37,261 nt of DNA, taken from Bacteroidia bacterium (GTDB lineage: Bacteria; Bacteroidota; Bacteroidia; JADZBD01). Positions 1 to 37,261 of this stretch are shown piece by piece; positions within the stretch are counted from its first letter, which is position 1, and every line of letters begins with the position of its first letter. The notes below the pieces were generated by a model. It saw nothing but the letters and a program-made list of their open reading frames with translations. It made no database searches and was not told where the DNA came from. Both the position numbers and the translations under genes were made by a program. The stretch covers positions 1 through 37,261 of the forward strand of contig JAGVMA010000084.1 of NCBI GenBank assembly GCA_020054095.1. The letters run 5' to 3'.

Positions 1-559
1 CATCTGAATTACCGATAGGCAGCGCAAAAAACTTTTCGTACACTTTATTGCCACTTAAGTCCGACATTATTTTAACCATTGCACCATCAAACGAACCAAC
101 ACCTATTGATAATACGCGTGCTGCATATAACTTATAATCAGCTTCGCCTTTGCCAAAATATACTTGAACAATGCAAGCTGTGTAACCCGTGTTGTAAACT
201 TTTACTACGCTCGAACTATTTGCAATTTCGCTTGAGTAAGTATCGTAACCTTGCACGGTGTTGCCGTTTGCATCTTTATAATCGTAATCAATGTATCCTT
301 TTACGCAATATTCCACCACGTGGCGGTTAGTAAAAATTACACCATCATCGCTCACCACAAATCCCGAACCGCGACCTACGTAGCCCGAACCCGGTTTTTG
401 TTTTTCTAAGGTAGAATCAACCAAAAGAATTTTAACTACGCCTTTGTAATAATTGGCAGCAATGTATTTAGAATCTAACTTGCCCGGTGTGGGGCCTTGT
501 GCACTGGCTAACGAGCCAAATAAAAATAAACTAAGTAATGTAAAAAGTACTTTTCTCAT
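1..559 (-). CDS. Secreted trypsin-like serine protease (S1 fold), C-terminus cut by window edge
   Basis: Reading leftwards from the ATG at 557-559, the frame stays open to the edge, giving 186 residues. The first 20 form a signal peptide (charged start, Leu/Phe-rich core, SLASA then QG), so the protein is exported. Residues 63-82 contain GRGSGFVVS and TNRHVV, the motif around the catalytic His of HtrA/trypsin-like peptidases (His80). FDGAMVKI near residue 158 resembles the Asp motif. The catalytic Ser lies beyond the edge. His80 and Asp158 are about 78 residues apart, much more than the roughly 30 in DegP, so the domain carries an extra segment at about residues 90-140. A good promoter lies 38 nt upstream. 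The role is inferred as envelope protein processing or quality control; whether PDZ domains follow cannot be seen. Confidence 0.8.
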   Translation of the reverse strand, partial: MRKVLFTLLSLFLFGSLASAQGPTPGKLDSKYIAANYYKGVVKILLVDSTLEKQKPGSGYVGRGSGFVVSDDGVIFTNRHVVEYCVKGYIDYDYKDANGNTVQGYDTYSSEIANSSSVVKVYNTGYTACIVQVYFGKGEADYKLYAARVLSIGVGSFDGAMVKIMSDLSGNKVYEKFFALPIGNSD

Positions 560-596
560 GAGGTTTTTGATTAATAGTGGTTAGTATTTAAAGCGA

Positions 597-629
597 CAAA
601 AATATTAAAATTATTCTGCTAAAGGCAAA
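597..629 (-). promoter_or_regulatory. Bacteroidota-type promoter for the protease gene
   Basis: On the minus strand TTTG (626-629) is followed after 21 nt by TATTTTTG (597-604), an exact match to the Bacteroidota consensus TTTG / TAnnTTTG. The predicted start of transcription is about 30 nt upstream of the protease ATG at 559. The his operon promoter has the same 21-nt spacing. Confidence 0.65.
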
Positions 630-724
630 GTATTTGTTGCGAAAAAGGCAATTTCTTACTGTTTTATTCACAACCCATTTTTGCTTTAGCGATGCTGCAT
701 AAACAATATGCTTGCCAAAAAAAA

Positions 725-2119
725 TTAGAGCAAAATACCCTTCAGCAAAATCATGGATACCGAGATGTAAATAAGCAGCCCGGTAATATCAACCATAGTT
801 GCTACAAATGGTGCTGAGGATACAGCGGGATCTAAACCCATGCGTTTTAAAAAAATAGGAAATAGTGAACCTACTAAATTTCCCCACAGCACCACGCCCA
901 TTAGCGAAATACCTACTGCAATGCCTACCATCATCCAGTGCGGGCCATATACATCCACAAAACTCGACCATATTGCCACACGCAGAAAACCGACAATGCC
1001 CAAAATTATTCCCAGCATAACACCTATTTTTATTTCGCGTTTAAAAATTTGCCACCAATCGCGAACCGATATTTCGCCAAGCGATAATGCACGAATTACT
1101 AACGATGAAACCTGCGAGCCCGTGTTACCTCCGCTTGATATAATAAGCGGAACAAATAGTGCAAGTACTACTGCTTTTGCTATTTCGTTTTCAAAAAAAC
1201 TCATGGCAGTAGCCGTAAAACCCTCACCTATAAAAAGTATAATGAGCCAACCCACTCGCTTACGCAGCATGCCCCATATAGATGTGCTCATGTACGATTC
1301 TTCTAAGGCATCCATACCTGCCATTTTTTGCACATCTTCTGTTTCTTCTTTTCGTATCACATCCACCACATCATCTATGGTAATGCGGCCCACTAAACGA
1401 CCTAAACCATCTACCACAGGCACATAAACCAAATCGTACTTCTCCATTATCTTGGCTACTTCTTCGGCATCGGTATTGGTTTTTACGGTAATTATTTCTT
1501 TGTTCACCACATCGGCAATTTTTGCGCGGAGCGATGTAGTTAAAACTTTTTTAAGCGCTATTAATCCCACTAATTTTTCGTCATCATCCACCACATAAAT
1601 GGTGTAAATTTCTTCTATGTGGTCGGCATGTTCGCGCAACTGGCGCACACAATCGAGCATGCTGCTGTTCACGTTCACTTGCACCAGCTCTTTGGCCATG
1701 AGGCCACCGGCTGTGTTTTCATCGTAATTTAAAAGGTCAACTATATCACTCGCTTGCTCGCTATCTTCAATATGCGATAATACTTCATCTTGTTTATCGT
1801 CAGGCAACTCGGCTATCACATCGGCTGCTTCGTCCGATTCTAAATTTTCGATAACCGTTTCGGCAATTTCTTTAGATGTGAGCGATGCTAAAAGTTGCTC
1901 GCGTTTATCCTCTTCCATTTCCACTACTACATCGGCAGCAGTTTCTTCGTCAAGCAATTTATACAAGTAACGCGCTTCGGCTAAATCAAACTCGTTAATT
2001 ATTTCGGCAATATCTGCCGGATGCAATTCGGCAATAGTAGCTTTCACAAAGTTTTGGTTATTACTTTCGATAGCCGCTTTAAACTGCTGAAGGGTTTCTG
2101 TGTTTAGCTCTAAAGGCAT
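725..2119 (-). CDS. mgtE: Magnesium transporter MgtE
   Basis: Magnesium channel of the inner membrane, 464 residues from the ATG at 2119, close to the usual MgtE length of about 450. The order is typical: an acidic N-domain of helical repeats (about 10-125), a pair of CBS domains (about 130-260) that sense cytoplasmic magnesium, a connecting helix, and a C-terminal channel domain (about 295-464) with five hydrophobic helices. The channel part holds SSGGNTGSQ and DPAVSSAPFVATMVD, the conserved pore motifs, including the Asp of the last helix that coordinates magnesium. A longer TTG start at 2137 is possible, but that codon lies inside a perfect TAnnTTTG box (2135-2142), so the ATG is preferred. 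It stands alone, reading away from ftsZ. Confidence 0.93.
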   Translation of the reverse strand: MPLELNTETLQQFKAAIESNNQNFVKATIAELHPADIAEIINEFDLAEARYLYKLLDEETAADVVVEMEEDKREQLLASLTSKEIAETVIENLESDEAADVIAELPDDKQDEVLSHIEDSEQASDIVDLLNYDENTAGGLMAKELVQVNVNSSMLDCVRQLREHADHIEEIYTIYVVDDDEKLVGLIALKKVLTTSLRAKIADVVNKEIITVKTNTDAEEVAKIMEKYDLVYVPVVDGLGRLVGRITIDDVVDVIRKEETEDVQKMAGMDALEESYMSTSIWGMLRKRVGWLIILFIGEGFTATAMSFFENEIAKAVVLALFVPLIISSGGNTGSQVSSLVIRALSLGEISVRDWWQIFKREIKIGVMLGIILGIVGFLRVAIWSSFVDVYGPHWMMVGIAVGISLMGVVLWGNLVGSLFPIFLKRMGLDPAVSSAPFVATMVDITGLLIYISVSMILLKGILL

Positions 2120-2134
2120 TTTATGAATCTGCGG

Positions 2135-2142
2135 CAAAGATA
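2135..2142 (-). promoter_or_regulatory. Minus 7 box for mgtE
   Basis: The minus strand reads TATCTTTG, a perfect TAnnTTTG element ending 15 nt before the mgtE ATG. No clear TTTG is seen at the usual upstream distance (a T-run lies near 2160-2166), so only the proximal box is supported. It argues against the in-frame TTG start at 2137. Confidence 0.5.
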
Positions 2143-2275
2143 AGTATTAAGTACAGAGTAAAAAGTATGAAGTATAATGTATAGAGAATTATGAGGTGGT
2201 TTATTGTGCTGATAAATAGCGAGATGGATGAAAAAACTGGCGAGTCCGATTGCGAATTTGGTCGTACAGATTAAG

Positions 2276-2334
2276 GATTTGGGTTAACCGATGTGCGATA
2301 AGGGTTGCCTGGAGCACGATTAGGGCTGACCGAT
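2276..2334. repeat. Imperfect 17-bp direct repeat
   Basis: GATTTGGGTTAACCGAT at 2276-2292 recurs as GATTAGGGCTGACCGAT at 2318-2334, matching at 14 of 17 positions with 42 nt between starts. It may be a decayed repeat or a paired protein-binding site; nothing else in the sequence decides this. Confidence 0.4.
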
Positions 2335-2363
2335 AGTAAGGATGTGCAAACAAAAAGCAAACA

Positions 2364-2394
2364 CCCTCTCCCCGCCCTCTCCAAAGGAGAGGGA
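2364..2394. repeat. Palindromic GGAGAGGG intergenic repeat
   Basis: CCCTCTCC (2375-2382), AAA, GGAGAGGG (2386-2393) form a perfect 8-bp inverted repeat with a 3-nt loop, flanked on the left by a further CCCTCTCCCCG (2364-2374). From memory, short repeats of the type CCCTCTCCTTTGGAGAGGG are scattered between genes in many Bacteroidota genomes. It is GC-rich in an AT-rich setting. There is no T-run, so it is not a normal terminator. Confidence 0.55.
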
Positions 2395-2624
2395 GATAAG
2401 CCGACAACAAGACCAAAACAAAACTACATAGCCCCGATGGAAACGGAAAACTTGCGTGCGCATGGCTTGTGGGCATAGATAAGCAACTTGCAGTGTACAG
2501 CGGGAGCAAAGTTTACCATAATGCACAGCACTTGCGCTTCTGAAAAAAAAATGGCGTAACATTTTAAAAACAATTTCGTAACATAATTCACAACGGGTGG
2601 TTTATAAGTAAAGTGCGAAATGAG

Positions 2625-2653
2625 TTTGCGAAAAAGTATTACCTATAATTTAG
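2625..2653 (+). promoter_or_regulatory. Possible ftsZ promoter
   Basis: TTTG at 2625-2628 is followed after 17 nt by TAATTTAG (2646-2653), one mismatch from TAnnTTTG, ending 15 nt before the ftsZ start. The spacing is a little short, so this is a weak call. Confidence 0.35.
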
Positions 2654-2668
2654 GGCAAAACTTAAAAC

Positions 2669-4963
2669 ATGATGCAATTCAACCTTCCCACAGATTTATC
2701 ATCCATCATCAATGTAATTGGTGTGGGTGGAGGCGGCAGTAATGCTGTTAATCACATGTTCCGCCAAGGAATAAAAGGTGTAGACTTTATAGTTTGCAAT
2801 ACCGATAAGCAAGCGCTTGACATGAGCCCTGTGCCATTAAAAGTGCAATTGGGCACAAGTTTAACATCGGGCCTGGGTGCGGGCATGATGCCCGAAGTGG
2901 GGCGCAGTGCAGCATTAGAGAGTTTAGAGGAAATTAAAAAAATGCTTACCGGCACACGCATGGTATTTATTACTGCGGGCATGGGCAAAGGCACGGGCAC
3001 AGGGGCAGCGCCAGTAATAGCCGAGGCGGCAAAATCAATGGGTATTTTAACGGTGGCAATAGTTACTATTCCATTTCAGTTTGAAGGTTCGCGCAAACGG
3101 ATGTTAGCCGAAGCGGGTATTGAGGAATTGAAAAAAAATGCAGATACACTTTTAGTTGTGTGTAACGAGCGCTTGCGCGAGATGTATGGCAACTTAACGG
3201 TGGTTAATGCATTTGGTCATGCGGATAATGTTTTATCAAATGCGGCACGCAGCATTGCCGAAATTATTAGCAACACGCTGCATGTGAATGTTGACTTTAA
3301 TGATATAACTACTGTGATGAAAGATAGTGGTGTGGCTATATTAGGCACTGCAACTGCATCGGGCGAAGGCCGTGCAATTAACGCAGTGGAAATGGCTCTT
3401 AACTCACCACTACTTAACGATAACGAAATACAAGGCGCGCGTTATGTGTTGATGAATGTAACATCGGGCACAGAAGAAATCACAATGGATGAGCTTGGTG
3501 AGATTACTGATTACATTCAAACTGCGGCTGGGCAAGCGGCCGAGATTGTTACCGGTTATGGTATAGATGCCGAGTTGGGCGATAAAGTATCGGTAACAAT
3601 TATTGCTACCGGTTTTAAATCAAAAGAGTTGGATGGGTTTGATACTAAAAAAGCGCCTGAGAAAAAAATTATGCGCTTGGATGAAATAAAAGGCAGCGAT
3701 AATTTATTGAACACTGCTGTTACAAAAACCGAAATAGTGAAAGATGAATTGGAGCCGGTTTTAAAATCATCGTTAGATACAATAAAAGAAGAGCCGCAAG
3801 AAGTGGTGAGTATGTTTAAAGAAGAAATTACGCTGAACGATATTGTTGACCCACTTGAACCAACGCTTATTATAAGAGAAGTGAAAGATGAAGTGAACGA
3901 GATAGACTTATATAACGATGTGGATGATAACGAAGAGACAGTGATAGTGGAAGAAACTACTATAGTGCCTGAAGCGGAAATAGAGCAGCCGATAATTGCT
4001 GAAGTGAAAGAAGAAATTGTAAGTGAAATAGAAACGCCCGTTGTGGCAGAAGCAATAGTAGAAACAGAAACAATACTAAACGAAACTATAGTGGAGCCAA
4101 TTGCAATAGTGGAAGAATCAATTGTAAACGAAGTGGTGGTGGATGAAGTGCTTATTGCCGAAACGCCAATTGTAAGCGAAGTGGAAGAAACGCCCGTTGC
4201 TGTTACAGATACACTGGTTACTGATGAAGTAGTTTACAACGATATAGTGGAGGAAACTGCAAAAGAATCTGTTTTTGAAAGTGTAACCGAAGATACACCT
4301 GTGCAAGTTAATGAAGAGGAATTTGTGATGGAAACAAACGAGGAGATTGTTTCGGAAGTGGTGGAAACACCGGTTGCGGAAACTGAACTGAAACAGGATG
4401 AAGTGGTTTTTGAATTTGAAACTGCACAAGAAAGCGTGATAGAGTTTAACAGCGAGCCAACAGTTGAACAAGAAATTACTGCAAGTGTAGAAGAAGAGTT
4501 ACCTCTTGTAGCCGAAATGAAAGAAGAAATAGTAGCTGAGCTTGAAACAGAAATAACTGCCGAAACAGTGGTAGAGGAAATAGTTGCCGAAACACAGCAA
4601 GAGGATTTATTTGAAATTACCAGCGAAATAAAACAGGAAGAACCGGTGATGGAAATAAAAACAGAAGAGGTGAAAGCAGAAGCCAATAATGTGCCAGTAA
4701 CTTCGACAGTAACGGATGATGAGCAACGCAAGAAAAACGAAGAGCGCATTAAACGCTTAAAAGAACTAAGCATGAAATTAAAAAGCCCGGGTGGATTAAA
4801 AGAGTTGGAGGAAGAACCGGCTTATGTGCGCAGAAAAGTGAATTTAGATAATGTGCCACATTCGTCAGAATCGCAAGTGTCGCGCTATACTTTATCCGAA
4901 GGTGATGATAAGAAGATAGAAATTAAACCTAATAACTCGTTCTTACACGATAATGTAGATTAG
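2669..4963 (+). CDS. ftsZ: Cell division GTPase FtsZ with very long acidic linker
   Basis: Tubulin-like GTPase that polymerises into the division ring. Of 764 residues, about 15-325 are the core: VGGGGSNAVNHM binds nucleotide, AGMGKGTGTGAAP (residues 103-115) is the glycine-rich phosphate loop, and NVDFNDITTVM holds the Asp of the T7 loop that completes the active site of the neighbouring subunit. Residue 107 is Lys where most FtsZ proteins have Gly. Residues about 335-690 are a Glu/Val-rich low-complexity linker of about 350 residues, far longer than in most bacteria. The end (RYTLSEGDD, then NSFLHDNVD) is the short conserved tail that binds FtsA or ZapA-like partners. ATG ATG gives two possible starts one codon apart. 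The usual neighbours ftsQ and ftsA are not upstream; a terminator follows. Confidence 0.95.
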   Translation: MMQFNLPTDLSSIINVIGVGGGGSNAVNHMFRQGIKGVDFIVCNTDKQALDMSPVPLKVQLGTSLTSGLGAGMMPEVGRSAALESLEEIKKMLTGTRMVFITAGMGKGTGTGAAPVIAEAAKSMGILTVAIVTIPFQFEGSRKRMLAEAGIEELKKNADTLLVVCNERLREMYGNLTVVNAFGHADNVLSNAARSIAEIISNTLHVNVDFNDITTVMKDSGVAILGTATASGEGRAINAVEMALNSPLLNDNEIQGARYVLMNVTSGTEEITMDELGEITDYIQTAAGQAAEIVTGYGIDAELGDKVSVTIIATGFKSKELDGFDTKKAPEKKIMRLDEIKGSDNLLNTAVTKTEIVKDELEPVLKSSLDTIKEEPQEVVSMFKEEITLNDIVDPLEPTLIIREVKDEVNEIDLYNDVDDNEETVIVEETTIVPEAEIEQPIIAEVKEEIVSEIETPVVAEAIVETETILNETIVEPIAIVEESIVNEVVVDEVLIAETPIVSEVEETPVAVTDTLVTDEVVYNDIVEETAKESVFESVTEDTPVQVNEEEFVMETNEEIVSEVVETPVAETELKQDEVVFEFETAQESVIEFNSEPTVEQEITASVEEELPLVAEMKEEIVAELETEITAETVVEEIVAETQQEDLFEITSEIKQEEPVMEIKTEEVKAEANNVPVTSTVTDDEQRKKNEERIKRLKELSMKLKSPGGLKELEEEPAYVRRKVNLDNVPHSSESQVSRYTLSEGDDKKIEIKPNNSFLHDNVD

Positions 4964-4986
4964 TTAAGTTAATTATCCGGACGTTT

Positions 4987-5030
4987 ACCCGAAGGCGGGT
5001 TCGCGAAGCGAACCCGCCTTCGGGTTTTAA
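4987..5030 (+). terminator. Strong intrinsic terminator after ftsZ
   Basis: An 18-bp perfect inverted repeat (arms 4987-5004 and 5008-5025, loop GAA) is followed by TTTTAAA. The stem contains GAAGGCGGGTTCGC and its complement. It lies 23 nt after the ftsZ stop and should end ftsZ transcripts, so the YqeY gene probably has its own promoter. The long perfect stem could also work in the opposite direction. Confidence 0.85.
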
Positions 5031-5038
5031 ATACTTGT

Positions 5039-5046
5039 TATATTTG
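5039..5046 (+). promoter_or_regulatory. Minus 7 box for the YqeY gene
   Basis: TATATTTG is a perfect TAnnTTTG element 19 nt before the start codon at 5066 and just after the ftsZ terminator. No good TTTG is seen at the expected upstream position, which lies in the terminator stem. Confidence 0.5.
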
Positions 5047-5065
5047 CCCATCAAGAAAAAACAAT

Positions 5066-5506
5066 ATGGCACTCGAAGAAAAAATAAATGCTGATATAAA
5101 ATCGGCAATGCTTGCAAAAGACCAAAAACGATTAGAAGCGCTGCGCGCAATTAAATCGGTAATACTGTTATTAAAAACTTCGGCTGAAGGATATACCGAT
5201 GAAAGCGAAATGAAAGCGCTGCAAAAAGAAGTGAAAAAACGCAAAGAGACTGCCGAGATATACACTACACAAAACAGAGCCGACTTGGCCGAAGTGGAAA
5301 CATTTCAGGCAGGTGTAATAGAAGCATACTTGCCAAAGCAAATGACAGCCGATGAAATAAAAGCAGAATTGCAAAAAATTATAGCTCAGGTGGGTGCTAC
5401 ATCGGCAGCCGATATGGGCAAGGTAATGGGTGCTGCCACAAAAGCGCTTTCGGGCAAAGCCGATGGCAAAGCTATTTCGGCAATTGTGAGAGAGCTGTTG
5501 CAGTAG
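5066..5506 (+). CDS. GatB/YqeY domain protein
   Basis: A 146-residue cytoplasmic protein that is all YqeY domain: a helical N-terminal half (LEEKINADIKSAMLAKD, then LEALRAIKSVI) and a C-terminal helical bundle (QMTADEIKAELQKI, ADMGKVMGAATKAL) like the tail domain of the GatB amidotransferase subunit. The tail of GatB helps bind tRNA, so a link to tRNA is suspected for stand-alone YqeY proteins, but no function is established. Length and composition are normal for the family. From memory the gene often follows ftsZ in Bacteroidota. A strong terminator and its own minus 7 box suggest separate transcription here. Confidence 0.88.
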   Translation: MALEEKINADIKSAMLAKDQKRLEALRAIKSVILLLKTSAEGYTDESEMKALQKEVKKRKETAEIYTTQNRADLAEVETFQAGVIEAYLPKQMTADEIKAELQKIIAQVGATSAADMGKVMGAATKALSGKADGKAISAIVRELLQ

Positions 5507-5706
5507 CTTCTACACTATTTTATACATACATATATAGCATTAGGCAAGATTTACTTTTTCAATAATTACAGTCGTTGCACCTTCTTTAGATACCTGATTA
5601 TTAGTGATTTAAAATCCATTTTCGAGATTTTTTCCTTGTGCAACTTAATGGCATATTTTATTGTCTTTTATATGACTAAAAGCTGGAATAAATAAAAATT
5701 ACACCC
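5507..5706. other. Intergenic region upstream of the first giant surface protein
   Basis: A 200-bp AT-rich gap. No convincing TAnnTTTG box, terminator or small gene was found. CCTTGTG near 5635 and TATTTTATTG near 5651 are only a weak resemblance to a promoter. Confidence 0.4.
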
Positions 5707-8700
5707 ATGAACCTAATCTCCCGATGCCGCTTAATTGGCGCTGCTTTTCTTTTTGCAGTTACAGCAAATGCCAACAGTAATCCTTCTGCAAAAGGTAGCT
5801 GGTCTGTTTCAAATCCTTTTGAACAAAAAGTGTTCATCGAAAACAAAGGTCAGTATGACTTGAAAAGCGAAAAACCTGCCGACATAAAATACGGTGTAAA
5901 TAATTTGGGAACAGAAATTTACTTTACACCTAAAGGGCTTTTCTACCGAATAGAAGAACAAGAAATGATATTGCACGAAGAGCATGAGTATGAAAAAGAC
6001 AAACGTAAACCGGGCAAAGAAGAAGGCGAAGAGCGCGAAATAAAAACCAAGCTAAACATTCTAAACATGGAATGGGTGGGAGCAAACCCTAACGTGCAAA
6101 TATTTGCTGAAGGAGAAGCTGCCGACTATTATAATTTTTGTGATCCTAAAAATCCGAAAGGACAAGGGATTAATAACGTAAAAGCATTTAATAAAATAAC
6201 TTACAAAAACCTCTATCCGAATATTGATGTGGAATATGTGTTTCAATCAAAAGATTCGAAAACGGGTGTGAAGTACACCATTATATTGCATCCCGGTGCC
6301 GATGCAAGTTTAATTCAAATGAAATGGAAAGGATACAAAAAACATAATTTGGATGCGGATGGTAATATTCATTTTAACCTACATGCCGGAGAAATAGTTG
6401 ACCACGCTCCTGTTACTTGGTATCAAAATACTAAACAGAGTATAGCTACATCATTCAACGAAAAAAACGGAACAGTAAGTTTTAATTTGGGCGCTTACGA
6501 TAAAACACAAACTGTAATAATTGACCCTTGGACGGTCAATCCAAACTTTCCGCAAAACAACAAAGCGTATGATATTACTAAAGATGGGCTTGGAAACATT
6601 TATGTATTTGGAGGAAAAAATCCTTACTTATTAAAAAAATACGATTCAGCAGGAAATCCAATATGGACATATACTTCCCCATTCACAGGTTGGTATGGCG
6701 ATTTGGCGGTTCATCCTACAGGCGAATCTTACATCACGGAAGGTTACAGTGCAAGTAACTCGTTTGGTGCCATTGCAAGAGTAAATGCAAACGGAGCACA
6801 AGTTTGGTACACGCAGCAAGTGCAATTAGAATTGTGGTCGCTTGCATTTAACTGTACTTATTCCGTGCTTACAGTTGCCGGTGGTGTGTGGCAAGCACGC
6901 ACATCTACTGTTAACACAAGTAACGGTACACTAACGGGTACTATCACATTTGTAAATACAGGTGAAACTCGCTCAATGACACAAGCGCCAACAGGTAATT
7001 TTTATCACTTGTGTATTTCAGGCGCCAACTCTGTTGCTTCGCTCACATCTGCAAATGCATTGGTGTGGAACACCCCAAGTGGCTACGGCATAGGCTACGG
7101 AACACCTCAATACAATAACAGCTATAGCACTATGGATGCCGGCTTTAACGGTATAGCGTGTGATAATAATTTTGTTTACACTATTGATGGTATTACACTG
7201 ACAAAGAAAGATATTATTACAGGTGCAACAATGGGAACTGCTGTTATTCCGGGCGGAACAAACACAGGCAACGGTGGTGTATTTATTGATGCCTGTGGAA
7301 ACGTGTATGTAGGCTCGCAAACGCAGATACATAAGTTTGCTCCCAACTTAACTTTAAGTTCATCTACTGCAGCACCGGGTGCTGTTTATTGTTTGGCAAA
7401 TGGAGTGGGAGCAACTGATATTCTTTCGTGTGGAAATGGTTTTATAGCATCGGTTAACATTGCTAACATTTGCCCCATTAACCTTACACTTAACACTACA
7501 GGTGCTGGTGGTTGTGCGCCTAACTCAGGCACAGCAACAATTGTTGTAACAGGCGGTACAGGCCCTTACACCTATTCATGGTCTCCTGGCGGACAAACCA
7601 CATCTACCATCACCGGATTATCATCAGGTACATATATAGTTACTGTTACTGATGCCACAAGCTGTGTGCCTTTTACTGATACTATCACCATTTCAACCGG
7701 AAGTGGATTTAGCTTGGCTACTGCGGTAAATAATAATGTATCGTGTAATAATGGTTCAAATGGTTCGGCTGCAGCTACACCAAGTGGCGGTAACGGCCCT
7801 TACACTTATGTGTGGACACCATCAAACCAAACAACCCAAACCGCTACAGGAATGCCCTCCGGAACTTATACCGTGGTTGTTACCGATGCAAGCGGATGTA
7901 GTTCTACACAAACTGTGATTATAACACAACCTACGCCACTAGCTGCCACAATGGCTAATACCGCTCCGCTATGCAACGGTGGCAGCAACGGTTCGGCAAC
8001 GGTAACGGCATCGGGAGGAACAGGGCCTTATACTTATTTGTGGAACAATGCACAAACGGCACAAACGGCTACCGGTTTAACATCCGGAAATTATACTGTA
8101 ACTATTACCGATGCTAATGGATGCACCATGCAGCAAACAGTTACACTCAATCAACCGGCTGCAATGACAGTTAATACTACTGTGGTGCAGCCAACTTGCA
8201 CACAAGCAAATGGGTCGGCTACTGCTACACCTAACGGTGGAAATGGCCCGTACAATTATTTATGGAACCCATCCAGCCAAAATACACAAACAGCAACTGG
8301 TCTCATTGCCGGACTTTATACTGTAACCGTAACAGATGCAAATGGTTGTTCGCAGATAGATACTATTAGTATTACGGCAAGTGGAGCGCCTACTGTGGTT
8401 ACATCTATAGGAACTATTATGTGTAATGGTGGTAACACTACAGCTACTGCAACTCCAACAGGCAACGGGCCATTTACTTATGCCTGGTCGCCATCGGCAC
8501 AAACCACACAAACAGCTACTAACTTAACTTCCGGAACATATACGGTAACTGTTACCGATGTTAATGGATGCTCTGTGCAAACAATTGTTATTGTATCTCA
8601 ACCTGCTGCATTGCAATTGGCAAGTACTAACGTAACTAATACTAGTTGCGGAAATAATAATGGCAGTGCCACCGTTTCAGCTTCGGGCGGAACCGGAAAC

Positions 8701-9618
8701 TACACTTATAACTGGCAGCCATCAGGCGGAAATAGCTCATCTGCTTCGGGCTTATCTGCGGGTACTTATACCGTAACTGTTACCGATGCTAATGGTTGTA
8801 CATCAATAAGCACACTTACTATAATGCCAAGCGCAGGGCCTAATCCGGCATTTGTAGTGCAGCCTGCAACTGCTTGCGATAGTGTTTGCATTACGCTTAA
8901 TGCTACGCAATCAGGCATGAACTATAGCTGGACTTTTAGCAATGGAAATAGCAGTACACAACAAAATCCTTCAGTTTGCTTTTATCAGCCTGGCACGTAT
9001 AATGCAACACTTATTGTTACTGATAACAATGGTTGTACTGCCACTTCATCGCAAAATACAATTGCTACAGTTGTTACACCACCATCGGCCGATTTTACTG
9101 CCGATCCTAATTCTACTACTATTACAGATGCTACTATCAACTTTACCGATAATTCAAATGGCGCACTAACTTGGTTATGGAATTTTGGCGACCCTGCAAA
9201 TTCAACAAGCAATCAGCAAAATCCTACATTCACTTATGTGGATACAGGTTATTATTGCATTACATTATCGGTTACAAACCAAGCCGGATGCACAGATACA
9301 TCAGTTATTTGTATTGATGTAAAAGGCGAGTTTACCTTTTTTGCTCCCAATGCATTTACTCCTAATAGCGATGGCAAAAATAATACTTGGGAGCCAAAAG
9401 GCGTAGGAGTTGACCCTGCAACGTATGAGTTATTTATTTTTGATCGTTGGGGAAATATGATTTGGAAAACTAATCAGTGGGGACAAGGATGGGATGGAAA
9501 AGCAAACGGTGGGAGCGAAGTAGTGCAGCAAGATGTTTACGTATGGAAATGTAATTTCCGCAGTACCATTGATGGCTCAAAACGCAGCTATGTTGGACAT
9601 ATTTCAGTAGTCAAATAA
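5707..9618 (+). CDS. Giant secreted SprB-repeat protein with PKD domains and T9SS type B C-terminal domain
   Basis: A 1303-residue exported protein. Residues 1-24 form a signal peptide (LIGAAFLFAVTANANS). Residues about 35-275 begin FIENKGQYD and resemble the N-terminal DUF7948-type domain of Bacteroidota surface proteins. Residues about 280-590 look like a beta-propeller of the SBBP kind (repeated GNIYV-type strands such as GLGNIYVFGG and ACGNVYVGS). Six SprB-type repeats of about 75 residues follow (about 591-1041), each with GxGPYTYxW and GTYTVTVTDANGC motifs, then two PKD domains (about 1045-1204). Residues about 1207-1303 (NAFTPNSDGKNN, FDRWGNMIWK, DVYVWK) are the gliding-motility-associated CHU_C domain that directs export by the type IX system. 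A role in adhesion or gliding is inferred from the family. It is paralogous to the protein at 31162-35376. Confidence 0.9.
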   Translation: MNLISRCRLIGAAFLFAVTANANSNPSAKGSWSVSNPFEQKVFIENKGQYDLKSEKPADIKYGVNNLGTEIYFTPKGLFYRIEEQEMILHEEHEYEKDKRKPGKEEGEEREIKTKLNILNMEWVGANPNVQIFAEGEAADYYNFCDPKNPKGQGINNVKAFNKITYKNLYPNIDVEYVFQSKDSKTGVKYTIILHPGADASLIQMKWKGYKKHNLDADGNIHFNLHAGEIVDHAPVTWYQNTKQSIATSFNEKNGTVSFNLGAYDKTQTVIIDPWTVNPNFPQNNKAYDITKDGLGNIYVFGGKNPYLLKKYDSAGNPIWTYTSPFTGWYGDLAVHPTGESYITEGYSASNSFGAIARVNANGAQVWYTQQVQLELWSLAFNCTYSVLTVAGGVWQARTSTVNTSNGTLTGTITFVNTGETRSMTQAPTGNFYHLCISGANSVASLTSANALVWNTPSGYGIGYGTPQYNNSYSTMDAGFNGIACDNNFVYTIDGITLTKKDIITGATMGTAVIPGGTNTGNGGVFIDACGNVYVGSQTQIHKFAPNLTLSSSTAAPGAVYCLANGVGATDILSCGNGFIASVNIANICPINLTLNTTGAGGCAPNSGTATIVVTGGTGPYTYSWSPGGQTTSTITGLSSGTYIVTVTDATSCVPFTDTITISTGSGFSLATAVNNNVSCNNGSNGSAAATPSGGNGPYTYVWTPSNQTTQTATGMPSGTYTVVVTDASGCSSTQTVIITQPTPLAATMANTAPLCNGGSNGSATVTASGGTGPYTYLWNNAQTAQTATGLTSGNYTVTITDANGCTMQQTVTLNQPAAMTVNTTVVQPTCTQANGSATATPNGGNGPYNYLWNPSSQNTQTATGLIAGLYTVTVTDANGCSQIDTISITASGAPTVVTSIGTIMCNGGNTTATATPTGNGPFTYAWSPSAQTTQTATNLTSGTYTVTVTDVNGCSVQTIVIVSQPAALQLASTNVTNTSCGNNNGSATVSASGGTGNYTYNWQPSGGNSSSASGLSAGTYTVTVTDANGCTSISTLTIMPSAGPNPAFVVQPATACDSVCITLNATQSGMNYSWTFSNGNSSTQQNPSVCFYQPGTYNATLIVTDNNGCTATSSQNTIATVVTPPSADFTADPNSTTITDATINFTDNSNGALTWLWNFGDPANSTSNQQNPTFTYVDTGYYCITLSVTNQAGCTDTSVICIDVKGEFTFFAPNAFTPNSDGKNNTWEPKGVGVDPATYELFIFDRWGNMIWKTNQWGQGWDGKANGGSEVVQQDVYVWKCNFRSTIDGSKRSYVGHISVVK
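7480..8830 (+). repeat. Six tandem SprB-type coding repeats
   Basis: Six in-frame units of about 215-225 bp encode SprB-like domains. Approximate borders are 7480-7700, 7710-7930, 7937-8160, 8160-8375, 8390-8605 and 8606-8830. Each unit ends with a version of GTYTVTVTDANGC followed by a strand. DNA identity between units is moderate, so they are old duplications rather than a recent expansion. Confidence 0.75.
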
Positions 9619-9622
9619 TTTA

Positions 9623-9655
9623 TTTGGCAGTTTGATAAAAAAGATTTTATATTTG
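9623..9655 (+). promoter_or_regulatory. Promoter of the histidine operon
   Basis: TTTG at 9623-9626 is followed after 21 nt by TATATTTG at 9648-9655, a perfect TAnnTTTG box. Transcription should start at about 9661-9663, only a few bases upstream of the leader peptide ATG at 9670, which fits a leader transcript. Confidence 0.7.
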
Positions 9656-9669
9656 CCCCGAATTCACAA

Positions 9670-9714
9670 ATGAAACAATTCACACACATACACCATCATC
9701 ATACTTTCCCCTAA
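9670..9714 (+). CDS. hisL: Histidine operon leader peptide
   Basis: A 14-codon frame, MKQFTHIHHHHTFP, with five histidines (codons 6 and 8-11, at 9685-9702) and a TAA stop at 9712. The E. coli HisL leader is similarly short with a run of seven histidines. It sits between a good promoter and a perfect intrinsic terminator directly upstream of hisG, which is the expected position for a translated attenuator. When charged tRNA-His is scarce the ribosome would stall on the His codons. It has no enzymatic role; its translation is the regulatory act. Too short for ordinary gene finders. Confidence 0.85.
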   Translation: MKQFTHIHHHHTFP

Positions 9715-9790
9715 AGGGTAAGCTGGTTGGTATTTGTGTAAAACATAAACTTAAAAGGGCTTACTTAACAGTAAGCCCTTTTTTATTTTA
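9682..9790 (+). promoter_or_regulatory. Histidine attenuator with alternative stems
   Basis: Three competing pairings can be drawn. Segment 1 (9682-9691, over the first His codons) pairs with segment 2b (9730-9739) through five plus four base pairs around one mismatch. Segment 2a, GTAAGC at 9718-9723, is complementary to GCTTAC at 9759-9764 within the terminator's 5' arm, with flanking G-U pairs, giving an antiterminator. Segments 3 and 4 form the terminator. A ribosome stalled at the His codons would block segment 1 and favour the antiterminator, so hisG is transcribed when histidine is short. The pairings are seen directly; the mechanism is inferred from classical his attenuation. Confidence 0.75.
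9753..9784 (+). terminator. Intrinsic terminator of the his attenuator
   Basis: A perfect 12-bp stem, AAAAGGGCTTAC (9753-9764) with GTAAGCCCTTTT (9771-9782), has a TTAACA loop and a run of six Ts (9779-9784). It ends 12 nt before the hisG ATG, so reading through it is required for expression of the operon. Confidence 0.88.
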
Positions 9791-9796
9791 ATAACT

Positions 9797-10657
9797 ATGG
9801 AAACAAAATTAAAAATTGCAATTCAAAAATCGGGGCGCTTGTATGATGATAGCATTAAGTTGCTTAAAGAGTGCGGTATTGATTTTTCAAACGGAATAAA
9901 CAAACTGAAAGCAGAGGCGTTAAACTTTCCGCTCGAAGTGTTTTTTCTGCGCGATGATGACATTCCACAATATGTGGAAGATGGAGTTGCTGACATAGGA
10001 ATGGTTGGCGAAAATGTGGTACTGGAAAAAAACAAGAAAGTGAAAGTGATTGACCACTTGGCTTTTGGTAAATGCCGACTCTCCATTGCAATTCCAAAAG
10101 ACAAAAAATATACCGGTAAAAATTATTTGCAGGGGAAAAGAATTGCAACAAGTTATGCCAATGTACTTTCGGGTTTTTTAAAAACAAATAAAATAAATGC
10201 CGAAATACACGAAATTAGCGGCTCAGTAGAAATTGCTCCAAGCATTGGATTGGCAGATGCGATTTGCGATTTGGTTAGTTCCGGAAGCACACTTTTTTCA
10301 AATGGACTAAAAGAGGTAGAGGTGATTTTAAAGTCGGAAGCAGTTTTAGTTGCAAACAAATCGTTAGGTAAAAAGCAAAATGAGATTCTTAAGAAATTGC
10401 AATTCAGAATTAACTCAGTAAAAAAATCGAAAAAAAACAAATACATTTTGCTTAATGCACCTAACAAAAACTTAGATGCAATATGTGATATTCTCCCGGG
10501 AATGAAAAGCCCAACTATTCTTCAGCTTGCCGATAAGGGATGGAGTTCGGTTCATTCAGTAGTAAACGAAAATGATTTTTGGGGTATTATAGAAAAGTTA
10601 AAAGCTAATGGCGCACAAGGCATTTTAGTTGTACCAATTGAAAAAATGATTGTATGA
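9797..10657 (+). CDS. hisG: ATP phosphoribosyltransferase, long form (HisG)
   Basis: First enzyme of histidine synthesis: joins ATP and PRPP to give phosphoribosyl-ATP. It has 286 residues, the long form. Residues 1-210 are the two-lobed catalytic part, with KIAIQKSGRLYDDS at the start, VADIGMVGENVV and DLVSSGSTLFSNGL, the last forming the PRPP phosphate-binding loop. Residues about 215-286 are the ACT-like regulatory domain that in this form binds histidine for feedback inhibition, so no HisZ partner is needed. The ATG follows the attenuator terminator by 12 nt. Its stop overlaps the hisD start (ATGA). Expression is probably set by the leader at 9670-9790. Confidence 0.95.
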   Translation: METKLKIAIQKSGRLYDDSIKLLKECGIDFSNGINKLKAEALNFPLEVFFLRDDDIPQYVEDGVADIGMVGENVVLEKNKKVKVIDHLAFGKCRLSIAIPKDKKYTGKNYLQGKRIATSYANVLSGFLKTNKINAEIHEISGSVEIAPSIGLADAICDLVSSGSTLFSNGLKEVEVILKSEAVLVANKSLGKKQNEILKKLQFRINSVKKSKKNKYILLNAPNKNLDAICDILPGMKSPTILQLADKGWSSVHSVVNENDFWGIIEKLKANGAQGILVVPIEKMIV

Positions 10658-11928
10658 TAAAAATTACTAAATATCCTCAGCCAAATGATTGGGCAAAACT
10701 GCTGCAAAGGCCATCAATAGAAACCGCTAAGTTAGAAAAAACAGTTGCTGATATTATACAACGCGTAAAAGAAGATGGCGATAATGCATTGCGTAACTAT
10801 GCAATGCATTATGATGGTGTTAAATTACAATCGCTTGAGGTTCCGGAAAATGAAATTTTTAATGCGGTAAATGAAATCTCGATTTCGCTGCAACAGGCAA
10901 TTAGAGTTGCTTATAATAACATACTCGCTTTTCATAGTGTTCAAAACCAAACCGAGCCATACGTTGAAACTGTTTCGGGTGTGATGTGCTGGCGCAAATC
11001 CATACCTGTTCAAAAAGTAGGATTGTATATCCCGGGTGGCAGCGCACCTTTATTTTCAACTGTACTAATGCTAGGTGTACCTGCTAAAATTGCCGGTTGC
11101 AGCGAAACAATATTATGTACACCATGTGATAAAAACGAAAAAGTAAATGCTGCAATACTCTATGCCGCTGATTTGTGTGGAATAAAAAAGATATATAAAG
11201 TTGGAGGGGCACAAGCAATTGCGGCAATGGCTTTTGGTACGCAATCAATTAACAAAGTGTATAAAATTTTTGGTCCGGGTAATCAATTTGTTACTTGTGC
11301 TAAGCAGTTGGTACAAAATTATGGCATTGCCATTGATATGCCTGCTGGACCTTCGGAGGTTGCAATACTGGCAGATAGGCAAGCAAACGCTGCATTTGTT
11401 GCAGCAGATATTTTAGCTCAGTTAGAGCATGGTGCGGATAGTCAATCTATTTTGGTTACAGATTATTTACCATTTGCAGATGAGGTTAACACAGAAATTG
11501 AAAAGCAAATCAGCTCTCTTCCGCGATCAGAATTGGCTTTGAAAGCAATTGCAAATAGTAAAATTATTATTGTAATGAGCATGGAAGAGGGAATGAATTT
11601 AATTAATGAGTATGCCCCCGAGCATTTAATTTTGGCAGTTGAAGATTCGACAGAGATAGCGCAAGGAATAACTAATGCCGGTTCAGTTTTTTTAGGAAAT
11701 TACTCTCCTGAAAGTGCCGGTGATTATGCAACTGGAACAAACCACACATTACCTACCAATGGTTATGCAAAATCGTATAGCGGTGTGTCGCTAGATAGTT
11801 TCGTAAAAAAAATAACTTTTCAAAAATTAACTAAAGCGGGATTGTCGTTACTTTCAAATACAATTATAGAAATGGCAGAAGCAGAAGGGTTACAGGCGCA
11901 TGCTAATGCCGTAAAAATAAGAATGTAA
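10654..11928 (+). CDS. hisD: Histidinol dehydrogenase
   Basis: Catalyses the last two steps, oxidation of histidinol to histidine with NAD, using zinc. The 424 residues match the family. Visible motifs are KVGLYIPGGSAPLFST, VGGAQAIAAMAFGT, FGPGNQFV, AGPSEVAILAD, LEHGADSQSILVT, EYAPEHL and the C-terminal LQAHANAV; the His residues in EHG, EHL and AHA are among the zinc or catalytic sites known for the family. It starts within the stop of hisG (4-bp overlap) and ends 2 nt before hisC. Confidence 0.96.
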   Translation: MIKITKYPQPNDWAKLLQRPSIETAKLEKTVADIIQRVKEDGDNALRNYAMHYDGVKLQSLEVPENEIFNAVNEISISLQQAIRVAYNNILAFHSVQNQTEPYVETVSGVMCWRKSIPVQKVGLYIPGGSAPLFSTVLMLGVPAKIAGCSETILCTPCDKNEKVNAAILYAADLCGIKKIYKVGGAQAIAAMAFGTQSINKVYKIFGPGNQFVTCAKQLVQNYGIAIDMPAGPSEVAILADRQANAAFVAADILAQLEHGADSQSILVTDYLPFADEVNTEIEKQISSLPRSELALKAIANSKIIIVMSMEEGMNLINEYAPEHLILAVEDSTEIAQGITNAGSVFLGNYSPESAGDYATGTNHTLPTNGYAKSYSGVSLDSFVKKITFQKLTKAGLSLLSNTIIEMAEAEGLQAHANAVKIRM

Positions 11929-11930
11929 AA

Positions 11931-12989
11931 ATGAAAACTATAGAAACGCTATTAAGAGATAATATTAAAAAATTAGTTCCTTATTCATCTGCACGAGATG
12001 AGTTTAAGGGCGAAGGAAAAGTTTTTTTAGATGCTAATGAAAATTCTTTTGGCGATCCTTTCATAGATTCAAATACATCATATAATCGCTATCCGGATCC
12101 GCACCAAAAAAAACTAAAAACTAAAATAGCTGCAATAAAAAATATTAATACCCAAAATATCTTTTTAGGAAATGGCAGCGATGAAGCGATTGATATTTTA
12201 TTTCGCGCATTTTGCAACCCTGCAATTGATAATGTAATTATTGTGCCACCCACCTATGGCATGTATGAAGTAAGTGCAAATATTAATGATGTAGCAATTA
12301 AGAAAGTATTGCTTAATACTGAATTTCAATTAGACGTGCCTGCTATTTTGAGTAGTATTGATGATAGAACAAAACTTATTTTTCTTTGTTCTCCTAATAA
12401 TCCAACCGGTAATTCGCTGAACAGAAAAGATATTGAACAAATACTTAATGCCTTTTCAGGCATAGTAGTTTTAGATGAAGCGTATATAGATTTTTCATTT
12501 CAAAAATCATTCTCACAAGACTTATTCGCTTATCCCAATTTAGTTGTACTGCAAACTTTATCTAAAGCTTATGGTTTAGCTGCATTGCGAGTGGGTATGG
12601 CTTTCGCTTCACGGGATATTATAAATGTTTTTAATAAAATAAAACCGCCATACAATATTAATGCAGCATCACAACAAATTGCTTTAGATGCTTTAAATGA
12701 AACCGAACTGAATAAAAAACGAGTAATGGAGATTATTTCTCAACGCAATTTTTTAGTTGCAGAAGTAAAGCGTCTTGCTTTTGTGAAAAAAGTTTTTAAT
12801 AGTGATGCAAATTTTATTCTTCTAAGAGTGGATGATGCAAATGAATTGTATAAATACTTGTCGCAAAATTTCATAGTAGTTCGTAATCGAAGCAGCGTAG
12901 TATTGTGCGTGGGCTGTTTGCGTATTACAGTGGGAACTCCCGAAGAAAATATATTATTGATTAATACATTAGCAAAATACAAAAAATGA
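11931..12989 (+). CDS. hisC: Histidinol-phosphate aminotransferase
   Basis: PLP-dependent aminotransferase of fold type I (352 residues) that converts imidazole acetol phosphate and glutamate to histidinol phosphate. ANENSFGDP lies near the N-terminus (about 30-40), GNGSDEAID binds the cofactor phosphate, SPNNPTGN and VLDEAYIDF contact the pyridine ring, and [14 protein letters not shown] contains the Schiff-base lysine (about residue 210). [10 protein letters not shown] at the end includes the substrate-binding Arg. It begins 2 nt after hisD and overlaps hisB by 4 bp (ATGA). Confidence 0.95.
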
Positions 12990-14095
12990 AAAAAGTACTT
13001 TTTATTGACAGAGATGGAACATTGATTTGGGAGCCACCGGATAATTTCCAAATAGATAGTTTTGATAAACTAAAATTTTTACCGGGTGTTATCACTTGGC
13101 TTGGTAAAATTGCCCGAGAGTTTGATTTTGAGCTGGTGATGGTTACTAATCAAGATGGACTTGGCACAGCTTCGTTTCCTGAAAACACATTTTACCCTGT
13201 TCATAATTTTATGGTTAACACACTTGCTGCTGAAGGCATTGTGTTTTCTGAACAATGCATTGACCACACATTTGAAAACGAGAATAAACCTACACGCAAA
13301 CCTAATACAGGAATGCTTACAAAATATTTGACCGGTCAATACGATTTAAAGAATTCATATGTTATTGGCGATAGAATAACAGATGTTAAACTGGCGCAAA
13401 ATTTAGGATGTAAATCTATATTCATTAAAAATTATGATGCTCCAGCCGAATGGCAAAATAAAATTGATTTAATAGTAACCGATTGGCGCGAAATTTATTA
13501 TTTCTTAAAATCATCTGCCCGAAAGATTTCTCACTCCCGAATTACGAAAGAAACAAGTATAACTATTGAAATTAATCTTAACGGAACAGGTATTGCCGAT
13601 ATTAAAACCGGACTTTCCTTTTTTGATCACATGCTCGAACAAATTGCGAAACATGCCGGCATTGATTTAAGCATAAATGCAAAAGGCGATTTGCATATTG
13701 ATGAACACCACACAATTGAAGATACTGCTATTACACTTGGGGAAGCATTTTCTTTGGCATTAGATTCAAAAAAAGGCATAGAGCGTTATGGCTTTTGTTT
13801 GCCTATGGACGATTGTTTGGCGCAAGTCGCATCAGATTTTGGAGGCAGAAACTGGATTGAATGGAATGTAGAGTTTAAAAGAGAAAAAGTAGGTGATGTG
13901 CCAACAGAAATGTTTTACCATTTTTTTAAATCTTTTTCTGATGCTGCAAAGTGTAACCTAAACATAAAAGCAGAAGGCGATAACGAACACCATAAAATAG
14001 AGGCAATTTTTAAAGCATTTGCAAAAGCAATTAAAATGGCGATTAGACAAGATGAAAACAACATGACCTTGCCTTCAACTAAAGGTGTATTATGA
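12986..14095 (+). CDS. hisB: Bifunctional histidinol-phosphatase / imidazoleglycerol-phosphate dehydratase
   Basis: A two-domain enzyme of 369 residues. Residues 1-165 are a HAD phosphatase: FIDRDGTLI holds the nucleophile Asp8 and Asp10, VTNQDGLG is motif II, and [12 protein letters not shown] is the acidic motif III. Residues about 175-369 are the dehydratase: [23 protein letters not shown] and [12 protein letters not shown] carry the metal-binding histidines. The phosphatase zinc loop is altered: E. coli HisB has C-x-H followed by C-x-C, while here only CIDH remains and the second pair is replaced by Asn/Lys/Thr ([10 protein letters not shown]). Overlaps hisC and hisH by 4 bp each. Confidence 0.95.
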
Positions 14096-14673
14096 AAGTA
14101 GCAATTATAAAATATAATGCAGGGAATATTCGCTCAGTAGTTTTTGCTCTTGAGCGTTGTGGAGTTAATGCTATTGTTACCGATGATGCGGCTGAAATAA
14201 ATTCGGCTGATAAAATTATTTTTCCCGGTGTGGGTGAGGCAAGTTCAGCAATGCGCTATTTGCAGAGTAAAAATCTTGATAAGCTTATAGTTGATTTAAA
14301 GCAACCGGTGCTTGGGATTTGCCTCGGTATGCAGCTAATGTGTAATTATTCTGAAGAGGGTAAAACAAAGTGCTTGGGAATTATTGATGCTGATGTAAAA
14401 CAATTCATCGGTGGCGAAAAAATTCCTCATGTTGGCTGGAATACGATTAATCAACTAAACACTAATTTGTTTAATGGGATTGCAGAAAACGAATACGTTT
14501 ATTTTGTCCATGGCTTTTATGTGCCGCTAAATTCTTTTTCGATTGCAACGGCCAATTATATTGTTAATTATTCTTGTGCAGTGCAAAATGGAAATTTTTA
14601 TGCTGTTCAGTTTCATCCTGAAAAATCTGCGACTGTGGGCGAGAAAATCTTAAACAACTTTTTGTCGCTATGA
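14092..14673 (+). CDS. hisH: Imidazole glycerol phosphate synthase, glutaminase subunit
   Basis: Class I glutamine amidotransferase of 193 residues that makes ammonia for His[12 protein letters not shown] opens the fold; GICLGMQLM contains the nucleophilic Cys (about residue 80) and [12 protein letters not shown] the catalytic His and Glu near the end. [11 protein letters not shown] is the conserved oxyanion-side loop. It overlaps both neighbours by 4 bp, which fits translational coupling. The partner hisF lies one gene downstream, after hisA. Confidence 0.95.
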
Positions 14674-15392
14674 TAGAAATTATTCCCGCAATAGATATTA
14701 TTGATGGTAAGTGCGTGCGCCTATCGCAGGGCGACTATAATCAAAAAGTAATTTACAACAATAACCCACTTGATGTTGCTCTTCAGTTTGAAGATGCAGG
14801 TATTAAGCGTTTGCACCTCGTGGATTTGGATGGTGCAAAAGCAGGCGATGTAAAAAATTGGAATGTACTTAAAAAAATTTCGAGCAATACAAAATTAATT
14901 ATTGATTTTGGTGGCGGCATAAAAACGGGCGAAACAATTGAACGAGTTTTTAATGTTGGAGCGCACATAGCCACTTTGGGAAGTATTGCAGTTAAACAAC
15001 CCGAAGTTTTTTATTCGTGGATAGAAAAGTACGGTGCTGATAAAATTTTTCTTGGTGCGGATGTGAAAAATGAAATGATTACCCTGTCTGGCTGGCTGGA
15101 ACAAACAACGGTTTCCATTTTTGATTTTCTTGATACTGTTAAACAGCGTGGAGTAGTAAATTATTTTTGCACTGATATTTCAAAAGATGGACTGCTGCAG
15201 GGTGTATCGACCGAACTGTATAAAAAATTAATGAATTATTTTCCATCTTTAAATCTTGTTGCAAGTGGTGGCGTATCTTCAATTGAGGATATTGATCAAC
15301 TTAATACAATTGGTTGTAAAGGAGTAATTGTAGGCAAAGCAATTTACGAAGGACGTATCACGCTTAACCAACTGAAAAAATATGCTTGCTAA
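14670..15392 (+). CDS. hisA: Phosphoribosylformimino-AICAR phosphate isomerase
   Basis: A (beta/alpha)8-barrel isomerase of 240 residues (ProFAR to PRFAR). [20 protein letters not shown] carries the first catalytic Asp (about residue 8), [10 protein letters not shown] and [11 protein letters not shown] form the two phosphate-binding loops, and [12 protein letters not shown] carries the second catalytic Asp. The half-barrel repeat shared with HisF is evident. Its last 11 bp overlap the start of hisF, the largest overlap in the operon. Confidence 0.95.
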
Positions 15393-16137
15393 ACGAATTA
15401 TACCTTGCCTTGATATAAAAGAAGGACGAACTGTAAAGGGCGTAAATTTTTTAAATATACGTGATGCGGGAGACCCCGTGGAGCTTGCTAAAATATATAG
15501 TGATGATGGTGCCGATGAATTAGTTTTTTTAGATATATCGGCTACTAACGAAAGAAGAAAAGCGTTATCTGCTTTAGTAGCTAAAATTGCAAAAACAATA
15601 AATATTCCTTTTACGGTTGGTGGCGGCATTTCCAAAATTGACGATGTTTCTGTTTTATTAGATGCTGGCGCAGATAAAATATCGGTCAATACTTCTGCAG
15701 TTAAAAACCCTGATTTGATTTCTGATTTAGCAAAACAATTTGGTTCGCAATGTGTAGTGGTCGCAATTGATATAAAACTTGAAGATGGTGATTGGTATGT
15801 TTACTTAAATGGCGGTAGTGTAAAAACAAATTTACTAGCAACTGATTGGGCATCCCAGGCGCAACAATTAGGAGCGGGTGAGATTTTACTTACATCCATG
15901 AATAATGACGGAACAAAAAATGGTTTTGCGATTGACATCACAAAAAAAATATCTCAATCGCTTAGCATTCCTGTAATTGCAAGCGGTGGAGCCGGCAAAA
16001 TGGAACACTTTGCTGGTGTTTTCAAACACGGATTTGCTGATGCAGCTTTGGCTGCAAGTGTTTTTCATTTTAAAGAAATTGAAATTCCGGAATTAAAAAA
16101 ATATTTATTGTCAAACAAAATACCAGTTAGAATATGA
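15382..16137 (+). CDS. hisF: Imidazole glycerol phosphate synthase, cyclase subunit
   Basis: A (beta/alpha)8-barrel cyclase of 251 residues that uses ammonia from HisH to form imidazole glycerol phosphate and AICAR. The start [20 protein letters not shown] includes the catalytic Asp at about residue 11; [20 protein letters not shown] carries the second Asp near 130; [11 protein letters not shown] and [10 protein letters not shown] bind phosphate. The ATG is inside the end of hisA, and the stop overlaps hisI by 4 bp. Confidence 0.95.
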
Positions 16138-16727
16138 ATCCCGATTTTAAAAAATATGCCGATGGACTAATTCCGGCAATTATTCAAGATGCCGAAACCA
16201 ATATTGTACTGATGCTTGGCTTTATGAATGAAGATGCATTTAAAAAAACACTTGAGTTGAAACAAGTAACCTTTTACTCACGCTCCCAAAAACGTTTGTG
16301 GACAAAAGGCGAGGAAAGCGGAAACTTTTTACAACTCAACAGTATTTCAATTGATTGTGATAACGATACGTTTTTAATTAAAGCAAAGCCGGCTGGTGTT
16401 GTTTGCCACACAGGTGCCGACACCTGCTGGAATGAAAAAAACATTTCAACAGATTTTTTATTACACCTACAAGCTGTTATTAATGAGCGCAAAAATTCTC
16501 CCCCCGAGAAATCATACACTTCTTCTCTTTTTGAAAAAGGAATAAATAAGATTGCACAAAAAGTAGGCGAGGAGGCAACGGAATTAGTTATTGAAGCAAA
16601 AGATAATGACGATGATAAGTTTAAAAGCGAAGCTGCAGATTTGCTTTTTCATTACCTGGTGCTGCTTTCTGCTAAAAATGTTTCTTTAAGCGATGTGATA
16701 GCAGTGCTAAAAAGTAGAGAGAAATAA
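16134..16727 (+). CDS. hisI: Fused phosphoribosyl-AMP cyclohydrolase / phosphoribosyl-ATP diphosphatase
   Basis: HisIE fusion of 197 residues that carries out steps two and three. Residues about 1-110 are the cyclohydrolase: [31 protein letters not shown] and [12 protein letters not shown] hold the metal- and zinc-binding Asp and Cys residues. Residues about 115-197 are the helical MazG-like pyrophosphatase: [15 protein letters not shown] and [11 protein letters not shown] with the acidic magnesium site. It is the last gene of the operon. Its TAA ends at 16727, and the stop codon of the opposing gene begins at the very next base. Confidence 0.95.
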
Positions 16728-18110
16728 CTATTTCTTTTTTGTCAATTCGGCAAATAGTTTTTCTAAATCTATTCCGGGGTTTATGGCAGGCGATATTTTT
16801 ATTTTCCCATCAGGACTGATAAGCACATAAGCGGGTATTGCCATAATTTCAAAATATTCTTTCATTGCCATCCAGTCTGCAGAATAAACATAAGTTATTC
16901 CTTGCTTGGGATATAGTTTTGTTTCTTCTTTTATTTTTTCCGAAAAGTTATCCATCAATATATACAGGAAATTGATTTTAGCACCAAATTTTTTTTGATG
17001 TTCAGCCACTACTTTTATTTCCTCTTCACATGTTTTGCAATAGGGCTTGAAAAATGCAACATATAAATACTTGTCTTTATAACCAGTGAGTGAAATTTTG
17101 TTGTTATTGAAATCGTAAAAAGTAAAATCGGTTATTGCAGAACCTACTTGCATTTTCCCGAGAGATGTTGCTAAGTTACTTGCAATAGATTTGCAAAACT
17201 GTAATTCTGTTTTTTTGCTCATATCGTTTAGCAAGTCAATTACTCTTTCTCTTTTGTAATTAGGATTGGCATAGCATAGTTTAAGTGTGTAAAGCATCGA
17301 AATGTTTCGTAGCGAATCATTAAGCATTATTTTCGACTTGGTGAAAAATGCGCTTAAACTTTCATAACCGCTTGTATTGTTTACTTCCTTTACTAAATCT
17401 TCCGTCTTAATTAATTCTCCCACAATCCTGTCGAGAAATATTTTTAAAAAACTTACATACTCTCGGTGTGCGAATAGTATATTTTTAGATTTTATGTAGT
17501 TTTCATAAACATATAACTCGTTTCTGAAATTAAGCTGAAGGGCACCCAATGTGTATTGAATGAAATTCTGAAAGTATTTATTATTTACGGTAGCGTATTT
17601 TGCTTTTATTTTTTTACAAAATGTGTCAGTTCTTGCTGCCATTACAGCATTATCGCTCATTTTCCATCCTTGCATTTTTGATAGAAAGCCATCGTACTTT
17701 TCTAAGTAATCGTATATCAAATAATTGAGCTCCAGCGAATCCGTATTTACAAAACCAATTTCAATAGGTGTATATCTTGAAAATGATTCCACTTCTGCCG
17801 AATCTTTTTGATAAACACCGATGTAATAATTTTTATCTGGCTCAACATACATGGTTGCTTCGCAATTTTGAATACGTAGCATAATATATTTTGTAGCATC
17901 TGTTTTAAAACTGAGTGTAAACTCGCCCTTGGCAGAAATTTCACATGAAGTTAATTCTTGAGCTTGCTCGCTAATATAATCTGTAAAACAAACTGCTTTT
18001 ACTTTTTTCCCGATATATGATTTGTGCGCCACTCCGTTAATAGTAACATTGCCCGCTATTACATAAATGCAGAGTAATTGTAAAAATAGAGTTGAAATTA
18101 TTCTTAGCAT
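16728..18110 (-). CDS. Secreted thioredoxin-fold protein (TlpA/ResA-like)
   Basis: A 460-residue exported protein. Residues 1-20 (MLRIISTLFLQLLCIYVIAG) are a signal peptide. Residues about 20-110 look like the small beta-rich DUF4369-type domain found before thioredoxin domains in Bacteroidota. The middle (about 115-310) is helical and unassigned. From about 315 to 460 is a TlpA-like thioredoxin fold, with FFKPYCKTCEEE (CxxC) and the cis-Pro motif MAIPAYVLISPDG. It probably acts in the periplasm as a thiol reductase or disulfide exchange protein. Its start overlaps the coaD stop (TAATG), so it is the last gene of the DUF3822-rsmD-coaD operon. The role in that operon is not obvious. Confidence 0.8.
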   Translation of the reverse strand: MLRIISTLFLQLLCIYVIAGNVTINGVAHKSYIGKKVKAVCFTDYISEQAQELTSCEISAKGEFTLSFKTDATKYIMLRIQNCEATMYVEPDKNYYIGVYQKDSAEVESFSRYTPIEIGFVNTDSLELNYLIYDYLEKYDGFLSKMQGWKMSDNAVMAARTDTFCKKIKAKYATVNNKYFQNFIQYTLGALQLNFRNELYVYENYIKSKNILFAHREYVSFLKIFLDRIVGELIKTEDLVKEVNNTSGYESLSAFFTKSKIMLNDSLRNISMLYTLKLCYANPNYKRERVIDLLNDMSKKTELQFCKSIASNLATSLGKMQVGSAITDFTFYDFNNNKISLTGYKDKYLYVAFFKPYCKTCEEEIKVVAEHQKKFGAKINFLYILMDNFSEKIKEETKLYPKQGITYVYSADWMAMKEYFEIMAIPAYVLISPDGKIKISPAINPGIDLEKLFAELTKKK

Positions 18111-18568
18111 TATATTTTTACTCTATCAGGCAAAAACGGACTTATATCACCATTATATTTTTTTATTTCTCTTACTATGGTTGAACTTATGCCTTCAAGT
18201 TCTGGCGAAGTGAATATCAATATTGTTTCAATATCGGGACCTAATTTTTTGTTCATCATTGCTATTGATTTCTCGTATTCAAAATCGGTTGTGCTTCTCA
18301 GTCCTCTTAAAATATAATTTGCGTTATGTTTCTTACAGAAATTGATTGTAAGCTCATTGTAGTTAGTGATAATTATTTTTTCATTCTTGCCGAATGTTTG
18401 CTTTATCATGCCGATCCGTTCTTGCTCGGTGAACATGTATTTTTTAGTTGTGTTTGTTCCAATCGCAATAACAATTTTATCAAAAAGCGATTCCGCTCTG
18501 TGAACAACATCTTCGTGGCCCTTCGTAAATGGGTCGAATGAACCCGGAAATACTGCTATTTTTTCCAT
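18110..18568 (-). CDS. coaD: Phosphopantetheine adenylyltransferase
   Basis: Transfers AMP from ATP to 4'-phosphopantetheine, the penultimate step of coenzyme A synthesis. The 152 residues are within the usual length of about 160. GSFDPFTKGHEDVV carries the nucleotide-binding T/HxGH motif, YILRGLRSTTDFEYE contacts pantetheine, and GISSTIVREI is the ISSTxxR motif. It lies 14 nt after rsmD and overlaps the start of the thioredoxin-fold gene. Confidence 0.96.
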   Translation of the reverse strand: MEKIAVFPGSFDPFTKGHEDVVHRAESLFDKIVIAIGTNTTKKYMFTEQERIGMIKQTFGKNEKIIITNYNELTINFCKKHNANYILRGLRSTTDFEYEKSIAMMNKKLGPDIETILIFTSPELEGISSTIVREIKKYNGDISPFLPDRVKI

Positions 18569-18582
18569 GCTATAGGTGTTTA

Positions 18583-19113
18583 TTATTTAAATATACTAAA
18601 GTTTACAGCACCATAAATTCTTCTTTCCAAAAACCGTTCCTCTTTATCATAACTCGTATTAGCGCCATGCTCGATTATCAAAATGCCACCTTTTTCAAGA
18701 ATATCGGCCTCAAAAAGCTTATTTGGTATGATCTCAATTTTTTCAAAATCAAATGGGGGATCAGCAAAAATGATATTATACTTTAATGAGTTTCGTTTTA
18801 GAAAAATAAATACATCGGTGTTCCACACATTTATATTCTTGAATTCAAGTTCGCTAGCACGTTTTTTTATAAAATTAGAGCAGACATTATTTTTTTCTAT
18901 AGCGTGAATTTCTTTAGCTCCCCTCGATGCAAATTCAAAACTGATGGAGCCCGTACCACTAAAAATGTCTAATACTTTTGTACCTGATATATCAATTCGG
19001 TTATTTATAATATTGAACAAACTGCCTTTTGCAAAATCTGTAGTAGGGCGCAATGGGAAATTTTTTGGGGCATTAATTGCTCTGCTGCGGTGTGTTCCGC
19101 CAATTATGCGCAT
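18583..19113 (-). CDS. rsmD: 16S rRNA (guanine-966-N2)-methyltransferase RsmD
   Basis: An SAM-dependent N2-guanine methyltransferase of the small ribosomal subunit, 176 residues. MRIIGGTHRSRAI is the typical RsmD start, RPTTDFAKGSLFNI contacts RNA, LDIFSGTGSISFEFASRG is SAM motif I, and FADPPF is the catalytic motif (D/N)PPY/F. Its start overlaps the end of the DUF3822 gene by 10 bp. From memory the DUF3822-rsmD-coaD order is conserved in Bacteroidota. Confidence 0.95.
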   Translation of the reverse strand: MRIIGGTHRSRAINAPKNFPLRPTTDFAKGSLFNIINNRIDISGTKVLDIFSGTGSISFEFASRGAKEIHAIEKNNVCSNFIKKRASELEFKNINVWNTDVFIFLKRNSLKYNIIFADPPFDFEKIEIIPNKLFEADILEKGGILIIEHGANTSYDKEERFLERRIYGAVNFSIFK

Positions 19114-20015
19114 AGGTATTGGTTAAAAAGCGTGTAGTAAAAATGTTTCGGTATTTCTTCCAACCTGTGGCAATAGCCAAAATTATCGTTACGTAATCCA
19201 AAATTTACATTGCGGATATATTTATAAAGAATAGTGTAAATGGCGGAATTTTTTTCCACTTCGCCCAGCAAAAATACTTGCACTGTTTCCGGATTTAATT
19301 TTAATTGCTCGCAGGTGAAAAGTATGAAATACAAAAAATCTTCGCTCGATTCATAGTAGAATGTATTACACAAAATCAAATCTTTACCTTTCATTACAAT
19401 CAACTGAAAAAAACCGGGTTGTACGTTTACGAAAATTTTTTCGCCATTTATGTTTTTGTTGTTTATCAAAATTCCTTCTGTAAAAGCGCTACATATATGG
19501 TTTATTTTACCGTTAGGAAAATATTTTTTTAACTCCGAAACAAGCTTCTTGTCAGTACCAAAAATAATTTTTGCGTCAATATTTTTTAAATCATATGTAA
19601 AAAAATCATCACTTTGAGCTACATTACTGCAATGCCTTAAATACGATTTCTCGCTGCCTTTTTCATAAACTGCATTTGGTATAATGGTAGCTATTTCGTT
19701 TTCAATAGAAATTTGTATTGATTTAAATAGATTATGTGTTACTTCGTTTTTGTTCAATAGCACATTTGTGGCTTCGGCAATTGCACTTGATGAAAATGAT
19801 TTTTCAAACGAATGCGACTCCAGCGCAATGTATCGGTTGTTTTTAATATCTAAAACGGCATACTTCATTCCATTCTTGCCAAGCGAAATTGAAAGATGAA
19901 AATTAGCAGTTCTGTTACGAACAAACGATTCGTCAATTGCGCTAAAGGTCTTGGTAATACGTGTATTTGTCTCAGCTATTGTCAATAAGGCAAAACTACA
20001 ATTTTTTTTAAACAA
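19104..20015 (-). CDS. DUF3822 family protein
   Basis: A protein of up to 303 residues belonging to the Bacteroidota family DUF3822, whose fold resembles actin-like ATPases and whose function is unknown. Recognisable features are FSAIDESFVRNRTANFHLSI near residues 25-44, a Lys/Tyr-rich middle, and NVQPGFFQLIVMKGKDLILC, then YYESSEDFLYFILFTCEQL in the C-terminal half. No ATG precedes the conserved part: the candidates are TTG at 20015 (used here) and TTG at 19985. A perfect TAGTTTTG box at 19991-19998 would favour the later TTG with almost no leader. The first ATG, at codon 50, would remove conserved sequence. It is the first gene of the operon with rsmD and coaD. Confidence 0.78.
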   Translation of the reverse strand: MFKKNCSFALLTIAETNTRITKTFSAIDESFVRNRTANFHLSISLGKNGMKYAVLDIKNNRYIALESHSFEKSFSSSAIAEATNVLLNKNEVTHNLFKSIQISIENEIATIIPNAVYEKGSEKSYLRHCSNVAQSDDFFTYDLKNIDAKIIFGTDKKLVSELKKYFPNGKINHICSAFTEGILINNKNINGEKIFVNVQPGFFQLIVMKGKDLILCNTFYYESSEDFLYFILFTCEQLKLNPETVQVFLLGEVEKNSAIYTILYKYIRNVNFGLRNDNFGYCHRLEEIPKHFYYTLFNQYLCA

Positions 20016-20061
20016 TGGTTACTTGTTTACGCCTGCCGCTTATATTTATTGCGTGAATTCA

Positions 20062-21459
20062 ATGCAGTTCAAAAACTTTTTACAAACACAATTTCCGTTT
20101 GAGTTAACGCAAGGGCAATTAGAGTTATGCGAAAAGATTAGCGGATTTGTTTTTATTCCTAATGATAGAAATGCATTTGTACTAACCGGTTACGCGGGAA
20201 CGGGCAAAACCACATTTATTAGTACGCTGGTTAAAGCACTAAGCGCCATTAATTGTAAAACAATTTTACTTGCTCCCACAGGCAGGGCTGCTAAAGTTTT
20301 ATCGTCCTATTCAGGCAAACAAGCGTTCACGATTCATAAAAATATTTATAGAAAAGTAAGCCAAGGGGGCAGTGAACGATTTCGACTTAAGGAAAATAAA
20401 AATGTTAATGCAATTTTTATTGTTGATGAGGCATCAATGATTTCTAATGAGTATAGCGACTTTTCTGGCAATGGATTGTTGGATGATTTATTTGAATACG
20501 TTTACAATGGCGATAATTGTCGATTAATTTTTGTTGGTGACACAGCCCAATTGCCTCCAGTTGGCAGCAAGTTAAGTCCGGCTATTGATAAAGAGTACGT
20601 GAGTAAAAATTTATTTCTTGATACCCGCTATCATGAATTAACAGAAGTGGTGAGGCAAGATGCTTATTCCGGAATTTTATTTAACGCTACTAAACTTCGA
20701 AATCAAATAAGAGAAGAGGCGCATGTTTTTCCAAATTTTCATTTAAAAGGATTTAAAGATGTTGTTCGCATTAATGGAAATGAATTGGAAGATGCTTTGA
20801 ATGATTCATACAGCAGAGCAGGGGCTGAAGAAACAATTGTGGTAACCCGCTCAAACAAGCGTGCTAATTTTTTTAACTCTCAAATTCGCTCGCGCATCCG
20901 TTTTCAGGAAGATGAAATTTCATCGGGCGATTATGTGATGGTTGTGAGAAATAATTATTACTGGTTGCCCGAAACATCACTTGCGGGTTTTATTGCCAAC
21001 GGAGATATTGCATTGGTTACGAAAGTGCGTGGTATAGAAGAAAAATTTGGCTTCCGATTTTTAAATGCTAAAATTAAATTAATTGATTATCCCGATGAGC
21101 AGGATTTAGATGTTAAGTTGCTACTTAATACTATAACAAGTGAATCGCCAGCTTTAACGGCAGATGAAGGCAAGCGCTTGTATGCCGAAATAAATGCACA
21201 TTACCTACACATTGAAAACAAACGCTTGCGTTATCTGAAAATTAAAGACGACCCCTATTTTAATGCTTTGCAAATAAAATTTGGCTATGCAGTTACTTGC
21301 CACAAAGCGCAAGGCGGCCAGTGGTCGAGCGTGTTTGTTGACCAAGGCTATCTCACAAAAGATATGATTAACGAGGAATATTTACGATGGCTCTATACAG
21401 CCATTACGCGCTCAACAGAAAAACTGTACTTGATTAATTTCAGTGATGATTTTTTTTAA
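20062..21459 (+). CDS. Superfamily 1 DNA helicase (RecD/Dda-like)
   Basis: An ATP-dependent helicase of 465 residues. Motif I GYAGTGKTTF (Walker A, about residues 45-54), motif Ia LLAPTGRAAKVL, motif II IFIVDEASMIS (Walker B), motif III FVGDTAQLPPVGS, motif IV-like IVVTRSNKRAN, motif V GYAVTCHKAQGGQW and motif VI LYTAITRSTEKLYLI are all present, so the enzyme should be active. The pattern is that of SF1B 5'-3' helicases related to RecD2 and phage Dda, without a long N-terminal extension. The ATG at 20062 is used because the in-frame extension to 19951 overlaps the divergent DUF3822 gene and lacks family features. TATATTTA at 20041-20048 is one mismatch from a minus 7 box. It converges on the next gene with a 4-bp overlap. 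Confidence 0.88.
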   Translation: MQFKNFLQTQFPFELTQGQLELCEKISGFVFIPNDRNAFVLTGYAGTGKTTFISTLVKALSAINCKTILLAPTGRAAKVLSSYSGKQAFTIHKNIYRKVSQGGSERFRLKENKNVNAIFIVDEASMISNEYSDFSGNGLLDDLFEYVYNGDNCRLIFVGDTAQLPPVGSKLSPAIDKEYVSKNLFLDTRYHELTEVVRQDAYSGILFNATKLRNQIREEAHVFPNFHLKGFKDVVRINGNELEDALNDSYSRAGAEETIVVTRSNKRANFFNSQIRSRIRFQEDEISSGDYVMVVRNNYYWLPETSLAGFIANGDIALVTKVRGIEEKFGFRFLNAKIKLIDYPDEQDLDVKLLLNTITSESPALTADEGKRLYAEINAHYLHIENKRLRYLKIKDDPYFNALQIKFGYAVTCHKAQGGQWSSVFVDQGYLTKDMINEEYLRWLYTAITRSTEKLYLINFSDDFF

Positions 21460-22490
21460 AACGAAGGACAGCCGATGGTATATCCGCGCTTATAGTTCTT
21501 TTTGTCGCGCTTTAGCTTTACTTGCAATAGTTCGGTAGATGGTGTGTAATTCTCAATCGTTAATTTTTTAAATCTGAAATGATCAAAATTTAATCCGATT
21601 TTTTCCCCATCGCCATTTTTCACAGTTATGTTCACTTCAAATTTACCTTTCTCGTTGGCAGTAATTTTTTTTACTACTTCTCCATTTACCACTATTTCTA
21701 CCCGGGCAAATCTTATTGCTTCGTTGCTTTTGGTGAGCACTATGCCTTTTATATTGAAAACAGTTGAGTCTTGTGTTGATATAGTAACCAAGTCAGGTTT
21801 TTGTGCCTTAGCATTAGCTGGCACAAGCGCCCCAAGTCCCAATAGTAATAAAAATGTAAAATACCCGGTTGAGATTCTCCCCATCCTTCTTCCTTTTGCT
21901 TTTTTATTTTTTCGCATTTTCAGATACAAAGGTTCGCCATCGGGTACGTAATTTCCAATTAAAATATTTTTATAGCGACAATGTTTTATTAGTATATCTA
22001 TTTGCTCGTTGCCATTTTTGCACGGAATATTTACCTCGAAATTTCCCAAAGAATCGGTGCGAGTGGTGATTACGTTTTTCTCTCCCGCCTTTATAATTAC
22101 ACGAGCAAAGTTAAGCGACTTTCCTTTATGGTTTTCAATATTGCCTGTTGCATGAAATATAACAGAGTCGGTATAATATTTTTTAAATTTTATTTCCTTC
22201 TCATTGTCTTCGTTAAAGGTGAATGTACTGTCTTGGGCATTTGAAGGAGTAGTGCCCAGCAGCTTTGCCACAAATAGCGCAGCTACCGATACAGGTTTAA
22301 GTTTTAATTTTTGGAATATTGTATTTTGTTTGGTAATAGGTTGCTCTAACTGGTCATCTCTAAACCTGCCGCAAATATTTTTTGGCGCACTTTGCAAATA
22401 GTTTATTAGTTCTTCATCAGTCATGCTTGTAAAGTCATGCACCAGTTTTTCGCACGAGTGGCAAAATCTGCCTTGCGTTCTAGTATCCAT
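21456..22490 (-). CDS. Two-repeat envelope protein with N-terminal Cys motif, function unknown
   Basis: At least 344 residues. The N-terminus holds a Cys motif (GRFCHSCEKLVHDFTSMTDE, then NICGRF) that I recall before membrane-anchored carboxypeptidase-regulatory-like domains in Chitinophagales. Two copies of a module follow: a hydrophobic stretch (VSVAALFVAKLLG near 70; YFTFLLLLGLGALV near 210), then a beta-sandwich-like domain. Copy 1 has FARVIIKAGEKNV and GNFEVNIPCKNG; copy 2 has FARVEIVVNGEVV and GKFEVNITVKNG. Each ends in a Lys/Arg-rich tail. The ATG at 22490 is used, but the frame is open upstream and encodes KPCHENWQN preceded by ATT AAA ATA, suggesting a true ATT start at 22529 (357 residues). 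The function is unknown. Confidence 0.7.
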   Translation of the reverse strand: MDTRTQGRFCHSCEKLVHDFTSMTDEELINYLQSAPKNICGRFRDDQLEQPITKQNTIFQKLKLKPVSVAALFVAKLLGTTPSNAQDSTFTFNEDNEKEIKFKKYYTDSVIFHATGNIENHKGKSLNFARVIIKAGEKNVITTRTDSLGNFEVNIPCKNGNEQIDILIKHCRYKNILIGNYVPDGEPLYLKMRKNKKAKGRRMGRISTGYFTFLLLLGLGALVPANAKAQKPDLVTISTQDSTVFNIKGIVLTKSNEAIRFARVEIVVNGEVVKKITANEKGKFEVNITVKNGDGEKIGLNFDHFRFKKLTIENYTPSTELLQVKLKRDKKNYKRGYTIGCPSF

Positions 22491-22541
22491 GTTCTGCCAA
22501 TTTTCGTGGCAGGGCTTATTTATTTTAATTGGATTTAACAG

Positions 22542-22566
22542 GTGCGTGTTTTAGTAAATGACGCAC
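22542..22566. other. Short inverted repeat between lipoprotein and two-repeat gene
   Basis: GTGCGT (22542-22547) and ACGCAC (22561-22566) form a perfect 6-bp stem with a 13-nt loop. There is no T-run on the transcribed strand, so it is not a standard terminator; it could be an RNA structure or chance. Confidence 0.3.
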
Positions 22567-22585
22567 ATATATAATTACAGTTGCT

Positions 22586-23413
22586 TTATTGCAATGTAAT
22601 TTCGTAGCTGTTGCCTAATACAGTTACGGTTGCTTTATCATCACATGCGCCCGAACCAAAATTAATAAAGCGCTCAACCAAATTTTGCGGCTCTATTTTT
22701 ATTTCGCCACTCACGATATATCTGCAGCTAATTTCCACGCGAAGTGGTGAGGTGATGGTGATATTAAATTTGTTACCATTAGTGCTTCGGCCATTAGCTG
22801 TTCCTGTAATTTCATACACATCATCCAACACATTGGCAATTGTACCTTCACCTGCAATCCATTTGTGGGTACGTGCCGATGACCATTCAATAATTTTATT
22901 TACGGGTGTATAGATGTAAGCATTTTGTACGCTTACGCTAAATGTTGCAATGCCGTTAATGTGTCCGTTATTTGTAATTGTTTTTGTTCCTTGAATTTCA
23001 TAGCCATTTACATAATAATTATTTGTAGTGATGCTAATAACAGTAAGCGAATCGCGGTAGCGGCCGCTAAAAGTTGCAATGATTTTTCCTTTGCGCTGTA
23101 AGCCATCGGTGCCGGTGCAATAAGTGGTACCGAAATCAAGCGTAACTGTTTTAGGAAAAATTGGATTAGGTAATGCCGGATTAACAGAAACTGTATAGCA
23201 CGCAGCAGCGTGTGGCATAAGTTTATTTACATCGGCAGTAATACTTGCAGCATCATCTAATTGCTTAAACACATCGCTCCAGCACCATTCTGCAATAGCA
23301 TTATCTTTTGATGATTGTGTTTCTTTGTCCTCTGATCTGTCGGATTTACGACAAGAATAAACAGAAATAACTGCGAATGTGAAAAATAAAATACGATGGA
23401 AGGATGTTTTCAT
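22586..23413 (-). CDS. Hypothetical lipoprotein
   Basis: A 275-residue exported lipoprotein of unknown function. The start MKTSFHRILFFTFAVISVYSC is a type II signal peptide ending in a lipobox-like VYSC, with the lipidated Cys at 21, followed by a charged linker (RKSDRSEDKE). The rest is beta-rich with conserved-looking pieces such as TVTLDFGTTYCTGTDGLQRK and RKGKIIATFSGRYRDS, which I recall from Bacteroidota lipoproteins without an assigned function. No catalytic motif was recognised. It lies 102 nt downstream of folA on the same strand, with no clear promoter box. Confidence 0.72.
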   Translation of the reverse strand: MKTSFHRILFFTFAVISVYSCRKSDRSEDKETQSSKDNAIAEWCWSDVFKQLDDAASITADVNKLMPHAAACYTVSVNPALPNPIFPKTVTLDFGTTYCTGTDGLQRKGKIIATFSGRYRDSLTVISITTNNYYVNGYEIQGTKTITNNGHINGIATFSVSVQNAYIYTPVNKIIEWSSARTHKWIAGEGTIANVLDDVYEITGTANGRSTNGNKFNITITSPLRVEISCRYIVSGEIKIEPQNLVERFINFGSGACDDKATVTVLGNSYEITLQ

Positions 23414-23515
23414 TTGTATGTTTTTTTAGTTTCTGATTGTCAAATGGAATACGCCATGTATTCATGTGGGTTTATATGCTTAAGGTATATGACTATTTCA
23501 TAAACACTAAATTAT

Positions 23516-24016
23516 TTATTTTCTCACATACTCGCAAAAAGAGTAGGAGTGAGGATTTTTTTCATCGGCACCGCAATTTACTTGCTGATGTAAGTTCCAA
23601 GTGTTTTTATCTATCTCCGGAAAAAATGCATCGCCATCAAAACTCTGATGAATATGTGTAACATATAATTTATGAGCGATTAAAATAGTTTGTGTATAAA
23701 TTTCGCCTCCGCCAATAATGAATAACTCTTGCTCGCCAAGTTGTGCAGCCATATCCACTGCTTCATCAATACTTGCTACCACCGTAGCTCCGGGTGCGCT
23801 GTAGTTTTTTTGGCGTGTTACCACCATGTTTTTTCTATCAGGCAGCGGCCTGAATTTTTCGGGAATTGATTCGTAATTTTTTCGGCCCGTAACTACGCAA
23901 TGTCCTGTAGTTTTATCTTTAAAATATTTCATATCGGCAGGCATTCGCCATATCAAGCGATTATTTTTGCCTATCACATAATTTTCGGCTATGGCAGCAA
24001 TAAGTGAAATAATCAT
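23516..24016 (-). CDS. folA: Dihydrofolate reductase
   Basis: Reduces dihydrofolate to tetrahydrofolate with NADPH, recycling the folate oxidised by ThyA. The 166 residues are standard. [20 protein letters not shown] is the N-terminal strand with the Met20-type loop, MPADMKYFK has the acidic substrate-binding Asp, [12 protein letters not shown] binds NADPH phosphate, and [12 protein letters not shown] is the conserved GG motif. It overlaps the thyA stop by 4 bp (ATGA), so the two are translationally coupled. Confidence 0.96.
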
Positions 24017-24807
24017 ACCGCTACGGCAGCTTTTATGTGTGGATGTGGATTATAGTTTTCGAGTGTAAAATCTTCAAATTTAAAATCGAAAATACTTTTA
24101 ACTGTTTCGTTTATTTTCAGGGTAGGCAGTTTCCTGCATTCTCGTGAAAGCTGTAGGTTTGCCTGTTCAATGTGATTAGAATATATATGCGCATCGCCAA
24201 GTGTGTGCACAAAATCGCCCGGCTTTAAATCGCAAGCTTGGGCTACCATAAGTGTAAGCAGGGCATACGATGCAATGTTAAACGGAACGCCCAAAAAAAT
24301 ATCGGCACTGCGCTGGTATAGCTGGCAACTTAATTTTTTATCTGCAACATAAAACTGAAAAAAAGCATGGCATGGCGGCAGTTTCATTTTTTCAATTTCA
24401 CCTACATTCCATGCGCTTACTATTAATCTCCGCGAATCGGGGTTGTTTTTTATTTGATTAATTACTTGTGTTATTTGGTCAATGTGTCTGCCATCGGGTG
24501 TAGGCCAACTGCGCCATTGGTAGCCATATACAGGACCAAGGTTTCCATTTGCATCGGCCCATTCATCCCAAATACTTACACCGTTTTCTTTCAAATATTT
24601 AATATTCGTTTCGCCTTTTAAAAACCAAAGTAATTCATGGATAATGGATTTGGTGTGTAGCTTTTTGGTGGTCAATAGCGGAAATCCTTCTTCGAGATTA
24701 AAGCGCATTTGATACCCGAAAACACTTACGGTGCCTGTTCCGGTTCGGTCTGTTTTTTTTGTTCCATGTTCTAAAACATGGCGCATTAAATCGTGGTATT
24801 GTTTCAT
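24013..24807 (-). CDS. thyA: Thymidylate synthase
   Basis: Converts dUMP to dTMP with methylene-tetrahydrofolate; 264 residues from the ATG at 24807, the size of E. coli Thy[21 protein letters not shown] is the N-terminal signature, [12 protein letters not shown] has the catalytic Cys (about residue 146), and [20 protein letters not shown] holds the dUMP phosphate-binding Arg and conserved Asp and Asn. The in-frame TTG at 24834 is rejected because it lies inside a perfect TATTTTTG promoter box (24832-24839). Coupled to folA. Confidence 0.97.
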
Positions 24808-24831
24808 TAATAGTGCTAAAGTGTTTAAATG

Positions 24832-24839
24832 CAAAAATA
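24832..24839 (-). promoter_or_regulatory. Minus 7 box for thyA-folA
   Basis: The minus strand reads TATTTTTG, a perfect TAnnTTTG, 24 nt before the thyA ATG. A TTTG at 24865-24868 is 25 nt further upstream, slightly too far. It would give thyA-folA a promoter separate from the lpx genes. Confidence 0.5.
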
Positions 24840-24888
24840 CTTTTTAATATGCAGCACATCAGCCCAAATTATTAACGGGCGATTAACA

Positions 24889-25662
24889 TCACGATATTCC
24901 TCTTATAATACCATTTGTGCTCTCGCTGATAAATTTTAAAATCTGTGTTTTTTCTTTTGAAGCAGGTGCTTCTTGTTCTATCACCGCAAGGGCATTTGTA
25001 ACATTTAATCCTTTTACATAAAGTGTGCGGTAAATATCTTCTATTTGCAAAATGGCTTCGGGTGTAAATCCGCGCCTGCGTAGCCCTACTGAATTTACGC
25101 CAACGTATTGCAGTGGTTCGCGAGCTGCTTTTACAAATGGTGGCACGTTTTTTCTTACTCCGGTCATGCCGGAAACAAATGAGTGGGCGCCTATTCTAAC
25201 AAATTGCCCAACGCCTGTTCCACCTTCAATAATTGCCCAATCCTCTATTTCGATGTGGCCGGCAAGATTTACGCTATTGGCGATAATTATGTTGTTGCCC
25301 AATATACAATCGTGGGCAATGTGCACATAAGCCATGAGCAAACAATTGTTGCCAATTGCAGTTTTCATTTTATCTTTTGTGCCGCGGTTAATGGTAACAC
25401 ATTCGCGTATCATGCAGTTGTCGCCTATTTCTGTGGTAGTAATTTCACCGGCATATTTTAAATCTTGTGGTATGGCAGAAATAACTGCTCCCGGAAATAT
25501 TTTGCAGTTTTTGCCTATTCGTGCGCCATCAAAAATGGTAACATTTGGAGCAATCCAAGTGCCATCGCCAATCACTACATCTTTAGCTACATAACTGAAT
25601 GGAGATAGGGTTACGTTGTTGCCAATTTTAGCATCGGGATGTATGTAGTTAAGTGCGCTCAT
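24889..25662 (-). CDS. lpxA: UDP-N-acetylglucosamine acyltransferase LpxA
   Basis: Adds a hydroxyacyl chain to UDP-GlcNAc, the first step of lipid A synthesis. The 257 residues match the family. The N-terminal two thirds are hexapeptide repeats forming a left-handed beta-helix (IGNNVTLSPFSYVAKD, IGDGTWIAPNVTIF, IGKNCKIFPGAVIS). CVTINRGTKDK and YVHIAHDCILGNN include the catalytic His of the helix. The C-terminal 65 residues are the helical part (VGVNSVGLRRRGF). It overlaps lpxC/fabZ by 4 bp (ATGA). Confidence 0.96.
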   Translation of the reverse strand: MSALNYIHPDAKIGNNVTLSPFSYVAKDVVIGDGTWIAPNVTIFDGARIGKNCKIFPGAVISAIPQDLKYAGEITTTEIGDNCMIRECVTINRGTKDKMKTAIGNNCLLMAYVHIAHDCILGNNIIIANSVNLAGHIEIEDWAIIEGGTGVGQFVRIGAHSFVSGMTGVRKNVPPFVKAAREPLQYVGVNSVGLRRRGFTPEAILQIEDIYRTLYVKGLNVTNALAVIEQEAPASKEKTQILKFISESTNGIIRGIS

Positions 25663-27086
25663 GCAGTAACGGTTGCTTTATTTTCTTTCGGTGCTTTATC
25701 TTTTATCACTTGTGCAAGCATCACGGCTTCGCACACTTCTTTTCCGTTAACGTAAGCAATGCCGCGCATGTTTACTAATCCTCTTCTGATGGGGCTTTCT
25801 AAATGAAGTTTGAAAACGATGGTATCGCCCGGTAATACTTTTTGCTTGAATTTTACACCATCAATTTTCATAAAGTAGGTGCTGTATAATTCCGGTTCGG
25901 TTACTTGCGATAGAGCAAAAATACCACCCACTTGTGCCATTGCTTCTATTTGCATTACACCCGGAAAAATCGGATTATCAGGAAAATGCCCTTGGAAAAA
26001 TGGCTCGTTCATGGTAACATTTTTTACGCCCACTATACTTGTTGCATCCATTTCTATCACTTTATCTACCATTAAAAACGGGTAACGATGCGGGAGCATT
26101 TTTGTAATGTCATTAATATCGTAAACAGGTTTTTTGCTTAAATCGAATTTTACAACTTGCTTGGTGCTGCGTTCTTTTTTTATGAGTTCTTTAATTTTTT
26201 TTGCGAAAGCTACATTGCCTGCATGCCCTGGGCGAGCAGCTAAAATATGTGCTTTTAACGGAACGCCCACCAGTGCCAAATCGCCAACTATATCTAAAAG
26301 TTTATGGCGCGCAGGTTCGTTATAATAGTGAAGTTGAGTGTTGTTTAATACGCCTCTGCCTTTTACTTCCACATCGGGTTTGTTAAATACTTTGCGCAAG
26401 TGGTCGAGTTTATCTTTAGGTACTTCTTTATCTACCATCACAATAGCGTTATCCAAATCGCCACCTTTTATTAAATTGTGAGCAAGCAGCGCTTCTAATT
26501 CATGTAAAAACACAAACGTGCGGCATTTTGCAATGTGCGATTTGAACTCGCGCACATTGTACATGGATGCATGTTGTGTACCAAGCAAATCGGAATTATA
26601 ATCTACCATCACCGTAATGCGATATTCTTCCTGCGGCACGGCAAGCATCTCCACTTTTTTATTTACATCTTCAAAAGCCAAATTTTCTTTTAACTCAAAA
26701 TAAATTCGTTCGGCAGTTTGTTCTGTTAATTCTGCTTTTTCAAGCACATCAATAAATGGTTGTGAGCTACCATCCATTATTGGTATTTCGGGGCCGTTAA
26801 TTTCTATCAGGCAATTGTCAATTTCTAAACCTACCAGAGCAGCTAAAGCATGTTCGGTTGTGCTAATTCTTGCTCCGTTTTGTTCAAGTGTAGTTCCACG
26901 TGCGGTATCTACCACATTATCCACATCGGCATCAATAATAGGTTTGCCTTCTAAATCGGCTCTACAAAATTTATATCCATGATTTTCGGGTGCAGGTAAA
27001 AAACTAAGCGTTACTTTTTTGCCTGTATGTAATCCAACTCCCGAAAGGGTTACAGGATTTTTTAGTGTTCGTTGTTTAACAGCCAT
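25659..27086 (-). CDS. Fused LpxC deacetylase / FabZ dehydratase
   Basis: A 475-residue fusion typical of Bacteroidota. Residues 1-310 are LpxC, the zinc deacetylase that commits UDP-acyl-GlcNAc to lipid A: LSGVGLHTGKKV, STTEHALAAL (zinc His), IMDGSSQPFID, HKLLDIVGDLAL (zinc His and Asp) and RPGHAGN (catalytic His). Residues about 325-475 are FabZ: MLPHRYPFLMVDKV, FFQGHFPDNPIFPGVMQIEA with the catalytic His and Glu, and GVKFKQKVLPGD. FabZ supplies acyl chains by dehydrating hydroxyacyl-ACP, so one protein sits at the branch between lipid A and fatty acid synthesis. TATATTCG upstream on the minus strand is one mismatch from a minus 7 box. Confidence 0.96.
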   Translation of the reverse strand: MAVKQRTLKNPVTLSGVGLHTGKKVTLSFLPAPENHGYKFCRADLEGKPIIDADVDNVVDTARGTTLEQNGARISTTEHALAALVGLEIDNCLIEINGPEIPIMDGSSQPFIDVLEKAELTEQTAERIYFELKENLAFEDVNKKVEMLAVPQEEYRITVMVDYNSDLLGTQHASMYNVREFKSHIAKCRTFVFLHELEALLAHNLIKGGDLDNAIVMVDKEVPKDKLDHLRKVFNKPDVEVKGRGVLNNTQLHYYNEPARHKLLDIVGDLALVGVPLKAHILAARPGHAGNVAFAKKIKELIKKERSTKQVVKFDLSKKPVYDINDITKMLPHRYPFLMVDKVIEMDATSIVGVKNVTMNEPFFQGHFPDNPIFPGVMQIEAMAQVGGIFALSQVTEPELYSTYFMKIDGVKFKQKVLPGDTIVFKLHLESPIRRGLVNMRGIAYVNGKEVCEAVMLAQVIKDKAPKENKATVTA

Positions 27087-27136
27087 CGTATTGGTGTGGT
27101 GATTTTGTGCGTTACGAATATAATATAATGTGCAAG

Positions 27137-27700
27137 TTAAAAAGCAATATAATCGCCTTCTTTTACACCATGTTTTTCACAATAGCCCGCATTTACTTCC
27201 ACCACGTATTGGGCATCATAAGTAGATGGTACATTTTCTTGCGAAAGCACTTTTGTGTTTTTTGCAATAGTTACAATTTTTCGGTTTTCGTCAACATAAA
27301 TTATGTCGAGTGATATATAAGTGTTTTTCATCCAAAAGTTTTGCGGCTCGGGGTATGGAAAAATAAAAAGCATACCGCGGTTTTCGTTCATTGCTTTTCG
27401 GTACATTAATCCTTGCATGCGTTTGGCATCATTGTCAGCAATCTCAATATCTATTTTTGATATTTCAGTACGCTCTTTGGCTGCTAAAAAACGCAACTCG
27501 GCATGTTTTACAAACTGCGGTTCTGTGTTAGTTTCTACAGCAGTGCTGTCGCCAATATAGGTAACTATTGGTTTGTTGGTGCTTGTGTGTCGTTTGGTGG
27601 TGTTAAAAAATCCAATTACATAATAGCTTAAGAAAATAACTACAAGTGTAATAACGCCTACTGCCTTCCAATTAATAGTCGGTTTTGTTTTTTTGTTCAT
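27137..27700 (-). CDS. DUF192 family membrane-anchored protein
   Basis: A 187-residue protein with one N-terminal hydrophobic helix (about 15-35, VITLVVIFLSYYVIGFF), a linker of about 30 residues, and a DUF192 domain (about 75-187). Typical pieces are IEIADNDAKRMQGLMYRK, GMLFIFPYPEPQNFWMKNT, DIIYVDENRKIV, and YVVEVNAGYCEKHGVKEGD at the end. The domain probably faces the periplasm. No enzymatic function is established for DUF192. A perfect TAATTTTG box (27706-27713) lies 5 nt upstream of its start codon. Confidence 0.85.
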   Translation of the reverse strand: MNKKTKPTINWKAVGVITLVVIFLSYYVIGFFNTTKRHTSTNKPIVTYIGDSTAVETNTEPQFVKHAELRFLAAKERTEISKIDIEIADNDAKRMQGLMYRKAMNENRGMLFIFPYPEPQNFWMKNTYISLDIIYVDENRKIVTIAKNTKVLSQENVPSTYDAQYVVEVNAGYCEKHGVKEGDYIAF

Positions 27701-27705
27701 CGGTA

Positions 27706-27713
27706 CAAAATTA
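27706..27713 (-). promoter_or_regulatory. Possible minus 7 box for the DUF192 gene
   Basis: The minus strand reads TAATTTTG, a perfect TAnnTTTG, but it ends only 5 nt before the ATG at 27700, so the transcript would have almost no leader. No TTTG is seen at the expected upstream distance. Confidence 0.35.
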
Positions 27714-27788
27714 ATAGTTTTTTGGCGCGACTGATTTTCTATATCAATCAGGACAATATACTTGGCAATAGAATAATTAAATTTGGCA

Positions 27789-28736
27789 ATGCGAAAATTT
27801 TTTAAGCGCGTAGGTTATACTTTTTTCATTTTACTGGTGCTTGTGATGGCGCTTCCGTTTTTCTTTTCGGTAACGCAGCAAAGTTTGGCTGCCGATTTTA
27901 AACCTTTCCCCGAAAGTAAATTTGCATTGATAGATGATGTACGCTACCATTTCAGAGAATGGAACTCAAGCGGAAGTAAAGGAAATATTTTGTTTGTTCA
28001 TGGTTTTTCGGGTTCCACATTTTCGTGGCGAAGAAATATTGACACGCTTATTGATGCAGATTACCGCGTGTTGGCTATTGATTTGCCGCCATTCGGCTAC
28101 AGCGATAGAAATACTGAAATAAATTTTTCGGCCACAGCTAATGGCTTGCGAATTTGGAAATTGCTCGACTCGCTTGATACACGCAAATGGACAGTAGTAG
28201 GTCATTCAATGGGTGCAGGCGTGGTAACCGCCATGGCTGCCATGCGCCCTGCCCGAACACAATCATTAATTTTAGTTGATGGCGTTTATTTTGGCGAACA
28301 AGGTGGAAGCAAACTTATTTCGTTCGTTGCTAACCGTTCGGTAACAAAAAGATGGGCCGAAGTAATTGGCAAGCATTTTTTCTATAATCAAAAAAAGTTT
28401 ACCGATTTACTTACATCGGCTTATTCAGCTCCCGCTGATTCATTAGCGGCAGCCGGCTACCTCCAGCCCTTTTTAATTAAAGGAACCGCTTCCGGAATAC
28501 TCTCAATGGTAAATTCAAAAGAAATTGTAAACCTCAATTTAGATAAACTAACCATGCCCATTCAAATTATCTGGGGAACAAACGATACCTGGGTGAGCAG
28601 CCAAAGCGGACAATCGTTCATGAAGCGTTTCCCTGATTCAGAATTTATTTTTATTGATGGTGCCGGCCACTGCCCCATGGAAACACATGCACCGCAATTT
28701 AATGTAGCTTTGTTAGAGTTTTTGAACGCGAATTAA
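27789..28736 (+). CDS. Alpha/beta hydrolase
   Basis: A 315-residue hydrolase with an N-terminal hydrophobic segment (about 8-30, GYTFFILLVLVMALPFFF) that anchors or exports it. LFVHGFSGSTFSWR is the oxyanion-hole motif, VVGHSMGAGVVTAM holds the nucleophilic Ser, IIWGTNDTWV the acidic residue, and GAGHCPMETHAPQFN the catalytic His, so the triad is complete. The substrate is unknown; haloperoxidase/MhpC-like enzymes are closest in pattern. The ATG at 27789 is preferred to the in-frame TTG at 27783. The next gene begins 1 nt after its stop. Confidence 0.88.
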   Translation: MRKFFKRVGYTFFILLVLVMALPFFFSVTQQSLAADFKPFPESKFALIDDVRYHFREWNSSGSKGNILFVHGFSGSTFSWRRNIDTLIDADYRVLAIDLPPFGYSDRNTEINFSATANGLRIWKLLDSLDTRKWTVVGHSMGAGVVTAMAAMRPARTQSLILVDGVYFGEQGGSKLISFVANRSVTKRWAEVIGKHFFYNQKKFTDLLTSAYSAPADSLAAAGYLQPFLIKGTASGILSMVNSKEIVNLNLDKLTMPIQIIWGTNDTWVSSQSGQSFMKRFPDSEFIFIDGAGHCPMETHAPQFNVALLEFLNAN

Positions 28737-28737
28737 A

Positions 28738-29235
28738 TTGAAAAGAATAGCATTAATCTCTGACACGCATAATTTTTTAGACCCAAAGCTTTTTAAATAC
28801 GTTGACCAGTGCCACGAAATATGGCATGCAGGCGATATAGGAACGATAGCTATTACCGATGAACTTCAAAAACACAAACCCGTAAAAGCTGTGTACGGAA
28901 ATATTGATGGACATGATGTGCGTGCCGTGTGGCCACGCGATTTACGTTTTAATTGCGAAGGCATGGATGTGCTCATTACTCATATTGGCGGTTATCCCGG
29001 AAGATATTCGCACTTTATTAAAGATATTATTACCGCTAATCCACCTCAGCTTTTTATCTGCGGCCATTCGCACATACTTAAAGTAATGCCCGATAAAAAA
29101 TTAAACTTACTGCACATTAATCCGGGTGCGGCAGGAGTGCACGGCTTTCATAAAGTAAAAACAATGGTGCGTTTTACAATTGATAGTGGTGCCGTAAAAG
29201 ATTTGGAAGCAATAGAATTTGGATTACGCGCTTAG
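28738..29235 (+). CDS. YfcE/MJ0936-type metallophosphoesterase
   Basis: A 165-residue calcineurin-like phosphodiesterase. All metal motifs are seen: ALISDTHNFLD, EIWHAGDIG, AVYGNIDGHDVR, LITHIGGYPG and FICGHSHI, with HINPGAAG following. Enzymes of this group hydrolyse phosphodiesters with two metal ions in the cytoplasm; the natural substrate is usually unknown. It starts with TTG 1 nt after the hydrolase stop, so it is translationally coupled to it. Confidence 0.92.
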   Translation: MKRIALISDTHNFLDPKLFKYVDQCHEIWHAGDIGTIAITDELQKHKPVKAVYGNIDGHDVRAVWPRDLRFNCEGMDVLITHIGGYPGRYSHFIKDIITANPPQLFICGHSHILKVMPDKKLNLLHINPGAAGVHGFHKVKTMVRFTIDSGAVKDLEAIEFGLRA

Positions 29236-29263
29236 CGTTAACATCGCATTGTTATAAAATTTT

Positions 29264-29281
29264 AAGCGCCACCGCTTTTTT
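29264..29281 (+). terminator. Weak intrinsic terminator after the phosphoesterase gene
   Basis: AAGCG (29264-29268), loop CCAC, CGCTT (29273-29277), then more Ts to 29281. The stem is only 5 bp, so efficiency is uncertain. Confidence 0.45.
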
Positions 29282-29320
29282 ATCTGCCTGCAAAATTTAA
29301 GTTTACTGAAAACAAAATTT

Positions 29321-30688
29321 ATGCGCGTACACTTAATAGCAATTGGCGGAAGCGCTATGCACAACATGGCCATAGCAATGCATAAAAAAGGATATGAAGT
29401 AACCGGCTCGGACGATGAAATTTTTGAGCCATCAAAAACCCGCCTCGCCAATCTTAACTTGTTGCCCACAGAAATAGGTTGGTTTCCTGAGAAAATTAAT
29501 GCAACAATTGATGCTGTTATTTTAGGCATGCACGCCCGTGCAGATAACCCGGAATTGGCAAAAGCAAAAGAATTGGAACTGAAAATTTATTCGTATCCCG
29601 AATATATTTATGAGCAAACAAAAAATAAAACCAGAATTGTAATAGGTGGCAGCCATGGCAAAACCACTATCACATCCATGATTTTGCATGTTTTTAAACA
29701 TGCCGGCATTGATTGCGATTACATGGTGGGCGCACAGTTACAAGGTTTTGATGCAATGGTGAAATTAACTGAAGGAGCAAAATTTGCAATTATCGAAGGC
29801 GATGAGTATCTGTCATCACCAATTGACAGGCGACCGAAGTTTCATCTGTACTATCCCAATATTGCTATCATCAGCGGCATTGCCTGGGATCACATTAATG
29901 TTTTTCCCACCTTCGATAATTATGTTGATCAGTTTAGAATTTACATCAATAAAATTACCGATGGCGGTTCGCTTATCTATTGCGAAAACGATGCGGAAGT
30001 AAAAAAACTTGCCGAAGAAGAAAAGCAGAAAAACAGAATAAAACTTTTTTCATACAGCACACCCGATTATAAAATTGAAAACGGAATCACCATTTTAAAA
30101 AATCAAATTCCGCTTTTAGTTTTTGGCGAACACAATTTAATGAATTTCAATGCTGCAAAATTGGCTTGTGAGCAAGCCGGTATAAGTGAGTCTGTTATTT
30201 ACGATGCTATAAAATCGTTTAAAGGCGCAGCAAAGCGGCTAGAGCTTGTTGCGAAAAACGAAACCACTGCCGTTTACAAAGATTTTGCACACTCGCCATC
30301 AAAGCTAAAAGCAACCACTGCTGCCATGAAACAACAATACCCTAAGCGCAAATTAATTGCCTGCATGGAATTGCACACCTTTAGCAGTTTGAACGAAAAC
30401 TTTTTGGCTGAATATAAAAATGCAATGGCCGATGCCGATGAAGCAATTGTTTATTTTAACCCACATACCATCGAACATAAAAAGCTAAAGCCGATAACAA
30501 GCGAGCAAGTGAAAATGGCTTTTGCATCTGATAACGTAACCGTTTTTACTGATTCTGATAAAATAAAAGCCAAATTACTCAGCAAAACCTGGCAAAATGC
30601 TAACCTGCTTTTAATGACCTCCGGAAATTTCGATGGCTTAGACTTCATAGCTCTGTCAAAATCGATCGTTTTTAATCTAATTATCTGA
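29321..30688 (+). CDS. mpl: Murein tripeptide ligase Mpl
   Basis: Mur-ligase family enzyme of 455 residues that attaches recycled L-Ala-gamma-D-Glu-meso-DAP to UDP-MurNAc. VHLIAIGGSAMHNMA is the N-terminal Rossmann motif shared with MurC, GGSHGKTTITSMIL is the ATP-binding P-loop (about 110-123), EGDEYLSSPIDRRPKF and SGIAWDHINVFPT are the Mpl-type central motifs, and VYKDFAHSPSKLKA and ACMELHTFSSLN lie in the C-terminal domain. The motif EGDEY...DRRPKF distinguishes it from MurC. It acts in peptidoglycan recycling in the cytoplasm and follows the phosphoesterase gene after 85 nt and a weak terminator. Confidence 0.93.
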   Translation: MRVHLIAIGGSAMHNMAIAMHKKGYEVTGSDDEIFEPSKTRLANLNLLPTEIGWFPEKINATIDAVILGMHARADNPELAKAKELELKIYSYPEYIYEQTKNKTRIVIGGSHGKTTITSMILHVFKHAGIDCDYMVGAQLQGFDAMVKLTEGAKFAIIEGDEYLSSPIDRRPKFHLYYPNIAIISGIAWDHINVFPTFDNYVDQFRIYINKITDGGSLIYCENDAEVKKLAEEEKQKNRIKLFSYSTPDYKIENGITILKNQIPLLVFGEHNLMNFNAAKLACEQAGISESVIYDAIKSFKGAAKRLELVAKNETTAVYKDFAHSPSKLKATTAAMKQQYPKRKLIACMELHTFSSLNENFLAEYKNAMADADEAIVYFNPHTIEHKKLKPITSEQVKMAFASDNVTVFTDSDKIKAKLLSKTWQNANLLLMTSGNFDGLDFIALSKSIVFNLII

Positions 30689-30698
30689 ATTTCATTTA

Positions 30699-30714
30699 AT
30701 TAACAATTGTTAAT
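30699..30714. promoter_or_regulatory. 16-bp perfect palindrome, possible operator
   Basis: ATTAACAATTGTTAAT is a perfect palindrome in the 93-nt gap between mpl and the small secreted gene, 67 nt before that gene's ATG. It could bind a dimeric regulator. AT-richness makes chance palindromes easier, so this is tentative. Confidence 0.35.
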
Positions 30715-30781
30715 AATTAGCAGTTGGATGATGCAACTTTTCGCTGATTTGTTTGGTCTTTTAGATACAAACCTCTGGAAG

Positions 30782-31120
30782 ATGAAAAAAATTACACCCC
30801 TGATTTTATTCTTTTTTGCATTTAGTTTTAGTGCAATTGCACAAACAAACAACAATGGTAATACCCAGCCGCCCGATGCCATTGGTTATAGTTTCACTAT
30901 AACCAATGGCGTTAATAATGCCGATGATGCACTGCGACTGGATAACATATTGTTGTCGTTACAAGATATGGTGCTTTATGCCAAAACCGATGCAGTTACT
31001 AAAAAAACCGAAGTAAGAGTTGTTGACCAGCGTATCGTTTACGAATCAATAAAATATTTTGTTGAAAAAAACGGATTTGCCGCCTCAGCTAATTACATTT
31101 TTTTAGATGATGCACACTAA
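30782..31120 (+). CDS. Small secreted protein, function unknown
   Basis: A 112-residue protein starting at MKKITPLILFFFAFSFSAIA with cleavage before QTNNNG; the in-frame extension to 30707 is rejected because it would bury this signal peptide. The mature part (about 90 residues) contains GYSFTITNGVNNADDALRLD and MVLYAKTDAVTKKTEVRVVD, mixed alpha/beta, with no Cys and no known motif recognised. It lies 41 nt before the giant SprB-repeat gene on the same strand, so the two may be transcribed together and act together at the surface. Confidence 0.7.
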   Translation: MKKITPLILFFFAFSFSAIAQTNNNGNTQPPDAIGYSFTITNGVNNADDALRLDNILLSLQDMVLYAKTDAVTKKTEVRVVDQRIVYESIKYFVEKNGFAASANYIFLDDAH

Positions 31121-31161
31121 GCAAAACTAATCTACACGCACACTTACAAAACTGCCCCCCG

Positions 31162-34100
31162 ATGAAAAAATACTTACTCTCACTGCTACTGATAGTAATA
31201 ACCGCAGCAAATAGCTTTGCACAAGGCGGAAATTCTTGTGCTGCAGCACAAGCCAACCCATCTGCATTACCTTTTAATTATACAGGCCAAAGTACTTGTA
31301 GTTCTACCAATTCATATACCGGAACCAATGGTTGCTTATCTACAACTTATTATACAGCTAATAACTGGTACTATTATTTTTGTGCTACGCAAAACGGTTA
31401 TGTAACCATTAATGTTCCGGTTACCACTAGCACATTAGCAGCTTACCCATCGGTATCGGTTTTTTCCGGTTGCCCCACATCGGGAGGACAATGTCTTGCA
31501 GCGGCTTATGCCTATGCTCCGGCAAATACAACCACTACTGTATCGGTTACAGTTCAGGTAAATGCCAATCAATGTTATTTCGTAGTTATTGATGGTTACT
31601 ATTTTGCAAGTTCTTATGCGCAGTGTTTTAATTTTAGTGTAAATAGCACTTTTACACCCATACCTGTTCAAGCGGGATGTACCAATATGAATTTTGAAGC
31701 AGGTAATCTTACCGGTTGGTTTTGCACCACCGGCCAATCAGTAACCGGATGTACTACTTGTCCCACACCTACTTATAACCAAACTGCAATAGGAGTTGTA
31801 GCCGGCCGGCACACTATTATGACAGGCGGTAACGACCCATGCGGAGGTTTCCCATGTGTGGCACCGGGCGGTAGTTTCTCAGCTCGCTTAGGAAATAATT
31901 CTACAGGCGCACAAGGTGAACGCATGAGTCAAACTTTTACCGTATCGGCAGCAAATGCAAGTTTTACTTATAAATATGCAGTAGTATTGCAGGATCCAAG
32001 CCATCAGCCGTATCAACAACCATTTTTTCAGGCAATAATGCGCGATGGAAGCGGAAACATCATTCCATGTTCGCAGTTTATTGTTTCTGCGGCTGCCAAC
32101 CTTAGTGGATTTTTCAACTCTACTAGTTGTGCATCGGTGCGTTATAAACCATGGACAACTGTAAACGTAGATTTAACGGGCTATATAGGCCAAAACGTAA
32201 CCATTGAATTTACTACAGGCGATTGCAGCGCGGGTGCTCACTATGGCTATGCCTATATTGATTGCGAATGTGCACCATCTTTATTACAAGCTAATAACGA
32301 CACTATCTGCCAAGGGCAATGCGCTACTTTATCTGCTCCTGTTGGCTATCAATCTTATTCTTGGGCACCGGTAAACAATACTACTACAAGTATCACTGTT
32401 TGCCCCACTGCTACCACTATTTATACTTTAACATTAACTGCATTTAACGGTTGCACCACTCAAAATCGCGATACAATATGGGTAATGGCAAACCCTACAG
32501 CTAACTTCACAGTGAGTGCGCCACAATGTAACACGCCAATTACCATTACCAATAACTCATCGGTGGCGCTGCCGAGTACTATCACTAACTGGAACTGGAC
32601 TTTTCCGGGTGGTAGTCCATCATCATCCACAGCACAAAACCCAAGCAATATTACTTACAGCACACCGGGTACCTATACTATAACGCTTGTCGTTACTACC
32701 CAAGCCGGATGTACGGCCACATTTACGCAAACCATCGTAATACCACCTTGTAACCCGCAGGTGGTTGTAAGCGGAGGCTCTGTTTGTACGGGAGGATGTA
32801 TGACTTTAACAGCCACACCATCATCAGGCAACCCGCCATATAGTTTTGTTTGGTCGCCCAATATTGGAACCACATCAAGCGTGCAAGCGTGCCCTACAGC
32901 AACTACTATATATACTGTTACCATTACCGATGCACAAAACCAAACAGCTACCGATACGGTTCAGGTAATAGTAATGCCACCTATCAATATTAATATGACG
33001 AGCACCACCGTATTGTGTTTTAGCGGCACGGCATCTGCAACAGCTACACCTACTAATGGTAATGCACCTTACACATATTTGTGGAACAATGCACAAACTA
33101 CACAAACTGCCACCGGTTTAGTAGCCGGAACTTACAGTGTAACCGTAACCGATGCCACCGGATGTACGGGAACTGCAACCATCACCATTACACAACCACC
33201 ACAACTTACCGTTAGTGCTACATCTACAAACGTATCCTGCTTTGGCGGAAACGATGGAACAGGCACAGCAACTGCAAATGGTGGAGCAACACCTTATAAC
33301 TACAACTGGGCACCAAGCGGTGGAAACGCTGCTACCGCAACAGGATTAACAGCAGTTACATACACAGTAACCGTAACCGATGCAAACGGATGTACAGCAA
33401 CAGCCACCATCACAGTTACCGAACCTACGCTGCTCATCGCATCGGTAGCTGGTTTTGATGCTACTTGCTTTGGCGCATGCAATGGCCAGGCAGTTACTAT
33501 TCCATCGGGTGGAACTACGCCATACGCATATTCATGGGCGCCATTGGGTGGAAACGCACCAAGTGCTGTAAATTTATGTGCAGGTTCTTACACAGTGTTT
33601 ATTACCGATGCAAACGGTTGTACCTTCAGCGGAACAGCTACTGTTAACGAACCACCTGCATTGGTCTTAGGTTACACTGCCGTTACAGCAAGTTGCATGC
33701 AAGCAGATGGAAGTGCCAACGTAACTGCATCGGGCGGAACACCAACTTACGCTTATGCATGGAACCCGAATGTGAGCACAACTAACAGTGCCAATAATAT
33801 TTTTCCGGGCACTTATACTGTTACCGTTACAGATGCTAACGGCTGTTCGGATACAATACATGTAGTAGTTCCAAACCAGCCGGGTGTGGTAGCAAGCATC
33901 ACAGCATTTACCAATGTAACTTGCTTTGGCTTTTGCGATGGCTTCGCCACAGCATCGGCTATAAACGGAACTGCACCTTATACTTATAACTGGACACCAA
34001 GCGGAGGCACCAGTACAACAGCCACCGGCTTGTGCGCAGGTACTTATACATTTACTGTTACCGATGCCACAGGATGTATTGATACAGCAATAGTAAACAT

Positions 34101-35376
34101 TACCGAACCACAACAATTAGTGGTGCAACCCGGACCGGGCGTTACTATATGTATTGGTCAATGCACTACTTTAACAGCAACTGCATCGGGCGGAACACCT
34201 GCTTACACATACTCGTGGGCGCCTGCAGGGCCTAGCAATGTGTGCCCTACCGTAACTACTACTTATACTGTATATGTAACAGATGCCAATAACTGTCCAT
34301 CAAATCCGCAAACGGTTACTGTAACAGTGGCACCACCACTTGGTGTAACAGCAGCAGCTAACCCTGCAATAATTTGTATCGGCAGCAGCACACAAGTGAG
34401 CGCTACAAGCAGCGGTGGTAATGGCGGCCCTTATAATTATTCATGGTCTCCGGGCAATGCAACTACGCAAGCTGTTACTGTATCACCAACGGCAACTACT
34501 ACTTACACCGTGTGGGTAACCGATGGCTGCGGAACACCTACTGATACTGCAACAGTAACAGTGGTTGTAAATCCTTTGCCTATTATTACTTTCTACTCAA
34601 GTGATAGCAGCGGCTGCGCACCACTTTGCGTAGATTTCTTTGATACTACACCTAATGGCGCACAGTGGGCGTGGACGTTTAACGGTGCAAGTCCTTCAAT
34701 GTCTTCATCACAAAATCCTACCAATATTTGCTACTTACTATCGGGCAGTTACGATGTGAGCTTAACCGTAACCGATAACAACGGCTGCTCAAGCACGGCA
34801 ACTGTACTTAACATGATAACCGTGTACCCATCGCCAATAGCCGATTTCGGGATGACACCAACCACCACCACTATTCTTAACCCTATAATTTGCTTTAACG
34901 ATTTATCGCAAAGCGCAAGTTCATGGACATGGAATTTTGGCGACCCAACGGATATTAATAACGCAAGCAACGACCAAAACCCTTGTCATACATATAGCGA
35001 TACGGGCAGATATTGTGTAAACCTAACGGTAGCAAGCCAGTTTGGATGCGTGGATACAGTTACGTATTGTTTAATTATAGAACCTGATTTTGCAATTTAT
35101 GTTCCCAATGCATTTACACATGAAAATGGCGATGGTAATAACGATACCTTCTTCCCGCAAGGCATAGGCATAGATAAAGACAAATTTGAAATGTGGATTT
35201 ATGATCGCTGGGGCAATATGATATGGTACAACCAAGTGTGGGGCAAGGGCTGGGATGGCCGTGCCAATGGCGGAAGCGATATTGCACAGCAAGATGTATA
35301 TGTATGGAAAATTAATTTGTACGATGTGTTTGGCAAAAAACACTCGCTGATAGGACATGTTACGCTTGTGAAATAA
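31162..35376 (+). CDS. Giant secreted SprB-repeat protein with Ig-like and PKD domains and T9SS type B C-terminal domain
   Basis: A 1404-residue exported protein. Residues 1-21 are a signal peptide (MKKYLLSLLLIVITAANSFA). Residues about 25-165 resemble a prepeptidase-type beta domain (NNWYYYFCATQNGYVTINV). Residues about 170-370 look like a jelly-roll domain (NFEAGNLTGWFCTTG, SFSARLGNNS). Ig-like and PKD domains follow (about 375-600), then five SprB-type repeats (about 608-986), two Ig-like units (about 991-1136), two PKD domains (about 1138-1306) and the CHU_C domain (about 1308-1404: VPNAFTHENGDGNND, IYDRWGNMIWY, QQDVYVWK). It is Cys-rich for a surface protein. Its last 97 residues are clearly homologous to those of the 5707-9618 protein. 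Export by the type IX system and an adhesive role are inferred. Confidence 0.9.
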   Translation: MKKYLLSLLLIVITAANSFAQGGNSCAAAQANPSALPFNYTGQSTCSSTNSYTGTNGCLSTTYYTANNWYYYFCATQNGYVTINVPVTTSTLAAYPSVSVFSGCPTSGGQCLAAAYAYAPANTTTTVSVTVQVNANQCYFVVIDGYYFASSYAQCFNFSVNSTFTPIPVQAGCTNMNFEAGNLTGWFCTTGQSVTGCTTCPTPTYNQTAIGVVAGRHTIMTGGNDPCGGFPCVAPGGSFSARLGNNSTGAQGERMSQTFTVSAANASFTYKYAVVLQDPSHQPYQQPFFQAIMRDGSGNIIPCSQFIVSAAANLSGFFNSTSCASVRYKPWTTVNVDLTGYIGQNVTIEFTTGDCSAGAHYGYAYIDCECAPSLLQANNDTICQGQCATLSAPVGYQSYSWAPVNNTTTSITVCPTATTIYTLTLTAFNGCTTQNRDTIWVMANPTANFTVSAPQCNTPITITNNSSVALPSTITNWNWTFPGGSPSSSTAQNPSNITYSTPGTYTITLVVTTQAGCTATFTQTIVIPPCNPQVVVSGGSVCTGGCMTLTATPSSGNPPYSFVWSPNIGTTSSVQACPTATTIYTVTITDAQNQTATDTVQVIVMPPININMTSTTVLCFSGTASATATPTNGNAPYTYLWNNAQTTQTATGLVAGTYSVTVTDATGCTGTATITITQPPQLTVSATSTNVSCFGGNDGTGTATANGGATPYNYNWAPSGGNAATATGLTAVTYTVTVTDANGCTATATITVTEPTLLIASVAGFDATCFGACNGQAVTIPSGGTTPYAYSWAPLGGNAPSAVNLCAGSYTVFITDANGCTFSGTATVNEPPALVLGYTAVTASCMQADGSANVTASGGTPTYAYAWNPNVSTTNSANNIFPGTYTVTVTDANGCSDTIHVVVPNQPGVVASITAFTNVTCFGFCDGFATASAINGTAPYTYNWTPSGGTSTTATGLCAGTYTFTVTDATGCIDTAIVNITEPQQLVVQPGPGVTICIGQCTTLTATASGGTPAYTYSWAPAGPSNVCPTVTTTYTVYVTDANNCPSNPQTVTVTVAPPLGVTAAANPAIICIGSSTQVSATSSGGNGGPYNYSWSPGNATTQAVTVSPTATTTYTVWVTDGCGTPTDTATVTVVVNPLPIITFYSSDSSGCAPLCVDFFDTTPNGAQWAWTFNGASPSMSSSQNPTNICYLLSGSYDVSLTVTDNNGCSSTATVLNMITVYPSPIADFGMTPTTTTILNPIICFNDLSQSASSWTWNFGDPTDINNASNDQNPCHTYSDTGRYCVNLTVASQFGCVDTVTYCLIIEPDFAIYVPNAFTHENGDGNNDTFFPQGIGIDKDKFEMWIYDRWGNMIWYNQVWGKGWDGRANGGSDIAQQDVYVWKINLYDVFGKKHSLIGHVTLVK
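32985..34120 (+). repeat. Five tandem SprB-type coding repeats
   Basis: Five in-frame units of about 220-230 bp, with approximate borders 32985-33200, 33205-33430, 33430-33660, 33660-33880 and 33885-34120. Each has a Y(T/N)YxW core and a GTYTVTVTDANGC-like end, with a Cys near the start of each unit (for example NVSCFGGNDG, NVTCFGFCDG). Confidence 0.72.
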
Positions 35377-35400
35377 ATCTCCCTTTCACGAGCAATTAAC

Positions 35401-35438
35401 AAACTCTTCCGAACACCCACGGGGGAGTTTTGTTTTTT
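35401..35438 (+). terminator. Intrinsic terminator after the second giant protein
   Basis: AAACTCTTCC (35401-35410) pairs with GGGGGAGTTT (35421-35430), ten pairs with two G-U, around a 10-nt loop, followed by TGTTTTTT. It lies 25 nt after the stop codon. Confidence 0.65.
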
Positions 35439-35473
35439 GGGTGCTATCGTTATATTAAGTCTGTTCTTACCAT

Positions 35474-35515
35474 CGTCATTGCGAATCGCGCTTTAGCGGG
35501 TGAAGCAATCGCAAG
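35474..35515. repeat. Remnant of a CATTGCGA...GAAGCAATC intergenic repeat
   Basis: CGTCATTGCGA (35474-35484), then TGAAGCAATCGCAAG ending at 35515, resemble the ends of short dispersed repeats of the type GTCATTGCGA...GAAGCAATC that I recall from many Bacteroidota genomes. ATTGGAATGACAGA near 35876-35889, on the far side of the tandem array, could be the matching right end. Confidence 0.4.
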
Positions 35516-35590
35516 TTAAGATTTTTACGGCTGCAATAATAGGAGACTCTTTCCCAATGGCGCACTCGCTTTGCGACTCTTACAGAAAAA

Positions 35591-35848
35591 ATGCAATTAG
35601 CTGTAAAACAAGTACTTTCGCTTTTTAAGAAGGTACGTTTTAATATTAGATTGCCGCATTTCAATATTAACTTAAGCCATTTTAATATTAAAACGCGGCA
35701 AAACAATATTAGATTAAGCTATTCTAATATTAAAATGCATCAAGTTAAATTAAGATTGAAACAAAACGAGTTAAGATTAAGGCAAAACAATATTGATTTA
35801 AGCCAAGATGAGTTAAGATTACGCCAAGATGATATAAGATTAACGTAA
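35591..35848 (+). pseudogene. Possible small or broken heptad-repeat open frame
   Basis: An 85-codon frame begins MQLAVKQVLSLFKKV and then runs as ten heptads with the pattern x-N-I-R-L-x-Q. It has no signal peptide, no promoter box and no known homologue that I recognise. The stop is a single C-to-T change in a Gln codon and the heptads continue after it (NELRKRH, DEIGMTD), so the frame may once have been longer, or may never have been translated. Reported for completeness; the tandem-DNA reading is favoured. Confidence 0.25.
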
Positions 35849-35890
35849 AATGAGTTAAGAAAACGGCATGATGAGATTGGAATGACAGAT
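35639..35890 (+). repeat. Twelve-unit 21-bp AT-rich tandem array
   Basis: Twelve consecutive units of exactly 21 bp, starting at 35639, 35660, 35681 and so on to 35870, with no insertions or deletions. If read in frame they encode heptads such as FNIRLPH, NNIRLSY, NELRLRQ and DELRLRQ. The core AATATTAGATTA recurs in the first half and GAGTTAAGATTA in the second. The frame from ATG 35591 stops at 35846-35848, where the expected CAA of unit 10 is TAA, yet units 11 and 12 continue the same frame. Changes fall on all codon positions. This fits a non-coding array or a broken repeat gene better than an active gene. The 21-bp period equals two turns of B-DNA, so the A/T tracts lie on one face. Confidence 0.8.
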
Positions 35891-35955
35891 TATAGCCTTT
35901 AGTTGTAAGAAACTAAAAAACACACAATGATGTTTAGTCTAATTGAGTATTTATG
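35891..35955. other. Spacer between tandem array and XRE gene
   Basis: A 65-bp AT-rich stretch downstream of the XRE stop codon (minus strand). No terminator with a T-run is seen for the XRE gene. Confidence 0.3.
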
Positions 35956-36177
35956 TTAATCAAATAATTTAGATGGATTAATAGTTAGCGCATCTGCTAA
36001 ATCATAAATAAATGATAAACCACAATTAATTTCTCCACGCTCAATTGAACCAATCTGTTTTATTTCCATATTGGCTTTATAGGCAAGTTCCTCTTGTGTT
36101 AAATTTTGTGAAAGGCGCAATTCCTTTAATCTTTTGCCAAATGCAATTAAAGCTTTTTTGTTACGCCTGTATTTCAC
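35956..36177 (-). CDS. XRE-family helix-turn-helix regulator
   Basis: A 73-residue DNA-binding protein, almost entirely one Cro/CI-type domain. KRLKELRLSQNLTQEELAYK, NMEIKQIGSIERGE and FIYDLADALTINPSKLF match the five-helix XRE fold, with the recognition helix around residues 35-45. It starts with GTG at 36177; the ATG two bases upstream is out of frame. It is transcribed divergently from the LytTR gene across 76 bp, so it may control itself and that gene. Small stand-alone XRE proteins of this kind are common Bacteroidota regulators. The target is unknown. Confidence 0.88.
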   Translation of the reverse strand: MKYRRNKKALIAFGKRLKELRLSQNLTQEELAYKANMEIKQIGSIERGEINCGLSFIYDLADALTINPSKLFD

Positions 36178-36191
36178 ATAACAATATTGCG

Positions 36192-36223
36192 TTTGTGTAG
36201 TACAATTACTTGAGTTAAATTTG
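36192..36223 (+). promoter_or_regulatory. Promoter of the LytTR gene
   Basis: TTTG (36192-36195), 20 nt, TAAATTTG (36216-36223): both elements match the Bacteroidota consensus exactly. The predicted leader is about 25 nt. It lies in the XRE/LytTR divergent region. Confidence 0.68.
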
Positions 36224-36253
36224 ACTTATTTAATTTTTATTAATAAGTAATAA

Positions 36254-36655
36254 ATGAATAAGAGAAATACATTGGTTTACAAGGGTGGCATTAATGGAAA
36301 GCCCGTTTGCCGCATAATGTACCTCATTGCAAAAGGTAGTTACACCGAAGTAACATTTTCTAACAGCAAAAAATTATTACTATCAAAAGAGTTGAGTCAA
36401 GTGGAAAAAATAATTGATAATGCCGATTTGTTAAGAATACATAAGAAGTTTTTAATAAATAAAATTTACATAGTGATGGAGTTAAAAGAAAAGCGGAAAA
36501 TGGAAATAATATTACTGAATGGAAAAATATTTCCGGTAGCTGATAGGCGCAGAGGCGAGCTTAGAAAAGAAATAAAAAACAATAATTTATTTCATTTAAC
36601 TCAGGAGCAAATAAAAGAAGTGCGAGAGCTAAATTCAACGCACACCAAGTTTTAG
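36254..36655 (+). CDS. Stand-alone LytTR DNA-binding protein
   Basis: A 133-residue protein with a LytTR domain at about residues 15-108 and no receiver or membrane domain. RIMYLIAKGSYTEVTF, LLLSKELSQVEKII, LLRIHKKFLINKIYI and IILLNGKIFPVADRRRGELR match the beta-strand core of LytTR transcription regulators (the usual patterns are I.YLEA.G.Y..., F.R.H.S.LVN and G..IP.SR). The C-terminal 25 residues are polar (LTQEQIKEVRELN). It has an excellent promoter at 36192-36223 and precedes, on the same strand, a Cys-rich secreted protein 74 nt downstream that could be its target. Confidence 0.85.
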   Translation: MNKRNTLVYKGGINGKPVCRIMYLIAKGSYTEVTFSNSKKLLLSKELSQVEKIIDNADLLRIHKKFLINKIYIVMELKEKRKMEIILLNGKIFPVADRRRGELRKEIKNNNLFHLTQEQIKEVRELNSTHTKF

Positions 36656-36729
36656 CGTTTTTTCTTGTGTGGCATATTAGCTGTTGTAAATTGCTGCCGT
36701 AATTAATATTGTTTAACTTTATAAAAAAA

Positions 36730-37261
36730 ATGAAAACAAAAATCAAATTTTTATTTGCTACGCTAATGCTATTTTGCATAGCGCAGGTTAATGCACAAAA
36801 CAACTGTAACAAAATATGCGGTGCTAATGCAGGTGCAGATAAAACGAGCACTTGCCCCGGCAATTGTGTATCAATTGGTGTATCTGGATGTGGCACGGCA
36901 CCATCGGGCGCTTCATGTTCCGGAGCAATGGCATATTCGTGGGCTCCAGGTGGCATGACTACTTGTACTCCAACAGTTTGCCCCACCGTTACTACAAATT
37001 ATACACTCTATGTAACATTTACTTGTGGCTCAACCGCTCTTGCAGATTGTTGCTGCGATGGATGCGGGGGGACTACGTGCGGTTCAGGTACAGCAAATCC
37101 ATGTAATGGAACGGTTGTTAGAAATGATATAATGAAAGTTACCGTAAACAATACGGGTTGTCGATTGATTAACCCCGAAAGTACTCCATTGGTAGAAAAT
37201 GCAGATGTATCTATATTCCCAAATCCTTCGAATGGAAATATTTCATTGAAATTTTCTAAAA
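36730..37261 (+). CDS. Cys-rich secreted protein with T9SS type A sorting domain, cut by window edge
   Basis: From the ATG at 36730 the frame is open for 177 codons to the edge. MKTKIKFLFATLMLFCIAQVNA is a signal peptide followed by QNNC. The next 100 residues are rich in Cys and Gly (TCPGNCVSIGVSGCG, DCCCDGCGGTTCGSG) with an Ig-like piece, SWAPGG then PTVCPTVTTNYTLYV, like those in the giant protein at 31162. The last visible residues, VSIFPNPSNGNISLKF, are the start of the Por/T9SS type A C-terminal sorting domain, so the protein should end about 60 residues beyond the window. A surface or secreted role is inferred; the function is unknown. Confidence 0.8.
   Translation, partial: MKTKIKFLFATLMLFCIAQVNAQNNCNKICGANAGADKTSTCPGNCVSIGVSGCGTAPSGASCSGAMAYSWAPGGMTTCTPTVCPTVTTNYTLYVTFTCGSTALADCCCDGCGGTTCGSGTANPCNGTVVRNDIMKVTVNNTGCRLINPESTPLVENADVSIFPNPSNGNISLKFSK

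Follow-up and report, generated by a model that had tools for sequence, protein, structure and literature searches.

A predicted leader-peptide attenuator of the trp/thr type before the histidine operon of a Bacteroidia bacterium

The histidine operon and its leader region

Is histidine biosynthesis in this member of the Bacteroidota controlled by transcription attenuation at a translated leader? The question is raised by contig JAGVMA010000084.1 of a Bacteroidia bacterium (assembly GCA_020054095.1), analyzed here as a single window of 37,261 nt. It contains a complete his operon, hisGDC(NB)HAF(IE), in which every gene is supported by Pfam domains. The first gene of the controlled operon, hisG, occupies positions 9797-10657 of the plus strand (PF01634, PF08029) and is followed on the same strand by hisD, hisC, the bifunctional HAD-phosphatase/IGPD gene hisB, hisH, hisA, hisF and hisI(E) at 10654-16727. 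On the other side of the leader region lies a gene for a surface protein with SprB repeats and a CHU_C type IX secretion signal (5707-9618); its product and a second large protein, encoded at 31162-35376, resemble each other in their C-terminal regions.

Between these genes, an open reading frame on the plus strand (ATG at 9670, stop codon TAA at 9712-9714) encodes the hisL-like peptide MKQFTHIHHHHTFP, in which five of 14 residues are histidine, in accord with a previous sequence-only reading of this region. The His codons begin at 9685, 9691, 9694, 9697, and 9700. Together with the codons after them they make up segment 1 (9684-9710, plus strand, as are all segments), the 5' side of a 1:2 hairpin whose 3' side is segment 2 (9716-9739). 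A single base separates the leader stop codon from GGGTAAGCT (9716-9724), the part of segment 2 that forms the 5' side of the antiterminator. Segment 3 (9753-9765) is the 5' arm of an intrinsic terminator, and segment 4 (9770-9784) comprises its 3' arm (9770-9782) and the U-run. The terminator, described previously as a perfect stem of 12 bp, is in fact 13 bp long, pairing AAAAGGGCTTACT (9753-9765) with AGTAAGCCCTTTT (9770-9782), and the T-run noticed with it is present as TTTTTT at 9779-9784. The antiterminator proposed at the same time, GTAAGC (9718-9723) with GCTTAC (9759-9764), was confirmed by direct reading of the sequence and forms part of a longer helix between 9716-9724 and 9758-9766. 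Antiterminator and terminator both use positions 9758-9765, and the two pairings are thus mutually exclusive. The leader as a whole, about 120 nt in length, folds better than its shuffled versions (z -5.0; none of 200 shuffles was as good).

Alternating structures and a model of regulation

The four complementary segments are predicted from the sequence to alternate between two states, one with the 1:2 and 3:4 pairs and the other with the 2:3 pair. The 1:2 hairpin over the His codons, which had been anticipated by the sequence-only reading, was recovered in each of the 36 aligned loci, with a median z of -3.2, and in its apical part CTTACC-like codons are commonly paired with GGTAAG of segment 2. 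For the 2:3 duplex the mean energy was -11.95 kcal/mol with a leader's own partners, compared with -9.64 for swapped partners and -6.97 for shuffles; segment 2 was located here by the best duplex, a choice biased to pairing, and the shuffle control was handled identically. The cores of segments 2 and 3 differ between lineages, being GGTAAGC/GGCTTACC, ACTCAAGCG/CCGTTTGAGT, GGCGAGCC/GGGCTTGCC, or CAGGCGAG/GCCCGCCTG, and the antiterminator and terminator cores vary in step from lineage to lineage. Covariation in the terminator amounts to four pairs and 23 cells altered on both sides, values reached by 7/500 and 0/500 shuffles, respectively. Within the MAFFT-based alignment A1, the 2:3 helix was 94.8% paired, compared with 22-52% when it was slid. 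Covariation of the 2:3 helix inside this alignment is weak (20-45 of 500 shuffles match the observed values), because the core is nearly invariant there, and the support for this helix thus comes from changes between lineages.

These features point to the following scheme. Transcription would start about 10 nt ahead of the leader ATG, with the ribosome trailing RNA polymerase. When histidine is scarce, the ribosome would stall on the His codons (9685-9702) and cover segment 1; segment 2 (GGGTAAGCT, just past the stop codon) would then be free and, ahead of the synthesis of segment 4, would pair with segment 3 (GGCTTACTT), no terminator would form, and hisG-hisI would be transcribed. When histidine is plentiful, the ribosome would reach the stop codon at 9712-9714 and cover segment 2, leaving segments 3 and 4 to form the terminator and transcription to end at 9779-9784. 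If no ribosome were present, the 1:2 hairpin would sequester segment 2 and the terminator would be expected to form too.

The scheme was evaluated with a masking model, in which the ribosome footprint extends from 14 nt before the P site to 12 nt past the A site and the transcript ends before segment 4. In this model, the probability of the 2:3 pairing was 0.88-0.93 for a ribosome placed on any of the His codons, fell to 0 when it stood at the stop codon and was 0.03 with no ribosome, so that a stall frees segment 2 and a ribosome at the stop covers it. The His-stalled state exceeded both other states in 77 of 87 distinct loci, an outcome that is partly inherent in the geometry. The locus also combines a short reading frame rich in codons for the product amino acid, conserved in relatives and predicted to be translated, with an antiterminator and an intrinsic terminator that exclude each other through a common segment. 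With a probability of roughly 0.94, we regard the element as a ribosome-mediated (leader-peptide) transcription attenuator of the 1-2-3-4 (trp/thr) type, tuned by the supply of charged tRNA-His, and the same reading has been given to amino-acid operons in transcriptome work on Flavobacterium psychrophilum (PMC9723704).

About ten relatives encode longer peptides upstream of hisG (L032, L035, L002/L047, L049, L036, L037, L038, L040, and L048). There the reading frame runs through the GGTAAGC segment to a stop codon 20-30 nt past segment 2. In most of these loci the masking model gives antitermination and readthrough with the ribosome at the stop codon, against the classical scheme.

Distribution in the Bacteroidota

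We collected hisG relatives from the genomes of related bacteria and from GTDB contigs, obtaining 104 usable upstream regions, and scored each for a leader (at least three His in nine codons) followed by a terminator. Both parts were found before hisG in 89 of the 104 loci, among others in Chitinophaga, Ferruginibacter, Parafilimonas, Sediminibacterium, Tenacibaculum, Flagellimonas, Hanstruepera, and Aureispira; an ATG-initiated frame with at least four His in nine codons was present in 77. The same combination occurred in 0/104 reverse strands, in 0/67, 0/67, and 0/66 other stretches of the same loci and in 1/520 shuffles, which excludes a chance origin. The comparison of hisG upstream regions that had been suggested for this locus thus bears the proposal out: both the His run and the terminator are conserved, and the stems show compensatory changes.

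When the phylum was sampled evenly, the leader with the terminator was present in 23 of the 29 genomes belonging to the same class, and a His leader in all 29; each of the six genomes not scored for both parts has an ATG-initiated frame with at least four His in nine codons. More distant genomes with a similar HisG had both parts in 17 of 31 cases, and those with a divergent HisG in 0 of 20 (the reverse-strand control gave 0). The window holds a genuine and conserved histidine attenuator that very probably works, and classical attenuation of the his operon appears to be the rule, not the exception, in this class of the Bacteroidota.

The same comparison bears on a rival explanation, that the hairpin serves just as a 3' terminator for the surface-protein gene upstream and the His-rich frame is incidental. 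That gene ends at 9618, we found no other terminator between its end and the leader, and readthrough from it would end at this hairpin. Against this stand the retention of the His leader together with the terminator in 89 of the 104 loci, the orientation of the nearest long upstream reading frame, which is opposite to that of the leader in 19 of 87 usable loci, the presence of a promoter box directly ahead of the leader in most loci, and the joint change of antiterminator and terminator. On the conserved leader and terminator, the upstream-frame orientation and the promoter box we rejected this explanation as very improbable.

Some loci scored as having only the leader do possess a terminator, hidden from the scan by a mismatch in L006 and by a long loop in L100, and two others (L153 and L157) have a weak AT-rich stem. 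Six loci in all (L152, L153, L157, L159, L122, and L125) carry a His leader followed by an AT-rich hairpin of 5-6 bp or by no clear terminator before hisG, and may represent a weaker or translational variant. Five of them (L122, L125, L152, L157, and L159) could be taken as favoring a mainly translational or Rho-dependent control, in which the position of the ribosome on the leader would decide whether the hisG start or a Rho site is accessible, with the hairpin mattering little as a terminator. For the locus studied here we consider such control most unlikely, given the strong covarying stem with its U-run in the window and in most relatives and the position of the hisG start codon outside the terminator hairpin.

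In four loci of Blattabacterium cuenoti (L086, L092, L107, and L108), a GCTTAC/GTAAGC hairpin with a T-run is kept before hisG (GCTTAT in L108), and no His-rich leader frame was found upstream of the gene. These hairpins are possibly relics of an attenuator lost in an endosymbiont, or constitutive partial terminators.

Relation to known regulatory RNAs

A scan with the Rfam His_leader model (RF00514), proposed earlier as a check, failed to recover the element: the window gave no match even at E-values up to 10 (gathering score 49 bits), compared with 131.6 bits for the E. coli his leader used as a control. The best sub-threshold match, to Thr_leader (RF00506), reached 28.2 bits, where the gathering score is 55; membership in this family was rejected on the score and on the codons, which are for His and not for Thr or Ile. 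Elsewhere in the window, positions 2426-2511 of the plus strand match the Rfam Flavo-1 RNA (46 bits), a motif of unknown function.

A strongly structured RNA before an amino-acid operon could also be a T-box or another metabolite- or tRNA-binding riboswitch with an untranslated leader. Yet no T-box or riboswitch family of Rfam matched the window at gathering or relaxed thresholds, the leader is just about 120 nt long, and the loci share the His reading frame and the stems that overlie it but otherwise drift in sequence. We therefore give a riboswitch very little credence here.

The logic of four-segment attenuation is well established for the trp and thr operons of E. coli. The attenuator before hisG shares with trpL and thrL a leader peptide rich in the product amino acid, the 1:2, 2:3, and 3:4 pairings, an intrinsic terminator, and a stop codon adjoining segment 2. 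It differs from them in sequence, in its His codons, in its Bacteroidota promoter and in a very short predicted 5' UTR with no Shine-Dalgarno sequence. With the his attenuator of E. coli and Salmonella it has in common a run of His codons in a short frame before hisG and a stalled ribosome controlling the terminator; however, it has fewer segments, the E. coli control leader showing extra hairpins, and its five His are broken by Ile, whereas E. coli has seven in succession. Hence the description of the element as an E. coli-style histidine attenuator holds for the mechanism and not for the architecture: the element works like the E. coli his attenuator, has a simpler topology and lies outside the RF00514 sequence family. 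This sequence family is missing from Rfam, so standard annotation overlooks it.

The sequence-only reading had left open whether such a version had been described in Bacteroidota. At least in outline it has, for Flavobacteriaceae: leader-peptide attenuation and a conserved 5' element of hisG were reported for F. psychrophilum (PMC9723704). The elements before hisG and pheA in F. psychrophilum and other Flavobacteriaceae concern the same genes and phylum, were proposed to act by attenuation and likewise lack an Rfam match (PMC9723704), but their anatomy is absent from the main text of that report, the window comes from another lineage of the class, and the Flavobacteriaceae core is CCCGTTTGAG, compared with GGCTTACC here. 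Bacteroid-trp (RF01692), defined in 2010 (PMC2864571), is likewise a cis-regulatory RNA of Bacteroidetes, named for trp genes, but with another amino acid and another sequence; it matched neither the window nor the source genome (gathering score 49 bits). Short reading frames "reminiscent of leader peptides" have also been noted in B. thetaiotaomicron (PMC7366714), and a 2010 survey added Firmicutes to the Proteobacteria and Actinobacteria, in which alone leader-peptide systems had been known (PMC2965389).

The element is thus not novel in kind, given the Flavobacteriaceae precedent and the existence of Bacteroid-trp as an Rfam family. What is new is the breadth of its distribution, its fine anatomy, the sibling trp and phe leaders of the same genome, and 5' ends predicted to be nearly leaderless, at 10 nt in this locus and a median of 7 nt. 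Vitreschak et al. in 2004 or Lopatovskaya et al. in 2010 may already list Bacteroidetes attenuators; among the papers that our literature search covered, we found no description of the anatomy of the his element, of how widely it occurs or of the short 5' UTR.

Promoters and predicted 5' UTRs

The promoter noticed previously before the leader is in place on the plus strand, with TATATTTG (9648-9655) as the -7 box, of consensus TAnnTTTG, and TTTG (9623-9626) as a candidate -33 element of the Bacteroidota sigma-A consensus (PMC7366714). The consensus TAnnTTTG occurs in the window once per about 1490 nt. In Flavobacterium the -7 box spans -12 to -5 relative to the start site (PMC9723704), so transcription is expected to start near 9660, which would leave a 5' UTR of some 10 nt. 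The sequence before the leader ATG (GAATTCACAA) has no purine-rich motif for ribosome binding. The earlier remark on how efficiently so short a leader could be translated in a phylum making little use of Shine-Dalgarno pairing was well taken, given this short predicted 5' UTR.

An exact TAnnTTTG box lies in the 60 nt that precede the leader start in 48 of 80 distinct leader promoters, against six on the reverse strand and about four per 91 in shuffles. Inferred from the position of the box, the median 5' UTR of these 48 leaders is 7 nt; 28 measure at most 10 nt, and five are exactly 0, whereas the longest (22-44 nt) may reflect spurious boxes. By comparison, the whole-transcriptome median is 24 nt in F. 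psychrophilum, with 5.5% of transcripts leaderless (PMC9723704), and 32 nt in B. thetaiotaomicron, with 3.7% under 10 nt (PMC7366714). We tentatively suggest, at somewhat less than even odds, that attenuator leader peptides of Bacteroidota are translated from leaderless or near-leaderless transcripts, with the promoter tight against the leader ATG. If so, the first ribosome would load with no Shine-Dalgarno pairing once the start codon exits RNA polymerase, which would be a phylum-specific means of keeping polymerase and ribosome in step. Attenuation at this locus would imply tight coupling of transcription and translation over a leader of about 120 nt.

Candidate attenuators of the trp and phe genes

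Further attenuators in the source genome were sought via gene families. None was found near its genes of the aspartokinase family. TPP_enzyme_N (acetohydroxyacid synthase) had no match in this genome, which is rated 100% complete, and the organism may lack synthesis of branched-chain amino acids. Two candidates were identified. Before trpE (contig C40, near 91486; L112) lies the Trp leader MRIILNNNWWWLNS, followed by the terminator AAAGCCCGCTGTTCAACAGCGGGCTTT; the Bacteroid-trp model does not detect this leader. Before pheA (contig C11, near 63757; L113) lies the Phe/Tyr leader MTNKNRYYFFFYPTPTKGLRKEIYFCN, followed by a 16-bp terminator. Each leader follows a TAnnTTTG box, with predicted 5' UTRs of 9 and 12 nt, respectively, so that the predicted values for the his, trp, and phe leaders of one genome fall within 9-12 nt. 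This short predicted 5' UTR common to three attenuators is the feature most worthwhile for experiment, and the three operons would offer a clean system for studying how ribosomes load fast enough for attenuation.
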